DNA of 64,000 nucleotides from the NCBI GenBank assembly GCA_016871315.1, contig VFZE01000013.1:1-64000 (forward strand), written 5' to 3'. The notes under the pieces are model-generated. The model was not told where the DNA came from and did no database searches. It saw only the letters and a list, made by a program, of their open reading frames with translations. The stretch is from Acidimicrobiia bacterium (GTDB lineage Bacteria; Acidobacteriota; Terriglobia; Bryobacterales; Bryobacteraceae). The translations under genes and the position numbers were made by a program. Positions 1 through 64,000 of this stretch are shown here, piece after piece (position 1 is the first letter of the stretch; each line of letters opens with the position of its first letter).

Positions 1-64
1 TGTGACCGGCAATTCGCTTGCGGGCAAACTCGCATACCCGGCTCGAGTGCGGCATAATCTACGC

Positions 65-688
65 ATGAAGAAAAACATGATTGCTGGTTTGGTAGCGGCG
101 CTTGTGATCGCGGGCGGATGCGGCAAGAAGGATTCATCGAAGATTGAGGAGGGCGAGCAGGTTTCCAGCAACCCGATCGGGCTGGCGAGGCAGATCGCCA
201 AGGCGGGGGAGGATCTGGAGAAGATTCAAAAAGAACTGGAGAATATGAAGCCGGTGGAGCCGGTGCACTTCTCCGAGTTGATCAAGTTTCTGCCGGAGCC
301 GGCTACGGGATGGGAGGCGCAGGCGGCCAAGGGGTCCAGCAACAAGATGGGGGAGTGGAGCTTCACGCAAGTGGAGCGGGACTATTCGCAAGGGGAGAAA
401 CGGATTGAGATCCAGATTCTCGACTGGGCCTATCATCAGCAGCTGTACGCGGCGTTTTTCGTATCGGCGGCCTTTTCGCAGGAGACGACGGAGGGGTACA
501 ACAAGGGCATCAAGATTGGAGAAGACCCGGGCCGCGAGGAGTATACGACGGCATCGAAGGACGGAACGCTGTCGATGCTGGTGGGCAAGCGGTTCTTCGT
601 GACGGTGAAGGGGAACAACATCGAGCCTGGGGAGCTGCGGGAGTGGTGGGATCGCGTGGACAGCAAGGGGCTGCGCGGGAAAGTATAG
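65..688 (+). CDS. Putative lipoprotein of unknown function
   Basis: The frame is open from the window edge, but the ATG at 65 gives a clean lipoprotein start: Met-Lys-Lys, a hydrophobic stretch, and a lipobox ending Ala-Gly-Gly-Cys with the acylated Cys near residue 19. I therefore take 65 as the start rather than the upstream frame extension. After the Cys there is a charged, coiled-coil-prone segment (residues ~45-65, rich in Glu/Lys/Ile/Leu). A mixed globular region of about 140 residues follows, with no motif I recognise. The product should be anchored in a membrane facing the periplasm. It is followed after 9 bp by a small HEAT-like ORF, so the two may be co-transcribed. Function unknown; confidence is in the gene, not in a role. 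Confidence 0.75.
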   Translation: MKKNMIAGLVAALVIAGGCGKKDSSKIEEGEQVSSNPIGLARQIAKAGEDLEKIQKELENMKPVEPVHFSELIKFLPEPATGWEAQAAKGSSNKMGEWSFTQVERDYSQGEKRIEIQILDWAYHQQLYAAFFVSAAFSQETTEGYNKGIKIGEDPGREEYTTASKDGTLSMLVGKRFFVTVKGNNIEPGELREWWDRVDSKGLRGKV

Positions 689-697
689 AGCGATGGC

Positions 698-976
698 GTG
701 CCGCGGTTGAAGACGGAGGAGGCGCTGGGGCGGCTGGGGTCGCCTGAATTGGGTGCGGAGGAGCTTGGGCGGCTGTTGGGGCATCATTTTCTGGAGGCGG
801 CGAGTGATGGCGTGGTGATGGAGGCGATGGTGGCGCTGGGCGCGTCGCGGGCAGAGGGAGCGCTGGAGTTGCTGGAGAAGCATTGGAAGCGATGCAGGAA
901 TGATGAAGTGCGGCGGGCGTGCCTGATGGCGATCGGGCTGACACGGCAGGAGCGGGCGCTGGTCGCGGCGGGTTGA
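698..976 (+). CDS. Small HEAT-repeat-like protein or fragment
   Basis: This 92-residue frame starts with GTG 9 bp after the lipoprotein stop. It is made of two or three helical repeats with the Leu/Ala/Val spacing of HEAT-type repeats, for example around 'LGRLGSPELGAEELGRLL' and a second helix pair ending 'CLMAIGL'. It is short for a functional HEAT protein. A similar HEAT-like segment sits fused in the remnant region on the opposite strand at 1669-1760, so this may be a leftover of a longer repeat protein. No ATG lies nearby in frame. No catalytic residues are visible; a protein-protein contact role is all that can be guessed. Confidence 0.45.
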   Translation: MPRLKTEEALGRLGSPELGAEELGRLLGHHFLEAASDGVVMEAMVALGASRAEGALELLEKHWKRCRNDEVRRACLMAIGLTRQERALVAAG

Positions 977-1051
977 GTTTCTACCGTGGCTGGCTTAACG
1001 CCACTTAGATACCGTATTGCGTTAAACGCAAGATGGAAGTAGCATTGAAGC

Positions 1052-1444
1052 ATGATCCGGTCGTTTCGTGACCGGGAGACCGAAAAGGTCTTCCGGCGCG
1101 AATTCAGCCGCAAATTGCAGAGTGTTGCCGCCGTGGCAAAGCGGAAGCTCGATCGAGTACGCGCGGCGGCTGCACTGGCCGATCTCGGGGCGGCGCCCGG
1201 AAACCGGCTGGAACCGCTTGCTGGCGACCGCAAGGGTCAGCACAACATTCGGGTGAATGACCAATGGCGTATCTGCTTCCGGTGGACCGGCACGGATGCG
1301 TCCGATGTGGAGATCGTGGACTACCATGAGCGAGTGAAAGATGGCATCAAAGAAAAAGATAATGGCTCCGGTGCATCCCGGCGAGACGCTGCGGGAGGAG
1401 TTCCTGAAACCGCTGGGAATTACCGCCAACCGGCTGGCGATTGA
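1052..1444 (+). CDS. higB: HigB-type toxin (type II toxin-antitoxin), with extended C-terminus
   Basis: The first ~92 residues match the HigB/RelE-superfamily plasmid-maintenance killer family: N-terminal 'MIRSFRD', a helical Arg/Lys-rich segment, 'LEPLAGDRKGQHNIRVNDQWRI' split by the usual spacing, and the end motif 'VEIVDYH'. Family members are ribosome-dependent mRNA endonucleases that normally stop at or just after that DYH motif. Here the frame runs on for about 38 more residues of low-complexity polar sequence and overlaps the antitoxin gene by 104 bp. The ATG at 1052 is the only start that keeps the full family N-terminus. It is paired with higA directly downstream, toxin first, as usual for higBA. 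Confidence 0.85.
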   Translation: MIRSFRDRETEKVFRREFSRKLQSVAAVAKRKLDRVRAAAALADLGAAPGNRLEPLAGDRKGQHNIRVNDQWRICFRWTGTDASDVEIVDYHERVKDGIKEKDNGSGASRRDAAGGVPETAGNYRQPAGD

Positions 1445-1649
1445 ATTGCGGGTTCCGGTGACGCGCGTCAACGACATTGTGCGCGGGAAACGTTCGATCA
1501 GCGCGGATACGGCGTTGCGTCTGGGGAAGTATTTCGGGACGACGCCGCAGTTCTGGATGAATCTGCAGTCGAACCATGATTTGGAACTAGCGCAGGATGC
1601 CCGAGGGGAAGAGATCGAGGACCGGATCAGACCGCACCGTGCGGCGTGA
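1341..1649 (+). CDS. higA: HigA-type antitoxin, XRE-family DNA-binding protein
   Basis: The 102-residue product has the HigA signature: 'PVHPGETLREEFLKPLGIT' at the N-terminus, a helix-turn-helix of the Cro/C1 (XRE) type at residues ~25-80, and the family end block 'LGKYFGTTPQFWMNLQ'. HigA binds and neutralises HigB and usually represses the higBA promoter. The gene begins 104 bp inside the toxin frame, a larger overlap than the few bases usual in this arrangement. The ATG at 1341 directly precedes a Lys-rich leader; a later start (Met-Ala-Pro) is possible. The assignment is strong from motif order and context. Confidence 0.9.
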   Translation: MASKKKIMAPVHPGETLREEFLKPLGITANRLAIELRVPVTRVNDIVRGKRSISADTALRLGKYFGTTPQFWMNLQSNHDLELAQDARGEEIEDRIRPHRAA

Positions 1650-1668
1650 ATCAGAGAACAGTGGGTCG

Positions 1669-2730
1669 TCATTGCGAACGGAGCGTGGAGAGGGCGCGGC
1701 GGGCGTTGTCGCGGACGCGTGGGGAGGGGTCGTTGAGCAGAGGTTCGATGTGAGGGAGGGTGGTTCGGAGCGGAGAGAGATAGAAGGATTGATGCGGACG
1801 GCGCGGAGGGCGGGCGTCGGCGGCGAGACCGACGATGCGGTGTGGCACGCCGCGCTCGAATGTTTCGCCTACCGGGCTGCGGCCGTGGAAATGGAGGCGG
1901 GCGAAGGTCTGGTTGACGATAGCGGCGTCGGGGTCGACGTCGTGCGGGGAGAAGTCGCGGCCGTCGAGCAGCGGAATGCGCATTGTGCCGAGCCAGCCGG
2001 GGGAGGCGGCGAGGAAGTAGGGTTCGACTTGCGCGCGGCGGCCGTTGACGCGGATGGGATACACGGTGGCGTTGCCGGTCATCAGCGACCACCCGCTGAT
2101 GCCGGCCGATTCGACGCCGGGTAGGGCGCGGATGTGGGTGGCGAGCTGTTCCCAGTGCGGGATGGGCTGATCGGCGTTGGAGACGATTTCGACAGCGAGC
2201 AGGCCGCGGTGATCGAAGCCGGGCGACTGGCTGGTGATGCGGTCAAAGCTTGACAGGAAGAGGCCGGCGAAGAAGTAGACGAGGAAGCAGAAGGCGACCT
2301 GGGCGGCGACGAGCGTGCTCATGAGATTGGCGGCGTTCATGGCGGCGATCAGGAGAACGAGCGCGACCAGAGCGCCGAGGATGGTGAGGGCGTGCCGGTA
2401 TTTTTTCTGGAGGCCTGAGACGCCGGCGGCGGCGGGTTCCAGCGAGAGCGCAGTTTTGATGTAGGCGTCGAGTTCGTCCTTGGGCGTTTCGCCGCCGAAT
2501 TGCAGAGCGCGCTCGCGGCGCCAGGCGGTGAAGGAGGCTTGGAGCTTATCGCGGAGGATCTCCGGGCTTGAGTTGGGGTGGAGCCGGACCCACGCGCGGA
2601 ACCAAGCCCAGTTGGGATTGTCGAAGGCGCGGACGTTCATCGCGGTGGGGGTGAAGATTCCGGTGAGCGCACCGGGTTCAGTGCCGGTGAAGGCTGGCTC
2701 GACTACGCCGATGATGTGGATGGGACGTCG
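1669..2730 (-). pseudogene. Remnant of an ADOP/MacB-like ABC transporter permease
   Basis: On the minus strand, from about 2727 downward, the sequence reads as a piece of the periplasmic MacB core domain ('IIGVVEPAFTGTE' then 'NPNWAWFRAWVRLHP'). It then enters a transmembrane segment ending 'MNAANLMSTLVAAQ' and jumps straight into the second half of the protein (a TM helix 'VAFCFLVYFFAGLFLSSF', then 'GFDHRGLLAVEI' and a second core domain ending 'HRIVGLAADARP'). The family (acidobacterial duplicated orphan permeases) is usually ~800 residues; here the N-terminus and a central block are gone. The end is fused to a HEAT-like tail. The reading frame continues upstream of 2727 only as nonsense, where a plus-strand TonB-receptor fragment begins. 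Almost certainly non-functional. Confidence 0.7.
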
Positions 2731-2901
2731 GGAGACCGGCCGCACCTCATGGATCCAAGGGTGTTGGGAAGGGCGATTGATCATCCGGACACATCGCAGG
2801 CGCGGCTGCCGGTATCGGCGTTCGCGATGATCGGGCCTGGGGAGGAGCTGGGGTCGCTGGGGCGGAACACGTTCCGGTTCACGCTGGTGCTGGGGTTTTA
2901 G
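2728..2901 (+). pseudogene. C-terminal remnant of an Oar-like TonB-dependent receptor
   Basis: Read on the plus strand, this stretch encodes 'DPRVLGRAIDHPDTSQ', then a segment ending 'GSLGRNTFR', directly joined to 'FTLVLGF' and a TAG stop at 2899-2901. The Gly-x-Leu-Gly-Arg-Asn-(T/V)-(F/L)-Arg block and the aromatic final strand are typical of the last part of acidobacterial Oar-like receptors. In intact receptors these blocks lie well over 50 residues apart, so the middle appears deleted. The fragment abuts the minus-strand permease remnant at about 2727, with no gene left upstream of it. No start codon or plug domain is present. I infer the family from motif memory; an alignment would settle it. 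Confidence 0.5.
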
Positions 2902-3455
2902 GAGGTGGCAAAGTAGCCGGAGCGGGCGGTGACGGTGAGGCGGTTGCGTTTCGAAGTGAGGCGTATGCGGCGGCGGCGCGATAAGCGTCCTCGTCGTAGA
3001 AGCGGATGGGGTAGACGAGGCTGTCGGCGCGGTGGGCGGCCTTGACGGAAGAATCGAGGGAGACCTTGGAACCCATGTCGATGCCATCGGAGATGAGGAT
3101 GAGGGCTTTGCGGCCGGTTTGTTTCATCATCATTTCTTCGCTCGAGAGAAGCAGTGCGTCGTAGAGGGCGGTGCCTGCGACGCGGCCGCCCAGCGACGGA
3201 CCGCCCGGACGGCGACGGCTCATGACGCGAACCGGAGCGGGGGTTTCCAGAAGCTCGCGGGCTGATTCCAGTTCGCGGCGCGAGGAGGTGATGTCCTGGA
3301 GTAGTTCGACTTCGCGGTCGAACTTGATGAGGAAGGCGGCCCTTGGGGTCGCGCACAGTGGCGAGGATGCTGACGACGCTGACGTCGGCGGTGAAGTCGG
3401 GCTGCTGGGCATGGAGGGCGGCGAGGGTGGCGGTGAGGAATGCGCGCCTGTCCAT
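2898..3455 (-). pseudogene. VWFA-related secreted protein (TIGR03436-like), internally deleted
   Basis: From the ATG at 3455 (minus strand) the frame gives a signal-like start 'MDRRAFLTATLAALHAQQ' and the family opening 'DVSVVSILATVRDPKG'. It then loses about 50 residues and changes frame. The von Willebrand A-like core resumes ('AFLIKFDREVELLQDITSS', then 'KALILISDGIDMGSKVSL', 'VYPIRFYDEDAYR'). A second loss and shift back to the first frame leads to the family's usual last residues 'IRLTSKRNRLTVTARSGYF' and TAA at 2898-2900. So the start and the natural end are both still present while two central blocks are missing. The acidic SDGID motif remains, but no single frame encodes the whole. Dead gene. 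Confidence 0.7.
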
Positions 3456-3498
3456 GAATGGTTAAAGGCGAGGCGGAGGTGGGAGGTTTCGGGGTTTA

Positions 3499-3865
3499 TC
3501 ACGGACGCGGGTCTTCCTCGACCGAAAGGACCGGCATGGAGGTCGCGAATACCGTGTCGATGGGGGTATCGGAGGTAAGCTTTTCGATGGTGTGCTCCAT
3601 GGAGCAGGTGGCGAACTGGTTACGGGGTGGGTGATAGAGAGCGAGGCAGCCGGGTCCGATCAAATGGGAAACGATGCGGGCGAGCAGGCGATAGTTGTCC
3701 GGCGTGGCCTGTTCCTGTTGGACGATATCGACGGAAAGCCAGGCCGTGTGCTCGCGAACGGCCTTGGCGAGGCGGAGATCCGGCGCCGGCGATGAAAGCA
3801 ATGAAGTGGGGAGAGGCGCCGACGACGATGTCTGGAGGATCCATTTCGCGGCTGGCGGCATTCAT
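3499..3865 (-). pseudogene. Remnant of a DUF2314/DUF4261-like protein
   Basis: On the minus strand a possible start at 3865 gives 'MNAASREMDPPDIVVGASPH' and 'FIAFIAG'. After a frame change the sequence continues as 'DLRLAKAVREHTAWLSVDIV' and 'LLARIVSHLIGPGCLALYHP', which resembles the conserved core of DUF2314/DUF4261-type proteins of Planctomycetes and Acidobacteria. In the family as I recall it, some 25 residues lie between the two blocks, so a deletion with frameshift is inferred. The C-terminus also stops early at 3499. No function is known for the family. The identification is by memory of motif order and is tentative. Confidence 0.45.
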
Positions 3866-3925
3866 CGAGTGTATCCCGGTTACTGCCATGGGCCGAGGGA
3901 TATCGGTGATAAGCTCAATGGGCAT

Positions 3926-5545
3926 ATGAGGCTGATCGCGTTTTTTCTGATTGCATCTTTCGGCGCCGCGCAGACGCGGGATGAAGTACTGGCGGCGATG
4001 AAGAAGGCGGCGCAGTTTTACCGGGAGAAGGCGTCAAAGGAAGGCGGGTATCACTTCGCCTATGCGCATGACTTGAGCTATGGGCGGAGTGAGAGCGCCG
4101 AAGGACCGACACAGGTGGAGGTGCAGAGGGAGGGCACGCCTCGTGTGGGGATGGCTTATCTGGAGGCATACGCGGCGACGGGGGAGCGAGTGTTTCTGGA
4201 TTACGCGGGCGCGGCGGGGATGGCGTACGTGAAGGGGCAGATGTGTTCGGGCGGGTGGGATTACCTGATCGAGTTTGATGCAGAGAAGCGGAAGCGGTAT
4301 GCGTACCGCGCGGACGGCAATTGCGGCGGGCGCGGGGTGACGAATCTGGATGACAATGTGACGCAATCGGGCGTGCGTTTTCTGATGCGGCTGGACACGG
4401 CGCTGGAGTTCAAGGATGCGGCGATACACGGCGCGGTGAAGTTTGCGCTGGAGAGTTTGCTGAAGGCGCAGTACCCGATCGGCGCGTGGCCGCAGCGGTT
4501 CAGCCAGATTCCGGATCACGCGAAGTATCCGGTGAAGAAGGCGTCGTATCCGGAGAGCTGGCCGCGGCAGTGGCCGGGGGAGAACTACCAGACGCACTAC
4601 ACGTTCAACGACAACACGATTGCGGATGCGATTGACATGATGCTGGAGGCGGCGCGGATTTATAAGGAGCCGAAGTATCTGGCGTCGGCCGAAAGGGGCG
4701 GGCAGTTCATCTTGCTGGCACAGATGCCTGATCCGCAGCCGGCCTGGGCGCAGCAGTACGACTTGAACATGCATCCGGCGTGGGCGCGCGTGTTTGAGCC
4801 GCCGTCGGTGACCGGAGGCGAGTCGCAGGGGATCATGCGGATGCTGTTTGTGCTGTACCGGGAGACGGGGAACAGGAAGTACCTGGAGCCGGTCCCGCGG
4901 GCGCTCGAGTATTTAAAGAAGAGTATCCTGCCACCGCAGGAGAAGCCGTCGGAGGCGCGGCGGCGGATTCGGGGTCCGGCGCTGGCGAGGTTTTATGAGC
5001 TGAGGACGAACCGTCCGCTGTACATCACCAAGGGGACGCAGGTTCGGGCACAGGGACTGGGGTCGGGGAGGCCGGATGGGTATGAGCTGAGTTACACGGA
5101 TGAGTCGGTGATCACACATTACGGGGTGGTGACGAGCGGCGCGGATTTGGAGGCGATTGAGGCGGATTACAAGAGGTTGGCGGCGGCCGATCCGGCGACG
5201 TTGCAGCGGCCGGATGTGCTGCACGGGTTGTCGCCATGGAGCGAGCGGGAGCGGCGGCGGCGGAATGATCTTGGTTCGGAGGTGAAGACGATACTGGCTG
5301 CGATGGATGAGCGGGGGGCGTGGACAGAGGAGGGTGTGATCGGAAAGGCGGACCTGGTGGCTTCGGTGTTCACGCCGGGGCCGATGGTGGTGACGGTGAA
5401 CGGGCGGAAGATCGTGGATTTGAAGGAGAACGACACGATCGCGATTTACCGTGGCGCGCAGCCGCCGCGGGAGCGGATGATACGCTCATCGCGGTTCGCG
5501 GAGAATCTGGAGACGCTGGCGGAGTATGTGGCGGGGCTGAGGTAG
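3926..5545 (+). CDS. Secreted pectate lyase, polysaccharide lyase family 10-like
   Basis: The 539-residue product begins at the ATG at 3926, which gives a standard signal peptide (Met-Arg-Leu, hydrophobic core, cleavage near 'FGAAQT'). The open frame upstream of 3926 lies over the DUF-fragment remnant and is not coding. The body is an alpha/alpha-toroid rich in Trp and Tyr with the features of pectic acid lyase (PelA, PL10): 'CSGGWDYLIEFD', 'NLDDNVTQSGVRFL', 'GAWPQRF', 'HYTFNDNTIADAIDMM'. Family members cleave polygalacturonate by beta-elimination, needing Ca2+ and a catalytic Asp/Arg pair. Export implies degradation of plant-derived pectin outside the inner membrane. It stands alone and converges with the amidohydrolase downstream. 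Confidence 0.85.
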   Translation: MRLIAFFLIASFGAAQTRDEVLAAMKKAAQFYREKASKEGGYHFAYAHDLSYGRSESAEGPTQVEVQREGTPRVGMAYLEAYAATGERVFLDYAGAAGMAYVKGQMCSGGWDYLIEFDAEKRKRYAYRADGNCGGRGVTNLDDNVTQSGVRFLMRLDTALEFKDAAIHGAVKFALESLLKAQYPIGAWPQRFSQIPDHAKYPVKKASYPESWPRQWPGENYQTHYTFNDNTIADAIDMMLEAARIYKEPKYLASAERGGQFILLAQMPDPQPAWAQQYDLNMHPAWARVFEPPSVTGGESQGIMRMLFVLYRETGNRKYLEPVPRALEYLKKSILPPQEKPSEARRRIRGPALARFYELRTNRPLYITKGTQVRAQGLGSGRPDGYELSYTDESVITHYGVVTSGADLEAIEADYKRLAAADPATLQRPDVLHGLSPWSERERRRRNDLGSEVKTILAAMDERGAWTEEGVIGKADLVASVFTPGPMVVTVNGRKIVDLKENDTIAIYRGAQPPRERMIRSSRFAENLETLAEYVAGLR

Positions 5546-5609
5546 GGTGGTCTTTCGCTGGGTATGATTCCTACTTCCATCGGGCCGGACACCGAGGTGG
5601 AGTTCCAGA

Positions 5610-5629
5610 TTGTGGAAACAGATCCACAA
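5610..5629. terminator. Hairpin between convergent genes
   Basis: TTGTGGA (5610-5616) and TCCACAA (5623-5629) form a perfect 7-bp stem with a 6-base loop. The hairpin lies between the convergent pectate lyase and amidohydrolase genes, one base beyond the amidohydrolase stop. There is no clear T tract on either strand, so it may act as a weak or Rho-assisted bidirectional terminator or as an mRNA 3'-end stabiliser. Confidence 0.35.
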
Positions 5630-5630
5630 C

Positions 5631-6536
5631 TTATGTCCACCCAAAAAGACGGGCGGCGTTTTGGCCGCGGATGAGGGCGCGGTCCTGAGGTGAGACGAAG
5701 GAGAAATGGCGGTCGAACATATCGGTGGCTTTGCGGTGCGCCTCCATGTTGTGGCCGAGGCCGCCCCAGAGGATGCGATTGGCTCCGAAGGCTTGGAAGG
5801 CGCGGCGGACAAGGGGTTGGGCGTCGGCGTGCGGGTGCTCTTGCTTGGAAGAGTAGCCGACGCCGGAGTATTTGAAGTAGACACGCGGGTAATCGGCGAG
5901 CTTGAGAATTTGGTCGAAGTCGGCGGGCTGGCCCATGCCGGCGCGGCCCATGTGGTCGAGGATAACGGGGGTGTCTCGGAACTGGGCGGCGAGTTTGCCG
6001 ATGGCGGGGGCGTGGTGGGGAAGGAAGTGCATCTGAACGACGAGGCCAAGCGATGCGGTGGCGGCCCAGGTGTCGCGGAGCTGCGGCGAGGCGAGGTCGC
6101 GGTTCTTGATAGGGCCGGCGGTGAGAGGAGCTTCGCCGGGAGGGTTCATGGCGTGGATGCGGAGCCCGACAATGCGGCCCGGGAGTTTCTTGACGAGGGC
6201 GCGCATGCGCTGTGGGGTGCGGGGATCGGTGGGGTCGTAGAGGCAGGTGCCTTTGAACAGGCCGGCCGGTTTTTCGTTTTGGAAGCAGTGTTCAAGATAA
6301 GAGTGGTCGTCCTGGTAGGGTTCCGGGTGAACGATGATGGCATGGTGGATGGGGGCTTGTGCGGCGAAGGCGAGATACTCGGCGAGCGGGGCGGGTTCGG
6401 GCTTGTAGGTGCCGTTGGAATGGTAGGGGAATTTGGAGGGTTCAAACAAGTGGATGTGAGTATCGATGGTAAGAGCGCGTGGCTGCGCGAGAAACGGAGC
6501 GGGCAGGAAGGCAAGAGCGTGGCGGCGAGTGAGCAT
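5631..6536 (-). CDS. Secreted amidohydrolase family 2 (TIM-barrel metal hydrolase)
   Basis: I start this gene at the ATG at 6536 because it gives a twin-arginine-like leader ('MLTRRHALAFLPAPFLAQ'); the frame further upstream is antisense to the bicupin gene. The metal-binding motif 'DTHIHLF' follows at residues ~25-31. Later come 'GLRIHAMN', 'VVQMHFLPHH', 'VILDHMG' and 'ILWGGLGHN', the usual order of strand-end ligands in the amidohydrolase_2 family (2-pyrone-4,6-dicarboxylate lactonase / ACMSD relatives). About 300 residues, a normal length. The substrate is unknown; neighbours suggest breakdown of plant-derived material. It is divergent from the bicupin gene, with 23 bp between starts. Confidence 0.8.
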   Translation of the reverse strand: MLTRRHALAFLPAPFLAQPRALTIDTHIHLFEPSKFPYHSNGTYKPEPAPLAEYLAFAAQAPIHHAIIVHPEPYQDDHSYLEHCFQNEKPAGLFKGTCLYDPTDPRTPQRMRALVKKLPGRIVGLRIHAMNPPGEAPLTAGPIKNRDLASPQLRDTWAATASLGLVVQMHFLPHHAPAIGKLAAQFRDTPVILDHMGRAGMGQPADFDQILKLADYPRVYFKYSGVGYSSKQEHPHADAQPLVRRAFQAFGANRILWGGLGHNMEAHRKATDMFDRHFSFVSPQDRALIRGQNAARLFGWT

Positions 6537-6559
6537 GGCAAAAGGATACACTTTCTGAC

Positions 6560-7483
6560 ATGAGATGCGGGTGTGTGCTTGCAGTGATGCTGGCGCTGCC
6601 GTGCGCGGCGCAGCGGGTGCTGTGGTTTCCGAAGCCGGTGAAGCCGGCGGTTTACACGGCTCCGATGAAACCGGTGACGCGATTGGAGGAGTTAAGAGCC
6701 AAGCACCGCGGGAAGACGAGCTGGCGCGAGCTGGTGATCGCAGACCGGAACACGAAGGCGTGGGTGGTTTCGGATGCGCCGGGGACAAAAGTGGCGGTGC
6801 ATCTGCATCCGGACGCGCCGGAATGGTGGGTGGTGCAGCAGGGGCGTATCCGGTTTCAGATGGAGGAAGCAGAAGGGAAGATGCAGGTGATCGAGGCACG
6901 AAAGGGATCGTACGTGTTCGCGCCGGAGCGGCATTTGCATGCGCTGGAGGTGGTGGGGGATGAGCCGGCGATCCGGTTCGAGGTGACGCTGGCCGATGCA
7001 AGCTGGGTGTATGAATCGAAGCCGGAGAAGGCAGAGGCGGGGATCGAGTACATACCCGTGAGACTTTCGACGGGACCGAATCCGAGCGATGTGCCGGCGG
7101 GAGGCAAGCCGGACCGGATTCACGTGAACATCGAGGATCTGGAGGCGGCGCACCGGGGACAGAGTTCCTGGACGGAGCCTGCGATGAGAAAGAACCGTGT
7201 ACGCGGAAATTTTATCTACGGGCACAAGAAGGACAATGCGGCGCGGGGGTCCGGGGAAAGGGGCCACTTCCATGCGGATTTCGCCGAGTTCTGGATTGTG
7301 CTGCGCGGGCAACTGCGGTGGACGATGGAAGGGTTGAGGGAGCCTGTGGTGGCATCGGAGGGGGACATCGTTTATGCAGTGCCGGGAACGTTTCATTTGC
7401 CGGAGTTTTGGGGTGAGGGTCCAAGCTGCCGGCTGACCTCTAGCACCTATCCTGCAGCGAATCATATATACGATGCGCGGTGA
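6560..7483 (+). CDS. Secreted bicupin protein
   Basis: A short signal peptide ('MRCGCVLAVMLALPCAA') is followed by two cupin domains. The first has 'HLHPDAPEWWVVQQGRIRF' and a downstream 'PERHLHALEV'; the second has 'HFHADFAEFWIVLRGQLRW' and 'VPGTFHLPEFWG'. The paired His-x-His and downstream His of each domain form a plausible metal site, as in oxalate decarboxylase-like and germin-like cupins. Reaction unknown. The gene is divergent from the amidohydrolase and may share its control region (6537-6559). 307 residues, complete, with the start at the only Met before the signal peptide. Confidence 0.8.
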   Translation: MRCGCVLAVMLALPCAAQRVLWFPKPVKPAVYTAPMKPVTRLEELRAKHRGKTSWRELVIADRNTKAWVVSDAPGTKVAVHLHPDAPEWWVVQQGRIRFQMEEAEGKMQVIEARKGSYVFAPERHLHALEVVGDEPAIRFEVTLADASWVYESKPEKAEAGIEYIPVRLSTGPNPSDVPAGGKPDRIHVNIEDLEAAHRGQSSWTEPAMRKNRVRGNFIYGHKKDNAARGSGERGHFHADFAEFWIVLRGQLRWTMEGLREPVVASEGDIVYAVPGTFHLPEFWGEGPSCRLTSSTYPAANHIYDAR

Positions 7484-7552
7484 GGGGGAGGCAGAGGGAA
7501 GAAACGGCAAAGAGGCGTTTGGCGTCTATAGAGATGCTGGAAGTGGAGAACC

Positions 7553-8203
7553 ATGGAAAACCCGCCGATAAGGAAAGGGGGGCACATGGAGATCGTCGGC
7601 ACACGCAAATACGTGGAGATCCCGGGGGACTCCAACCATGAGCTGCCGCCGTTGCTGGTGCATGATGGAAAGGACCCGCGGCGGTTGAACCGGGTGATGG
7701 GGATGGCGTCGCAAGTGGTAGAGAAAGAGGACTTAGTTCCTCACACGGAGCTGGACGACGTGATCGCGGCGGCGGAAGTGGAGCGGCGCCGGATGGAGCT
7801 GGCGGTGAACCTTGTGGAAACGTATCTAGGACTGCAACGGCACTGGTACTGGGGGAACGGGATACTGGAATGGATCCGGCAGTGCGAGATCACGTTCGAT
7901 GCGCGGGCGGATTTGAAACGGCTGTTAAAACCGGATGTGTGGCCGCATGCGGGGCGGAGCAGTTTTGTGCAGCTGTTGGAGGATAAGTCAGTGCCGACAG
8001 GCGGCGTGGACATCGAAAAAGCGGTGGGGTTACGGCTGACGTTCCGGCAGTTGCCGCCGCTGGCCTGCTGCACGGATCAGTTTCTGCTGTACCTGAACTC
8101 GTCGCTGGCGAACACGGCGTTTCAGACGTGGGCGGCGCTGAATCCGCAACCGATCTCCTCGCTGCCGCCGGAGCGGTTCGATCTGCAAGTTGTCGTGATG
8201 TAG
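7553..8203 (+). CDS. Hypothetical protein
   Basis: A 216-residue soluble protein with no signal peptide, preceded by GGAG four bases before the ATG at 7553. An internal ATG at 7586 follows a G-rich stretch and is an alternative start. The middle part ('VERRRMELAVNLVETYLGLQRHWYWGNGILEWIRQC') looks helical and Trp-rich; the C-terminal half has no recognisable motif. It sits between the bicupin and a convergent secreted hydrolase, with no operon partner. Coding character is normal for the region. I do not recognise a family. Confidence 0.65.
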   Translation: MENPPIRKGGHMEIVGTRKYVEIPGDSNHELPPLLVHDGKDPRRLNRVMGMASQVVEKEDLVPHTELDDVIAAAEVERRRMELAVNLVETYLGLQRHWYWGNGILEWIRQCEITFDARADLKRLLKPDVWPHAGRSSFVQLLEDKSVPTGGVDIEKAVGLRLTFRQLPPLACCTDQFLLYLNSSLANTAFQTWAALNPQPISSLPPERFDLQVVVM

Positions 8204-8211
8204 GCGGGTGG

Positions 8212-10326
8212 CTACTGAAAGCGGATCGTGAGGATGTTGGCGACGATGCCGCCGGCCGTCAGGTTGATATCCACGTCACCCCTGCCGGATAAAGCCACAG
8301 GTATCGGACCGAGGTTGACTTGTTCCACGCCGGCGAATTCGGCGCTGGGGACGGGACCGGCCACGGTTACGCTCATGCCGCCGACTTGAGCAGTGGCGGA
8401 GGAGAGGTTGCGCATTCCGGTTCCGAAAAGCGATAGAAAGACCTGAGTTCCCGCGGTGAGAACAATAGGGATTGGCGTGCGACGGCCTTCTGGTTGCGTG
8501 GTGTCGAAGATCACCTGGGCGGACTGTGCGCCGTCGGAGCGGACGGTGATGGCGATCGCGGCAGCGACGCCTGCGCCGCTGCCGTTGGCGCTGAACAGAG
8601 CGGGGGCGCTGTTTTCGATCAGGAGCTGGCCTTCGGCGGCTTTTTGTCCGCCGCGGAAAACCTGCATGCGCGCGACGCCGGGAGCAGATTCCGGAGGGAT
8701 GAGATAGTTGATCTGTCCGGGAGAGACGAAGAATAGCGACGCCATGCGTTCCACGCCGCGCGCGTCGATAACCCGGACGCCGGCGCCGGCGAGTTCGGTG
8801 GGAGGCGGAAGGCGGGCGGCCGCTTCGGTGGCAGTGGCGAAGCCTTCGCCGAAGCCGCTGGCGATGGCTCCGGGGGCGGTGAGTGGATGAAAGCTGGCGG
8901 CAAGCAGGCTGGCTACGGGAGGGCGGAAAGGCAAGGTCGCGGGAATCACTTGGACGGGCGTAGTGAAGATGATGGGAAGAATGATGCTGCTGGGGTAGTT
9001 GAGTTCGATGAAGAAGGCCTTCCAGCCTTGCTGGGGAGGTTCGATGGTGGCTTGGTAGACGCCGCCGCTTGCAGGCAGGAGGATGGTGCTTGTCCATGCG
9101 GCGCCGATGGTTTCTCGGCGGAAGTCGCGGGCTGAGGCGTTGGAGGCCTGCCAGAGCCGGACGAGCGCCGGGATGGAGCCTGCGTTGACGGTGATACGGT
9201 TGGGTTCTGGAAATTGCCAGCTGTACTGGGGCACGGGATTGCCGCGGATGACGGCGTTGGCCCAGGCGATGGCGCTGGCGAGGGTTTCGGTTTCGGCGCC
9301 TTCGAGCGAATGGCCGGCGTTGGGCACGTAGCGGAGGGAGTTGGCGCCGGAGAGGCCGCTCAAGTAAAGGTGCGACGAAGTGGGGGTGAAGAACTCATCG
9401 CCGGCGGCGTTGATGATGTACTTGGGCATGGTGAGGCGGGAGCGGTATTCGTAGGGGTCGACGATGCGGTTCAAAGCGCGGCTTGGAGGAGAGCCGAGCC
9501 AGGCGAAGATGCCGATGCGTTCATAGTCGGCGACGGCGGGGGACCAGAAGCCGTAGGTTTGAAAGTGCTCGCGGAAAGAGGGTTCACCGTTCAGGGCGTC
9601 GAAGACGAGCGGGGCGAGAGCGATGACACGGCGGTCGACAGCGGCGGTGAGCCAGGAGGTCCAGCCGCGCTTGGAGCCTCCGGCGACGACGAAGCCGTCA
9701 ACGGGGTGTGAGCCTGCTTCGGGCGTGCGGAGAAATTCGCTGACGGCGTCCATGGCGCGGACGGCGGACTTGGTCATGGCGAGTTGCACGGGCCATTTCT
9801 CATCGCCCGTGCGGAGGTACTTGTCCCAGCTGAAGGCGATGATGGCGTCTTCAGAGCGGGAGGCGGATTCGCCGGTGAAGGTGAGTGGTTGGTTGGGGAC
9901 GGCTCGCAGCTCGGCGAGGACGATGCCGGTGAGAGCGACGACAGTGGAGAACTCAAGCGGCGCGGGACCTGGGTTAGGCTCGTCGGCCCTGCCGCCGTTG
10001 ATCAGGAGCACGGCTTTGGATGATTGGAGATTGGAGGGGACGATGATGCGGAGCCAATGTTGCCAGCGTGGGGCGGAAACTTCGGCGTTAGTGAGCCAGG
10101 TTTGGGAGGTGAGGCGGAGGTTGAAAGTGCGGAAGCCGATGCCCTGGTGTGTAGATTGCAGTTGCCAGGAGTAGGCGGGGTCTGGAGCCCGGACGTAACG
10201 GTCGAGCGCGGTTTCCTGCTGGGCGGGGAGGGGGGAGATAGCCAGCAGCAAAGCTGCAAGAACGCTTACAGCTCCCAGGTCAGCTTTTCGCCGTTCACAC
10301 TCAACTCGCGATAACGGGCCGGCCAT
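8212..10326 (-). CDS. PhoPQ-activated pathogenicity-related (PqaA-like) hydrolase fused to a TIGR03437 domain
   Basis: The ATG at 10326 gives a leader with hydrophobic core 'AVSVLAALLLAISPLPAQQ'; an ATG at 10362 is possible. Residues ~45-400 match the PqaA family (an alpha/beta-hydrolase relative): 'RAPDPAYSWQL', 'VLLINGGRADEPN', 'VDGFVVAGGSKRGWTSWLTA' (nucleophile-elbow-like Gly-x-Ser-x-Arg-Gly), 'MPKYIINAAGDEFFTPTSS' and a late His in 'NAGHSLEGAE'. From about residue 480 the protein changes to the Solibacter C-terminal domain ('SPGQINYLIPPE', 'LSLFGTGMR', 'VEQVNLGPIP'), usually found on secreted proteins. Its start overlaps the sulfatase end by 61 bp, so the two are likely one transcript. 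Substrate unknown. Confidence 0.8.
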   Translation of the reverse strand: MAGPLSRVECERRKADLGAVSVLAALLLAISPLPAQQETALDRYVRAPDPAYSWQLQSTHQGIGFRTFNLRLTSQTWLTNAEVSAPRWQHWLRIIVPSNLQSSKAVLLINGGRADEPNPGPAPLEFSTVVALTGIVLAELRAVPNQPLTFTGESASRSEDAIIAFSWDKYLRTGDEKWPVQLAMTKSAVRAMDAVSEFLRTPEAGSHPVDGFVVAGGSKRGWTSWLTAAVDRRVIALAPLVFDALNGEPSFREHFQTYGFWSPAVADYERIGIFAWLGSPPSRALNRIVDPYEYRSRLTMPKYIINAAGDEFFTPTSSHLYLSGLSGANSLRYVPNAGHSLEGAETETLASAIAWANAVIRGNPVPQYSWQFPEPNRITVNAGSIPALVRLWQASNASARDFRRETIGAAWTSTILLPASGGVYQATIEPPQQGWKAFFIELNYPSSIILPIIFTTPVQVIPATLPFRPPVASLLAASFHPLTAPGAIASGFGEGFATATEAAARLPPPTELAGAGVRVIDARGVERMASLFFVSPGQINYLIPPESAPGVARMQVFRGGQKAAEGQLLIENSAPALFSANGSGAGVAAAIAITVRSDGAQSAQVIFDTTQPEGRRTPIPIVLTAGTQVFLSLFGTGMRNLSSATAQVGGMSVTVAGPVPSAEFAGVEQVNLGPIPVALSGRGDVDINLTAGGIVANILTIRFQ

Positions 10327-11645
10327 GCCGGCTTGCTCATTGCGTCGCTCCACTGCTTCCATTGTGCACGAAGGTCGCGGACAACCGTGGGATGTTGAGC
10401 CGAAAGATCCCGTTTCTCGCCGATGTCAGCGTCGAGGTCGAACAGGCGCGAGTAGCTTTCGCCAAACTCGAGAAGTTTCCATTTGCCTTTGCGGATGGCG
10501 CGGCCGTTGCCGGCGCGCCAGGAGAGGGCTTCATGCGGAGCGCCCGGGCGGCCGTTCAGATACGGGAGCAGGTTAGCGCCGTCGAAGCCTCCTTGTTTAG
10601 CGAGGAAGGTGGGGATGATGTCGCGGGAGACGACGGGCTGGCGGTAGGTGACACCCGCGGGGACGCGGCCGGTCCAGCGGAGGACATACGGGACGCGGAT
10701 GCCGCCTTCAAAGTAGGTGCACTTCTCGCCGTTCAAGGGATGGTTGGTTCCGGCGCCGGTGATGACCGGGCAGCCGTTGTCGCTGAGGAAAACGACCATG
10801 GTGTCGCGGTCAAGGTTCTCGGCGCGGAGTTTATCAAGGACAGCGCCGACGGCGTCATCCATGGCGGCGGTCATAGCGGCGAGCATGCGGTGTTTGGGGT
10901 TCTTGATGGTGGGGAAGCGGTCAAGGTAGCGCTCGGTGGCATGCAGCGGAGTGTGTACGGCGTTAAAGGCGAGGTAGAGGAAGAACGGATTGGCCTTGTG
11001 GCGATCAATGAAGCGGACGGCTTCCTCGGCGAGCAGATCGGTGAGATAGCGGTCGTCCTCAAAAGCAGTTCGCCCGCGCACCAGAGTGTGCTGACGCGTA
11101 GCGGGCGTGGCTTCGCCTTCGCCACGGACGGCGGCGATGCGCGCGCCGGGGGTTTTGCTGGTGACGAAGTCATTCGCGCCGGGAAGGAAGCCGGTGAATT
11201 CGTCAAAGCCGCGGTCGAGGGGATGGTAGCCTTCGCGAACACCAAGGTGCCACTTGCCGAAGATGGCGCTGCGGTAGCCTTGCGGCTTGAGGATCTGCGG
11301 AAGGATGGTGGCGTTTTTGGGAAGGCCGAAACCGACCTCCGCTTCGCGCGCCGGTGGACCGGAGTTGAATTCGTGCCCAAAGCGCTGCTGGTAGCGGCCG
11401 GTGAGCAGCGCGACGCGGGAGGGGCTGCACACGGAAGCAGAGACGTAGCCGTCGGTGAAGCGCACCCCCTGTTTAGCGAGCCCGTCGATGTGCGGCGTGG
11501 GGACATCGGGGGAACCGTAGCAGCCGATGTCACCGTAGCCGAGATCGTCGGCGAACAGGATGACGAGGTTCGGCTTGCGGGGCGGCTGAGCGAGGGCGAA
11601 AGGGGCGGAGGCGAGGGAGGCGAGAAAAGCGCGTCGGGAGGCCAT
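10266..11645 (-). CDS. Secreted formylglycine-dependent sulfatase
   Basis: The 459-residue protein starts with a Tat-like leader ('MASRRAFLASLASAPFALA'). It has the arylsulfatase order: 'NLVILFADDLGYGD' with the metal-binding Asp pair at residues 33-34, the sulfatase signature Cys-Ser-Pro-Ser-Arg at 73-77 (Cys matured to formylglycine by FGE), 'GKWHLG', and 'VVFLSDNG' carrying further metal ligands. Such enzymes hydrolyse sulfate esters of polysaccharides or glycolipids. The gene is divergent from the ECF sigma factor with 40 bp between starts and is followed by an overlapping PqaA-like hydrolase gene. No anaerobic sulfatase-maturating enzyme is in the window. Confidence 0.9.
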   Translation of the reverse strand: MASRRAFLASLASAPFALAQPPRKPNLVILFADDLGYGDIGCYGSPDVPTPHIDGLAKQGVRFTDGYVSASVCSPSRVALLTGRYQQRFGHEFNSGPPAREAEVGFGLPKNATILPQILKPQGYRSAIFGKWHLGVREGYHPLDRGFDEFTGFLPGANDFVTSKTPGARIAAVRGEGEATPATRQHTLVRGRTAFEDDRYLTDLLAEEAVRFIDRHKANPFFLYLAFNAVHTPLHATERYLDRFPTIKNPKHRMLAAMTAAMDDAVGAVLDKLRAENLDRDTMVVFLSDNGCPVITGAGTNHPLNGEKCTYFEGGIRVPYVLRWTGRVPAGVTYRQPVVSRDIIPTFLAKQGGFDGANLLPYLNGRPGAPHEALSWRAGNGRAIRKGKWKLLEFGESYSRLFDLDADIGEKRDLSAQHPTVVRDLRAQWKQWSDAMSKPAWPARYRELSVNGEKLTWEL

Positions 11646-11685
11646 GGAAGATATTCTATGAGTTTCTGAAACAAATCCCAGGCGG

Positions 11686-12189
11686 GTGAATAGGACAAGC
11701 GTGGAAAATGAGGCGGCTGGGTTTCACGAGCTCTGGAGCCGGTACGCGCGGGATGTGAGGCGGTTCGCCTATCACCTGAGCGGCGACGCGGCGCTGGCAG
11801 AGGACGTGGTGTCGGAGACGTTTCTGCGGGCGTGGACGACGCGGGGGCGGATCGAGATTTCCACGGTGAAGGGGTACCTGTTCACGATCGCGCGGAACCT
11901 GGTGTTTCAGGAGATGCGGGGGCGGAAGAGGCAAGTGGGGCTGGATTGGGATGTGGGCATCCAGGACCGTGTAGGACCAGAGTTAGAGGCACGCGAGGAA
12001 CTGAAGCAAGTGCAGACGGCGCTGGCCGGGCTGCCGGAGTTAGAACGGTCGGCCTTGCTGATGCGGGCCGAGGGACTGACGTACGAAGAGATCGCAGCGG
12101 CGCTGGGAATCCCGGCGGTGACGGTGCGGGTGAAGGTGCACCGTGCGCGGTTGAAATTAGCGGAACAAACAACAAGGAGCGTGAAATGA
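11686..12189 (+). CDS. ECF-type RNA polymerase sigma factor
   Basis: 167 residues starting at GTG 11686 (a second GTG at 11701 is possible). Sigma region 2 is at residues ~12-75 ('LWSRYARDVRRFAYHLSGD', 'DVVSETFLRAW', 'KGYLFTIARNLVFQE'). Region 4 is at ~110-160 ('ALAGLPELERSALLMRAEG', 'TYEEIAAALGIPAVTVRVKV'). It recruits RNA polymerase to alternative promoters. Its stop overlaps the anti-sigma start by four bases (ATGA), so they are translationally coupled. The nearby divergent sulfatase/PqaA pair is a possible target, but I see no clear ECF promoter in the 40-bp gap. Confidence 0.9.
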   Translation: MNRTSVENEAAGFHELWSRYARDVRRFAYHLSGDAALAEDVVSETFLRAWTTRGRIEISTVKGYLFTIARNLVFQEMRGRKRQVGLDWDVGIQDRVGPELEAREELKQVQTALAGLPELERSALLMRAEGLTYEEIAAALGIPAVTVRVKVHRARLKLAEQTTRSVK

Positions 12190-12776
12190 ATATCAGCCGG
12201 GACATCGTAATGGATTTGCTGCCGCTGTACATGGCGGGGGAGGTGAGCGAAGCGTCGCGCGAGGCGGTGGAGGAGTTGCTTAGCCAGGATGCGCAGCTGA
12301 AGGCTCGCGTGGAGGCGGCGAGGGGGATTCGGTTTGAAGAGGCGCCGGCGCCGAGGCAACATGGGGAAAAGCTGGCGCTGGAGCGCACGCAGCGGTTGCT
12401 GAGTTGGAAGAGCTGGCTGACGGGTCTGTCGATCTTCTTCACGATGCTACCCATGTCGTTTGTGATTCAGAACGGCAAGGTGACGTTTCAGCTGGCGCGG
12501 GATCTGCCGCTGGTGGCAGTAGCGTCGCTGGGGTTAGGGATGGCAGGGTGGGTGGCGTATGCCATGACGTGCCGGCGGCTGGAGGCGACGGGACTGGAAC
12601 GGCCGCGGGGATGGTGGAGCCGGCTGGTATGGGCGGGGGTGGGATTTGGCTATGGGAACATGGCTGCGGCCGCCGCGAAAAGCGTGCTGCCGGGAACGCC
12701 ACGGCTTGCCACGTCGATCTTCACTGCCCTGGCAGCGCTGGCGGTTGGAGAGTGGTTGCACCGGCGGAATGGGTGA
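12186..12776 (+). CDS. Membrane anti-sigma factor-like protein
   Basis: 196 residues, starting at an ATG that overlaps the sigma-factor stop. The N-terminus ('DIVMDLLPLYMAGEVSEASR') has the helix of the zinc-finger anti-sigma family, but the usual His-x3-Cys-x2-Cys motif is absent, so it would bind sigma without zinc. Four hydrophobic segments follow (about residues 80-97, 105-127, 138-160 and 170-187). These predict a multi-pass inner-membrane protein that holds the sigma factor at the membrane. Coupling and position make the anti-sigma role likely; the signal it senses is unknown. Confidence 0.75.
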   Translation: MNISRDIVMDLLPLYMAGEVSEASREAVEELLSQDAQLKARVEAARGIRFEEAPAPRQHGEKLALERTQRLLSWKSWLTGLSIFFTMLPMSFVIQNGKVTFQLARDLPLVAVASLGLGMAGWVAYAMTCRRLEATGLERPRGWWSRLVWAGVGFGYGNMAAAAAKSVLPGTPRLATSIFTALAALAVGEWLHRRNG

Positions 12777-13045
12777 CGAACACTTTCTTCCACGGCCCAA
12801 ACATCCACACGGAGATCTTGGCGCAGGGCTTGTAGCCGACAGATCATCTGACGCGCCCTCGCCAGTGCAACGCCGGATTGGCGGAACTTGGGCGCGGTGT
12901 AGGATTCCGATACATAGGCACCGCCAGGCGCAATCGGCAAGGTGACGGATGTGCCGGATCGACAATCGTTATTGGTGTAGGCGTGTTGGCAAAATGACCC
13001 GATTCGGTTAGAACCCGTGCATGAGCGGAAAGTCTCAGCAAGGAG
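12777..13045. other. Gene-free gap at the composition switch
   Basis: No convincing gene lies here. A minus-strand stretch around 12780-12930 reads as a protein-like fragment ('LARARQMICRLQAL', 'LRVDVWAVEESV') without a start or a known family, possibly decayed coding DNA. To the left of this gap the plus strand is strongly G-rich in genes of both orientations; to the right it is not. I could not see a dif-like 28-bp site by eye. Confidence 0.4.
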
Positions 13046-14317
13046 TCATTCGCGGAGCGAAAGGCGGACCACTTCCTCATCGTTGCGCGCCACCATGTGA
13101 CCATTGGCGAAGGCGGGATGGGACCAGACGACGGCGCCGAGTTCGCGGCGGCCACCCGAGGGCGAGGTGGGTTTAAGAACCTTCACGCGGCTGATTTCCT
13201 CATAGCCTTGCGGGGAGAGGTCCGCGCGGACCAGTTCTCCACGGTCATTGAAGAAAAGGTGGCCGCCTTTCAAGCGGATGATGTGGGCGGAGGCGTTACG
13301 CGCCCGCTCCACGGTGACGGCCTGTGTTTCCCAGACGCGTTCTCCGGTGGAGAGCTTCAAACAGCGCAGCTGGCCGTAGCTGCAAATGCCGTAGATGTAA
13401 TCGCCGTCGACGACGGGGGAGGCCATGAGGGCATGCAGGGTGTCGCTTTTCACTTCGCTCGAACTGTTGCCGCGCCAGACTTCCCTGCCCTGCTCATCCA
13501 ATCGCAACAGGCGGGCTCCGTTGAAAAAGGCGGAGACCAGAAGATGGGGCCCTTCCTGGACCGGCGTCGCGATCGGCGTGTTCATGTGAATGGGGAAGGG
13601 ATGTTCCCAGAGCAGGCGGCCGGTTTCCGGTTCCAGGGCCGACACGGCGGCTGCATGCCAGATGATCAACTGGCGCTTGCCGCCGGCAGAGAAAATCACC
13701 GGCTGGGAGTAGCCGGTTTCGGAATGCGCGGCGGAGAGGGCGCGCCAGAGTTCGCGGCCGGTGCGCTTGTCGAAGGCGACGACCTTTGCGCCCTGCGAGC
13801 CACCCATGACGGCGATAAGCCGGGGGCCGTCCACCAAAGGAGCGGAGGCGGTTCCCCAAGTGGGCAGCGAGGCGTGGAAGTCGGCGACGGCTTCGCGTTT
13901 CCAGATCAGGCTGCCGGTTTTCGCGGAGAGGCATTGCAGGATACCCGTTGCGCCGAGGATGTAGACACGGTCCTGATCGACGGTGGGGGTGGCGCGCGGA
14001 CCGGTAGCGTATTCGATGGTTTTGTAGTCGGCGGGCCATTCGCGCTGCCAAAGCAGCTTACCTGTGTGCTCCGCCAGCGCCAGTGCGCGCTCCTTGCCGG
14101 CGGCATAGTCGGTGAGAAAGACACGCCCCGCGGCAACGGCGGGACCGGAGTAGCCTGCCCGAGCCGGATGGCGCCATTTCACAGTGAGCGATGAAGGGAA
14201 GCGGCCTACGATGCCGTCTTCCAGCCACACGCCACGGCGGCCACGGCCGCGATACTCGGGCCAGTCATCGCCGCGCAATGGAACGATCGCGAGGGTAAAC
14301 AGAAGAAGAAATTTCAT
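13046..14317 (-). CDS. Secreted PQQ-like beta-propeller protein
   Basis: 423 residues from the ATG at 14317, which gives the signal peptide 'MKFLLLFTLAIVPLRG'; the longer frame adds eight unlikely residues. The repeats carry the Trp-docking motif of pyrroloquinoline-quinone-like propellers: 'LALAEHTGKLLWQREW', 'LSAKTGSLIWKREA', 'FDKRTGRELWRAL', 'LEPETGRLLWEHPF', 'LKLSTGERVWETQ'. The 'DWPEYRGRGRRG' opening is common in a secreted acidobacterial/planctomycete group of unknown function. Catalytic quinoprotein residues are not evident, so a binding or scaffold role resembling BamB is possible. It is divergent from the CRISPR operon, with 74 bp between starts. Confidence 0.8.
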   Translation of the reverse strand: MKFLLLFTLAIVPLRGDDWPEYRGRGRRGVWLEDGIVGRFPSSLTVKWRHPARAGYSGPAVAAGRVFLTDYAAGKERALALAEHTGKLLWQREWPADYKTIEYATGPRATPTVDQDRVYILGATGILQCLSAKTGSLIWKREAVADFHASLPTWGTASAPLVDGPRLIAVMGGSQGAKVVAFDKRTGRELWRALSAAHSETGYSQPVIFSAGGKRQLIIWHAAAVSALEPETGRLLWEHPFPIHMNTPIATPVQEGPHLLVSAFFNGARLLRLDEQGREVWRGNSSSEVKSDTLHALMASPVVDGDYIYGICSYGQLRCLKLSTGERVWETQAVTVERARNASAHIIRLKGGHLFFNDRGELVRADLSPQGYEEISRVKVLKPTSPSGGRRELGAVVWSHPAFANGHMVARNDEEVVRLSLRE

Positions 14318-14391
14318 CGTGAGCGAGAGAGCCTCTAGCATATGTTAGAGTGGTTGCTTTCAGCCCGGTCAAGCCTGCGGCTTGCAATTCC

Positions 14392-15855
14392 ATGTCGGTT
14401 CCAATCTTTCTCCAAGGGAAACTGCTCGGCATTGAGGACTTCGTATTGGCGCCTGCGTGCGCGGACGAGGCGCGAGGCGAAGCGCTTCTTGCCGGCCGCT
14501 CGCATTGGGTGACGCTGCTTAGCGAGGTGTTGCCGCGGGCGCTACTGGCGGAACTGGGGCTGGCGCGGATTCTGCTCGGATCCAGTGGCGGCGGTAGTTT
14601 CCTGCTGGTGCTGCCTCCAGAGGCGGCATCGAGCGCGGATGAGTTTCTGTCGCGCGCCGCCGAGTCCATCCGGCAACTGAGCGGCGGGCATCTGCACCTG
14701 GTCTGGGCGTCGACGGAGAACCTCGGCGACTGGACGATCGTGCGCAAGCGGCTGCACGAGGAGATGACGCGGCGGCAAGGCAGGCTGAAGGAGAAGGATC
14801 GAGAGGCGTTATTCGCTCCGTTTGTGGCGCGGACAACGGAGCCTGAGGAGACAGAATACTTCTCCCATTACCTGGCGCAGAAACTGCGCGATGCGCAATC
14901 GGTGGGCTGGTCACCGGAAGAACCGGCGAAGGTCTTAATCGGGGAAGGCAAGCACAGCTGGGGGGTGGGCGTATCGCAGGATGCGATTCCGCTGGCGCGG
15001 CATACGGCCCTGGACGACAGCGGGGCGGAACCGGCAAGCTTGCGCACGCTGGCCTCGCGGGCTACGGGCAAGCCGCTGTGGGGAGTGCTGCGCGGCGATG
15101 TGGACGGCTTCGGCACGCGAATGCGGCGGCTCGGCTCGATTGAAGAGCACGTGCAGTTGTGCGTGCTGTTCAAGCAGTTCTTCGCCGGCGAACTGGAAGT
15201 GGTGTGCTCGATGGCGGAGTTCTGGCGCAAGGTGACGACCCTTTATTCCGGCGGCGATGATTTCGCGGTGTACGGCTCCTGGGACGCGCTGCTGCTGCTG
15301 GCGCGTGAGATTCAGCGCGTGTTTCACCGCTTCGCGGCTCAGGACTTGAAGGACTGGCCCGGACCGGAGGCCAAGACGATCACCATGTCGCTGGCGCTGG
15401 CGCCGCAGCTGGATTCACCATTCGCGTTCGTGTACGAGGAGGCGGGACGGAATCTGGAGGCGGCCAAGAGCACGAGCAAGGATTGCTTCCACCTGTTCGA
15501 CCGGACGATTGAATGGAAGAGTTTCCTTCAGGCGTCGGAAACCAAGGACACGATGGTGCGGATGGTGGAGGAGTTTGGGTGTCCGCCGCAGCTGTTGAGC
15601 GAGATGAGCGGACTTTACCGCGACAAGCCGCCGTCATTGGCGCAGGCGAAGGGACGATTTGACCGGCCGTGGCGCTATCACCGCCGGCTGAACCGAATGA
15701 TGGGACCGGAGACCGAACAGGGGCGCGGGAAAGAGTTCCAGCGCCTGCGCGCCGGCTTGATTGCCGACGTGATCGGCCGGAGCCCGATCCAAGTGAAACT
15801 GAGACCCGCGGGACGCGTCGCGGTGGAATGGGCGCGCCTGGAGATTGAATCATAG
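14392..15855 (+). CDS. cas10: Cas10/Csm1, HD-less type III-A effector subunit
   Basis: 487 residues from the ATG at 14392. Palm 1 carries 'WGVLRGDVDGFGTRMRRLGS' (Asp236, Asp238) and palm 2 carries the cyclase motif 'LYSGGDDFAVYGSW' with GGDD at residues 287-290. This suggests that target-activated synthesis of cyclic oligoadenylate is retained. Typical Cas10 proteins are 700-850 residues with an N-terminal HD DNase and a Cys4 zinc finger; here no HD motif and no CxxC pair is present. The C-terminal ~150 residues are helical ('SLAQAKGRFDRPWRYHRRL') like domain D4. It is first in the order cas10-csm2-csm3-csm4-csm5, with csm2 starting 10 bp later. No CARF-domain partner is seen in the window. 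Confidence 0.9.
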   Translation: MSVPIFLQGKLLGIEDFVLAPACADEARGEALLAGRSHWVTLLSEVLPRALLAELGLARILLGSSGGGSFLLVLPPEAASSADEFLSRAAESIRQLSGGHLHLVWASTENLGDWTIVRKRLHEEMTRRQGRLKEKDREALFAPFVARTTEPEETEYFSHYLAQKLRDAQSVGWSPEEPAKVLIGEGKHSWGVGVSQDAIPLARHTALDDSGAEPASLRTLASRATGKPLWGVLRGDVDGFGTRMRRLGSIEEHVQLCVLFKQFFAGELEVVCSMAEFWRKVTTLYSGGDDFAVYGSWDALLLLAREIQRVFHRFAAQDLKDWPGPEAKTITMSLALAPQLDSPFAFVYEEAGRNLEAAKSTSKDCFHLFDRTIEWKSFLQASETKDTMVRMVEEFGCPPQLLSEMSGLYRDKPPSLAQAKGRFDRPWRYHRRLNRMMGPETEQGRGKEFQRLRAGLIADVIGRSPIQVKLRPAGRVAVEWARLEIES

Positions 15856-15865
15856 AAGCGAACCA

Positions 15866-16561
15866 ATGTCAGAAGAAACCCCTCAAACCCAACCCGAGAT
15901 AGCAACCGGCGAGAACAGTGCTCCCGCGGCCGTGGAGCCGGCCGAGGCTCCCGCTACCGCGCCAGCCGGGCCAGCGCCAGCCGAAGTGGCGCCGGCCGAA
16001 GCGGCTCCAGCCGAAGCGGCGCCGGCAGCGCCTCCGCCAAAGCCGGAGCGCCCGCGTCCGGAACAGGCCAAGGGTCAGCAGAAGGAGCGCGAGAAGCCGC
16101 GCGAAAAGTCCGACCGCGGCGACAGGGGAGATCGTGGGGAGCGGGGACCGCGTGACCGGGGTGATCGAGGCGACCGCGGAGGGCGGGACCGGCGGGATCG
16201 AGGCGGGCGTCCTGATTCCTTCGCCGACATTGATATTGACCGGCTGATCGCCGACAGCTTGTATCTGGACAATCAGGCACACGCGGTGGTGACGCGGATG
16301 CGGGACATGGACTCGGGAACGCGCAGCCAGCTGCGGCGCTTTTATAACGCTGTGCGGCGAGCCTGCCGCGCTCCGGAAGCCGAGCGCCAGCACCAGTTCG
16401 TGATGCTGCGCGCGCGGCTGGCGTACACGATCGCGCGCCACTCGCTGCGCAGCCTGGACTCGCTCGAACGGCTGCTGTTGCAGGTGACGCGGAAGAACGA
16501 TCCGCGTGGCTACGACCGCTTCCGCGATCTATTTGAAGCGATCATTGCTTATAACGAGTAG
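15866..16561 (+). CDS. csm2: Csm2 small subunit with long disordered N-terminal extension
   Basis: 231 residues from the ATG at 15866. The last ~125 residues are a helical Csm2: 'IDRLIADSLYLDNQAHAVVT', 'SQLRRFYNAVRRACR', 'FVMLRARLAYTIARH', 'RDLFEAIIAYNE'. Csm2 forms the inner filament that contacts target RNA in the Csm complex. The first ~110 residues are unlike any Csm2 I know. There is an Ala/Pro/Glu-rich stretch with Pro-Ala-Glu-Ala repeats, then a Lys/Glu region, then a low-complexity Arg-Gly-Asp block ('DRGDRGDRGERGPRDRGDRG') resembling RGG-box RNA-binding tails. An ATG at 15866 is preferred over a start inside the cas10 end. Length is nearly double the family norm. Confidence 0.85.
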   Translation: MSEETPQTQPEIATGENSAPAAVEPAEAPATAPAGPAPAEVAPAEAAPAEAAPAAPPPKPERPRPEQAKGQQKEREKPREKSDRGDRGDRGERGPRDRGDRGDRGGRDRRDRGGRPDSFADIDIDRLIADSLYLDNQAHAVVTRMRDMDSGTRSQLRRFYNAVRRACRAPEAERQHQFVMLRARLAYTIARHSLRSLDSLERLLLQVTRKNDPRGYDRFRDLFEAIIAYNE

Positions 16562-16589
16562 GGCTTACAACGAATAGGAAACTGCATTC

Positions 16590-17426
16590 ATGAGCGCACA
16601 TACTTCGCAAACCGAACTGAAGCTGATCGGCAAACTCCTGCTGGAAGGCGAACTGCACTGCGAAACAGGGCTCCATATCGGCGCCGGCAAGGGATCGCTG
16701 GAAATCGGCGGGGCCGATAATCCGGTGGTGAAGGACGCCTTCGGGCGGCCCTACGTGCCGGGCTCGAGCCTGCGCGGCCGGCTGCGGTCGCTGCTGGAGC
16801 AGTCTACGGCGCTGGCGGTGCCATCGGAGCTGGTCTACCTGAGCAAGCGCAAGGGCCAGGAGGTCCGCATCCATCAGAGTGACCGTCCCGAAGACGAGAT
16901 TTGCCTGCTATTCGGGCGCAATTCAGGGCGCATGGAGCGGGTGAGCGGAGAGCCGATGGACGCGGTGACGGCTTCGCCGGCGCGGCTGACGGTCTATGAT
17001 GCGCCGCTGGATCTGGAATCGATCACCGTGCAGATGCGCGACAACATGGACGATGAGCTGACGGAGGTGAAGAGCGAGAACGCGGTGGACCGCATCACTT
17101 CGCAGGCCAACCCGCGGACGCTGGAACGGGTGCCAGCCGGGGCGCGGTTCCGGATCCGGATGATTGTCGACGTGCTGTGCGAGGAAGACAAGGCGCTGCT
17201 GGCGCGGCTGGCCGAATCGCTGCGGCTGCTCGAGGACGATTCCCTGGGCGGCGGCGGCTCGCGGGGCAGTGGCCGGGTGCGTTTCTCAGCGTTGAACGTA
17301 AAGTGGCGCGGGCGGCGCTTCTATGCCGAAGGCGCCGAGGAGAGCGAGCTGTTGTCGGGAGCCGGCACGGCGGAGTTCCAGAAGCTGGCGACGAGCCCGG
17401 ATCTGGGTTCGAAGCTGGACGGCTAA
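16590..17426 (+). CDS. csm3: Csm3, backbone RAMP and RNase subunit
   Basis: 278 residues with the Csm3 order: 'CETGLHIGAGKGSLEIGGAD', where Asp43 aligns with the catalytic Asp that cuts target RNA at 6-nt steps; 'PYVPGSSLRGRLRSLLE'; 'SENAVDRITSQANPRTLERV'; and the glycine-rich loop 'LGGGGSRGSGRVRF' near residue 225. The RNase site therefore looks intact. It is ~40 residues longer than the usual ~220-residue form because of a C-terminal tail. The start follows csm2 by 28 bp and the stop is 3 bp before csm4, so the operon is tight. Subtype A is supported by the Csm2 and Csm5 partners. Confidence 0.95.
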   Translation: MSAHTSQTELKLIGKLLLEGELHCETGLHIGAGKGSLEIGGADNPVVKDAFGRPYVPGSSLRGRLRSLLEQSTALAVPSELVYLSKRKGQEVRIHQSDRPEDEICLLFGRNSGRMERVSGEPMDAVTASPARLTVYDAPLDLESITVQMRDNMDDELTEVKSENAVDRITSQANPRTLERVPAGARFRIRMIVDVLCEEDKALLARLAESLRLLEDDSLGGGGSRGSGRVRFSALNVKWRGRRFYAEGAEESELLSGAGTAEFQKLATSPDLGSKLDG

Positions 17427-17429
17427 GCC

Positions 17430-18458
17430 ATGTCCGATTGCCTGTTCGTCAAGCTCCGCCCGACCGCGCCATGGCGTTTGGGTCCCTCCAACGGCGCGCG
17501 CGACCGGACGGATTCGATCTGCCACAGTGACACGCTCTATTCGGCGCTTTGTCACGCGATGAGCCGGTTCGACTGGCTGCAAGCATGGCTGGGGGCGACA
17601 GCAGAGGCGGAAAACGGATGCCAGGTCCGCCTCACTTCGATGTTCCCGTGGCAGGGAGACCTGACTTATGTACCGGGGCCGCGCAATATATGGCCGCCGG
17701 CGACAGCAAGGCTGCGCGCCGGGGGCGCCGACTTTGTCCCCTCGACTCTGATCGCCAGCCTGCTTCGCGGCGAGGGGCTGGAAGAAGACAAGTGGGAAGT
17801 GGACGGGTTGAGCCGCTGCCTGATCAAGGCGGGGCGCCGCGGCGCCTACGCCGGACCGTTCCGGCATGCGCTCCGCTCCAGCGCCGCGGTGGACCGTTTG
17901 GATGCGGGCGCGATCGGCGTGCACCAGACTGCCTGTATCGAGTTTTCGCAGAACGCAGGGTTGTGGTGCCTGGCCGAGTTTTCGACCGGCGAGGCGGGTG
18001 AGCAGTGGTCAGCGCGTCTCCAGTCCTGCTTCCGCCTGCTAGCCGATTCCGGCATTGGCGGGGAACGCTCGCGCGGCTGGGGACATTTCGAAATCGAAGA
18101 GATGCGTGCGGCCCGTTTGCCCGATCTGCTGCTTGGGCCTCCGGCGGCGCCCACCGAGGAGCCGCCGGTGGAGCAGGCCTACTGGATGTTGTCGTTGTTC
18201 AGCCCCGCATCGAGTGACCGCATTCAATGGGACAAGGGAACCTACTCGCTGATTGACCGTGGCGGACGACTGGAAAGCGCCGCCGGCTGGGGCGCACGCA
18301 AGAAGCGTCTGCGCATGGTGCGCGAGGGCTCAGTGCTGCTGGCCGAGGAGCGCCCGTCAGGGACCGCGCACAACGTCGCACCGGACGGCTTCCCGCATCC
18401 AGTGTTCCGCGCCGGGTTCGCCGTCGCCGTAGCGGTGCCATGGAGTCACCAGCCATGA
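17430..18458 (+). CDS. csm4: Csm4, Cas5-group RAMP (crRNA 5'-handle cap)
   Basis: 342 residues. The Cas5/Csm4 opening 'CLFVKLRPTAPWRLGPSNG' is followed by 'SICHSDTLYSALCHAMSRF', by 'SGIGGERSRGWGHFEIEEM' (glycine-rich loop, residues ~205-225) and by a second RAMP half ('YWMLSLFSPASSDRI'). In Csm complexes this subunit binds the crRNA 5' handle and docks Cas10. No catalytic residues are expected. It begins 3 bp after csm3 and its TGA overlaps the csm5 ATG. Length is normal for the family. Confidence 0.9.
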   Translation: MSDCLFVKLRPTAPWRLGPSNGARDRTDSICHSDTLYSALCHAMSRFDWLQAWLGATAEAENGCQVRLTSMFPWQGDLTYVPGPRNIWPPATARLRAGGADFVPSTLIASLLRGEGLEEDKWEVDGLSRCLIKAGRRGAYAGPFRHALRSSAAVDRLDAGAIGVHQTACIEFSQNAGLWCLAEFSTGEAGEQWSARLQSCFRLLADSGIGGERSRGWGHFEIEEMRAARLPDLLLGPPAAPTEEPPVEQAYWMLSLFSPASSDRIQWDKGTYSLIDRGGRLESAAGWGARKKRLRMVREGSVLLAEERPSGTAHNVAPDGFPHPVFRAGFAVAVAVPWSHQP

Positions 18459-19612
18459 ACTACCGCCTCCAGTGCCTGACGCCGACGCTGGTGGGAGACG
18501 GCTCCAGCCTCTCGCCGATCGACTACATGGTGTGGAAGAACCAGGTAAACGTTCTGGACCAGCGGCGCATCTTCCGGCTGCTGGCCAAGGGGCCGCGCCT
18601 GGATAACTACCTCATGCAGGTGAAGCGTGCCGACAAACTGGACTTCGCCAGCTGGGGCGGATTCGCGCAGAACTTCGCCGGACGCCGCATCCCGTTTGAG
18701 CATCCCAGTTATGCGGCCTATTGGGAGAGGATGCGCGCCGAGCATTGCCATATTCCGTTGTTTGCCTCATCCACCTCGGGACCGTATCTGCCTGGGAGCG
18801 CGCTGCGTGGAGCCCTGCGCACGGCGCTGGTGGCCGCACGGACGAGCCCGAAGGCGCTGGCAGCGCTGCAAAAATCGCTGGAAGGGGAGCGGGGGTCGCG
18901 GCGGCCGGCGGAAACACTGGAACGCCAGTTGCTGGGCCGCGCGACGCACGATCTGATGAAGAGCATCGCGATCTCGGATTCGGGCCCCATTGAAGAGTCC
19001 GCCTTCCGCATTTTTCTGCTGCGCACGGCGGTGCTGGTGGAGAAGAAGTCTGGAGGCGGGCGCTGTTATTCGCTCGGCTGGAAGCAGGCTCCGCGCGGCA
19101 GCGTGGAGGGCAGGCGAGTAGAGGATGCGACGCCAACGTTGGCGGAGATGGCCTATCCCGGCGCCATTTTTGAGGGGCGCTGGCAGCAACGGCCGTTCTT
19201 TGAGCGCAAGGAGATCAGCCAGAGCCTGCACGGGAAAGAGCCGCTCCAATGGCAGACGCTGTTTGCTGCGGCGAACGATTACGCCGAACGGATGCTGGAG
19301 GCGCACCGGCGCTTCCTCCAGGCTGCTGCTCTGCCGCTGGTTGACCGGACGCTGACCGAACTCACGCAGCGGCTTGCGGCCGCACGCGAGCGCGGAAATG
19401 CCTGCTTGCTCGCGCTGGGGTGGGGCGCAGGGCTGCTGTCAAAGATCACGGCCGATCCGCAGCACCAGGAGAGCCGCGATCTGCTTGGATCATTTCCGTT
19501 TTACAGCTCCGCGATCCGCTCCGGGATGCCGTTTCCCAAGACCCGGCGGATTGTATTCCTGGATAATCAACCCGCTGCGCTGCCAGGCTGGGTGTGGCTG
19601 GAAATCGGTTAG
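18455..19612 (+). CDS. csm5: Csm5, RAMP subunit at the crRNA 3' end
   Basis: 385 residues from the ATG at 18455, which overlaps the csm4 stop by four bases; an ATG at 18440 would add five residues. Motifs: 'CLTPTLVGDGSSLSPIDYMV' near the N-terminus, 'GPYLPGSALRGALRTALVAA' (the RAMP helix and loop) near residue 110, and a C-terminal 'LGWGAGLLSKI' glycine-rich region. Csm5 helps mature and bind the 3' end of crRNA. It is the last gene of the operon; the next gene starts 126 bp on. No cas6 follows, so crRNA processing must be supplied from elsewhere. Confidence 0.9.
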   Translation: MNYRLQCLTPTLVGDGSSLSPIDYMVWKNQVNVLDQRRIFRLLAKGPRLDNYLMQVKRADKLDFASWGGFAQNFAGRRIPFEHPSYAAYWERMRAEHCHIPLFASSTSGPYLPGSALRGALRTALVAARTSPKALAALQKSLEGERGSRRPAETLERQLLGRATHDLMKSIAISDSGPIEESAFRIFLLRTAVLVEKKSGGGRCYSLGWKQAPRGSVEGRRVEDATPTLAEMAYPGAIFEGRWQQRPFFERKEISQSLHGKEPLQWQTLFAAANDYAERMLEAHRRFLQAAALPLVDRTLTELTQRLAAARERGNACLLALGWGAGLLSKITADPQHQESRDLLGSFPFYSSAIRSGMPFPKTRRIVFLDNQPAALPGWVWLEIG

Positions 19613-19738
19613 AAGAACCCTTACAGTTGAGGACGCGTTGCGCCGATGGATGGGCAGAGGGTGGCCGCCCCCTCCACAGTTAGCTCATGAGCAGCCCATG
19701 GGCATGATAGGATGGTGTCTGCTTCCGCCTGGCGCCTT

Positions 19739-20626
19739 ATGTACAATGCCTTCTTCGGGTTCCATACGAGCCCTTTTAACCTGAGTCCTGACCCGGCCTT
19801 TTTCTTCCGCAGCATGCAGCATGAGGAAGCACTAGCCAACCTCATCTATGGCGTTCAGAGCCGCAAGGGTTTCATTGTGCTGACCGGCGAGGTGGGCACA
19901 GGAAAGACCACGATGCTGGAGTGCCTGCGCGACTACCTGTACGCCCAGCGCATCGAGTTCGCCTTCGTCTTTAATTCCCGGATCACTCCGGCGGAATTCT
20001 TCGAAATGGTCGCTTATGATCTTGACCTTCGCGGCGGCAAGTCGAAGACGGAAGTCTTGTACGCCCTGAACGATTTGCTCCTGCATCAATCGAGTAACGG
20101 CAACACCAGCGTGCTGATCGTGGATGAAGCGCACAACCTGGAGTGGGATGTTTTGGAAGAAATCCGGATGCTGGGCAACTTCGAAAACCGGCATGGCAAG
20201 CTATTGCAGGTGATCCTGGCCGGCCAGCCGGAATTGGACCGCAAGTTGGACGCGCCGAACCTAAGGCAGTTGAAGCAGAGAATCGTATTACGCTGTCAGT
20301 TGAAACCATTTCAACAGGCAGACACAGTAGAATACATCGAAGCGCGAATGGCGGTTGCAAGGCTTGAGAACCAGCAGATTTTCTCCACGGAACTTCTTGC
20401 GGAAGTGCATCTTCGCTCGCAAGGTATCCCTCGTGTTATCAACGCGATATGTGATAATCTCCTACTCACCGCATTTGCGTTGGAGGCACCCTCGGCAACG
20501 ATGGAGATGCTGGAAGAAGTGACCGAGGACATGCGTCTGGAATGGCCGGGACGGCGTCTGAGGATTCGGTCCGGAGCGACGCCGGATCCAGTGCGAGAAT
20601 CACCCCACTACACACGCGGCGACTAG
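19739..20626 (+). CDS. ExeA/GspA-like AAA ATPase (secretion-ATPase family)
   Basis: 295 residues from the ATG at 19739, which gives the family opening 'MYNAFFGFHTSPFNLSPDPA'. The Walker A motif is 'GEVGTGKTT', the Walker B motif 'VLIVDEAHN', and the late block is 'LRSQGIPRVINAICDNLLLT'. It matches the ExeA-like/PEP-CTERM-locus ATPases (TIGR03015-type), which in other bacteria energise secretin assembly or act at polysaccharide and exosortase loci. Here there is no secretin, exosortase or polysaccharide-export gene adjacent. It follows the csm operon by 126 bp and precedes the repeat-peptide gene by 190 bp, so its real partner is unclear. No peptidoglycan-binding domain is visible. Confidence 0.85.
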   Translation: MYNAFFGFHTSPFNLSPDPAFFFRSMQHEEALANLIYGVQSRKGFIVLTGEVGTGKTTMLECLRDYLYAQRIEFAFVFNSRITPAEFFEMVAYDLDLRGGKSKTEVLYALNDLLLHQSSNGNTSVLIVDEAHNLEWDVLEEIRMLGNFENRHGKLLQVILAGQPELDRKLDAPNLRQLKQRIVLRCQLKPFQQADTVEYIEARMAVARLENQQIFSTELLAEVHLRSQGIPRVINAICDNLLLTAFALEAPSATMEMLEEVTEDMRLEWPGRRLRIRSGATPDPVRESPHYTRGD

Positions 20627-20711
20627 ACACAAGCTGTTTTAAATCAATAATTTGCATCGCTAAATCTAAGGTCTTTGCCCGATCCTCGCATTCGGAAAAA
20701 TCCTACCCTTT

Positions 20712-20721
20712 GTAGTACTAC
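20712..20721. promoter_or_regulatory. Perfect 10-bp palindrome upstream of repeat-peptide gene
   Basis: GTAGTACTAC is a perfect palindrome 95 bp before the ATG of the repeat-peptide gene, in an AT-richer 190-bp gap (20627-20816). A second small inverted repeat, AGGGT-GTA-ACCCT, lies at 20760-20772. The gap contains no ORF and is the likely control region for the peptide/7-TM pair. A dimeric regulator site is an inference; I could not place -35/-10 elements with confidence. Confidence 0.35.
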
Positions 20722-20816
20722 CACATCAAGTAGACTAAAGAAGCCAAGCAAGATATTTTAGGGTGTAACCCTGGGACAGTATACCGGGAGCACCCTGCAA
20801 CAAAGGTGTATTGCCG

Positions 20817-21083
20817 ATGCTTACTCGAATTCGACTCTCTGTGATTTGTGCTACACTTGGGCTTACCCTCGTCGGTGCCTTCGGGTTCACTTTTCTTCAC
20901 GAGGTGCCTGCTCTTGACACTGCTCACGGTATCGTGCCACCGCCGGATCCTTGGGAACTGGCCCATGGTATCGTTCCTCCGCCGGACCCCTGGGAACTGG
21001 CCCATGGTATCGTTCCTCCACCGGACCCCTGGGAACTGGCCCACGGTATTGTCCCGCCGCCCGATCCTTGGGAACTCGCGTAA
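20817..21083 (+). CDS. Exported-looking peptide of four identical 13-residue repeats
   Basis: 88 residues. The ATG at 20817 is preceded by AAAGGTG (20802-20808) at good spacing; a TTG at 20811 is the only alternative. Residues 1-35 start with Arg-rich 'MLTRIRLSVICATLGL' and a hydrophobic segment to about residue 26, an uncleaved anchor or signal peptide. Residues 36-87 are four exact copies of AHGIVPPPDPWEL, closed by one Ala. Ten of the 13 codons differ between copies, yet every difference is silent, which indicates selection on the peptide itself. No Cys, Ser or Thr lies in the repeats. The 7-TM gene follows 66 bp later. Family unknown; possibilities are a multi-copy peptide precursor, a secreted ligand or a proline-rich docking array. 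Confidence 0.8.
   Translation: MLTRIRLSVICATLGLTLVGAFGFTFLHEVPALDTAHGIVPPPDPWELAHGIVPPPDPWELAHGIVPPPDPWELAHGIVPPPDPWELA
20922..21077 (+). repeat. Four tandem 39-bp units encoding identical 13-mers
   Basis: The units are 20922-20960, 20961-20999, 21000-21038 and 21039-21077, directly adjacent with no spacer. Unit 2 and unit 3 differ at one base-bearing codon, units 1 and 2 at six codons, units 3 and 4 at nine codons, and units 1 and 4 at six, all synonymous. The units are therefore old duplicates rather than a recent slippage expansion. Confidence 0.95.
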
Positions 21084-21149
21084 GACCTTTTCACTGATTT
21101 GCACGGCTAGGTATTGCCTTTTTCTCATAGGGAAGGGGCGCCGCGGGCC

Positions 21150-21869
21150 GTGAACTTTTTATACTACTTCATCATCCCCATTGGCCTGATCCTGCATATT
21201 CTGATACTTCGCGGGATCTTAACGGCGACGGCCTACCGTATCTACCCGTTTCTGTTCGCCTACTGCGTGGTGGATTTCCTGTCCTCGGTGGTAGAGGCTT
21301 CGGCATTTCTTGGCTTGATCCGGTGGCAGACGGTATCGAGAGAGAGATTCGTCTATTTCTATTGGGCGAATGAATTCCTGCTTCAGTTGCTCATTTTCAC
21401 CGTGATGGTGTCGCTCATCCATAAAGCGCTTGAGCACCCGAAAGCGAGAAGGTTTCTGGTAGGATTCATCGTCGTTTTGGTATTGACGGCATCGGTCGCA
21501 TCTCTAGCGTATACGTATTCGGCCAAAAGCGGAGAGCGTGTTTGGATCACGGATCTGAGCGGTAAGCTGAGCTTCTTCTCGGCGATGCTCAACGTCATTT
21601 TGTGGACCGCGCTTATTCGGGGAAGCAGAAGGAATTCACGCCTTTTGGTGATCGCCGCCGGGCTAGGCGTGTTGACGACCGGCAAATCGATCGGACATCA
21701 TGTTCGCGGCCTGTCCGCGGCCGCTGTCCCCTATGCCAACCTGTTCATTGTGCTGAGCCATCTGGTTTGTCTGTTTGCCTGGTGGTGGGCCTTTTATCGA
21801 ATCCCTGATTCGAGCGGCTCCGCATCCGGGGCCAATCCGCGAGGCCAGCGCGCGGTAGCAGGCCATTGA
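21150..21869 (+). CDS. Seven-transmembrane protein of unknown family
   Basis: 239 residues from the GTG at 21150, which follows GGGAAGGGG (21130-21138). Seven hydrophobic segments are visible: around 'FLYYFIIPIGLILHILIL', 'YPFLFAYCVVDFL', 'FLLQLLIFTVMVSLI', 'FLVGFIVVLVLTASVASL', 'SFFSAMLNVILWTALI', 'LLVIAAGLGVLTTGKSIG' and 'FIVLSHLVCLFAWWWAFY'. The tail is short and basic. There is no kinase, GGDEF or other output domain. Such small orphan 7-TM proteins recur in acidobacterial genomes without assigned function. The 66-bp spacing from the repeat-peptide gene and the shared direction suggest one transcript, so it could be a transporter, receptor or processing partner of the peptide; that link is inference. 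Confidence 0.75.
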   Translation: MNFLYYFIIPIGLILHILILRGILTATAYRIYPFLFAYCVVDFLSSVVEASAFLGLIRWQTVSRERFVYFYWANEFLLQLLIFTVMVSLIHKALEHPKARRFLVGFIVVLVLTASVASLAYTYSAKSGERVWITDLSGKLSFFSAMLNVILWTALIRGSRRNSRLLVIAAGLGVLTTGKSIGHHVRGLSAAAVPYANLFIVLSHLVCLFAWWWAFYRIPDSSGSASGANPRGQRAVAGH

Positions 21870-21960
21870 CGACGCTTTTTGAGCAACAAAGTCTTGCGCC
21901 TATAGTAAACTGGGGTGGGTCGATCGATTCCGGGCGACTGCCCGATAGGAGAGAAGTGAA

Positions 21961-23295
21961 ATGTCCAAGCAAGCACTCCCACGAAGAGAGTTCCTGGCCG
22001 GCGCAGGCGCGCTCGGCGTAGCCGCCAAAGCCTTCGCCGCACCTCCGGGCAAGCTGGCCGGCCGTGTGATCGGCGCCAACGACCGCATCAATGTCGGACT
22101 GATCGGATCCGGCGGGCGAGGCACTTATGTTGCGCGCGAATTCGCGCAAGTTGGCCAGGGCGAGGGCAATTGCCAGATTCTCGCCGTCTGCGACGTTTAC
22201 CAGAAGCGCGTCACGCGCAACAAGGAAGCTCACAAGTGCGATGGCTATCTGGATTACCGTGAGATCATCAACCGCCCCGATATCGACGCCGTCATCGTCG
22301 CCACACCGGATCACTGGCACGCCAAGATCGCGCTGGAGGCGATGGACCGCGGCAAGGACGTCTACCTGGAAAAGCCGATGTGCCACACGATCGAGGAGGC
22401 CAAGCAACTTGTCGACACGGTGCGTGAAACCAAGCGCGTGTTGCAGGTGGGCTCGCAGACCACCTCCGGGGACCAGTGGCACCAGGCGCGCCGCGTGATC
22501 GGCGAAGGGATGCTTGGCAAAATGCTGCTCAGCCAGGGCTCTTACCATCGCAACTCGGTGGAAGGGGAGTGGAATTGGGACATCGACGCGGAAGCCGGCC
22601 CGGATGGCAAGGGTGACAATTATGTCGATTGGAAGATGTGGCTCGGGCCCGCCTCCAAGCGCCCCTGGGACGCGGACCGTTTCTTCCGCTTCCGCAAGTA
22701 TTGGGATTATTCGGGTGGGATCGCCACCGACCTCTTCTATCACGTGGTAGCGCCGATGAACATCTGCTGGGGCGAAGCGCAGTTCCCGCACAAAGTGATG
22801 GCAGGAGGGGGGATCTATGCCTTCCACGACCGCGAAGTGCCCGATACGTTCCACCTGATCGGCGAATACTCCAAGGGCCATTCCATCGTGCTCAGCTCCT
22901 CGATGGCCAACTCGCAGCACATTCCGGGACTGATCCGCGGGCACGGCGCCACGCTCACGATGGTGGAGCATGGCCGTTTTGAAGGCTTTGCTCCTCACAT
23001 CACACTGAAGGCCGAAGTGGACCGCCGCGGCCGCTTCATCGTGGCGGATCTACAAGAGAAGTTCAAGGGTGAAAAAGAGATCAAGATCCCGGTGCAGGAA
23101 ACCAACACGATGAAAACACACGTAGGCAACTTCCTGAGCTGCATGCGCACGAGGCAGAAACCAACGCTGGACGTGGAGACCGGCGCCCGCGCGCAAGTTC
23201 TAATTTCACTGGCGGTGCAGAGCTACCGCGAAGGCCGTGTTCTTTACTTCGACGAGGAAAAGTGGAAGGCCGTCGCCAAGCCGCCCAGGTCGTAA
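21961..23295 (+). CDS. Tat-exported Gfo/Idh/MocA-family oxidoreductase
   Basis: 444 residues with a twin-arginine signal ('[20 protein letters not shown]'), an NAD-binding Rossmann fold '[19 protein letters not shown]', '[20 protein letters not shown]', and the family '[15 protein letters not shown]' with its catalytic-site Lys. The C-terminal half ('[20 protein letters not shown]') is the usual Planctomycete/Acidobacteria exported subgroup. Sugar or inositol dehydrogenation is the family role; the substrate is unknown. A strong AGGAGAG site precedes the ATG, and a small hairpin (CGGGC-GACT-GCCCG, 21931-21944) lies just upstream. Uridine kinase follows by 4 bp. Confidence 0.9.
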
Positions 23296-23299
23296 TGAA

Positions 23300-23914
23300 G
23301 TGTTGATCGCGATTGCCGGAGCATCCGGCTCCGGAAAGAGCACACTAGCGCAGTCGATTGCCGCATCGCTAGGCAGCGACTGCGCTTTTGTTTCGCTTGA
23401 CTCCTACTACCATCCGCTGGACCACCTTCCCTTCCCCGAGCGCGAACGCAGCAACTTCGACCATCCGGACGCGCTCGACTGGGATCTGCTGATCCAGCAT
23501 CTCACCGGACTTGCATCCGGGAGCCCTGTGGAGGAGCCTGTTTATGATTTCTCCCGCCACACACGGGCCATGCAAACGCGGCTGGTGCGGCCCACGCGGT
23601 TCCTGATCCTGGAAGGCATTCTTGCCCTCCATCACGCCTCCGTACGAGCGCTGTGCGGACTCAAGGTGTACGTGGAGGCGCCGGACGATTGCTGCCTCCA
23701 ACGGCGCATGGCGCGGGACACCGCGGAGCGCGGCCGTACGCCGGAGTCGGTCGAGCGGCAATACGAGGAGACGGTGCGGCCGATGGCGGCACAATTCGTC
23801 TGGCCAAGCCGGCAATGGGCCGATCTGGTGGTGACTGGAACCAGTTGCCTGACCGAAAGCCAGGATGCGGTGCTGGCTCTTCTGCCTTTGCGTCAACGCG
23901 CCGCCGGCTGTTAG
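23300..23914 (+). CDS. udk: Uridine kinase
   Basis: 204 residues from the GTG at 23300, four bases after the oxidoreductase stop; the longer frame is inside that gene. The P-loop is 'IAGASGSGKSTLAQ', followed by 'VSLDSYYHPLDHLPFPERER', 'NFDHPDALDWDLL', 'PVYDFSRHTR', 'LILEGILALH' and 'RMARDTAERGRTPESVERQ', the full Udk/phosphoribulokinase-family order. It phosphorylates uridine and cytidine with ATP/GTP in pyrimidine salvage. It converges with fabD, with a 4-bp overlap of the ends. Confidence 0.9.
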   Translation: MLIAIAGASGSGKSTLAQSIAASLGSDCAFVSLDSYYHPLDHLPFPERERSNFDHPDALDWDLLIQHLTGLASGSPVEEPVYDFSRHTRAMQTRLVRPTRFLILEGILALHHASVRALCGLKVYVEAPDDCCLQRRMARDTAERGRTPESVERQYEETVRPMAAQFVWPSRQWADLVVTGTSCLTESQDAVLALLPLRQRAAGC

Positions 23915-24831
23915 GCGGGCGGCAGCGCGTCGGAGGCTTCGCCGAAATTGAAGCGCTCGGCCGGGGAGACCAGGCTTCGCACCAAGCCGCTCAGTACCGA
24001 GCCGGGCCCGACTTCCACAAAGCGAGTTACGCCCAGTTCGGCGAGTTTGCGCACCGATTCTGCCCAGCGGACCGGGCTGGGAACCTGCTGAAACAGTCCC
24101 TGCCGGGCTTCCGCGCCGGTGCGAATCTCCGCGGCCTGCCAGTTGTTGATCAGGGGAACCGCCAGGTCCGCAAACTCCGTCACGTCCAGGTCGGCGGCCA
24201 ACCGCTTCTGTGCCGGTTCCATCAGGGCGCAGTGGAACGGCGCGCTGACAGCCAGCAGCACGGCACGCTTGGCGCCGGCGGCTTTGGCCAGATCCATCGC
24301 GCGCTCGACAGCGGCCGCGTGCCCGGCGATCACCACCTGGTCCGGCGAATTCAGGTTGGCGGCGCTAACCACTTCGCCCTGAGCCGCTTCGGCGAGGATC
24401 GAATCCAGTTTGCCCTCGGGTAGTTTCAACAGGGCTGCCATGGCGCCGACACCGGCCGGCACTGCCTCCTGCATGTACTGCCCCCGCTTACGGACCAGCC
24501 GCACGGCGTCGGCAAAGCGCAAACTTCCCGCCGCAACGAGAGCCGAGTATTCTCCCAGACTGTGCCCGGCGACGTAGTCCGCTGAAAGGCCCTTCTCCCG
24601 CAACACGGCCAGCGCGGCGGTGGACACGGTGAGAATCGCCGGCTGCGTGTTTTCGGTGAGCTTCAGATCCTCCTCAGGGCCTTCCCAGCACAATTTCGAG
24701 AATGGCAATCCCAGCGCCTGATCGGCCTCTTCGAATACGGCCCGCGCGGCCGGGAATTCATCGGCCAGGCTTTTGCCCATGCCCGCGAATTGCGAGCCTT
24801 GGCCAGGAAACAGGAATGCGATTTTCGACAT
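23911..24831 (-). CDS. fabD: Malonyl-CoA:ACP transacylase
   Basis: 306 residues with the complete FabD signature: 'AFLFPGQGSQFAGMGKSL' at the start, the nucleophile Ser in 'VAGHSLGEYSALVAAG', Arg in the 'VRKRGQYMQEAV' block, and the catalytic His in 'SAPFHCALMEPA'. It loads malonate onto acyl-carrier protein for fatty acid synthesis. No other fab gene is adjacent, which is unusual for this gene. It is divergent from the RND transporter (start at 24935) and overlaps the end of udk by 4 bp. Confidence 0.95.
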   Translation of the reverse strand: MSKIAFLFPGQGSQFAGMGKSLADEFPAARAVFEEADQALGLPFSKLCWEGPEEDLKLTENTQPAILTVSTAALAVLREKGLSADYVAGHSLGEYSALVAAGSLRFADAVRLVRKRGQYMQEAVPAGVGAMAALLKLPEGKLDSILAEAAQGEVVSAANLNSPDQVVIAGHAAAVERAMDLAKAAGAKRAVLLAVSAPFHCALMEPAQKRLAADLDVTEFADLAVPLINNWQAAEIRTGAEARQGLFQQVPSPVRWAESVRKLAELGVTRFVEVGPGSVLSGLVRSLVSPAERFNFGEASDALPPA

Positions 24832-24934
24832 AAACGCTCATTGTCCCACAGCCCGCCTGATCCCTTCCGGTAACCTCATAAGGTGTAGAATCATCTATGC
24901 ATTAACAGCCTTCCCGGCTGGTTTGGAGTACCGC

Positions 24935-27900
24935 GTGAGATTATCGGAAATCTGTGTCAATCGCCCCGTTTTCGCCTTCATGCTGATCATGTTCCTGGTA
25001 GTGCTGGGCGTGTTCAGCTTCATGGATCTGGGTGTCGACCTGTTCCCGCAAAGCGACCCGGCAACGGTCTACGTGCGGATGCGGTTGCCGGGCGCGAGTC
25101 CCGAGGAGATGGTCTCTCAGGTGGTGCTGCCGGTGGAAGAAGCGGTGGCCTCTGTAAGCGGGATCGAGGAACTGCGGGCGATGGTGATGGAAGGGACCGC
25201 CAACATTATGGTCACCTTCGTGTTGGAGCGGGAGATCGGGAGCGCGGTGGAGGATGTCCGAGAAAGGGTGAGCGGCGCCATGAGGCGGCTGCCGCCGAAC
25301 ATTCTGCCCCCGGTGGTGCAGAAAGCCGAGGTGGACCGCGAGCCGGTGGTCACGCTGGCGGTCAGCGGCCCGCGGCCGATCCGCGAGCTGACCGAGATCG
25401 CCGACAAGCAGATCCGCCGGGCGCTGGAAACCATTGACGGGGTCGGCGGCATCGACCTCAGCGGCTCGCGTGCGCGGCAGATCAACTTGTTCATGGACAT
25501 GAACAAGCTGACGGCCTACAACCTCACCGCGCAGGACGTCGAGCGCGCGGTCCGCACGGAGAATATCGAGATGCCGGGCGGGCGCATCATCCGCGGGCCG
25601 ACGGAGGTCGGCGTGCGCACAATGGGCCGGGTGAACCGGGTCGAGGATTTCAACGACATCATCATCAAAAACGTCGGTGGCGCTCCCATCCGCCTGCGCG
25701 ACATCGGCCACGCCGAGGACGGCATGGCCGAGAAGCGGAACTTCGCCTATCTCCGGGAAAACGAAGCGGTGGTGCTGGAAGTGCAACGTCAAACGGGGAT
25801 GAACACCGTGAAAGTCGTGGACGGAGTGCTGGACCGGCTTGAGTCGATCAAGCAGCAGCTGCCGTCCGGCGTGCGCATCGACATCGTCAAGGAGCAGGCC
25901 AGCTACATCCGCAACTCGGTGGAGGCGCTGGAGGAGCACCTGCTGCTAGGGAGCTTGCTGGCTTCGCTCATTGTCTGGGTTTTCATCCGCGATTGGCGGA
26001 CGGTGCTGATCTCGGCGCTGGCGATCCCGACATCGATCATCACGACGTTCACGCTGCTGCGAATGATGGATTTCACGCTGAACTCGATGACGCTTTTGGC
26101 GCTGACACTTGCCGTAGGCATTGTCATCGACGACGCCATCATTGTGCTCGAAAACATCTACCGGTTCATCGAGGACAAGAACATGCCCGGCAAGCAGGCG
26201 GCGATTCTGGCAACCAAGGAGATCGCGCTGGCCGTTATGGCGACGACGCTGTCGCTGGTGATCATCTTTGTGCCGATCGCGTTCATGACGGGCTACGCGC
26301 GAAAGTTCCTGAACGAGTTCGGCTGGACGATGGCGATCGCGATCATGGTGTCGATGCTGGTGGCCTTCACGCTGACGCCGACGCTGAGCGCGCGGCTACT
26401 GAAGCGCAAGTCCTACGGAGAGCGGAAGCGGCATGAGCACGGTGAACCGACACGCGTGGAGCATCTGTATCTGGGCACGCTGAACTGGTCCCTCAACCAC
26501 CGCTGGGCGATTGTGCTGATCTGCATCGTCACACTCGGCTCGACGTTTGTACTGAACCGTTATATTGGCCGGGATTGGATGCCGCAGGAGGATCAAAGCG
26601 AGCTGGGGCTGTTTTTGGAAACGCCTGAGGGCAGCTCGCTGGAACTGACCGAGAAGGTGGCCATCGACATCGCGCACAAGATAGAGAAAGTTCCGGGCGT
26701 GAAACTGGTCGTGCCGCGCAGCTCCACTTTCATGGACCGCGTGACGATGGCATTCCTGACGATCCTGCTGGAGCCGGAGGGCGAGCGGCCGGACATCGCG
26801 ACAATGGGGCAGAAAGTGCGAGAGTCGATCCGTGAGTACACTCATCTGCGGCCGCGCGTCACCTTCCCCAATGTGCTCGGCGGCCGCGACACATTCTCCC
26901 CGATTCGGGCGATCATTCTCGGCCCTGACATCAACTCGCTGGTGGAGATAGCCAAGAACTCGGTTCTGGAAATGCAGAAGGAACCGTCGCTGGCCGACAT
27001 CAAGGCGAATTTGAACCTGAACAACCCTGAACTTCAAGTAGTGATCGACCGGCCGCTGGCATCCGACTTGGGTGTTCGCGTGGCCGACATCGCCGGGGCC
27101 GTGCGGCTGCTGATGTCCGGCGAGGACCAGATTTCGACCTACAAGGAGGGCTCCGAACAGTATCCGGTGACGATGCGCCTGCAGCCAGGCCAGCGCGATG
27201 ATCCGGCGGTGCTGAGCCGCCTGCTGGTTCCCTCCTCCAAGCTCGGGCTCATCCGGCTGGACTCGATCGCGCGGCTGGATCGGGGACTCGGTCCGAGCCG
27301 CATTGACCGTCACAATCGTCAATTCTCGGTGGGCATCTACGGCAACGTGGCCCCCGGCGCCGGACTGGGCGAAGCAGCGCAAGCAGCGCAGGCCGCGATA
27401 CACCGCGTGGGGCTGCCTCCCGGGTACCGGTTGCAATTCTCCGGCCAGGTAAAAGTGCTGGAGGAGACAACAACCAACATGCTGATGGCGATCGGGCTGG
27501 CCTCCATCTTCATGTACATGGTGCTGGCGGCGCAGTTTGAAAGCCTGGTGCATCCGTTCATCATCCTCACCACGCTACCGCTGTCGATTCCGTTCGCGCT
27601 GTTGTCGCTCATCATCACCGGACGTTCGCTGAATCTGTTTAGTGCGCTCGGGATCCTATTGCTGCTCGGGATCGTCAAAAAGAACGGGATTCTCCAGATC
27701 GACTATATGAATCACTTGCGCGCGGAAGGAGTAGGGCTTCGGGGTGCCATTCTGGAGGCCAACCGCGTGAGGCTGCGGCCGATTCTGATGACGACCTTCT
27801 CGATCATCGCAGGCTTGATCCCCACCGCCATCGGTGTCGGCTCCGGCGCGTCGCAGCGTTCGGCGATCGCGGTGACAATCATCGGAGGCCAGGCGCTCTG

Positions 27901-28015
27901 CCTGCTGCTCACCTTACTGGTGGTGCCCGTGGGCTACGCAATGATAGAGGATGCAAAGGCATGGCTGTCCGGACGCCGCATGGTGTCCGAGCAGGCGCCT
28001 GCAACCGGCGACTGA
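24935..28015 (+). CDS. RND-family inner-membrane efflux transporter (HAE1/AcrB-like)
   Basis: 1026 residues from the GTG at 24935, preceded by GGAG; the frame upstream lies over the fabD 5' end. The N-terminus 'LSEICVNRPVFAFMLIMFLV' is the first TM helix. The porter repeats include 'GVDLFPQSDPATVYV' and 'GVGGIDLSGSRARQINLFMD'. The proton-relay TM4 has 'LTLAVGIVIDDAIIVLENI' with its Asp pair. The C-terminal TM bundle has 'SALGILLLLGIVKKNGILQIDY'. Such pumps export drugs, detergents or lipids with a periplasmic adaptor and a TolC channel; neither is in the neighbourhood, so the partners must be encoded elsewhere. Full length and apparently intact. Confidence 0.95.
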   Translation: MRLSEICVNRPVFAFMLIMFLVVLGVFSFMDLGVDLFPQSDPATVYVRMRLPGASPEEMVSQVVLPVEEAVASVSGIEELRAMVMEGTANIMVTFVLEREIGSAVEDVRERVSGAMRRLPPNILPPVVQKAEVDREPVVTLAVSGPRPIRELTEIADKQIRRALETIDGVGGIDLSGSRARQINLFMDMNKLTAYNLTAQDVERAVRTENIEMPGGRIIRGPTEVGVRTMGRVNRVEDFNDIIIKNVGGAPIRLRDIGHAEDGMAEKRNFAYLRENEAVVLEVQRQTGMNTVKVVDGVLDRLESIKQQLPSGVRIDIVKEQASYIRNSVEALEEHLLLGSLLASLIVWVFIRDWRTVLISALAIPTSIITTFTLLRMMDFTLNSMTLLALTLAVGIVIDDAIIVLENIYRFIEDKNMPGKQAAILATKEIALAVMATTLSLVIIFVPIAFMTGYARKFLNEFGWTMAIAIMVSMLVAFTLTPTLSARLLKRKSYGERKRHEHGEPTRVEHLYLGTLNWSLNHRWAIVLICIVTLGSTFVLNRYIGRDWMPQEDQSELGLFLETPEGSSLELTEKVAIDIAHKIEKVPGVKLVVPRSSTFMDRVTMAFLTILLEPEGERPDIATMGQKVRESIREYTHLRPRVTFPNVLGGRDTFSPIRAIILGPDINSLVEIAKNSVLEMQKEPSLADIKANLNLNNPELQVVIDRPLASDLGVRVADIAGAVRLLMSGEDQISTYKEGSEQYPVTMRLQPGQRDDPAVLSRLLVPSSKLGLIRLDSIARLDRGLGPSRIDRHNRQFSVGIYGNVAPGAGLGEAAQAAQAAIHRVGLPPGYRLQFSGQVKVLEETTTNMLMAIGLASIFMYMVLAAQFESLVHPFIILTTLPLSIPFALLSLIITGRSLNLFSALGILLLLGIVKKNGILQIDYMNHLRAEGVGLRGAILEANRVRLRPILMTTFSIIAGLIPTAIGVGSGASQRSAIAVTIIGGQALCLLLTLLVVPVGYAMIEDAKAWLSGRRMVSEQAPATGD

Positions 28016-28046
28016 AGTTCGGCGTCTAACGAGTCGATAGAGTAGA

Positions 28047-28286
28047 ATGAAGGCAGTGCCGAAAACACGACGCAAGACGGTCCCGGAGGTTCCGGTGGTT
28101 TCCAAGGAAATCATCGAACAGGCCAAGCTGTCGCTCGATACGGACAGGATCAAGCGGCGAGCGAAGTGCGTTGTGTGTGAGACCGAGTGCGCTCCGAATT
28201 CCACCGAAGGCCTGTGCTGGGTCTGCCGGAGGCTAAAGATCAGCGCCTGGCGCGATTCCGACGCCCAGATGGGCGCGCAGGAATAA
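28047..28286 (+). CDS. Small zinc-ribbon-like protein
   Basis: 79 residues. The N-terminus is basic (Lys/Arg-rich, 'MKAVPKTRRKTVPEVPVV'), the middle helical. The C-terminal part has two Cys pairs, 'CVVCETEC' and 'CWVCRR', arranged like a small zinc ribbon. The ATG at 28047 follows the RND stop by 31 bp. It converges with the OCD-family gene, whose stop is adjacent. Probable nucleic-acid or protein binding; the family is not recognised. Confidence 0.65.
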   Translation: MKAVPKTRRKTVPEVPVVSKEIIEQAKLSLDTDRIKRRAKCVVCETECAPNSTEGLCWVCRRLKISAWRDSDAQMGAQE

Positions 28287-29228
28287 CTACACTTCAAAAC
28301 GGATCGCTGTTCCCAATCCCTTGGCAGTGGCCTGTTCATAGACCCAAGCCGCCGCGGCTACATCCCAAACTCCGAGTCCGTGCGACTTGAAGATCGTCAC
28401 GTCGCTCGGGGAGCTGCGCCCGGGCTTTCCGGCGGCGATCTCCTGTAACTCCACCAAAGGCTTGGCGGGCCACGTCTCAGGCGGCCAGGCAAGTAGCAGG
28501 TCGCCGGATTCGATGAGCGCCTGTTCGAGTGAATCCACGGCGATGAGCGACGCGCGGTCGAGAAGTTGCATGGGCAACTCGCGCCGCTGGCTGTTGTTTG
28601 AGCCAATCGCATTCACATGTGTCCCGTCGCTGATCCAATCCACTTCCAGCACTGGGTCCCTGGCGAAGGTCGCCGTGATGACGATATCGGCACCCTGCAC
28701 CGCTTCACGCGCCGAACCCACCGCGCGCCCCACGGCGCCAACGGACTGCGAAAAACGCTCGCGCTTTTCCTGGCTGCGGCTCCACACGCGGACCTGTTTA
28801 ACGGTCCGCACCTTCATCACCGCTTCCACTTGCGTTTGCGCCTGGAAACCCGAGCCGATCACGCCAACGGTCGACGCATCGTGGCGCGCCATGAGATCGG
28901 TAGCCACGCCGGAGGCGGCGCCGGTGCGGATCTGGCCGAGATAATCCGCTCCAATCAGCGCCAGCGGCTTGCCTGTGGCAGCCTCATAGAGCACGACGTG
29001 GAAATGCATGCCGTGCTTGACGTGGGTGGAGTAGACTTTCGTGCCGAAGTAGTTGCCCCACGCTCCTGCCATCGCATGTAGCACGGCGCCGGTTTCAAGC
29101 GCCAAGCGGCGTCTCGGCTGATTGCGTGCCTTGCCGGAGGCGAGCGCTACAGATGTTTCGCGCACCAGTCTGATGCACTCCTTCATCGGCAGAGATTTCA
29201 AAACGTCCTGTTCTGTGAGAAGAAGCAT
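28287..29228 (-). CDS. Ornithine cyclodeaminase / mu-crystallin family dehydrogenase
   Basis: 313 residues: 'LLLTEQDVLKSLPMKECIRL' start, 'GTKVYSTHVKHGMHFHVVLY', 'ALIGADYLGQIRTGAASGVA' with the substrate-site Arg/Lys cluster, and a Rossmann fold 'STVGVIGSGFQAQTQVEAV' followed by 'VRVWSRSQEKRERF' and 'GTHVNAIGSNNSQRRELP'. Family members include ornithine cyclodeaminase, alanine dehydrogenase and ketimine reductases; which one cannot be told from sequence alone. It is divergent from the cobalamin-binding-like gene, their 5' ends nearly touching at 29226-29229. Confidence 0.85.
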   Translation of the reverse strand: MLLLTEQDVLKSLPMKECIRLVRETSVALASGKARNQPRRRLALETGAVLHAMAGAWGNYFGTKVYSTHVKHGMHFHVVLYEAATGKPLALIGADYLGQIRTGAASGVATDLMARHDASTVGVIGSGFQAQTQVEAVMKVRTVKQVRVWSRSQEKRERFSQSVGAVGRAVGSAREAVQGADIVITATFARDPVLEVDWISDGTHVNAIGSNNSQRRELPMQLLDRASLIAVDSLEQALIESGDLLLAWPPETWPAKPLVELQEIAAGKPGRSSPSDVTIFKSHGLGVWDVAAAAWVYEQATAKGLGTAIRFEV

Positions 29229-29244
29229 GAGGGGCTATTATGGC

Positions 29245-30057
29245 ATGCCCCCGCGCTACAGTAATTGTGTGCCCACTGACTGGCCGCGCCGTATCGTCTG
29301 CCTGACCGAAGAAACCACCGAGACCCTTTACCTGCTCGGCGAACAGGACCGTATCGTGGGAGTTTCTGGATATACCGTGCGGCCGCCGGAGGCGCGCGGC
29401 AAGCCGAAGATCAGCGCCTTCATCAATGCGAAGTTCGACAAGATTGTGGAGCTGAAACCGGATCTGGTCCTGGCGTTTTCCGATCTCCAGGCCGATATCA
29501 CGGCGGAACTGGTGCGGCGCGGGCTCAACGTGGTGAACTTCAACCAGCGCGGTGTGGAGGAGATCCTGCAAATGATGCTCGCTCTGGCGCGTCTGGTGGG
29601 AGCCGAAGACAAGGGCGGGAAGCTGGTGGCCGGAATGCGCGCGGAGCTGGATTCGATTGCCGCCTCGGCGGCGGGGCTTCCGCGTCGTCCGAGGGTCTTC
29701 TTTGAGGAGTGGCACGATCCGCTGATCAGCGGTATCCGCTGGGTGGATGAGTTGATCGAGATCGCCGGAGGCGAAACACTGTTCCCCGAGCTTCGCCACT
29801 GCCAGGGCGCCAAGGACCGCATTCTCAGCCCGGAAACCGTGGCCGCGCGCGACCCGGAAATCGTCATCGCCAGCTGGTGCGGACGCAAGGTGAACAAGGA
29901 CTGGATCCGGCGGCGGCCCGGCTGGAGCGATACATCGGCGGTGCGCAACGGCCGCATCCACGAGATCAAATCCACATATATTCTGCAGCCTGGTCCTGCC
30001 GCGCTCACCGATGGCGTGCGCCAGTTGCACAAGATCATCGCCGGAGCAGCCGCTTGA
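29245..30057 (+). CDS. BtuF-like cobalamin-binding (type III periplasmic-binding fold) protein
   Basis: About 270 residues. 'RRIVCLTEETTETLYLLGEQ' then 'VVGVSGYT'-like sequence, 'DKIVELKPDLVLAFSDLQAD', 'NVVNFNQRGVEEILQMM', 'PRVFFEEWHDPLISGIRWVD' and 'PGWSDTSAVRNGRIHEI' follow the order of BtuF/FepB-type substrate-binding proteins. There is no signal peptide, so it would be cytoplasmic or a regulator-like stand-alone form. The start is uncertain: ATG 29227, ATG 29245 (preceded by GAGGGG) or GTG 29269; I chose 29245. It overlaps cobQ by four bases (TTGA), which supports a cobamide-related role. Confidence 0.75.
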   Translation: MPPRYSNCVPTDWPRRIVCLTEETTETLYLLGEQDRIVGVSGYTVRPPEARGKPKISAFINAKFDKIVELKPDLVLAFSDLQADITAELVRRGLNVVNFNQRGVEEILQMMLALARLVGAEDKGGKLVAGMRAELDSIAASAAGLPRRPRVFFEEWHDPLISGIRWVDELIEIAGGETLFPELRHCQGAKDRILSPETVAARDPEIVIASWCGRKVNKDWIRRRPGWSDTSAVRNGRIHEIKSTYILQPGPAALTDGVRQLHKIIAGAAA

Positions 30058-31499
30058 GCCGCCCTCCTGCGTTGATGGTGCTCGGCACGGGCTCGCATGT
30101 GGGCAAGAGCCTGCTCGTCGCCGCACTAGGGCGCATCTTTTCCGACGATGGAATTCGCGTAGCGCCGTTCAAGGCGCAGAACATGGCGCTGAATTCGGCG
30201 GCCACGTCGGACGGCGGCGAGATCGGGCGGGCACAGGCCCTGCAGGCTGAAGCCTGCCGCGTCACGCCGCGCATCGAGATGAACCCTGTTCTGATCAAAC
30301 CCTCCTCCGACACCGGTGCGCAAGTTGTGTTGCTCGGCAAGGTGTGGGGTCAGATGACCGCGGCCGATTATCACCGCAAGCGCGTCGAGGAACTGTTTCC
30401 GGTAGTGGTGGAAAGCTACGAGAAGCTCGCCGCGGATCACGAGTTAATTCTTCTGGAGGGCGCCGGATCGCCGGCGGAGATCAACCTGAAGGCGCGCGAT
30501 ATCGTCAATCTGCGCATGGCACGCGCGGCCGGAGCCGCTTGCCTGCTGGTGGGCGACATCGACCGTGGCGGTGTCTTCGCCTCTCTCTACGGAACCATGG
30601 CGCTGTTGGAACCGGAAGAGCGTGAACTGATCCGCGGATTCGCCATCAACAAATTCCGCGGCGATATGGGACTGCTGGAACCTGGCGTTCGAATGATCGA
30701 AAAGCGTCTGGAACGGCCCTGCGCGGGCGTCATTCCCTATCTGCGCGATCTCGGGCTGGACGAGGAAGACGGTGTGGCGCTGGAGGACCGCCGCACAGTG
30801 GCACGCATCTGGAACGGAGCCCAGCCGGACAAGCTGCGTGTCGGCGTCATTGCCCTGCCCCACATGTCCAACTTCACTGACTTCGATCCTCTAGCGTTGG
30901 AGCCCGAAGTCGCGCTGGCTTACCTGGAGCGGCCCGAGGATGTCTCTCAAGCTCATGTGTTGATCCTGCCCGGCGCCAAGCAAACCCTGGATGACCTGGA
31001 CTGGCTGAAGCGGACGGGCTTCGATCAAGCGGTCCTGAGTTTCCCAGGTCCGATACTGGGCATTTGCGGCGGCATGCAGATGTTGGGGGAATCGATTGAA
31101 GATCCGGAGGGCGTCGAAAGCGGTGGCAGGCCGCGTAACGCGAAGGGCCTGGCGCTTCTTCCACTAACGACAGTGATGAAGGGGATCAAGACGGTTCGCC
31201 CCGCAACCGGCGATTGCGCGTGGGGCGCCTACACCGGTTATGAAATCCACATGGGCGAAACGGCCGGTGTTGAAGTAGCTCAGGAGGGCCGCATCACGGG
31301 CACCTATATACACGGCCTCCTCGACACAGATGAGCTGCGCCATCGCTGGATCCGCGACATGAGGGAACGGTGCGGCCTTCCTCCGCCAGTGCGGCTGGCT
31401 CAAGTGGGCGCGGAACGGGACGCGCGAATCCACCGCCTGGCGTCGCATGTGCGATCCGCGCTCGATATGAAGGTGATTCGCCGCTGGCTCTGGCCCTGA
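30054..31499 (+). CDS. cobQ: Adenosylcobyric acid synthase (glutamine-hydrolysing)
   Basis: About 481 residues. The TTG at 30054 gives the usual leader before 'LMVLGTGSHVGKSLLVAALG' (P-loop) and overlaps the previous stop; an ATG at 30075 would cut just before the P-loop. 'FKAQNMALNSAATSDGGEIG', 'LILLEGAGSPAEINL', 'GDIDRGGVFASLYG' and a C-terminal glutaminase with Cys in 'ILGICGGMQMLGE' and the catalytic His in 'ITGTYIHGLLD' complete the CobQ/CbiP pattern. It amidates four side chains of adenosylcobyrinic acid diamide. It is the only de novo B12 gene in the window; I saw no cobalamin riboswitch upstream. Confidence 0.9.
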   Translation: MSRPPALMVLGTGSHVGKSLLVAALGRIFSDDGIRVAPFKAQNMALNSAATSDGGEIGRAQALQAEACRVTPRIEMNPVLIKPSSDTGAQVVLLGKVWGQMTAADYHRKRVEELFPVVVESYEKLAADHELILLEGAGSPAEINLKARDIVNLRMARAAGAACLLVGDIDRGGVFASLYGTMALLEPEERELIRGFAINKFRGDMGLLEPGVRMIEKRLERPCAGVIPYLRDLGLDEEDGVALEDRRTVARIWNGAQPDKLRVGVIALPHMSNFTDFDPLALEPEVALAYLERPEDVSQAHVLILPGAKQTLDDLDWLKRTGFDQAVLSFPGPILGICGGMQMLGESIEDPEGVESGGRPRNAKGLALLPLTTVMKGIKTVRPATGDCAWGAYTGYEIHMGETAGVEVAQEGRITGTYIHGLLDTDELRHRWIRDMRERCGLPPPVRLAQVGAERDARIHRLASHVRSALDMKVIRRWLWP

Positions 31500-31500
31500 A

Positions 31501-32766
31501 TCAGGCCAGCGTCGCCAGAACACGCTCTGCCGCGGCCAGTGTTTCGGCAACCTCTGCCTCGGCGTGCACGAGCGAGACATAGACGCGTCCGTCCGGCAGA
31601 AGGTAGATTCCCTCTTCGAGCATGCCGCGCACGTAGGCCGTTTGACGCTCGCGGTTGTTTCCCAGTGTGTCCCTGTAGCTGCTCAACCGCATCGTCTCGG
31701 TAAAATGAACTCCGAAAGCCGCGCCGAAGCCGGTTACGCGAACCGGCACTCCGTTGCTCGCAGCCGCTGCCGCGATGCCATTCATCAGCTGTTTACCCGT
31801 ATGATTGGCCCGCTCCAGAGCCGTTGGGTCCGCCAACTCATCCAGCGCAGCGGAGGCCGCGGCCAGCGACATCGGGTTGCCATTAAAGGTGCCGCCGAAA
31901 ACGACTCCCCCGCCCTGCATCAGGTCAAGGATCTCCTTTCGCCCGGCTACGAGGCTGAGCGGGAGGCCGCCACCCACCGCCTTGCCGAAGGTCGCCAGAT
32001 CCGGCGTCACGCCGAAGGCAGCTTGCGCGCCACCCGGCGCCATGCGGAAGCCGGTGATGACCTCATCGAAGATGAGCAGCGCGCCGGCGGCTTCGGTGAG
32101 CCGACGCAGCAACTCCAGGAAACCCGGCTCCGGCATCAGGCATCCGCTGTTGCACAGCACCGGCTCGGCGATCACGGCTGCAATCTCGCCACCACGCTCG
32201 GCGAAGACACCCTCCACGCCCAAGCGGTCATTCCACTCCGCGAACAGTAGATTGTCGCGCGAGTTGAGCGTCTGGCCTTTGGAACCGGGCTCGCCGAGGT
32301 TGCGGTACTGCCAAAGCACGGAATCCATCCAGCCGTGGTAGTGGCCCTCGAACTTGAGCACCTTCTGCCGTCGGGTAAAACCTCGCGCCAGGCGAAGCGC
32401 CAGCTGCACGGCCTCGCTGCCGCTAGAGGTGAAGACCAGCCGCTCCGCGCAGGGAACCATCTTCCGGATCTTGGGCGCCACCGCCAACTCCAGCGCATGC
32501 TGCGCCCCGTAGATGTGAGGCCGCTCAGCCGCACTCTTCATCGCTTCCACGACGCGCGGATGTTTGTGGCCAAGAATCGCCGGGCCCCAGGCAAGCGTGT
32601 AGTCGATATAGGTGTTGCCGTCGACATCACGCAGCCGCGCCCCGCAGCCATCCTCGAAATAGAGAGGGACGGGAAACTGGGCACGAAAGGGTGAACTCAC
32701 GCCGCCAGCCAGCGCTTCGCGCGCCTCCTCCAGCATACGCCGCGACTTGGCCCACTTATCCGGCAT
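31501..32766 (-). CDS. hemL: Class-III aminotransferase of the glutamate-1-semialdehyde aminomutase family
   Basis: 421 residues from the ATG at 32766, which overlaps the SDR stop by one base; the longer frame is inside that gene. Family blocks: 'GGVSSPFRAQ', 'YIDYTLAWGPAILGH', 'VFTSSGSEAVQLALRLAR', 'KFEGHYHGWMDSVL', 'LLIFDEVITGFR', and the PLP lysine in 'LATFGKAVGGGLPLSLVAG'. GSA aminomutase makes 5-aminolevulinate for heme and B12. However, the translational coupling to an SDR and the PFRA-type N-terminus are also seen in paralogues acting on other amino acids, so the gene symbol is provisional. Confidence 0.75.
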   Translation of the reverse strand: MPDKWAKSRRMLEEAREALAGGVSSPFRAQFPVPLYFEDGCGARLRDVDGNTYIDYTLAWGPAILGHKHPRVVEAMKSAAERPHIYGAQHALELAVAPKIRKMVPCAERLVFTSSGSEAVQLALRLARGFTRRQKVLKFEGHYHGWMDSVLWQYRNLGEPGSKGQTLNSRDNLLFAEWNDRLGVEGVFAERGGEIAAVIAEPVLCNSGCLMPEPGFLELLRRLTEAAGALLIFDEVITGFRMAPGGAQAAFGVTPDLATFGKAVGGGLPLSLVAGRKEILDLMQGGGVVFGGTFNGNPMSLAAASAALDELADPTALERANHTGKQLMNGIAAAAASNGVPVRVTGFGAAFGVHFTETMRLSSYRDTLGNNRERQTAYVRGMLEEGIYLLPDGRVYVSLVHAEAEVAETLAAAERVLATLA

Positions 32767-33503
32767 CAGTACAGCACCAGTCCTCCATCCACGTTGAGCG
32801 TCTGCCCGGTCATTCCGTCGCTCAGATGGCTGGCCAGGAACAAACAGACACCGGCTACCTCCTCGGGCATCACGCGGCGGTTCAGGCACTGGCGGCTGAC
32901 GATATCGTCGATGATCTTCGGATCCGCATGCACGGCCTCGCCCTCCGTCTTGATCGCGCCGGGCGTGACGCAGTTGATATGGATGTTGTGTGGTCCCATC
33001 TCACGCGCCAGCGAACGGGAGAATCCGATCATCCCGCCCTTTGTCGCCACATAGTGCACGAGATTTGCCATTCCTTTGAAAAACGTCACCGAGCTGATGT
33101 TGACGATCTTTCCTGAACGCTGCTTCACCATCTGGGGCAACACCATCTGGCAGATATGATACAGGCTCTTCAGATTGATGTCCTGCATTTGGTCCCACTC
33201 GGCTTCGCTCATCTCGAGAAACGCTCGGCGCGGATAGATGCCTGCGTTGTTCACCAGCACGTCGATCCGGCCGTAGCGGGAGATCGCATCCTCCACCGCC
33301 GGTTTCAGCGTTTCCGCCTTGCTCACGTCGCAAGTGAACGCGTGCGCCTTGGGGCCAATGCGGTTGGCCCGCTCCCTGGCCTTGTCGCCGTCGAGATCCA
33401 TCATGTAGACCACCGCGCCCTGTCCGGCGAACAACTCCGCGATTCCGGCGCCGATGCCCAACGCCGCGCCCGTAATCAGGGCAACCTTATCCTTTAGCAG
33501 CAT
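32766..33503 (-). CDS. Short-chain dehydrogenase/reductase
   Basis: 245 residues with the classical SDR pattern: cofactor loop 'ALITGAALGIGAGIAELF', 'VVYMMDLDGDKA' (an Asp after beta-2 favours NAD(H)), 'VLVNNAGIYPRR', catalytic Ser in 'VNISSVTFF', and Tyr-x3-Lys in 'VHYVATKGGMIGFSRSLA'. The C-terminus 'MTGQTLNVDGGLVLY' is typical of 3-ketoacyl/3-hydroxy dehydrogenases. It overlaps lnt by 17 bp upstream and the aminotransferase by 1 bp downstream, so the three are probably one transcript. Substrate unknown. Confidence 0.85.
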   Translation of the reverse strand: MLLKDKVALITGAALGIGAGIAELFAGQGAVVYMMDLDGDKARERANRIGPKAHAFTCDVSKAETLKPAVEDAISRYGRIDVLVNNAGIYPRRAFLEMSEAEWDQMQDINLKSLYHICQMVLPQMVKQRSGKIVNISSVTFFKGMANLVHYVATKGGMIGFSRSLAREMGPHNIHINCVTPGAIKTEGEAVHADPKIIDDIVSRQCLNRRVMPEEVAGVCLFLASHLSDGMTGQTLNVDGGLVLY

Positions 33504-34944
33504 CTCTACAGGATAATGCCAAGCCCGCGGCCAGGCATAACCACGCGAACCAATCTCCCCAGCGCGTGTAGACGGTGTTCTCGCCGATCCAGGAGAAGCT
33601 CAGCCGCGCGGCTTCTTGCACGTACGGCTCCATGCGCTCAATGATGCGCCCGGCGGGATCGATCGACGCCGTGACACCGTCATTGGTGGGCCGCAGCAGC
33701 CAGCGCCGGTTTTCCGCGGCGCGCATCCGGGCCAGCAACAGGTGCTGAGCCCGCGCGCTTGTGCGCCCGAAGTAACCGTCGTTGGTGAGATTCACCAGCA
33801 ACTCGGAGCCGCCCTTGGCGAACTCGCGAACCAGGTCTGGAAAAGCGGATTCGTAACAGATGAAGGTTCCCAGGCGCCGTTCACCAATCTTGCTCACCAC
33901 CACTTTTTCACCCGGCGCGAAATCGCCCGCCTCCTGCGTGATGCGATTCACGAAGCCGAACAGCGGCGGTACGAATTCACCAAACGGCACCAGCCGCATC
34001 TTGTCGTAGCGGGTGAGCGGTTCGCCCTTCTCCGACAAGAGCAGTGCGGAATTCAGCGGTTCCTGATTGGCGGTGTAAGCGACCGTGCCGAACAGTAGCG
34101 GTAGACGCGTCAGCATAGTCAGCTTCTCCACCTGCTGGCGGAATCCGTCGTCGGTGTAGTAGTAAAGCGGTCCTGGCGCCTCCGGCCATAGCATCAGCGA
34201 AGGTCTCGCAAGACTGACATCCAGCGCCGAGCGCAGCGTCAGCGCCACCATGCGGTCATGCAGACGATTCTCGGCATCTTCACTCCAGGAGGCGCCTTGG
34301 GGAATATTCGGCTGAAGCGTGACGGCCGATTCCTGCGCCCTGCGTGCGGGCGGCAATTCCGGCAGCAGGTAGAGCCCGGGCAGAATCAGAAGCCAGGCAA
34401 GCTCCTTCCTCGGCCTGCGCAGCAGCACCAGCGCCACGCCGGCGCTCATCATCGCGAAAACAAACGAGACACCATAAACGCCAACCAGCGGCGCCATCCG
34501 CATCGGTACCCCCATTTCGATCCCGGCGTTGCCCAGCGCGAGCCACGTGAACCCCAGTTCGCCGTGCGTACGCTCCAGGCCGGCCCACAGCGCGGCGACC
34601 GCCGGAATCGCGTACCAGCGCCGCATCAGGCCTCCTGCCAGCAGCGTGAACACAGCCATGTGCAGCGCCTTGGCCAGGCAGAACAAGACGAACGTGCCCC
34701 AACCGCCCGCCTCGCCCATCCCCCCGTGCACGGCCAGCACGAACTGGATCCAGTAACAAACCCCGAACCAGTAGACAAACCCGGCTGCCTCACCCATCAG
34801 CAGGCGCCGTCTCCAGTCCCGCTCCCGGGCCGCGGCGATGAGCAGAGGAACCAGGGCAACGGGGGCCAGAATGCTGAAATCGAATCGCGGGTATAGAAGG
34901 ACCAGCAGCAGCGCCGCCGCCAGCGCAAGGGCCGGGTTCAGCAC
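33487..34944 (-). CDS. lnt: Apolipoprotein N-acyltransferase
   Basis: 485 residues. An N-terminal membrane region of five or six helices ('LALAAALLLVLLYPRFDFS' onward) is followed by a nitrilase-like domain. That domain has catalytic Glu in 'LMLWPEAPGPLYYY', Lys in 'YDKMRLVPFGEFVP' and Cys in 'GTFICYESAFPDLVREF', the Lnt triad. A last TM helix lies near the C-terminus. It transfers the third acyl chain to lipoproteins in the inner membrane, in line with the lipoprotein genes nearby. It overlaps lipA by 7 bp and the SDR by 17 bp. Confidence 0.9.
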   Translation of the reverse strand: MLNPALALAAALLLVLLYPRFDFSILAPVALVPLLIAAARERDWRRRLLMGEAAGFVYWFGVCYWIQFVLAVHGGMGEAGGWGTFVLFCLAKALHMAVFTLLAGGLMRRWYAIPAVAALWAGLERTHGELGFTWLALGNAGIEMGVPMRMAPLVGVYGVSFVFAMMSAGVALVLLRRPRKELAWLLILPGLYLLPELPPARRAQESAVTLQPNIPQGASWSEDAENRLHDRMVALTLRSALDVSLARPSLMLWPEAPGPLYYYTDDGFRQQVEKLTMLTRLPLLFGTVAYTANQEPLNSALLLSEKGEPLTRYDKMRLVPFGEFVPPLFGFVNRITQEAGDFAPGEKVVVSKIGERRLGTFICYESAFPDLVREFAKGGSELLVNLTNDGYFGRTSARAQHLLLARMRAAENRRWLLRPTNDGVTASIDPAGRIIERMEPYVQEAARLSFSWIGENTVYTRWGDWFAWLCLAAGLALSCRDAAKG

Positions 34945-35843
34945 AGCCCGCTTACCACGTCGGCCATATAGGAACTGCGCACGAACGGCCCACTGAACAC
35001 CTCCTGAAACCCAATCGACATGCCGTATTCCCGGTAGGCTTCAAACTGCTCCGGCTTCACATAAGCGGCCACCGGGAGGTTGCGGCGGCTGGGCTGCAGG
35101 TACTGCCCAATCGTGGCGACATCGGCCAGCCCTTCTTCGCGCAGGTCCTTGAGCAACTGCATCACCTCGCCGGCCGATTCGCCAAGCCCAACCATAAGGC
35201 CTGATTTGGTGAGCGCTTCTGGCCGGTATTGCTTGGCGAACCGCAGCACGCGAAGCGACTGGCGGTAATCGGCCTGCGGGCGTACCCGCTTGTACAGCCG
35301 GGCCACGGTTTCCATGTTGTGGTTGAAGACGTCAGGCGCAGCGTCCAAAACGCGCCCCACCGCCTCCAGGTTGCCGTCGAAATCGGGAGTCAGCACCTCG
35401 ATGCGCGCCTCGGGCAACGCGTGCCTTACCTCGCGCACAGTTTTGGCAAAGTGGGCCGAGCCGCCGTCGGCGAGATCATCGCGGTTGACGCTGGTGATGA
35501 CAACATAGCGCAGCTTCATTTCCGCTACCATGAGCCCCACGTTGGCCGGCTCATTGGCGTCCAGGTGCTCGGCTACGCCTTTCGGAACCGAGCAGAAGCC
35601 GCACCCGCGGGTGCAGATGTTGCCCAGAATCATGAAGGTGGCCTGCCCGCGGTGGAAACATTCATTCAGGTTCGGGCAGCGCGCCGACTCGCACACGGTA
35701 TGCAGGTGCAGGCCGCGCAGACTGCGCTTGAGCGCGGTGACCGCCTCCGGATGGGCCTCCGGCTTGCGCAGCCAGTGCGGGAGCCGGCCGCGGCTGGCCC
35801 TCCCACCTGGCGCGGCCGCGTTCTCTATCTGAACCAGGGGCAA
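34938..35843 (-). CDS. lipA: Lipoyl synthase (radical SAM)
   Basis: About 301 residues. The auxiliary cluster motif 'CESARCPNLNEC' and the radical-SAM motif 'CTRGCGFCSV' are both present. They are followed by 'VVITSVNRDDLADGGSAHFA', 'VLTPDFDGN' and 'NHNMETVARLYKRVRPQADY', the complete LipA pattern. It inserts two sulfurs into octanoyl chains on lipoyl proteins. No ATG suits the N-terminus; the TTG at 35843, six bases after GGAAGG, is my choice (TTG 35849 is possible). The frame extending to 36023 overlaps a receptor remnant and is not part of the gene. lipB is not adjacent. Confidence 0.9.
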   Translation of the reverse strand: MPLVQIENAAAPGGRASRGRLPHWLRKPEAHPEAVTALKRSLRGLHLHTVCESARCPNLNECFHRGQATFMILGNICTRGCGFCSVPKGVAEHLDANEPANVGLMVAEMKLRYVVITSVNRDDLADGGSAHFAKTVREVRHALPEARIEVLTPDFDGNLEAVGRVLDAAPDVFNHNMETVARLYKRVRPQADYRQSLRVLRFAKQYRPEALTKSGLMVGLGESAGEVMQLLKDLREEGLADVATIGQYLQPSRRNLPVAAYVKPEQFEAYREYGMSIGFQEVFSGPFVRSSYMADVVSGLC

Positions 35844-35892
35844 AATCAACCTTCCAGCATAGCAGTACCTTGCCAAATCCAAAATTATGTAG

Positions 35893-36538
35893 ATGTGCTG
35901 CTCGATAAATGCGGCGGCGCAAAACAGCGCGAGCATCCAGGGGACGGTGCGCGACGTGGAAGGCCAGCCCATGAGCGGGCTGGAGATCCAGATTCGCGAA
36001 CATAGCACCGGAAGCGTGCGCAAACAAAGGCTACTTCCAGGAGCCGATTTTGAATCCGGGAGTCTACGATGTCTCCGCGATGGTGGACTCCAAGCCCGGC
36101 TGGGAACAGGAGGGGATCAATCTGGCGGTGGGGCAGAAACTGACCATTCAGATCAAGGTTAGGACGGTGACCGAGGTTTCCACCGCCGAGCCGGCGTCCC
36201 AGCTAGACATCAGTTCGGGGGCGTTCACGGCGACGGTGGGGAAATCGGAAATGCGCGATCTTGAGCTGAACGGCAGGTCGTTTGAGCAGCTGGCGCTGCT
36301 GCAGCCCGGCGTAGTGGCAGCCTACTCGGCGGGAAGCAGCTTCTATGGGGCCCGGACGCGTGCCATTTCCGTGAACGGGGCCCGGCCCGAGCAAAACAAC
36401 TTCCTGCTGGCTTTCACCAACGCGGCCGGAGCTATGGCGGCAAACCAGGGCGTGATTACCAGCACCGTGACCAGCTCCCGGCGAATCCAGCTTGTCATGA
36501 AGCTGACTTCTGATATGGCGGTCCTCTTCCGGGTATGA
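35893..36538 (+). pseudogene. Oar-like TonB-dependent receptor with its middle deleted
   Basis: Starting at 35893 the sequence encodes the carboxypeptidase-regulatory-like opening ('SASIQGTVRDVEGQPMSGLE'). A frameshift near 36030-36045 follows, then 'GVYDVSAMVDSKPGWEQEGI', 'VRTVTEVSTAEPASQLDI' and the plug sequence 'MRDLELNGRSFEQLALLQPG' and 'ISVNGARPEQNNFLL'. It then jumps to the last beta-strands ('NQGVITSTVTSSRRIQLVMK'), which normally close these ~1000-residue receptors. Roughly 800 residues of barrel are missing without a break in frame at that junction. It is non-functional as a receptor. It is divergent from lipA. Confidence 0.8.
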
Positions 36539-36582
36539 TTCACAGCCCTGTGTTCGCACGCGAAGACCGGGCTTCTTACTGC

Positions 36583-37197
36583 CTAGATCCGCCTGAGGAA
36601 CGTCTTGAAGCCGGCCGCTTCCAGGTCGGCCTTCGTCTTGGCAACAGCCGCCGCATCGGACAGCGGACCCACCAGTACTCGGATGAGGATGGAGTCCGGC
36701 ACGGGCTGCTTGGCCGCCGGGAGGCCCTTCTTGCGTAGCGCATCGGCGAGCAGATCGGCTTCCGCCTCCTTGGTCGCCGCCACCTGCAGATAGGTCCCGG
36801 AAAGCCCGGTGGGCTGCGGCACCGGAGGAGGTGACGGAGCCGCTTTAGGCGGCTCGGCCTTTGCGGGTTCGCTCTTCACCGGCTCGGCCTTCGGCGGCGC
36901 GGCTTTCGATGGCGGCGCGGAAGTCTCTGCCGGCGGTTGCGAAGGCGGCGGCGCGGCTGTGTTCGGATCTCCTACGGGAGAAGGCTTTGCCCCTCCGGCC
37001 GAGGGAGGCTCGACGACGAGCGGCCCGGATTCGGGCCCGGCGCTGGCCACCTGAGTTGGCGCAGGCGTGGCGTTGCGGCCCACGATAAAGCCCATCGTGA
37101 AGAACACTCCCAACAGCACTACCACGATGAAAAACACGCTGAGCAACTGCTTGTTTCCAAGTACTAGCTCAAATTCCCCTTCTTCGTTCGTTGGCAT
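36583..37197 (-). CDS. SPOR-domain membrane protein
   Basis: 204 residues: a short cytoplasmic N-terminus, one TM helix ('LLSVFFIVVVLLGVFFTMGF', about residues 18-38), and a long Pro/Ala/Lys/Glu-rich periplasmic linker (residues ~50-130, with Pro-Lys-Ala-Glu-Pro repeats). A C-terminal SPOR domain follows ('YLQVAATKEAEADLLADAL', 'IRVLVGPLSDAAAVAKTK', 'FLRRI'). SPOR domains bind denuded glycan strands at the division septum, so a role in cell division or cell-wall remodelling is likely. It precedes nothing on its strand; upstream are the slipin/NfeD genes, in the same direction. Confidence 0.85.
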   Translation of the reverse strand: MPTNEEGEFELVLGNKQLLSVFFIVVVLLGVFFTMGFIVGRNATPAPTQVASAGPESGPLVVEPPSAGGAKPSPVGDPNTAAPPPSQPPAETSAPPSKAAPPKAEPVKSEPAKAEPPKAAPSPPPVPQPTGLSGTYLQVAATKEAEADLLADALRKKGLPAAKQPVPDSILIRVLVGPLSDAAAVAKTKADLEAAGFKTFLRRI

Positions 37198-37221
37198 GCA
37201 GCTCCTGTTTTTTCGGCTTGA

Positions 37222-38016
37222 TTAGGACGGTTTCTCCAGTCCGCCCTTGGCTAGACGCTCTAGAACTGTACTAACAGATGAGAATATATCGACTGGCAGG
37301 GGGAACACAACTGTCGTGTTTTTCTCCGCGCCAATTTCGACCAGGGTTTGCAGGTACCGCAACTGGATCGCAACAGGCTGCTGTTGAATGGTCAGCGCCG
37401 CTTTGCTCAGCTGTTCGGCGGCCTCCATTTCGCCCAGCGCGTGGATCACCTTGGCGCGGCGTTCGCGCTCGGCCTCGGCCTGCTTGGCGATGGCGCGGAT
37501 CATCTGGTCGGGCAGGTCTACCTGCTTCACCTCGACGAGCGTGACCTTCACTCCCCACGGTCCGGTCTGCTTGTCGAGCACCTCTTGCAGCCGCATGTTG
37601 AGCTTCTCGCGCTGGCTGAGCAACTCGTCAAGTTCCACTTCACCCAGCACGCTGCGCAACGTGGTCTGCGCCAATTGGGAGGTGGCATAGAGGAAGTTCG
37701 CCACTTCGATCACCGCCTTGATCGGCTCGACCACGCGGAAATAAATCACGGCGTTCACCTTGACGGTGACGTTATCGCGCGTCACCACGTCCTGCCCTGG
37801 CACCTCCATCGCCTCGATCCGAAGCGAAATGCGCGCCATCCGGTCAATCGGCGCGAAGACGAAGATCAGCCCCGGCCCTTTGGCCGCCGGCAGCACGCGG
37901 CCCAGGCGAAAAATTACGCCGCGTTCGTATTCGGCCAGAATCTTGATGGATGACAGAAAATACAGCCCCAAAATAAACAACACCAGTAACGGCAAATTGA
38001 AAGCAGCTTCAGGCAT
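37222..38016 (-). CDS. Slipin / stomatin-like SPFH membrane protein
   Basis: 264 residues. The ATG at 38016 is preceded by AAGGAGG at ideal spacing. An N-terminal TM helix ('[19 protein letters not shown]') leads to the SPFH/band-7 domain ('[20 protein letters not shown]', '[19 protein letters not shown]', '[20 protein letters not shown]'). A coiled-coil-prone '[20 protein letters not shown]' region follows. Slipins assemble membrane microdomains and are paired with NfeD proteases. The start overlaps the nfeD end by 8 bp, the classic stomatin operon partnership. Confidence 0.9.
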
Positions 38017-39289
38017 GAGGTCCTCCTTCAACAGTTCCCGGTTCCACAGTCAGCGTCAAGCCATCTACGCCGATTACTTTGACGGGCGCGCCGGAGGCAA
38101 CAGGGGAAATCGCCTTTGCCTGCCAATACGTCCCATCGAAAAAGATCTGTCCCAGCGGCCGCAAGTCGGTGCTGGCCACTCCCCAACGGCCCACCATGCT
38201 CTCTTCCCCCGTGGCCACCTTCGAGGCGCGCGCGCGGATCACCAGCGTCACCAGAAACATGGTGATTAAAGCGAAGGGCAGCGTCACGGAGATCGCCACG
38301 GGCCACTGGATGCGCATCTCCGGCGGTGCATCCACCAACAGCACGGCTCCCAACACCATCGCTATCGCTCCGCCAGTGCCGATCACGCCGTGCGAGGCGA
38401 ACTTCGCCTCCAGGATGAACAGCACCAGCGCCAGGATCAGAAGCGCCGCTCCGCCCCAGTGGATGGGAAGAATTGCAAGCGCGGAAAGGCCAAGCAGCAC
38501 CAGAATGCCTCCTGCTACTCCGGGCACGATCAACCCCGGCGCGGAGAATTCCACGTAGATGCCCAGCGCGCCCAGCGTCAGCAGAATGAATGCGAGATTC
38601 GGATCGCTCAACGCCGACATCACGCTTTCCTTGAGCGTCAGCTCATAGGGGCGCACGGCGAAGGAGGCAAGCTTGAGCGTCTGCTTGCGCCCGTCCAGCC
38701 GCGTGATCTCGCGGCCGTCCAGTTTTTCGATGAGCGTCTTCTCGTCCGGGGCAACGATCTCGATGAGGTTCTGCTCCAATGCCTCCTTTTCGGTGAACGC
38801 TTTGGCCTCCAGAACAGCCTTTTCCGCCAGCGCGCTGTTGCGGCCGCGCTTTTCCACCATACTGCGCAGCGCCGCGGCAGCGTCATTTTCCGCCTTTTTG
38901 CGCAGCACCGGATCCATTTCCTGACCCAGCAGAATCGGGCTCGCCGCTCCGGTGTTGGTGCCCGGCGCCATCGCCGCCACGTCGCCGGCCATCAGCAGAA
39001 AGAATCCGGCGGAAGCGGCGCGGCCTCCGCTGGGGGCGACGTAGGTGACTACAGGGACAGGCGAAGCGACAATCTTCTCCGTCGCTTCGCGCGTGGCTTC
39101 CAGCAAACCGCCCGGAGTATTCAGCCTTAGCAACAGCACCGCCGCTCGCGTGCGGTGTGCTTCTTGAATGGCGTGCTCCAGAATCTCGGCGCTGATGGGA
39201 TGAACGACGCGGTCAATGCTGACGCTGACCACTTGGGGGAACGCCGCGCCCGCCGCCAACAGGGCCGTAACTGTAAGCGTGCGCAGCAT
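38009..39289 (-). CDS. nfeD: NfeD-like membrane serine protease (long form)
   Basis: 426 residues from the ATG at 39289, with GGAGG in front and a signal peptide ('[20 protein letters not shown]'). The ClpP-like protease domain has '[20 protein letters not shown]' and the catalytic Ser region '[20 protein letters not shown]', with Lys expected in '[16 protein letters not shown]'. After it come several TM helices ('[20 protein letters not shown]' onward) and a C-terminal OB-fold NfeD domain ('[20 protein letters not shown]'). It cleaves stomatin-like proteins in known cases, and the slipin gene directly follows. Confidence 0.9.
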
Positions 39290-39373
39290 ATATACCTCCA
39301 GTCCCACTATATCATCACGTTTGCTTCCGGCTGCGCGCTTGGAACAGGTGCCGCCCGCTCCGCTTGTACTAGC

Positions 39374-39805
39374 ATGGTGACTATGAGCATTTCCCGTCGT
39401 GGTTTCCTTGGCACTGTACCTGCCGCGCTCGCCTTCGCGGCGAAAGAGGAAAAAGTCGTGCCCGCATACGAGAAGCCCCTCTTCGACCTCCACAAGGCCT
39501 CCTCCTCGCCGGTACGGATCAAGTCGATCGAGTTGCTGAGAATCGGCAATGACTACTTCATCCGCGCCTCCTCCTCCGACGGAGTGACGGGCCTGTGCAT
39601 GACCAAGCAGATGCTTCAGTGGGCCTCTGCGATTCCCAACATCGGGCCGTACATGGAGTACCCGTTCCGCGCGAAGGAGAAGAAGGAGTCCTGGTACACG
39701 CCGAACTTCTTCATCCGCGACGGAAAGATCCCGGTGCCAACGGGCCCGGGGCTGGGCGTCGAGTTCGACCGCTATATGAAGAAGGCGGAAGTGGTCAAGG
39801 GCTGA
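39374..39805 (+). pseudogene. Enolase-superfamily (mandelate racemase-like) protein with barrel deleted
   Basis: The frame from 39374 (or ATG 39383) has a Tat-like leader ('MSISRRGFLGTVPAALAFA') and the N-terminal capping domain start ('RIKSIELLRIGNDYFIRASS'). Directly after 'MTKQMLQ' it continues with the very C-terminus of the family ('NIGPYMEYPF', 'ESWYTPNFFIRDGKIPVPTG', 'GVEFDRYMKKAEVV') and a stop. The (beta/alpha)8 barrel with all metal ligands, about 250 residues, is missing in frame. The 143-residue product cannot be catalytic. Family identity is from motif memory of secreted acidobacterial/planctomycete MR-like enzymes. Confidence 0.7.
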
Positions 39806-39828
39806 GCAGGTTGTAGCAGGGTTAATCC

Positions 39829-41514
39829 ATGCGCTTCGGCCTCTTCTACGAACACCAGATTCCGCGTCCATGGTCCGAAGGAGCCGAAGAGCGGCTACTG
39901 CAAGAGGCTCTCGAACAAATCGAACTGGCCGACCGCGTGGGGTTCGAATACGTGTGGGAGGTGGAGCATCACTTCCTGGAAGAGTACTCGCATTCCAGCG
40001 CGCCGGAGGTTTTCCTGGCCGCCGCCAGCCAGCGCACCCGGCGCATCCGGCTGGGACACGGCATCGTGCAGCTTCCGCACGAATTCAACCATCCGGCGCG
40101 CGTTGCCGAACGCATTGCCACGCTGGACCTGCTGAGTGGCGGGCGGGTCGAGTTCGGCACCGGCGAAGGATCATCGCAGGCGGAACTCGGCGGCTTCGGC
40201 GTCGACCGCAACGCCAAGCGCGCGCAGTGGGAGGAGGCGCTCGACGCCGTCACCCGGATGTTCGTCGAGGAGCCGTTCGCCGGCTACAACGGCAAGTACC
40301 TTCAAATGCCGCCGCGCAATGTCCTGCCGAAGCCGAAACAGAAGCCGCATCCTCCGCTGTGGGTGGCTTGCAGCAGGCGCGAGACAATTCTACTGGCGGC
40401 GCGCAAGGGCATCGGCGCACTGTCGTTCTCCTTCCTCGAGCCGGAGGAAGCCAAGGAGTGGGCCGACGACTACTACCGCATCCTAATGACGGAGGCGTGC
40501 GTCCCCGGAGGCTTCGCGGTGAATCCGAACCTCGCCGTCGCACTGCCCATGATGTGCCACGCCGACGAAGCCACGGCGATTGAACGCGGCATCGACGGCG
40601 CGCACTTCTTCGGCTACGCCCTGTCGCACTATTACGTCTTCGGTCGGCACACGCCCTCGGTCACAGGAGTGTGGGAGGAGTTCCAGCAGCGGCGGCGAGA
40701 CTACGGCTTCGCGCGCGAGATTGTTACCGCCGACCAAGCGCCGCTTGGCGTGAAACTGCTCCAGCACGGATTAGGCTCGCTGCGCGGCGCCATTGGAACT
40801 CCCACGCAAATCCGCGACCTGATTCTGCGTTATGAGCGTGCCGGTGTCGATCAGGTGATCTTCGTCCTGCAGGCGGGACGGAACAAGCACGAACACATCT
40901 GCGAGTCGATCGAGCTGTTCGCAAGAGAGGTGATGCCGGAGTTCGCGGAAAAAGCCGAAGGCGTGGAAAAGACCAGAAGCGAGCGGCTCGGCGAGGCGAT
41001 GGAGAAAGCTCTGAAGCGCCGTGCCGCGGCGCGGCAGGCCCCGCCTGGGTATGTGATCACCGTGCAGGGGGAGCCGGGAGCGATCAGCACCGCGGTTCCG
41101 CGGAATCTGTTTACGCGCCTTGTGGCGCGCCTAAGCGACGGTCAGCTGGATGCGATGCTCTCGTTCCGGCTGGTTCCCTGGTTGATGTTTGAAGCGCTCT
41201 CAAAGCGCCTGCATCCCGACGGCCGCTTCACCGCCGACGTGCAGTTTGAGATCACCGCAAGAGGGCGCATACAAACTTGGGTGATTCGGATAGCCACGAC
41301 AGAAGTCCACCTTCGCACGCAGGCTTCCGAGAAGCCGTCGCTCATATTCCGCACCACGGCGCCGGTTCTGGTGCGCGTGCTGGCCGGTGAGATCAACGCC
41401 GGCGCCGCGGCACTGGAAGGGAGGTTGGACTTGGAAGGCGATCTGCACGTTCTGGACAAGCTCCTGCGCATGACAGCCGATCCGCGAAACAATAGGAACC
41501 ATGCGACGGCGTGA
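39829..41514 (+). CDS. Luciferase-like monooxygenase fused to an SCP2 sterol-carrier-like domain
   Basis: 561 residues. Residues 1-~360 are a bacterial-luciferase-like flavin monooxygenase: 'MRFGLFYEHQIPRPWSEG', 'FEYVWEVEHHFLEEYSHSSA', 'IRLGHGIVQLPHEFNHPARV', 'GRVEFGTGEGSSQAELGGFG'. After a charged linker (~370-405) the C-terminal ~140 residues resemble an SCP2 lipid-binding domain ('VQFEITARGRIQTWVIRIAT', 'RTTAPVLVRVLAGEINAGAA', 'GRLDLEGDLHVLDKLLRM'). A lipid-like substrate is suggested. It starts 23 bp after the dead MR-like gene and overlaps the next gene by 14 bp. Confidence 0.85.
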   Translation: MRFGLFYEHQIPRPWSEGAEERLLQEALEQIELADRVGFEYVWEVEHHFLEEYSHSSAPEVFLAAASQRTRRIRLGHGIVQLPHEFNHPARVAERIATLDLLSGGRVEFGTGEGSSQAELGGFGVDRNAKRAQWEEALDAVTRMFVEEPFAGYNGKYLQMPPRNVLPKPKQKPHPPLWVACSRRETILLAARKGIGALSFSFLEPEEAKEWADDYYRILMTEACVPGGFAVNPNLAVALPMMCHADEATAIERGIDGAHFFGYALSHYYVFGRHTPSVTGVWEEFQQRRRDYGFAREIVTADQAPLGVKLLQHGLGSLRGAIGTPTQIRDLILRYERAGVDQVIFVLQAGRNKHEHICESIELFAREVMPEFAEKAEGVEKTRSERLGEAMEKALKRRAAARQAPPGYVITVQGEPGAISTAVPRNLFTRLVARLSDGQLDAMLSFRLVPWLMFEALSKRLHPDGRFTADVQFEITARGRIQTWVIRIATTEVHLRTQASEKPSLIFRTTAPVLVRVLAGEINAGAAALEGRLDLEGDLHVLDKLLRMTADPRNNRNHATA

Positions 41515-43446
41515 CCTGCTGCGGCTTGCCGCTGCCCCACTGTTGGGCGAGATCCAGTACCGCGACTATTCGCGGTGCCTGCCGGACTATCTAGGCGTGC
41601 TGGCGGAGGAGGCTTATCAGCGGCGCAACCGGACATTGGAGGCCTTGCGGATGCCGGATCAATTCCGCGAGCGGCAGCGATGGGTGCGCCGCACGTTTTG
41701 GCAACTGACCGGCCGCGAGCCGGAACGCACCCCGCTGAACGCACGCGTGACGGGCGAGATTGAGCGGCCGCACTACACGCTGCGCAAAGTGGTCTATGAA
41801 AGCCGGCCTGGCCTGCACATTCCGGCGAACCTGTACATCCCGAAGACCGGTGGTCCGCGCTTCCCCGGCGTGCTGTTCCAGATGGGCCATTCGCTCAACG
41901 GCAAGGCTGCGTCGCTGTATCAGTACTGCTGTCAGGGACTCGTGCAGCTCGGCTACGTGGTGCTTGCATTCGACCCGATGGGCCAAGGCGAGCGCACCTA
42001 CTATCCCGGACCGAACGGACTGACACGGCTCGGCTCCGCCGATGATGAACACACGGTTCCCGGCAAGCAGTTGCTACTGACGGGCGACACTTCGACGCGG
42101 CTTCAAACCTGGGACGCGGTGCGAAGCTTGGACTTTCTCGCCTCGCTCGACATGGTGGACCCTTCCCGGCTGGCCTCCACCGGCAACTCCGGCGGCGGGA
42201 CGCTGACCATGATGCTGGCGGCTGTTGACGACCGTTTGGCCTGCGCGGCGCCCGCCTGTCCGAACACGGAGAACCTCGCCTGCGCGAACTTCAATCCGCC
42301 CGGCTCCACCGACGATGCCGAGCAGAACTTCATCGGCGGCGGCCCGGCCGGTTTCGACCGATGGGACACGTTGTGGCCGATGGCGCCCAAGCCGTTGCTG
42401 ATTCTCGTAAGCGCCAAGGATTCCCAAGGCACCTACTCGCCGCGCTATTTGGAGAATGGGCGCGAGGAGTTCGCGAAGCTGAAAAAGGCATACGCGGCCC
42501 TTGGCCGCGCGGACGGGCTGGCGTGGTATGAGTCCCCGCTGCCGCACGGACTCTCTTACGACATGCGCATGCAGATCTACAACTGGTTCCACCGATGGCT
42601 GCGGCCGGAAGCAGCCAGGATCACCGAGGAGCCGCCGGTGAAGGCGGAACCGGATGAGCAGTTGTGGTGCTCCGATTCGGGCAACGTGGTGCGGAGCTTC
42701 GGAGGTCTGACGCCGCAGAAAATGGCGGCGCAAAAAGCGCGTGAAATCGCGACTCCGCCCAAGCCGGCAGGGATCGAGAAACTGCTTGCGCTGGATCCCC
42801 CAATCGGCGCGAAGGCCGTTTCCCTCGGGCGCGTGGCTTCGCGCGAGGCGGACGTGGAGGCATTGGAGATCCACTCCGCACCCGGCGTCTGGGTGCCCTA
42901 CTGGCTGTTCCATCCCCGCAAGCCGGGTTCCGACGCCCGTGTCCTGGTTCTACTCGAACCCGCTGGCCGCAACGCGCGCTGGAACGAGGATTCGCTATGT
43001 CAGCAACTGGCCGCTCGTGGCATCACTGTTTGCGCGCCGGAGCTGCGGGGAGTCGGCGACGCGGCTCCGGAATTCCCGCGTCATGCGCCGCGCCATGGGC
43101 GTGCGCATCAGGAGGAGGAGCACTACGCGTGGGCATCGCTGATGCTGGGCAAGCCGCTGCTGGGCCAGCGGGTCACTGATCTGCTTGCCGTTGCCAGTAC
43201 GCTGCGCGGCAGAGTTGTCATCGCCGCCAGCGGGAAAATGACCATACCGGCTTTGTTCACGGCCGCGATCAGTACGGCGATTGAGGCCGTGCATCTCCAT
43301 GCAGGCATCGAGTCGTTTCGAGGATTGGTTGAGGCGGAGAATTACAATCACCCGTTTGCGAACTTCGTTCCGAACCTGTTGCGCCACACCGACGTGCCGC
43401 AACTGGCCGCATCCATCGCGCCACGGCACTGCGCTACCCTCTTGAG

Positions 43447-44994
<1,548 letters not shown>

Positions 44995-44996
44995 AT

Positions 44997-46738
44997 TCAG
45001 TGTGCCGGCGCCGGCCGTATCACGGACAGCAGGGTCCAGGAACTGCGTTCCGGGTAGTAACGGGTCCTGGCAATCGGGGAAGCCTGCGGGAGGATACGCT
45101 CATGGGGATGATATAGGCGTTGTGCCTCCACACTCGCGTGGAAAAACGCGGGAATCTCATCCACCACGCGTCCACCGTCCGCATTCACTTCATAGATGAC
45201 GCTGTTCTCCACACTCGCGCCTGTAAAAAAAGAAGGAGGGCAGGTTTCTGTCCACTCCCAGCGCGTGTCATCCAGTCTTAGCTTCAAATTCGGCGGTGTT
45301 GTTCCATCGTGATAAACGTAGACGCCGGCGACACGGTTGAGCGGATAAGCGAGACGGACAGTGAAATCGAACCAATACTTGCTGTAATGGAACGGATCCA
45401 GGTCGGGCACGTTGGCGACCACAAGCAGAGTTCCCGGGCGCAGGGCCGGTATCGCTTTCAGCAGCGTCGCCATCGTCTGGCGATGGTATTCCCAACGTGA
45501 AAAATGCACTGCTCCGTGCCCGATGCCGAAGTTGATCCCGAACCCAATGACGCCTGCCACGGCAAGGAAGGCTGGCCATCGGCCCAGCCGCTTCGGCCCA
45601 TGAATCGCTGCCAGCCCGGCCAGGCCAGCCATGAAAATCGATGCTCCGATTCCCGGGAGCATGAGTACTCGATAGCGGCTTTCGGCGCTGGCCATTGCGG
45701 CGAAAACAAGAATGCTGGATACGAGCCCAGCGGCGCCCGCTTTCAATGCCGCAAGTAATTGCCCCGGCCGGTCCTCACCCCATCTCGTCCAAGTATCTCC
45801 CAAGGCGAAGCGGAGGCCGGCCACCACTACCAGCGAACCGACCATCCCGAGTACAAGTCTGCCCACCAGCGGCGCCTCGACTTCTGATGAGCTGGTCCAG
45901 TCCCAGAAACTCAGGCTCACTTTTGCCAGCAAGAATAGTTCCTTCAGGTAGGTCCACGACGATAGATTCTCATGCAGCATCGACTGCTGGTAGGAGCCCT
46001 CTCCTTTGGCATAGCTCAGCACCGTTTCGCGCGCATAAAGGAGGATCAAAACATACCAGCCGCTGAGCAGGGCAGGGCGGCTTTTCACACGGCCTTGTGG
46101 CAGCCAGATCAAGAAGGCGGGGAACAGAATCATCAGCGGCAGCTGGGCCTCGTAACTGTACAGCGAGAGGACTTCCGCTAGACATGCCCCAACGGTAAGC
46201 GCCAGCGCGAACCGCAGCCGCCGCGCACGGAAACTATCCACAAGCAGCAGGCACGCAAGCAGAGTCCAGAAGATGAACCCTGGCTGGTTCAGCTGGCCGA
46301 TCCACAGGAAGTGGCGGTCCGCCGTATGGGCAATCGCCAGCGCGCCGGCGAGATAACAAAACCACCAGACACCCGGAAAGAATCGCCGCAGGATCAAATA
46401 AGCAAGCATCCCCCCGCCCCACCATAGAAGCAGGTAGGTCAGCTGGTGTCCGATCGTGCTTCCCCGCAATCCAGCCCAGCCGAGATGAGATATCCCAAAT
46501 GATAAAAAACGCCCGTGAATGGGCGCATATTGATGCTGGGCGTCAGGAACCCTTTCCACCATGGAGTGGCCCATTCGCTGTCATAGGCGAACTCGTTCTC
46601 AAACGGAAATCCCCCCTGCGGATTGTATGGCAGCCACATCAGCAGCGCCAGAACCAGGTAACATCCGGCGGCCACGAAGTGACGATTCCGTTCCACTGCA
46701 TTGGAATCAGCGGAGGAACCCGGCTGCATATTCCACAT
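44997..46738 (-). pseudogene. Polytopic membrane protein (glycosyltransferase-like), broken by a frameshift
   Basis: The ATG at 46738 starts a membrane protein ('HFVAAGCYLVLALLMWLPYN', 'MRPFTGVFYHLGYLISAGL'). Its frame ends at 46439, but the protein clearly continues one frame over from about 46480 ('STIGHQLTYLLLWWGGGMLA', then many TM helices, 'ILVFAAMASAESRYRVLMLP') to TAG at 44997. Together there are ~580 residues with about ten hydrophobic segments and a soluble C-terminus, like membrane O-glycosyltransferases (GT-C type). A one-base shift is enough to explain the break, so this could be a young pseudogene or a sequencing error. The second frame alone would lack the first luminal loop. 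Confidence 0.7.
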
Positions 46739-46784
46739 AGCATATCAATCCCCGCGGCGGGGACGAATCGGCTATCGTGTGGGA

Positions 46785-47456
46785 ATGAGGATCAATCTGC
46801 CTTCTGGCTGCGCTCTCGCTCTGGTGTTTTGCGTCGTGCCAGCCCGGGCGGCGGAGCTGCGCGACGCCGAATTCGCAAGGCCCGCGGGAGTGCCGCTCAC
46901 TCTGGATGCATGGATACCGGATTCGCGGGAGCCTCAAGGCGCAGTGATCCTCGTGCATGGCGGAGGATAGGAAGCCGGAGACAAGCGCACTTATGAATTT
47001 CGCATTGATCCCAACAGGCTCGCGCTGATGGGTGAGTCAGCAGGCGGCCACTTGGCCGCGCTGGCCGCATTGCGCGGCCAAGTGCGCGTGGAGGGGTTGG
47101 TGAGTTTCTATGGGATTCACGATATCCCGCTATGGGCCGAGCAACAAGCGGAATTGCCGCGCAACATCGGTCAGTATCTGGCACAATCCTCGGCCGAGGC
47201 TTTACGTGAGGCTTCCCCGGTCACTTATGTACACAAGGCCCAACCGCCGATCCTGCTGGTGCATGGTACGGCGGACACCGGGGTCCCCTGGCAGCCATCC
47301 GAGCGGCTCTGCGAAATGGCAAGCAGGGCGGGGGCAGCCTGCGAGATTCTACTGATCACTGGCGCGCCGCATGGTGTTGAACGGTGGGAGCAGGACGAGC
47401 GCTTCCAGATCTGGAAACCAAAGGTAACGGAGTGGCTCCGCCGGCTCCTGCATTGA
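46785..47456 (+). pseudogene. Secreted alpha/beta-hydrolase with a nonsense codon and an in-frame deletion
   Basis: From the ATG at 46785 the frame gives a signal peptide and 'GVPLTLDAWIPDSREPQGAV' then 'VILVHGGG', followed by TAG (46968-46970) where the family has Trp (TGG). The same frame continues without further stops: 'EAGDKRTY' joined directly to 'EFRIDPNRLALMGESAGGHL' (nucleophile Ser), and on to Asp and His regions ('ILLVHGTADTGVPWQPSERL', 'ITGAPHGVERWEQDERF'). About 50 residues normally between the oxyanion HGGG and the RIDP block are missing. Both lesions are needed to explain the sequence. Dead gene. Confidence 0.8.
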
Positions 47457-47492
47457 CATCCCACCCACTGTTCGCTATCTTGGTCTTTTCCC

Positions 47493-47671
47493 GTTAGAGG
47501 AGCGGCGGCCATCAGTAGCCGGGTGCGATGTTCCGGAGTAACCCTGGACATCCGGTGAAAGGGGCAGAGGTCAATCGCCGCCGAAGCCCGCGCGAGGGGT
47601 TCTCACCGCGCAGGTTGGGGGTTCAGGCTAAATCCTGGCCACTGTCATCCATAAATGGATGGAGCGCTAAC
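47493..47671 (+). ncRNA. Lysine riboswitch (L box)
   Basis: The leader before the lysine operon carries the L-box blocks in order: GTTAG-AGGAGC at the 5' side (47493 onward), AGTAGCC in the P2 arm, GGTGAAAGGGGCAGAGG, CGCCGAAGC in the P3/P4 region, GGGGGTT, the hallmark CCACTGTCA, and a final hairpin CATCC...GGATG. GTTAG (47493-47497) pairs with CTAAC (47667-47671) as P1. Downstream there is no clear T-run terminator. Instead CCATCC (47715-47720), next to the ribosome site GAGGA (47723-47727), could pair with GGATGG (47657-47662), so translational control is likely. The downstream genes make diaminopimelate and lysine, which fits. Confidence 0.9.
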
Positions 47672-47733
47672 CGAGGAATGAAGCGGCTTCCCGGCCCTTT
47701 TTCCTTCCCGCGTTCCATCCTCGAGGACATTGC

Positions 47734-48744
47734 ATGAACGTGTTCGAGCTGACGCGCAAACTGATCGACATTGAATCCATCACGCCCAACGAGCTCGCCA
47801 TTGGCGAGTATCTGGCCGCTTACTTGTCTCCGCTCGCCGAACGCCACGGCGGCCGCGTCGAGCGCATCCAAGTGGAGCCTGACCGCTACAACGTGCTAGC
47901 CTGCTTCGGCAACCCGCTTGTCACGCTTTCCACGCATCAGGACACAGTGCCGCCGTTCATCGCCTCCAGCGAGGATGACGACAACATCTGGGGCCGCGGC
48001 GCCTGCGATGTGAAGGGCATCATTGCCTCCATGATCCTCGCCGCCGAGCGGCTTCTGGAGGAAGGCAAGAGCAACTTCGCGCTGCTCTTCGTCGTGGGCG
48101 AAGAACGGAATTCGCTGGGCGCCTACGCCGCCTCCCGTGATCCTCGTGGTTCGAAGTTCTTGATCAATGGCGAGCCCACCGAGAACCGGCTGGCGCTCGG
48201 CAGCAAGGGTGCGCTGCGGTACGAAATCACCGCCTCCGGGCGGATGGCGCATTCCGCTTACCCGGAGCTCGGCGAATCGGCGATTGAGAAGCTGCTGGAC
48301 GCGCTGGTGCGTGTCCGCGCCGTCAATTTGCCCGTGGATGAAGTTCTCGGCCCCAGCACGCTGAATATCGGGACCATTACCGGCGGCCGCGCGCCCAATG
48401 TGATTCCCGATCGCGCCAGGGCGGAGGTCATGATCCGTCTGGTGGGCGATCCGGATTCCACGCGCCTGGCGATCTCGGAAGCCGTAAGCGGCATCGCCGA
48501 AGCGAAAGAAGTGTTGTGTATCCCCGCGATTCATCTGGGCTCGGTTCCGGGCATCGAAACCACGGTGGTCTCCTACACTACCGACATTCCCGCGTTCGGC
48601 GGCGCCTGGGGCAAGCCCTATCTGATCGGGCCCGGCGCCATTCACGTCGCCCATACCTCGGAAGAGCGCGTGCCCAAGAAGCAGTTGTTAGAAGCAATCG
48701 ATATTTACCAGCGCATGGTGAAGTTGCTGTTGCAGGAAGTTTAG
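47734..48744 (+). CDS. dapE: M20-family deacylase, probable succinyl-diaminopimelate desuccinylase
   Basis: 336 residues with the M20 metallopeptidase pattern: 'VTLSTHQDTVPPFIAS' (His and Asp), 'NIWGRGACDVKGIIASMI' (bridging Asp), 'LFVVGEERNSLGAYAA' (catalytic Glu pair), 'FLINGEPTENRLALGSKG', and His in 'GRMAHSAYPELGESAIEKL'. The family also includes ArgE and ACY1-like enzymes. The DapE call rests on context: it is the first gene after a lysine riboswitch, in one operon with dapD, the succinyltransferase whose product it would process. It starts six bases after GAGGA. Confidence 0.8.
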   Translation: MNVFELTRKLIDIESITPNELAIGEYLAAYLSPLAERHGGRVERIQVEPDRYNVLACFGNPLVTLSTHQDTVPPFIASSEDDDNIWGRGACDVKGIIASMILAAERLLEEGKSNFALLFVVGEERNSLGAYAASRDPRGSKFLINGEPTENRLALGSKGALRYEITASGRMAHSAYPELGESAIEKLLDALVRVRAVNLPVDEVLGPSTLNIGTITGGRAPNVIPDRARAEVMIRLVGDPDSTRLAISEAVSGIAEAKEVLCIPAIHLGSVPGIETTVVSYTTDIPAFGGAWGKPYLIGPGAIHVAHTSEERVPKKQLLEAIDIYQRMVKLLLQEV

Positions 48745-48754
48745 GAAAGGAAAT

Positions 48755-49810
48755 ATGGAACGGAAAATCGAAGTCGGAGTTCTCGGCGCCACCGGAATGG
48801 TGGGCCAACATTTTATCAAGTTTCTCGCCTCGCACCCCTGGTTCGAAGTGAAATGGGTGGGGGCGAGCGACCGGAACACAGGCAAGAAATACCGCGAGGC
48901 CACCGACTGGCGGTTGGAGGGTATCATGCCGGAAGGTGTGCGCGAGCTGACTGTGCAGGAATGCAAGCCCGGTAACGCGCCGCACCTGGTTTTCTCGGCT
49001 ATGGACGCCAAGGTGGCTACCGATATCGAACGCGCATTCGCCGCGGCCGGACATTCCGTGGTTTCCAATTCCCGCAACCATCGCATGGAGCCGGACGTTC
49101 CGCTGCTGGTGCCGGAAGTGAACCCGGATCACCTGCAAGCGCTGCCGATACAAAAGAAGAACCGCGGCTGGAAGGGACAAATCGCGACCAATCCCAACTG
49201 CTCCACCGTGGTGCTGACCATGGCGCTGGGTGCGCTGAGGCGGTTCGGAATCAAGCGTGTCGTGGTAACCACGATGCAGGCGGTTTCCGGCGCCGGTTAT
49301 CCTGGCGTTTCCTCTATGGACATCAATGCCAACATCGTCCCCTTCATTGGCGGTGAAGAAGAAAAGATGGAGTCGGAAACAAAGAAGATCATGGGCTCCT
49401 ATTCCCACGGCAACGGATTTACGCCGCTGGAAGCCGTGATCAGCGCGCACTGCAATCGCGTCCCGGTGCTCGATGGCCACACGGAAACGGTCTCCGTGGA
49501 GTTCTCGAGCAAGCCCACCGAGCAGGACCTCATCGAGGCCTTCGCGAACTTCCGCAGCGCTCCCCAGGAGCGCAGCCTGCCGAGCGCCCCCGCGCGCCCG
49601 GTCATCTACATGCCGGAGGCCAACCGCCCGCAGCCGCGCCGCGACGTGGAGCGTGAACGCGGCATGGCGGTCTTTGTCGGACGCCTACGCCAATGTCCCG
49701 TGTTTCATCACAAATTCCTCGCGCTGGGCCACAACACCATACGGGGCGCGGCCGGCGCCGCCGTCCTCAACGCCGAACTGATGCGTTCGGCAGGAATGCT
49801 CGACGTATGA
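48755..49810 (+). CDS. asd: Aspartate-semialdehyde dehydrogenase
   Basis: 351 residues: 'EVGVLGATGMVGQHFIKFLA' (NADP-binding), 'VVSNSRNHRMEPDVPLLVPE', catalytic Cys in 'TNPNCSTVVLTMALGALRRF', 'MQAVSGAGYPGVSSMDINAN', and catalytic His in 'ISAHCNRVPVLDGHTETVSV'. The spacing and sequence resemble the archaeal/fungal-type Asd rather than the E. coli type. It makes aspartate semialdehyde, the branch point to lysine, threonine and methionine. It starts 10 bp after the M20 gene and overlaps lysC by four bases (ATGA). Confidence 0.95.
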   Translation: MERKIEVGVLGATGMVGQHFIKFLASHPWFEVKWVGASDRNTGKKYREATDWRLEGIMPEGVRELTVQECKPGNAPHLVFSAMDAKVATDIERAFAAAGHSVVSNSRNHRMEPDVPLLVPEVNPDHLQALPIQKKNRGWKGQIATNPNCSTVVLTMALGALRRFGIKRVVVTTMQAVSGAGYPGVSSMDINANIVPFIGGEEEKMESETKKIMGSYSHGNGFTPLEAVISAHCNRVPVLDGHTETVSVEFSSKPTEQDLIEAFANFRSAPQERSLPSAPARPVIYMPEANRPQPRRDVERERGMAVFVGRLRQCPVFHHKFLALGHNTIRGAAGAAVLNAELMRSAGMLDV

Positions 49811-51159
49811 TCGTGATGAAGTTCGGCGGCTCCTCGGTGGAGTCCGCCGCGGCCATCGATCGCGTTGCCTCCATTGTCCAGGCGCGCGCCGGCCAGCACC
49901 CCGTGGTTGTAGTTTCGGCGATGGGCAAGACCACCAACCGGCTGCTGGCCATTGCCGATGAGGCGGTCGCCGGCCGCAAAAACGAAGCGCTGACTCAGCT
50001 GGCCGATCTCGAGCAGTTCCATCTGCGCGAGGGAGGTTCGGTTGGCGGCAAGGTCGAGGCGCATTTCGCCGAGCTGGCGGAGTTGGTGAAGGGTCTGTCC
50101 ATCCTCGGCGAACTGACCCCGCGCTCGGTGGATGCAATCTCCGCCTACGGCGAGCGCCTGTCCAGCCTCATCGTTGCCGATGCTTTCCGGAGGAAGGGCA
50201 TCGATGCCGTTCACCAGGACTCGCGCGACTACATCATCACCGATGACCGCCACACGCTGGCCGCGCCACTCTACCCGGAAACCTATGCGCACCTGGAGCA
50301 GCGGTTGGCCCCTCGCGCGCAACGCCAGATTGCGGTCATGGGAGGTTTCATTGGCTCCACGAAAGCCGGTGTCACGTCCACTCTTGGCCGCGGGGGCTCT
50401 GACTTTTCCGCCGCCATCATCGGCGCTGGCATCAAAGCCGCGGAGATTCAAATCTGGACCGACGTCGACGGGATGCTTACTTGCGACCCGAGGATTCTGC
50501 CAGGCGGCCACCGAGTCAAGGTAATCTCTTTCTCGGAAGCCGCCGAGCTGGCCTACTTCGGCGCAAAAGTGCTGCATCCATCCACGGTGCTGCCCGCTGT
50601 CGAAAAGAACATCCCCGTGCTGATTCTCAACTCGCGGCGCCCGGAAGTAGAGGGAACCCGCATTATCTCCGGCTCGGCTCCCAGCGCCAATCCGGTAAAG
50701 GCGATCGCCTGCAAACAGAACATCACCACCGTCCATATCCGCTCCATGCGCATGCTCGGCGCGCACGGATTTCTGCGGCGGATCTTCGAGGTCTTCGACC
50801 ATCATCAAACGCCGGTCGACATGGTCACCACATCCGAGATCAGCGTCTCGCTGACCATCGATAACCCGCAGCGGCTGGACGCCATCGTCGGAGAGTTGTC
50901 GAAAATCGCCGAAATCACCGTCGAGCGCGACCAGGCCATCATCTGCCTGGTAGGCGACAAAGTCGCCCACACCTCCGGCATCGCCGGCCGAGTCTTTCAA
51001 TCCCTCAACGGCACAAATATCCGCATGATCAGCCAGGGAGCCTCCCTGTTAAACTTGAGCTTTGTCGTGGCCGGTTCGGATTTGAGCAACGCCGTTAAGG
51101 CGCTGCACACGGAGTTCTTCGCCGAATTGGACCCGGCCGTTTTCGAGAGAGCACAATGA
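49807..51159 (+). CDS. lysC: Aspartate kinase
   Basis: 450 residues from the ATG at 49807, which overlaps the asd stop; the longer frame is inside asd. The kinase motif is 'MKFGGSSVESAAAIDRVASI', followed by 'ISAYGERLSSLIVADAF', 'GFIGSTKAGVTSTLGRGGSD' and 'IWTDVDGMLTCDPRILPGGH'. The C-terminal half carries two ACT-type regulatory domains ('ITTVHIRSMRMLGAHGFLRR', 'VDMVTTSEISVSLTI', 'GTNIRMISQGASLLNLSFVV'), so feedback inhibition by lysine or threonine is likely. It overlaps dapB by four bases. First committed step of the pathway. Confidence 0.95.
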   Translation: MIVMKFGGSSVESAAAIDRVASIVQARAGQHPVVVVSAMGKTTNRLLAIADEAVAGRKNEALTQLADLEQFHLREGGSVGGKVEAHFAELAELVKGLSILGELTPRSVDAISAYGERLSSLIVADAFRRKGIDAVHQDSRDYIITDDRHTLAAPLYPETYAHLEQRLAPRAQRQIAVMGGFIGSTKAGVTSTLGRGGSDFSAAIIGAGIKAAEIQIWTDVDGMLTCDPRILPGGHRVKVISFSEAAELAYFGAKVLHPSTVLPAVEKNIPVLILNSRRPEVEGTRIISGSAPSANPVKAIACKQNITTVHIRSMRMLGAHGFLRRIFEVFDHHQTPVDMVTTSEISVSLTIDNPQRLDAIVGELSKIAEITVERDQAIICLVGDKVAHTSGIAGRVFQSLNGTNIRMISQGASLLNLSFVVAGSDLSNAVKALHTEFFAELDPAVFERAQ

Positions 51160-51860
51160 AGCTGGCCATCGTGGGCTATGGAAGAATGGGGCGGCTGGTG
51201 GAACAGCTGGCGCCCGAATACGGATTCGAAACGGCGCTGAAACTGGACGAGTATAACAACACCAGTTTTGAAGGAATGATGGAAGCCAACTTCAAAGGCA
51301 TCGACGTGGCCATAGAGTTCTCCATCCCGGAAGCGGCGATTGAGAATATCGAACGTTTGGCCGCTCTTAAGGTGAACTCGGTGATCGGAACCACGGGCTG
51401 GCTGACGCATATGAACCGCGCGAAGTCGGCCGTCGATAGCCACGGCACCGGTCTTGTGTGGAGCGCCAACTATTCCATCGGCGTGAACGTGTTTGCGCGC
51501 CTGGCCTCGGAAGCAGCCAGGCTCCTGGCCGATGAGCAAGCCTACGGAGCATGGGCATGGGAGATTCATCACCACACCAAGAAAGATGCTCCCAGCGGTA
51601 CGCTTCTCAAACTCGTCGACGACATGCGCAAGGCCGGATACCGGCGCCAGATCGATGAAAGCTCCAACCGCGCCGGAGCGCACCCAGGAACGCACGAGAT
51701 CGGCTTTGATTCGGCCGCCGACACCATCACGCTGCGCCACACGGCGCGCAGCCGCGAAGGATTCGCCCGCGGAGCGCTGAAGGCGGCGCAGTGGATCAAA
51801 GGCAAGAAGGGTTTCTACGAATTCAGCGAAGTGTTATTTGGAGGTGGGACATGTTCATAG
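51156..51860 (+). CDS. dapB: 4-hydroxy-tetrahydrodipicolinate reductase
   Basis: 234 residues: 'LAIVGYGRMGRLVEQLAPEY' (NAD(P)-binding), 'DVAIEFSIPEAAIENIERLA', 'VIGTTGWLTHM', 'SANYSIGVNVFARLASEAAR' and the catalytic block 'EIHHHTKKDAPSGTLLKLVD' with its His pair and Lys. Slightly shorter than the E. coli enzyme but with all motifs. The start overlaps the lysC stop by four bases, and the end overlaps dapA by 10 bp. It reduces the DapA product to tetrahydrodipicolinate. Confidence 0.95.
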   Translation: MKLAIVGYGRMGRLVEQLAPEYGFETALKLDEYNNTSFEGMMEANFKGIDVAIEFSIPEAAIENIERLAALKVNSVIGTTGWLTHMNRAKSAVDSHGTGLVWSANYSIGVNVFARLASEAARLLADEQAYGAWAWEIHHHTKKDAPSGTLLKLVDDMRKAGYRRQIDESSNRAGAHPGTHEIGFDSAADTITLRHTARSREGFARGALKAAQWIKGKKGFYEFSEVLFGGGTCS

Positions 51861-52747
51861 GATGCGGCACCGCACTGGTTACGCCGTTCACCACGAGCGG
51901 CGCATTGGATGAGGCCACGCTGCGCAAGCTGGTGCGCCGGCAAATCGATGCCGGAATCAACTTCCTGGTTCCCTGCGGCACCACGGGAGAAAGTCCGACA
52001 CTCTCCCACGCCGAGCATCTGCGCGTAGTGGAGATCACGCTGGAGGAGGCCAAAGGGAAAATCCCCGTTCTTGCCGGCGCCGGTGGTTACAACACCCGCG
52101 AAGTCGCGGACCTTGCCAAAGAACTGGAGGCGATGGGCGCCGACGGCATTCTCTCCGTGACTCCCTATTACAACAAGCCCACCCAGGAAGGTCTTTTCCA
52201 GCACTACAAGGCCATCGCTACCGCAATCCGAATTCCGATCATCGTGTACAGCGTGCAGGGCAGGACGGGCATCAACGTATTGCCTGAGACGCTGGCGCGA
52301 CTGGCCACCATCGATGGCATCATCGGCGTCAAGGAGGCCTCCGGCAACATCGCGCAGATGGCCGATGTGGTCCACCAGGTTCCCGACAACTTCGCCGTGC
52401 TCTCCGGCGATGACTCCATCACCATTGCGCTGATGGCGCTGGGTGGCAAAGGCGTGATCAGCGTGGTGAGCAATGAAGCGCCCGCCGAAATGACGCAGCT
52501 TGCCGCGCATTGCCTGAAGGGCGATTTCGCGGCCGCGCGCGCCATTCAGAAGCGGCTGCTCCCGCTGATGAACGTCAATTTCGTCGAATCCAACCCCATC
52601 CCGGTGAAAGCGGCGATGGCGAGGATGGGCCTCCTTGAGCCCGCATGGCGGCTGCCGCTGGTTCCGCCGTCGGCGCAGAGCAAATCGAAAATCGAAAAAG
52701 TCCTCTCTGAGTTGAATCTTTTGCGGAGCGCGAATGCTGCAGACTGA
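51851..52747 (+). CDS. dapA: 4-hydroxy-tetrahydrodipicolinate synthase
   Basis: 298 residues from the ATG at 51851, ten bases inside dapB and preceded by GGAGGTGGG. Motifs: 'GCGTALVTPFTTSGALDEAT', 'LVPCGTTGESPTLSHAEHL', 'GAGGYNTREVADLAKELEAM', Tyr in 'SVTPYYNKPTQEGLFQHYKA', and the Schiff-base Lys in 'GIIGVKEASGNIAQM'. It condenses aspartate semialdehyde and pyruvate, the entry step to the DAP branch. It overlaps dapD by 14 bp. Confidence 0.95.
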   Translation: MFIGCGTALVTPFTTSGALDEATLRKLVRRQIDAGINFLVPCGTTGESPTLSHAEHLRVVEITLEEAKGKIPVLAGAGGYNTREVADLAKELEAMGADGILSVTPYYNKPTQEGLFQHYKAIATAIRIPIIVYSVQGRTGINVLPETLARLATIDGIIGVKEASGNIAQMADVVHQVPDNFAVLSGDDSITIALMALGGKGVISVVSNEAPAEMTQLAAHCLKGDFAAARAIQKRLLPLMNVNFVESNPIPVKAAMARMGLLEPAWRLPLVPPSAQSKSKIEKVLSELNLLRSANAAD

Positions 52748-53573
52748 AATAGAATCGCTGTGCGACAACAAGCCCGAATCCTATACCGATGCGCACTTCC
52801 AGCTGTTCCAGAAATTCAAGGACGCCTTGAACGCCGGGGAAATCCGCTCGGCGGAGCCTGACGCCACATCGCCCACAGGATGGCGCGTGAACGCCTGGGT
52901 GAAGAAAGGCATTCTGCTTGGGTTCCGGATGGGCAGCATCGTCGACATGTCGATTGACGCCGCGCGCCAGCCATGGCTCGACAAGGCAACTTATCCGGTG
53001 AAGCAGTTTTCTACCGCCTCGGGAGTGCGGATCGTACCCGGAGGCTCCACCATCCGCGATGGCTGCTATGTGGCCAAAGGTGTCACCTGCATGCCGCCGA
53101 TGTACATCAACGCCGGCGCCTATGTGGCCGAAGGAACCATGGTCGATTCCCACGCGCTGATCGGCTCCTGCGCGCAGATTGGCCGCAGCTGCCACGTTTC
53201 CGCGGCGGCGCAAATCGGCGGCGTACTGGAACCTGTCGGCGCGATGCCGGTGATCATCGAAGAGGAAGTGCTGGTCGGCGGCAACTGCGGCGTCTACGAA
53301 GGCACCATCGTGAAGCGCCGCGCCGTGCTTGGCACAGGCGTCATCTTGAACCGCTCCACTCCTGTCTACGACCTGGTTCGGGAAACCGTTCACACGGCAA
53401 CGGACGATCAGCCGCTGGTGATCCCGGAAGAAGCGGTCGTCGTCGCCGGCGCACGCTCCATCCCGCGCGGTATTGGCAAAGACTACGGCATCTCGCTCTA
53501 TACCCCGGTAATCGTCAAGTACCGTGATGAGAAGACCGATGCGAAGGTGCAGTTGGAAGACCTGCTGCGCTAG
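52734..53573 (+). CDS. dapD: Tetrahydrodipicolinate N-succinyltransferase
   Basis: 279 residues: a helical N-terminal domain ('IESLCDNKPESYTDAHFQLF') and a left-handed beta-helix of hexapeptide repeats ('GSTIRDGCYVAKGVTCMPPM', 'GTMVDSHALIGSCAQIGRSC', 'IIEEEVLVGGNCGVYEGTIV'). A C-terminal extension follows ('GIGKDYGISLYTPVIVKYRD'). This is the succinyl-type DapD, so the pathway uses succinylated intermediates and needs a DapE and a succinyl-DAP aminotransferase; the aminotransferase is not in the window. Last gene of the operon; its end overlaps the convergent glycosyltransferase by 59 bp. Confidence 0.95.
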   Translation: MLQTEIESLCDNKPESYTDAHFQLFQKFKDALNAGEIRSAEPDATSPTGWRVNAWVKKGILLGFRMGSIVDMSIDAARQPWLDKATYPVKQFSTASGVRIVPGGSTIRDGCYVAKGVTCMPPMYINAGAYVAEGTMVDSHALIGSCAQIGRSCHVSAAAQIGGVLEPVGAMPVIIEEEVLVGGNCGVYEGTIVKRRAVLGTGVILNRSTPVYDLVRETVHTATDDQPLVIPEEAVVVAGARSIPRGIGKDYGISLYTPVIVKYRDEKTDAKVQLEDLLR

Positions 53574-54627
53574 CCAGCACCTCCAGCGTTGACTGAGCGG
53601 CTCTGCGCCAGCTGAACTGCCTCGCCCACGCAACGCCTCCTTCAGGCGGTGACGTAATGAGACAGGTGAGCGCCTCCAGCATCGAATCGTCGCTGTGCGG
53701 ATCAAACAACAGCGCAGTCCCTCCCGCCACCGACCGTAGCGGCTCAATCCCTGAACAGGCGACAGGCAAGCCCGCGGCCAGCGCCTCCAGCACCGGCATG
53801 CCGAAGCCTTCAAACGTGGACGGATAGACGAAACCGATCGCCCCACGATACAGCCCGTATAACTGCTCGCGTTCCAGCCAGCCGGTTACCTCCACCGCAT
53901 CGCGCAAACCCAACTCCGAAATGCTTTGCTCGATCACCTTGGTGCGAAACCCCTTCATCCCTGCCAACACCAGCCGCAACCGTGGATGCCTTTCACGAAA
54001 CCGCCCGAACACACTGACCAGCCGCTCCAGATTCTTGTGCGGATGGAGCGTGGAAACGCACAGCAGATACGGACAGGCGGCGTCCGGCTCGCGCCCGATC
54101 GCGAACATGCGCTCGTCCACGCCATGCTCGATGATATGAACGCGATTGGCTTCCAGCGGATAGTAGCGCAACAGGTCGCGCCGCGTCGCTTCGGAAACCG
54201 CGATCAACCGTTGCGATGCGCAGGCGGAGGCGAACAGCATCAATCGCCAGGCCGGCAGATCGAACAACCGGAAATGCTCCGGATGGCGCTTGTGCTGAAG
54301 ATCGTGAAACACGGTGACCTGCGGACACGGCGCCAAAACGGGCGCAGTGAATCCGGGGTTGAAGAGTACATCAATCCGTTGCCGTAACGCGGATAGCGGC
54401 AACCCGGTCTGCTCCCATAGAATGCGCGACGGACGGTTGGAAGCCCGCACCGGCTGGGGAACCGCCTCCCCTGGCAGCGGATCAGCTTGCGTCTCCTGAT
54501 TCGTGAAAATGAAGTAGTCATGTGACGGCGCTGACTCGATCATCGCCTCCAACAGGCTTCTCAGATAGATCTCCGTGCCACCCACTTGGCCCGGAATCAG
54601 GTACAGCGCGTTGACGCCGATGCGCAC
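53515..54627 (-). CDS. Glycosyltransferase family 4-like (GT-B) protein
   Basis: 370 residues: 'RIGVNALYLIPGQVGGTEIY' (N-terminal Rossmann domain with the Gly-Gly acceptor loop), 'PQVTVFHDLQHKRHPEHFRL', 'LIAVSEATRRDLLRYYPLEA', and the donor-site block 'YLLCVSTLHPHKNLERLVSV', 'GFVYPSTFEGFGMPVLEALA' with the E-x7-E motif. It adds sugars from nucleotide donors, probably for a surface polysaccharide or protein glycan. It is the last gene of a minus-strand cluster of five and overlaps the end of dapD by 59 bp, head-on. Confidence 0.9.
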   Translation of the reverse strand: MRIGVNALYLIPGQVGGTEIYLRSLLEAMIESAPSHDYFIFTNQETQADPLPGEAVPQPVRASNRPSRILWEQTGLPLSALRQRIDVLFNPGFTAPVLAPCPQVTVFHDLQHKRHPEHFRLFDLPAWRLMLFASACASQRLIAVSEATRRDLLRYYPLEANRVHIIEHGVDERMFAIGREPDAACPYLLCVSTLHPHKNLERLVSVFGRFRERHPRLRLVLAGMKGFRTKVIEQSISELGLRDAVEVTGWLEREQLYGLYRGAIGFVYPSTFEGFGMPVLEALAAGLPVACSGIEPLRSVAGGTALLFDPHSDDSMLEALTCLITSPPEGGVAWARQFSWRRAAQSTLEVLASAAGLPTAPSHRSSHHGT

Positions 54628-54636
54628 CGATTCCTC

Positions 54637-56361
54637 TTACCTGGCGCCCAGCTGCTGCTCGGCCATCGCCAGAGCCTGCGCCGCCGCAGGATTGCCGGGG
54701 TCGCAATCCAATGCCAGCCGGTAGTCCTCGCGAGCCTTGCCCCAGTCGCCCATCGCGGCATGAATGTTCCCTCGGTACAGGTAGGCCATGCCGTAACGGG
54801 GGTTCAGTTTTATCGCCCGCTCCAATTCGCGCATCCCTTCCTCGTTTCTGCCCTGCTTGCCATGGACCATCCCCATCAGCGAGCGGATGTGAGCCGTGTC
54901 CTCCAGTTCAGCCGCCTGCCGCAAACGCTGAATCGCCTCCTCAGGCCGGCCCGCACAGTCCAGCGCCAGCGCCCAGTCCACAAGCAGCATGTCATTCGGC
55001 TCCCGCAGCTGCGCCGCCTTGGCAAACTCGGGAATCGCCTCAGCACAACGCCCTGCCTGAAACAGCGCAAAGCCAAGCTGGAACCTCGGCCGGTACTTCT
55101 CCGGTGACTTGGCGGCCGTGTCCCGCCACAAAGCCAGCGCATCGCCCCACACGGCCGCACGCGGATAGGTGAGAAAGCCCATCCCGGCCAGCGCCACCGC
55201 CATGACCGCCGCGGCCGGCTTTCCCGTAAGCGGCGGCCAGCGCCTGGCTACATCTACCAGGACAAGCAGGAATCCGATCATCGGGAAGTACAGGCGGCGC
55301 TCCGCCAACGGATCAATAATCACGAGGATCGAGGAGGTTGGCGCCAGCATCGTCAGGGACAAGAACACTCCGAGCGCCGCCACCGGAAAACGCCGCCGCA
55401 TAACCCACGCAAAAACGATCAGCGCCAGAAGCGCAGCCAACCCGGCCCAGGCGCCATGTTCGGCAAGCGATCGGGAGTAAGGAACATCGGGATCGACGTT
55501 GAGTCCAATGGGAACCAGCAACAATCGGACGTATTGCCAGAAAACGCGGCACTGCGTGAAGAAGTACTCGTACCACTGCACGCCTCGCGCGGTGAGACCC
55601 GCAGTTGCCTCGTGGCGCAGCAAGTAGAGCATTCCTCCCCCGCCCAGCACGGCGCCCGCGACCACAGGGCCGTGAAGCCTCCAGTTCTGCTTCAACGCTT
55701 GCCAGCCGCCATCCCGGCTGCGATAGAGATCGACAAGCAGGAACACCACCGGCAACGCGACCGCCTGCTGTTTCGCCGTGCCTGCTCCTGCGAACAATGC
55801 AAGAACCAGCGCCGCGCGGCCCCAACGGATCGGCTGGCTGCTCCGCACCATGACCAACAAGGAAAGACAGGCCAGCAGCGTACACAATACATCGGAGCGG
55901 CTGGCCACGTACGCCACCGCTTCGGTCTGCACCGGGTGCAGCAGAAAAATACCCGCCGCGAAAGTCGAGAAAAGATCGCGCCTCTGCTCCTGCTCGCCCG
56001 CCTGCTCCAAAAACCACCGCATCAGGAAGAAGATCACCACGCCGGTGAGGATGTGCAGCACGACGTTGACCACGTGATAGGAGTATGGCTCGGTGCCCGA
56101 CAGCTGATAATTCAGCCAGAACGTCGCCATCAGCAGCGGCCTGGTTCCCAGCCAGATGCGCCAGGACAGATGATCCGCGTCGGGATTCATGAACGCCAGG
56201 TACAAATCGTCAAGCAGGAAAGCTCCGTGGAACGCGCCCGAATAGGCTTCAAACGTCACCACCGCAAGCACTGCGAGAGCGGCTTTCCAGTGCCAGTTTG
56301 CGCCTGGTTTCGCGGTGGCAGCCGGCGCGGCCGGCTCGCTAGTTCTGCGCTGCTTTTTCAC
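54637..56361 (-). CDS. Membrane glycosyltransferase with C-terminal TPR repeats
   Basis: 574 residues. About ten TM helices form a GT-C-like membrane region. An early 'FHGAFLLDDLYLAFMNPDAD' carries the Asp-Asp of the first luminal loop, and 'LLHPVQTEAVAYVASRSDVL' is a hallmark of the TMTC-like/TPR O-mannosyltransferase group. Residues ~435-570 are three or four TPR repeats ('FQLGFALFQAGRCAEAIPEF', 'GMVHGKQGRNEEGMRELERA', 'AYLYRGNIHAAMGDWGKARE'). It could transfer polyprenyl-linked sugar to proteins. It overlaps the DUF2304 gene by 23 bp and belongs to the GT2/DUF2304 operon. Confidence 0.85.
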   Translation of the reverse strand: MKKQRRTSEPAAPAATAKPGANWHWKAALAVLAVVTFEAYSGAFHGAFLLDDLYLAFMNPDADHLSWRIWLGTRPLLMATFWLNYQLSGTEPYSYHVVNVVLHILTGVVIFFLMRWFLEQAGEQEQRRDLFSTFAAGIFLLHPVQTEAVAYVASRSDVLCTLLACLSLLVMVRSSQPIRWGRAALVLALFAGAGTAKQQAVALPVVFLLVDLYRSRDGGWQALKQNWRLHGPVVAGAVLGGGGMLYLLRHEATAGLTARGVQWYEYFFTQCRVFWQYVRLLLVPIGLNVDPDVPYSRSLAEHGAWAGLAALLALIVFAWVMRRRFPVAALGVFLSLTMLAPTSSILVIIDPLAERRLYFPMIGFLLVLVDVARRWPPLTGKPAAAVMAVALAGMGFLTYPRAAVWGDALALWRDTAAKSPEKYRPRFQLGFALFQAGRCAEAIPEFAKAAQLREPNDMLLVDWALALDCAGRPEEAIQRLRQAAELEDTAHIRSLMGMVHGKQGRNEEGMRELERAIKLNPRYGMAYLYRGNIHAAMGDWGKAREDYRLALDCDPGNPAAAQALAMAEQQLGAR

Positions 56362-56707
56362 CGTTGCCCTTCACTGACTCCAAGTGAAACTCGACAATCG
56401 CCAGCCGCTGCGCCAGCGCGATGTTGTTGTCCTTGAGCGCGGAGAGAATCATCGACATCCGGTACAGCACCACCAGGAAGATGGCGATCGTCATCGACAG
56501 CAGCGCCGCCGGGGGATAACGGATTCCAATCCAGCCTGCAATCACTTCCAGGGCCTGCTCCCACCTCGACAGCACGAGTACCAACACTCCGGCCGCCAGC
56601 CAGCTCACCGAATACTCGACGCGGATGTGCGCCCGCCTCAGGCTCATCAGCACGCTCACAATCAACGCTATGCTCAGCAGAGAAGTCACGTTCAGCAGCC
56701 GCTCCAT
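56339..56707 (-). CDS. DUF2304 small membrane protein
   Basis: About 122 residues from the ATG at 56707, whose A is also the last base of the upstream GT2 stop; a GTG at 56719 would add four residues. Three TM helices ('VTSLLSIALIVSVLMSL', 'VSWLAAGVLVLVLSRWEQAL', 'ALLSMTIAIFLVVLYRMSMI') are followed by a coiled-coil tail ('NNIALAQRLAIVEFHLE'). The DUF2304 family is regularly encoded next to polyprenyl-phosphate GT2 enzymes. It is thought to be their membrane partner or anchor, which fits the coupling here. Confidence 0.85.
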   Translation of the reverse strand: MERLLNVTSLLSIALIVSVLMSLRRAHIRVEYSVSWLAAGVLVLVLSRWEQALEVIAGWIGIRYPPAALLSMTIAIFLVVLYRMSMILSALKDNNIALAQRLAIVEFHLESVKGNGEKAAQN

Positions 56708-57420
56708 TACAGCCTCCACTTTTCTCGCTCAAACTTCAGAATATTCACCAGCACGCCCAGCAGCACGTGCGTCATGTAATAAATGCTTTTCACCGCCGTG
56801 ATCGTGCTCGATCCGGCCCGGCGCGGCCTCATCCGGCACGGAATCTCCTTGAACCGGAACGCGCGGCGGCGCAACACCACCAGCGCTTCAATCTCCGGAT
56901 ATTCCAGCGGGAAGCTGCGGCTGAACACCTCCAGCGCCTCGCGGTTCACGCCGACAAACCCCGAGGTGGGATCGCGCACGGACTGTCCCAGGATTGGACG
57001 CAGCAGCAACCGGAAAAACCGGATTCCCATTTTGCGCAGCAAACTCGAATAGGCAGCCTCGCCATTGACATAGCGGGAGCCGATCACCATCTGGCAGCCC
57101 GATTCCCGCAACGCTTCCAGGATCAGTGGAACCGATGCCGGATCCATCTGCCCGTCGCCGTCCATGCGCACCACGTATTCGTAGCCGAGCTCGTAGGCTA
57201 GCCGGTAGCCGGCCTGCAAACAGCCCCCCAAGCCCAGATGATGCGGGAGCGGCAGCACGCGCGCCCCTGATGCCTTTGCTACCGTGACCGTGGAATCGGT
57301 GGAGCGATCATCCACCACCACGACCGGAATGTCGCCGAGCTTTTGGCGGATTTCCTGAATGACAAAGCCGATCGCACCGGCCTCGTTAAAGGCAGGGATG
57401 AGAATGAGCACTTTGCTCAT
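56707..57420 (-). CDS. Polyprenyl-phosphate glycosyltransferase-like GT2
   Basis: 237 residues: 'KVLILIPAFNEAGAIGFVIQ', 'PVVVVDDRSTDSTVTVAKAS', 'YEYVVRMDGDGQMDPASVPL' (DxD metal site), 'MVIGSRYVNGEAAYSSLLRK' and 'VRDPTSGFVGVNREALEVFS'. This is the dolichol-phosphate-mannose-synthase-like family that loads sugars onto polyprenyl phosphate. The TPR GT-C enzyme two genes downstream would use such a donor, and DUF2304 sits between them. It overlaps the next GT2 gene by 4 bp. Confidence 0.9.
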   Translation of the reverse strand: MSKVLILIPAFNEAGAIGFVIQEIRQKLGDIPVVVVDDRSTDSTVTVAKASGARVLPLPHHLGLGGCLQAGYRLAYELGYEYVVRMDGDGQMDPASVPLILEALRESGCQMVIGSRYVNGEAAYSSLLRKMGIRFFRLLLRPILGQSVRDPTSGFVGVNREALEVFSRSFPLEYPEIEALVVLRRRAFRFKEIPCRMRPRRAGSSTITAVKSIYYMTHVLLGVLVNILKFEREKWRL

Positions 57421-58415
57421 AAGGCAGCCACCTGCCTTGCGGAAATCGAATGACGGCGGCTGAGCGCTTCAAATTCGGCGGCGGTGATGCGCGCTTGCGC
57501 CTGGATCATGCGCCGGCTTCGCCATAGTGGCCACCAGTTCGCGGCCAGATTCAGGTGTGCCCGGATCGCAACCAATCCCAGGGATAGAGCGCTATTTCCT
57601 TTCCGGAACTCCCCCGCAGCGCCTTGCCCGCTCACCGCGGCCACAGCATGCCAGAAGTAACGCGCTAGGGTGATCCAAGGCGCCAGCAGCAGCATCCGCA
57701 AAGGAAAATTCTTAACCGCCACGCGTAGGCGGTTGCGCTCCACATAGTAAGCCTTCATTGCCGATGCCCGCCCCGCGGAATGAGAATACCGGTGCTCCAC
57801 CACGGCGCCGGGCACGTACAGGCATTTCCAGCCGGCCCAGCGGGCGCGCAGTCCAAGATCCGTGTCCTCGCAGTAAAGAAAAAAATCCTCGTCAAACCAG
57901 CCGATCTCATCGAGCATCGCACGGCGGTAAACGGCGGCCGAACCGCTGGGTAGCAGCACTTCCTCCGGTTGCGAATAACGCGAGCATGGCTGCCCCTGCC
58001 CGCGTTGCTTGCTGCTTCCGTCGGCACACAGCAACATGCCGGCGGAATCCAGCACCGCGGCGCCTGCCTGTCGCACACAGGACGCCGCCATGCCCGCCTT
58101 CGGATCGCCCTCCAGCGCCTCCACCAGCGACTTCAGCCATCCATCAGAGGCAACGGCGTCGTCGTTCAGCGCCGCCACGTAACGGGATACGGTGTTGCGA
58201 GCGCCCGCGTTGATGGCGCCGCCGTAGCCAAGATTCTTTGAGCTCGGCAGGACGCTGACTTGCCCGCCCTCAAGGCGCCTCGCCATCCCCCCCGAACCGT
58301 TGTCCACCACCACCACTTGGAAATCGCGCAAGGTTTGGCGCTCCAGCCCCTCCAGACACTGCTCCAGTGTCCGGTCGGCGCCCAAAGTAGGCACAACTAC
58401 GGTAACTTGCGGCAA
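57417..58415 (-). CDS. GT2 family glycosyltransferase (rhamnosyltransferase-like)
   Basis: 332 residues: 'VTVVVPTLGADRTLEQCLEG', 'VVVVDNGSGGMARRLEGG', 'NLGYGGAINAGARNTVSRYV', 'VAALNDDAVASDGWLKSLVE' (Asp-Asp at the metal site), 'LPSGSAAVYRRAMLDEIGWF' and 'YCEDTDLGLRARWAGWKCLY'. The C-terminal part has an amphipathic or TM helix ('LLLAPWITLARYFWHAVAAV'). It matches the WbbL-like rhamnosyltransferase group for surface polysaccharides. It is the first gene of the minus-strand glycosylation cluster, 20 bp before which the TonB receptor gene ends. Confidence 0.9.
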   Translation of the reverse strand: MPQVTVVVPTLGADRTLEQCLEGLERQTLRDFQVVVVDNGSGGMARRLEGGQVSVLPSSKNLGYGGAINAGARNTVSRYVAALNDDAVASDGWLKSLVEALEGDPKAGMAASCVRQAGAAVLDSAGMLLCADGSSKQRGQGQPCSRYSQPEEVLLPSGSAAVYRRAMLDEIGWFDEDFFLYCEDTDLGLRARWAGWKCLYVPGAVVEHRYSHSAGRASAMKAYYVERNRLRVAVKNFPLRMLLLAPWITLARYFWHAVAAVSGQGAAGEFRKGNSALSLGLVAIRAHLNLAANWWPLWRSRRMIQAQARITAAEFEALSRRHSISARQVAAL

Positions 58416-58435
58416 TCCCTGATTTTAACAGGCTC

Positions 58436-60928
58436 TCAGCTACGGCCCAGCCACCGTATGCGGAAATTCGTGGACCGGCCCACGCCTCCGAAAAACTTCA
58501 AAAACTGGCTCGATCCGACGGTATTGATCACCACATCCGGGTTCCGCCGGTTCGTGATGTTGTTCGCTCCGAATCGAAACGCCCAGCGGTGGCCGCGGAA
58601 CTCAAATTTCCGCTCCAGGTGCAGGTTAAGTTCCAGGAAGTACGGAAACCTGTTTGAGCTGACTCTGCCCGCTACCGCGCCGTCGCTGCCCACGACATTG
58701 AACGGAAAGCCGGTCCTTGTGTCCACCAGATGCGACACCGCCCAGTTCTTCCACGGCGTTGGAAGGTAGCCCCAGCTCAGAAAACGGTGCGGAGCGTCCC
58801 ACGGCATCCGTCCCTCGTTGTCAACGACGGAAATCGGGTCGTCCTGGTTCACCTCCACCACGGCGTTGGATCTGGCCTCTGAGGCCGTATAGCTGGCCAT
58901 CCATTCATACTGCCGGCCGAAGTTCTGCCGGATCGTGAAACTCAGAGCCCGGTAACGATCCACCCGCTCGTTGGTCAGATTGTAGACGGAGTCAAACGGC
59001 ATCCCGGGAAACAATCCCACATACTTGCCCGGGGGCGCCCCTCCGTCGGTAAGACTGTTCAGGTAGGTAAACCCACGGTTTCCCCGCCGCTGGATGACTT
59101 CGGTGCGCGTGGTGAAACCTCCGCCCCACTGCCGCTGGAATCCCAGGCTCCAGTTCAGATACTGCGGACGCAACAGCCTGCTGTTCTCGATCGTGAACAG
59201 GGAAACGGCCGGGCCGCGAACTACGGCCCCATCGGGCGAAAAGTAGGTGGTTAGCGAATGCTGATCCATCGGCCGCGTGAACATCCGCAGACTGCTTGCA
59301 TCAAAAATCCGCGCGAATCCGCCAAAGATCTTCGTGCTCTCCCACCACGGTGGCGACCAGGCAAGGCCCAAACGTGGCGAATAGTCCCAGCGGCGGAGCA
59401 GGTTGCCCCAATCGGCACGTGCCCCGATCTCCAGCAGCAGGCCGGGCCGCACCCGCCAGCTGTCTTGCACATACACTGCCGCTTCATAATTATCCCGACG
59501 CAACCGGCCGCTTCCCCCAAACACCGTCTGAATCACGCGCGTGCCGCGTTCATCGAAGTTCTCGAAGCCAGTCCGGCTTACGTCCTGGAAGTAGTCGACC
59601 CGGTCCAGGTCAATTCCCGCCTTTACTTGATGTTCGCCCGCCGCTTCAAACGTCGGAGCAAAACCGTTGACGATAAACTGATCGCGACCTGCCGAGCGCA
59701 CGGCATCGACGAAGTGGTTGCCACGGCGCGTTTCGGGCAGTATCTGAAACAGCTCCTGCCCTTGCGGAATTTCGCGGCCAAACGTCCGGTTGGCGGCGTA
59801 TCCAACCTCCACTACACCGTGCCGGCCCAGATACGCCTGGTCCTTCACGTAGAAAAACCATTGCCGGCTGCGGCGGTCAATCGTCGTTTCAAACGGCGCG
59901 ACAACGCTCAGCCCCGTCCGTGGCGCGGTGAACGCCGTGGCGAGGAAACCGGTATAGAGGATGTTGGAGGGCGTCAAATTCACCTGACCCGTCAAAAGAT
60001 TGCTCAGGCGCCAGCTCGAGATCCGGTCATCTCCCTTCGGCAGATCCTGAATGACGGTTTGCGTATACACAATATCCGTGCTGTTGGAGAACCAGGCGCG
60101 CCCGCGGCGGACCGGTCCGCTGAAATTGGCCCGTGGAGTCCAGTCGCCGATAATCAACCCCTTGCGGTTTTCGATTCCGGGAACAAAATTCGTAGCGCTA
60201 TAGCGGAACCGGTCATCGCCGCTGCGCGTGCGCAGCGCCATAGTACCGGAGGAGCCCTTGCCATACTGCGCTTGCAAGTTCCCGCTGGCCACTTCGATCT
60301 CCTGCACCGATTCCACGCTGAGCCGCGTCTCAAACCGGTTGGTGATCGGATCGGAAATATTGAATCCGTTCAGCGTGTACATCACCTGCTCTTCCCCGCC
60401 CCCATTGATGTGCACCCGGCCACGATTATCGCGAACCACTCCAGGAATGATGCGCATCGCCGAGCGCAGATCGTTCGTATTCGGATACGGCACGTTGAGA
60501 ATATCGTTGCCCGAGATGCCCTGCCGCGGAGCCGTGGTGTCCATATCCATCGCCGGCGCCTCGGCGCTCACTTCCAGACTTTCAAAGACCTCCCGCACCC
60601 GCTCCAGCACGACTTCGGTGGATTGCCCTTCGCCGGCGATCTCCACCCTCTGGCTTCGAATCGGGAAATAGCCTTCCTTCTCCACGCTCAGCCGGTAGAC
60701 GCCCGCCTCATTCAGCTCAAAAGTGAACTCGCCGCGCACGTCGCTCACCATCTCGTGGCGGGCCTCTTCCCCCGGCTGCAAACTGACGCGAGCGCCCTGG
60801 ATCGGCGCGCGGTTCTCATCCAGAATGCGTCCGGGCAGACGCACCTCCGCCGTCAGCATTGCGCAGGCTGAATACACCGTCGCCAGCGCCCGGCAGAGAT
60901 TTCTCTTCGCGGATCCGCTCACGGACAC
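58436..60928 (-). CDS. Oar-like TonB-dependent outer-membrane receptor
   Basis: 830 residues: a leader ('KRNLCRALATVYSACAMLTA'), then a carboxypeptidase-regulatory-like beta-sandwich ('VRLPGRILDENRAPIQGARV', 'GEFTFELNEAGVYRLSVEKE', ~30-110). The plug follows ('NVPYPNTNDLRSAMRIIPGV', 'NGGGEEQVMYTLNGFNI', 'SVQEIEVASGNLQAQYGKGS'), then a long beta-barrel ending 'RRNPDVVINTVGSSQFLKFF' and 'STNFRIRWLGR'. It takes up or exports large substrates across the outer membrane using TonB energy. It is intact, unlike the two receptor remnants in this window, and serves as the local reference for what those lost. It is divergent from the MetE-like gene by 30 bp. Confidence 0.9.
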   Translation of the reverse strand: MSVSGSAKRNLCRALATVYSACAMLTAEVRLPGRILDENRAPIQGARVSLQPGEEARHEMVSDVRGEFTFELNEAGVYRLSVEKEGYFPIRSQRVEIAGEGQSTEVVLERVREVFESLEVSAEAPAMDMDTTAPRQGISGNDILNVPYPNTNDLRSAMRIIPGVVRDNRGRVHINGGGEEQVMYTLNGFNISDPITNRFETRLSVESVQEIEVASGNLQAQYGKGSSGTMALRTRSGDDRFRYSATNFVPGIENRKGLIIGDWTPRANFSGPVRRGRAWFSNSTDIVYTQTVIQDLPKGDDRISSWRLSNLLTGQVNLTPSNILYTGFLATAFTAPRTGLSVVAPFETTIDRRSRQWFFYVKDQAYLGRHGVVEVGYAANRTFGREIPQGQELFQILPETRRGNHFVDAVRSAGRDQFIVNGFAPTFEAAGEHQVKAGIDLDRVDYFQDVSRTGFENFDERGTRVIQTVFGGSGRLRRDNYEAAVYVQDSWRVRPGLLLEIGARADWGNLLRRWDYSPRLGLAWSPPWWESTKIFGGFARIFDASSLRMFTRPMDQHSLTTYFSPDGAVVRGPAVSLFTIENSRLLRPQYLNWSLGFQRQWGGGFTTRTEVIQRRGNRGFTYLNSLTDGGAPPGKYVGLFPGMPFDSVYNLTNERVDRYRALSFTIRQNFGRQYEWMASYTASEARSNAVVEVNQDDPISVVDNEGRMPWDAPHRFLSWGYLPTPWKNWAVSHLVDTRTGFPFNVVGSDGAVAGRVSSNRFPYFLELNLHLERKFEFRGHRWAFRFGANNITNRRNPDVVINTVGSSQFLKFFGGVGRSTNFRIRWLGRS

Positions 60929-60958
60929 CCCTCAGGCCCAATATACAATAGGTGTTTC

Positions 60959-61957
60959 ATGTCCATACTCACAACCGTTGTTGGCTCTTATCCCATTCCT
61001 CACTGGCTGCTCGGCGATTCCAGCCGCGTGGCGCTCCGCGACGCCATCCTGGTCGTCTTAAAAACCCAGGAACTCGCCGGAATCGACCTCGTCGCCGACG
61101 GAGAACTAAACCGCTTCGACCCTTCGCATCCGGAAACCAACGGGATGATCGATTATTTCGTCTCGAAAATGGACGGCATCCGCACTCGCTATTCGGTCAC
61201 CGATATCGAGAAGTTCCGCGCAGACGCTGGGCTCACTTACCGGACGGATCCTGCCGGCATTGTCACCGCCGATGTCGGCGAAGGAACACTCAACCTGCCG
61301 CGCGATTACCAGTTTACCCGCGGCCTCACCAGCCAACCGCTCAAGTTCACCTGTACCGGCCCGCACATGCTCACCAAAGTGCTGACCGATCGCCATTACG
61401 GAGACCGCGCCAAGCTCGCCATGGCGATCGCCGCCGTCCTACGCAAGCAGCTGTCCTCCATCGACGCCTCCGTCGTTCAGGTCGATGAGGCCAACATCAG
61501 CGGCCACCCGGAGGACCGCGAATGGGCGCTCGAAGCCATCAATCATGTCCTCGATGGAGTCACCGCGCGCCGTGGTGTGCATATCTGCTTTGGCAACTAC
61601 GGCGGCCAGACCATCCAGAAGGGCTTCTGGAAGGATCTGATGCCCTTCCTGAACGGACTGAAGGCCGACCACCTGATCCTCGAGTTCGCCCGGCGCGGCT
61701 ATGACGAACTCGAAGTCTTCCAGGAACTCGATCCGAAGATCGGCCTCGGACTCTCCGTCATCGATATTAAGGACAACGCCATCGAGACGCCGGAGCTGAT
61801 CGCGCGCCGCATCGAAAATGCGGCAAGGATTCTCGGGCCCGGCCGCATCCCGTTCGTCCACCCCGACTGCGGCTTCTGGATGCTGCAGCGCTCCGTCGCC
61901 GATGGCAAGATGCGCGCTCTCGTTCAGGGCCGCAATCTCTACGAGGGCAAAAACTGA
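60959..61957 (+). CDS. MetE C-terminal-like, cobalamin-independent methionine synthase family protein
   Basis: 332 residues: 'LTTVVGSYPIPHWLLGDSSR', 'AGIDLVADGELNRFDPSHPE', 'VVQVDEANISGHPEDREWAL', then zinc ligands His and Cys in 'GVHICFGNYGG', Glu in 'LILEFARRGYDELEV', and the last Cys in 'VHPDCGFWMLQRSVA'. This is the core (C-terminal) domain of MetE without the N-terminal half, like archaeal core methionine synthases that take methyl groups from other donors. Its stop overlaps the next start (TGATG). Substrate uncertain. Confidence 0.85.
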   Translation: MSILTTVVGSYPIPHWLLGDSSRVALRDAILVVLKTQELAGIDLVADGELNRFDPSHPETNGMIDYFVSKMDGIRTRYSVTDIEKFRADAGLTYRTDPAGIVTADVGEGTLNLPRDYQFTRGLTSQPLKFTCTGPHMLTKVLTDRHYGDRAKLAMAIAAVLRKQLSSIDASVVQVDEANISGHPEDREWALEAINHVLDGVTARRGVHICFGNYGGQTIQKGFWKDLMPFLNGLKADHLILEFARRGYDELEVFQELDPKIGLGLSVIDIKDNAIETPELIARRIENAARILGPGRIPFVHPDCGFWMLQRSVADGKMRALVQGRNLYEGKN

Positions 61958-62964
61958 TGCGCTGTTCCATCGTTATCTTCCTCGCGGCACTTTCTTTCGC
62001 CCAGGACTCGCCGAAGCTCGCCAACCTGCGTCAGCTGACCCACGGCGGCCAGAACGCGGAAGCCTACTGGTCCCCCGACGGCAAGCGACTCGTGTTCCAG
62101 TCCACGCGCGAGGGCGTCGCCTGCGATCAGATCTTCGTCATGAACGCCGATGGCGGCAACCAGAAAATGGTCTCCACCGGCAAGGGCCGCACCACTTGCG
62201 GTTACTTCCTCGCCGACAACAAACACATCGTCTACGCCTCCACGCATGAAGCCGGTGACGCCTGCCCGCCCCCCGCAGACCGCAGCAAAGGCTACGTCTG
62301 GGCGGTCTATCCTTCCTATGACATCTTCCTCGCAACCGACCAGGGCGTGATGGTCAAGAAACTCACCAACGCGCCCGGCTACGATGCCGAAGCCACGGTG
62401 AACTGGAAGACCGGCAAGATCGTCTACACCTCGCTCGCCTCTGGTGACCTGGACATGTGGACTATGAACTCAGACGGCACCGGCAAGCGGCAAATCACGA
62501 AGGCAGAAGGCTACGACGGCGGCGCTTTCTTCTCGCGCGACGGCAAGCGCCTCGTCTGGCGCGCCAACCACCCAACCGCGCCGGAAGCCCTGAAGCGCTA
62601 CAAGGACCTGCTCGCCGAAAACCTGACAACCCCGATGAAGATGGAAATCTTCGTCGCCGATGCCGATGGGAAGAACGAACGCCAGCTCACCAACTTCAAC
62701 TGCGCCAGCTTCGCCCCCACCTTCACGCCCGATGGTAAGAAGATCCTGTTCGCCTCCAATAAACACGAGTGCGACGGCCGCAAATTCGAATTGTTTCTGA
62801 TGAACGCCGACGGCTCCGGCCTGGAACAGTTCACCCATTTCGGCGGTTTCACTTCCTTCCCCGAATTCTCCCCAGACGGCAAGCGGCTCGTCTTCTCCTC
62901 CGACTACCAGGCCAAGAGCCGCTACGAGTTCAACATATTCGTTGCCGACTGGACGGCGCGGTAA
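61957..62964 (+). CDS. Secreted TolB-like (PD40) beta-propeller protein
   Basis: 335 residues with a signal peptide ('MRCSIVIFLAALSFAQ'). Repeats of the WD40-like PD40 type follow: 'AEAYWSPDGKRLVFQSTREG', 'IFVMNADGGNQKMVSTG', 'GGAFFSRDGKRLVWRANHP', 'IFVADADGKNERQLTNFN', 'FAPTFTPDGKKILFASNKHE', 'FPEFSPDGKRLVFSSDYQA'. Such propellers are protein-interaction or ligand-binding modules in the periplasm. No catalytic domain is attached. It is coupled to the MetE-like gene by a one-base overlap, which is an odd pairing of a cytoplasmic enzyme with a secreted protein. Confidence 0.85.
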   Translation: MRCSIVIFLAALSFAQDSPKLANLRQLTHGGQNAEAYWSPDGKRLVFQSTREGVACDQIFVMNADGGNQKMVSTGKGRTTCGYFLADNKHIVYASTHEAGDACPPPADRSKGYVWAVYPSYDIFLATDQGVMVKKLTNAPGYDAEATVNWKTGKIVYTSLASGDLDMWTMNSDGTGKRQITKAEGYDGGAFFSRDGKRLVWRANHPTAPEALKRYKDLLAENLTTPMKMEIFVADADGKNERQLTNFNCASFAPTFTPDGKKILFASNKHECDGRKFELFLMNADGSGLEQFTHFGGFTSFPEFSPDGKRLVFSSDYQAKSRYEFNIFVADWTAR

Positions 62965-62974
62965 GGCCGCTATT

Positions 62975-62989
62975 CCGGTTCAACACCGG
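62975..62989. terminator. Short hairpin between convergent genes
   Basis: CCGGT (62975-62979) pairs with ACCGG (62985-62989) across a 5-base loop, in the 48-bp gap between the convergent propeller gene and the TIGR03437 gene. There is no T tract; weak evidence. Confidence 0.3.
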
Positions 62990-63012
62990 CCTCCTCGCCC
63001 TGCCGCGATGTC

Positions 63013-64000
63013 TTATCGAACCGCCACGGTGATCCCGAATTGGCTGGTAGCGGCCCCGATCGTGATTTCCAAAGTTACGCTCGGCCCCGGTGTCACATCG
63101 GCGGGCACACGCAGGTTCAGCTGAATCACGCCGGAAACCAGTCCCGGAGCTGAGCCGGCGTATTCCACCACCGCCTCGCGTCCGCCGATCGTTGCGCGCA
63201 CGGGGAGTTCCGGCCGCTTCAGAGTCGCGCCGGTAATCGTTCCGTCCTCTCCGCCGGGCCGCGTCTGGCCCTCGCCGGTCGCGTAGACGACGATCACCGA
63301 TCCGCGTTCGGCTGGATTGAAGGCGCTGTTCACGGTCGTGTCCTGATTCAAGATCGCTCCTTGTCCGCGCCCGGATGCATCCGCCGCAAAGATTCCCGGC
63401 GAACTACCGGTAACACGAAGCTCTCTGGCCTCGGATCGGACACCGCGAAACTCCACCTGTACGCGAACGTTGGTTCTGCCGTCGATCCCATAGGGAACAA
63501 CGGCGCTCGATTGGCCGCTGGATACCGCGATTAGCGGCGACGGGATGTCATCAAACAGGATCCTGGTTTCACCCAATGTAGTCGCCACCCTGCCCTGGGC
63601 CGTCAGCTGCAACGTAACCGGAGTGGCCGGGCCGATTCCCGTACCGAACAGGGTAACAATCAAGCCCGGCACGGCCGCGGTCGGCTGGAAGCTGGCCGCG
63701 TTGACAATCGCCGTGATCGTCGGCGCCGACAGCGGAACGACCGTCAGGTTCACCGTGATGACCCGCGGGCTGTTGGAAGCGCCCGTCGAGGAGACTCGTA
63801 GTTCGGCGGTATAGTTGCCCGGCGCCAGTCCTGCCGCGTTCACGGCGACCGTGAGCGTGGCCGGGGTGGTCCCCGAGCTGCTCGACACCGTCAGCCAGCT
63901 CCCTCCGCTCACCGACGTTGTAATCGAAAGCGGGTCGCCGGAACTGGTCACCTGCACCGTTTGCGTTGCCGGCGCCTGTCCGCTCGTCGACGCGTGGAAC
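63013..64000 (-). CDS. Secreted TIGR03437-domain protein, 5' end outside the window
   Basis: The frame is open from the window edge to the TAA at 63013; an internal GTG at 63957 is unlikely to be the start because the same repeat-like sequence continues upstream ('ASTSGQAPATQTVQVTSSG'). Residues near the edge form an Ig-like/BACON-like module ('SGGSWLTVSSSSGTTPATLT', 'GNYTAELRVSSTGASNSPRV'). The Solibacter C-terminal domain follows ('NAASFQPTAAVPGLIVTLFG', 'SSAVVPYGIDGRTNVRVQVE', 'GSVIVVYATGEGQTRPGGED', 'GLVSGVIQLNLRVPADVTPG'). Probably a large secreted or surface protein; its catalytic part, if any, lies beyond the window. Confidence 0.85.
   Translation of the reverse strand, partial: FHASTSGQAPATQTVQVTSSGDPLSITTSVSGGSWLTVSSSSGTTPATLTVAVNAAGLAPGNYTAELRVSSTGASNSPRVITVNLTVVPLSAPTITAIVNAASFQPTAAVPGLIVTLFGTGIGPATPVTLQLTAQGRVATTLGETRILFDDIPSPLIAVSSGQSSAVVPYGIDGRTNVRVQVEFRGVRSEARELRVTGSSPGIFAADASGRGQGAILNQDTTVNSAFNPAERGSVIVVYATGEGQTRPGGEDGTITGATLKRPELPVRATIGGREAVVEYAGSAPGLVSGVIQLNLRVPADVTPGPSVTLEITIGAATSQFGITVAVR

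Follow-up and report, generated by a model that had tools for sequence, protein, structure and literature searches.

Fungal KEX2-processed repeat proteins (KEPs), among them the alpha-factor precursors, are secreted precursors that carry repeated short units and dibasic sites (PMC6339444). BtsS, a bacterial seven-transmembrane (7TM) sensor of the LytS type, has seven helices with its N-terminus outside (PMC10653868). Here we describe a gene for an export-type repeat peptide and, directly downstream of it, a gene for a predicted stand-alone 7TM protein, both in a 64,000-nucleotide stretch of an acidobacterial contig (the window). How Acidobacteria, which abound in soil, communicate with one another is poorly understood. 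Pfam, NCBIfam, PADLOC and PHROGs offer no family model for either product; the one Pfam match of the peptide, to Drf_FH1, falls below the cut-off (23.5 bits versus 40) and was set aside as a low-complexity proline match. Our literature search found neither the PPDPW motif nor acidobacterial repeat peptides, and no description of the peptide/7TM pairing; subscription journals lay mostly outside that search, and an earlier description is possible.

The peptide gene occupies positions 20817–21083 of the forward strand, and its 88-amino-acid product reads MLTRIRLSVICATLGLTLVGAFGFTFLHEVPALDT, then four copies of AHGIVPPPDPWEL and a single Ala. The initial annotation had seen here an exported-looking peptide of four identical 13-residue repeats, and the open reading frame, the hydrophobic leader and the four perfect copies bear this out. 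The 35-residue leader (20817–20921) has a positive start followed by a hydrophobic stretch (LSVICATLGLTLVGAFGFTFL), which strongly indicates an export type, and VGA/FG is a plausible signal-peptidase site at which it would be cut; an in-frame TTG at 20811 is an alternative start that would lengthen the product by two residues. Four 39-nt forward-strand units fill 20922–21077 (20922–20960, 20961–20999, 21000–21038 and 21039–21077). The unit holds no Cys, Ser, Thr, Lys or Arg, and the array is the sole tandem direct repeat in positions 1–40000 of the window.

Every difference between the four copies is a silent third-position change, and 10 of 13 codons vary. Nine codons distinguish units 3 and 4, and our recount of these figures gave the same result as the original count; units 2 and 3 are the youngest pair, since only one codon (one base) separates them. 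Among the four units there are at least 12 substitutions and no replacement. If the array were neutral, the probability that all 12 would be silent is 7e-8 to 4e-7, at an expected silent fraction of 0.25–0.29. Together with the family-wide pattern described below, this led us to reject neutral recent slippage.

Profile searches indicate that the window gene is one member of a large family spread over several families of its class in Acidobacteriota, and not an isolated oddity. A genome of the same genus (G001) carries an orthologous array of six copies of AHGILPAPDPWEL at the same place, adjoining the same ATPase gene. The window's own genome holds a second array on contig C36 (L069:7787-8272, four copies of FDAPNPPPDPWE), with neither ATPase nor 7TM gene nearby and with an upstream neighbour that resembles a sugar kinase. 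Searching 257 genomes of the order recovered more arrays within the window's own family, with units that include AHGPTFPPDPWDGKV, ISPLPPPDPWGDGL, HIAPPPDIWEL and AHGLTPPPKDYDGFE, and a scan of named genomes placed relatives in Bryobacterales, Bryobacteraceae, Candidatus Solibacter and Terriglobia, in Acidobacteriota. Units upstream of 7TM genes are often unrelated to PPDPW, as in SGPGPSVDGF, HGPDGDPGGDGNF, LALGPWPVPPPPPDDKKGGG, IGSAPAPMPPHATMAL and NTSSPVPVTPW. In another family (f11), the gene ahead of a 7TM relative often encodes a small single-copy exported peptide and in one case, at L277, five copies of IPMSPIPVGRVVSS.

In total, 84 arrays were recovered, with 2–9 scored copies, a unit period of 10–22 residues and 82 distinct units. 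Protein identity within an array has a mean of 0.957 and a median of 1.0, against ~0.32 between different arrays, and the pooled pS is 0.38 against a pN of 0.037 (a previous run, in which the core window was fixed, had given 0.29 and 0.02). The initial annotation had proposed a search for homologous tandem repeats and a comparison of silent with replacement change; related genomes do hold such homologues, with variable copy number and pS far above pN, and repeats that diverge freely in protein are not what we found. The PPxPW core (positions -5 to +5) is nearly invariant inside arrays, and 7–13% of unit pairs mismatch at spacer positions -6, +6 and +9, examples being HIAPPPDIWE[L/M/V]A and HGPSIPPDPWAGGNATTL[I/M]A. 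Copy number differs freely among close relatives, at one versus three in L205 and L196 and six versus four in G001 and the window. Between close relatives (the window and G001, L083 and L090, L202 and L203) all copies are altered together, with changes such as AHGIVPPPDPWEL versus AHGILPAPDPWEL, IGPLPPPSPWDDN versus IGPFPPPSPWDDN and SGPGPSVDGF versus SGPGPAADGF. Because whole arrays change in concert between species, both occasional homogenisation and strong later selection for identical cores are needed. The substitution patterns thus strongly indicate that unit identity is kept by selection on the protein sequence; the original proposal of purifying selection stands as selection for identity, but not as simple purification of one sequence.

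Clustering of neighbouring genes brought out two that recur around the peptide genes, an upstream AAA_22 ATPase and, directly downstream, a multi-TM protein of ~240 residues. Starting from the peptides, the 7TM gene is next downstream in most intact loci. The 7TM profile alone, run against 399 genomes of the class, returned 78 positive genomes, two other families included. Of the 7TM loci found in this way, 55 have 400 nt or more of upstream sequence, and in 37 of them an exported-type tandem-repeat ORF lies directly upstream of the 7TM gene, compared with 1 of 457 other gene starts taken from the same loci as controls. Five further loci have sub-threshold two-copy arrays in that position (L178, L195, L200, L208 and L209) and three have one-copy peptide genes (L174, L205 and L228), so that 45 of the 55 are paired when these weak and single-copy versions are included and ~10 have no evident upstream peptide. 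A hydrophobic leader followed by tandem units, with leader class scored by hydropathy only, is present in the window and in 60 of the 83 arrays or loci scored upstream of 7TM genes. Peptides without a neighbouring 7TM gene occur at L069 (the paralogue in the window's genome), L070, L076, L086 and L098. The pairing of peptide and 7TM genes is recurrent, and these counts support it strongly; since no other gene recurs outside Bryobacteraceae, the two together form the minimal unit. The first reading of the locus had noted the lack of a RiPP maturase; the neighbour that proved informative is instead the 7TM protein encoded downstream, and the ATPase on the upstream side is secondary.

Distance between units also follows distance between 7TM proteins (r = 0.74 over 24 loci; partial correlation given the ATPase 0.62, p = 0.0005). 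The partial correlation is significant with csm5 (0.56) or csm3 (0.35) as the control, but it falls to 0.20 (p = 0.06) with csm4 in a 13-locus subset, and co-evolution of peptide and 7TM protein beyond shared ancestry is therefore not established. We dropped the partial Mantel test as proof of it.

The 7TM gene of the window (21150–21869, forward strand) encodes 239 amino acids from a GTG start, and an in-frame TTG at 21114 is a possible earlier start. Its product had no match in Pfam, NCBIfam, PADLOC or PHROGs; a homologue at L111 matches PF07698 (7TM-7TMR_HD) weakly (E 0.0018; 18.7 bits, where the cut-off is 29.4). AF2 models of the window protein (pLDDT 84.2, pTM 0.80) and of the L126 protein (pLDDT 87.1, pTM 0.82) each have seven helices, and loops 1, 3 and 5 and the C-terminus are rich in Lys and Arg over 95 sequences, which by the positive-inside rule strongly indicates an N-out/C-in topology. 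Structural neighbours of the models are almost all GPCRs and rhodopsins, with best VIA Z values of 14.0 (7xp6, rmsd 4.7, 218 residues) and 12.8 (7eb2) for the two models, values within reach of generic helical bundles. The second model also matches the fungal receptor Ste2 (7ad3; Z 12.1, rmsd 4.4, 215 residues), which ties with many other 7TM receptors. Foldseek gave best E values of 4e-3 and 2e-2 for the two models, with no match at E <= 0.001, and a profile search of all PDB sequences with the 7TM family found no match up to E 1. We accordingly describe the predicted arrangement as GPCR/rhodopsin-like and claim no homology. Conserved positions are Y71, W72, F142, W152, D at 162, G173, G178, R186 and W211, and no conserved catalytic-looking or protease-like His/Cys/Ser set appears over the 95 sequences. 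At ~240 residues the protein consists of seven helices and short tails with no fused cytoplasmic output domain, and outside Bryobacteraceae our neighbour survey found no signalling domain that is attached to it or regularly encoded beside it.

Upstream of the peptide gene, positions 19739–20626 (forward strand) encode a putative accessory partner, a cytoplasmic AAA_22 ATPase of the ExeA or XrtA/PEP-CTERM-associated kind. It matches nearly the whole TIGR03015 model at 276.6 bits, below the curated cut-off of 324.5, and by this score is a relative of that family, not a member. Its occurrence is confined to some members of the window's family, Bryobacteraceae. Directly upstream of the ATPase gene, at 14350–19612 on the same strand, lies a type III-A-like csm operon (Csm2, Csm3, Csm4, Csm5 and a Cas10 just 501 amino acids long); cas1 was not found in the window's genome, and positions 1–40000 of the window contain no CRISPR-like repeat array, so this is possibly an array-free csm module at a fixed locus. 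Homologues of the csm genes sit directly upstream of the cassette in 20 loci, yet in many others the cassette occurs with no csm genes; we therefore treat csm as context and rejected an accessory role of the cassette in type III CRISPR.

The absence of a YcaO, lanthipeptide or radical-SAM-type maturase nearby, which the initial annotation had reported, held: no RiPP modifying enzyme occurs among the scanned neighbours in the window (RAMP/Csm4, AAA ATPase, 7TM and GFO/IDH/MocA proteins) or among the conserved neighbour clusters. As for the wider surroundings, ten loci (L070, L074, L077, L080, L085, L088, L092, L095, L106 and L107) carry a gene for an OmpA/Pal-like lipoprotein (GCATKKYV...) close to the cassette but on the other strand, and at L180, L183, L185 and L113 the cassette is downstream of a housekeeping ffh-rimM-trmD-rplS-rnhB-like cluster, with no csm.

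Between the peptide and 7TM genes of the window, positions 21102–21152 (forward strand) are predicted to fold into an RNA hairpin (z = -2.4) whose 3' arm holds the 7TM GTG start, with the start codon paired at P = 0.99. Across 72 loci, the 75 nt past the peptide stop are more stably folded than shuffled sequence (mean z -2.3, 37 loci below -2). Start-codon pairing probability averages 0.68 against 0.57 in controls (69 loci, p = 0.004); because this excess is modest, we do not claim a start-codon switch, and the presence of a hairpin is better supported. The hairpin may hold 7TM expression down compared with that of the peptide. At L187, L194, L197, L198, L199 and L206, a long near-perfect hairpin (CACCGCAAAAC...GTTTTGCGGTG; z ~-6) ends at the 7TM GTG start. 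A CCTAGAATTG motif ~12 nt ahead of the 7TM start, conserved in many of L077, L080, L115 and L123-L138, resembles a -10 box (TAGAAT) and may point to a separate or leaderless 7TM transcript.

Our best reading, to which we give a rough probability of 0.45, is that these loci encode an exported, probably cleaved, multi-copy peptide ligand and a co-encoded 7TM receptor. The leaders strongly indicate the first step, in which the hydrophobic leader would export a precursor with a single core sequence present in one to nine or more copies. A general periplasmic protease would then cut the variable hydrophobic/Ala spacers, for example ...EL-A/HGI..., freeing identical cores, and several units per chain would raise the peptide dose. 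Each freed core would bind the periplasmic face of the N-out 7TM protein, its putative receptor. Having to fit one pocket would stop the units within an array from diverging, and a change in the pair would bring a rewriting of the whole array, through unequal crossing-over or gene conversion, so that each lineage would have its own word. The hairpin ahead of the 7TM start would keep the receptor at a low level relative to the peptide; the ATPase encoded upstream in many Bryobacteraceae may link the receptor to a response of the cell. By analogy with alpha-factor and Ste2, and more tentatively, Acidobacteria may use species-specific multi-copy peptide pheromones, made as tandem precursors and read by adjacent stand-alone receptors of GPCR topology, with one peptide word per lineage.

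The initial annotation had offered a polyprotein-like peptide precursor, which is still the leading kind of explanation, and a proline-rich docking array. For the latter, the repeat protein would stay uncut, as an extended proline-rich periplasmic or surface chain that docks and clusters several 7TM copies or a wall component for scaffolding or envelope sensing. Its Pro/Gly-rich units of regular length, in up to nine scored copies with a 7TM gene next door, suit such a chain, as does the lack of a dedicated protease gene among the conserved neighbours. Yet the single-copy members at L174, L205 and L228 suggest that the protein can do without many copies per chain, single-copy exported peptides also precede 7TM relatives in the other family, and copy number shifts freely in close relatives; we consider the uncut chain unlikely.

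The fast, lineage-specific change of the peptide beside a moderately conserved membrane partner would also fit toxin–immunity turnover, with the units released as a bacteriocin-like antagonistic peptide and the 7TM protein as its cognate immunity protein, and small multi-TM immunity proteins are known. The units themselves argue against this, being short, proline-rich and often acidic, neither amphipathic nor cationic. Neither a dedicated ABC exporter among the conserved neighbours nor a double-glycine leader was seen, no relatives were found on plasmids or viral contigs, and some peptide genes are orphans with no nearby 7TM gene (L069, L076 and L098), although a distant 7TM protein could protect. 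This role is improbable.

Such orphans weigh equally on a third idea, that the 7TM protein is an exporter, processing or assembly factor of a peptide that acts elsewhere when mature. The fixed order, precursor then membrane protein, is that of many precursor/processing pairs, but the precursor has its own export leader and the conserved 7TM residues (W, G, L, F, Y, D, R) include no protease-like set, making this quite improbable. Finally, an ordinary recent tandem duplication without function deserves almost no credit: units 2 and 3 are one base apart and several homologous arrays, located at contig ends, are nearly identical in DNA, but divergence in the window is silent only (P ~1e-7), the 84 arrays follow the same pattern, and gene context is conserved far above control.

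If the ligand–receptor reading is true, the 80 or more arrays would be a ready-made catalogue of peptides matched to membrane partners, with natural variants for the study of specificity. They also pose an evolutionary question, in that units stay identical in protein despite silent-site drift and then all change together. Compared with multicore RiPP precursors, the peptide likewise has several core copies behind a leader, but that leader is a Sec-type hydrophobic one, the core lacks Cys, Ser and Thr, and conserved neighbours include no modifying enzyme family. The upstream ATPase matches almost the whole model of the XrtA/PEP-CTERM-associated ATPase (TIGR03015), unlike which it scores below the cut-off and is partnered with peptide and 7TM genes. 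The 7TM protein shares with BtsS seven predicted helices and an N-out orientation; unlike 7TMR-DISM, 7TMR-HD and LytS-type receptors such as BtsS, it lacks a fused output domain of the kinase, HD or cyclase type and comes with a co-encoded repeat peptide.

As in alpha-factor and other KEP precursors, several identical or near-identical short units follow an export leader, and the unit changes between species. The known partner of alpha-factor is the 7TM receptor Ste2, and the repeat peptide here is co-encoded with a predicted 7TM protein. Unlike KEPs, the system is bacterial, the window unit has no KEX2-type dibasic sites, and the genes for the putative ligand and the 7TM protein are adjacent; unlike Ste2 and other GPCRs, the 7TM protein resembles no solved structure in sequence. 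We know of no GPCR-coupled heterotrimeric G proteins in bacteria. The comparison suggests an undescribed bacterial peptide-and-receptor-like system, one that resembles alpha-factor and Ste2 in logic, not in ancestry.
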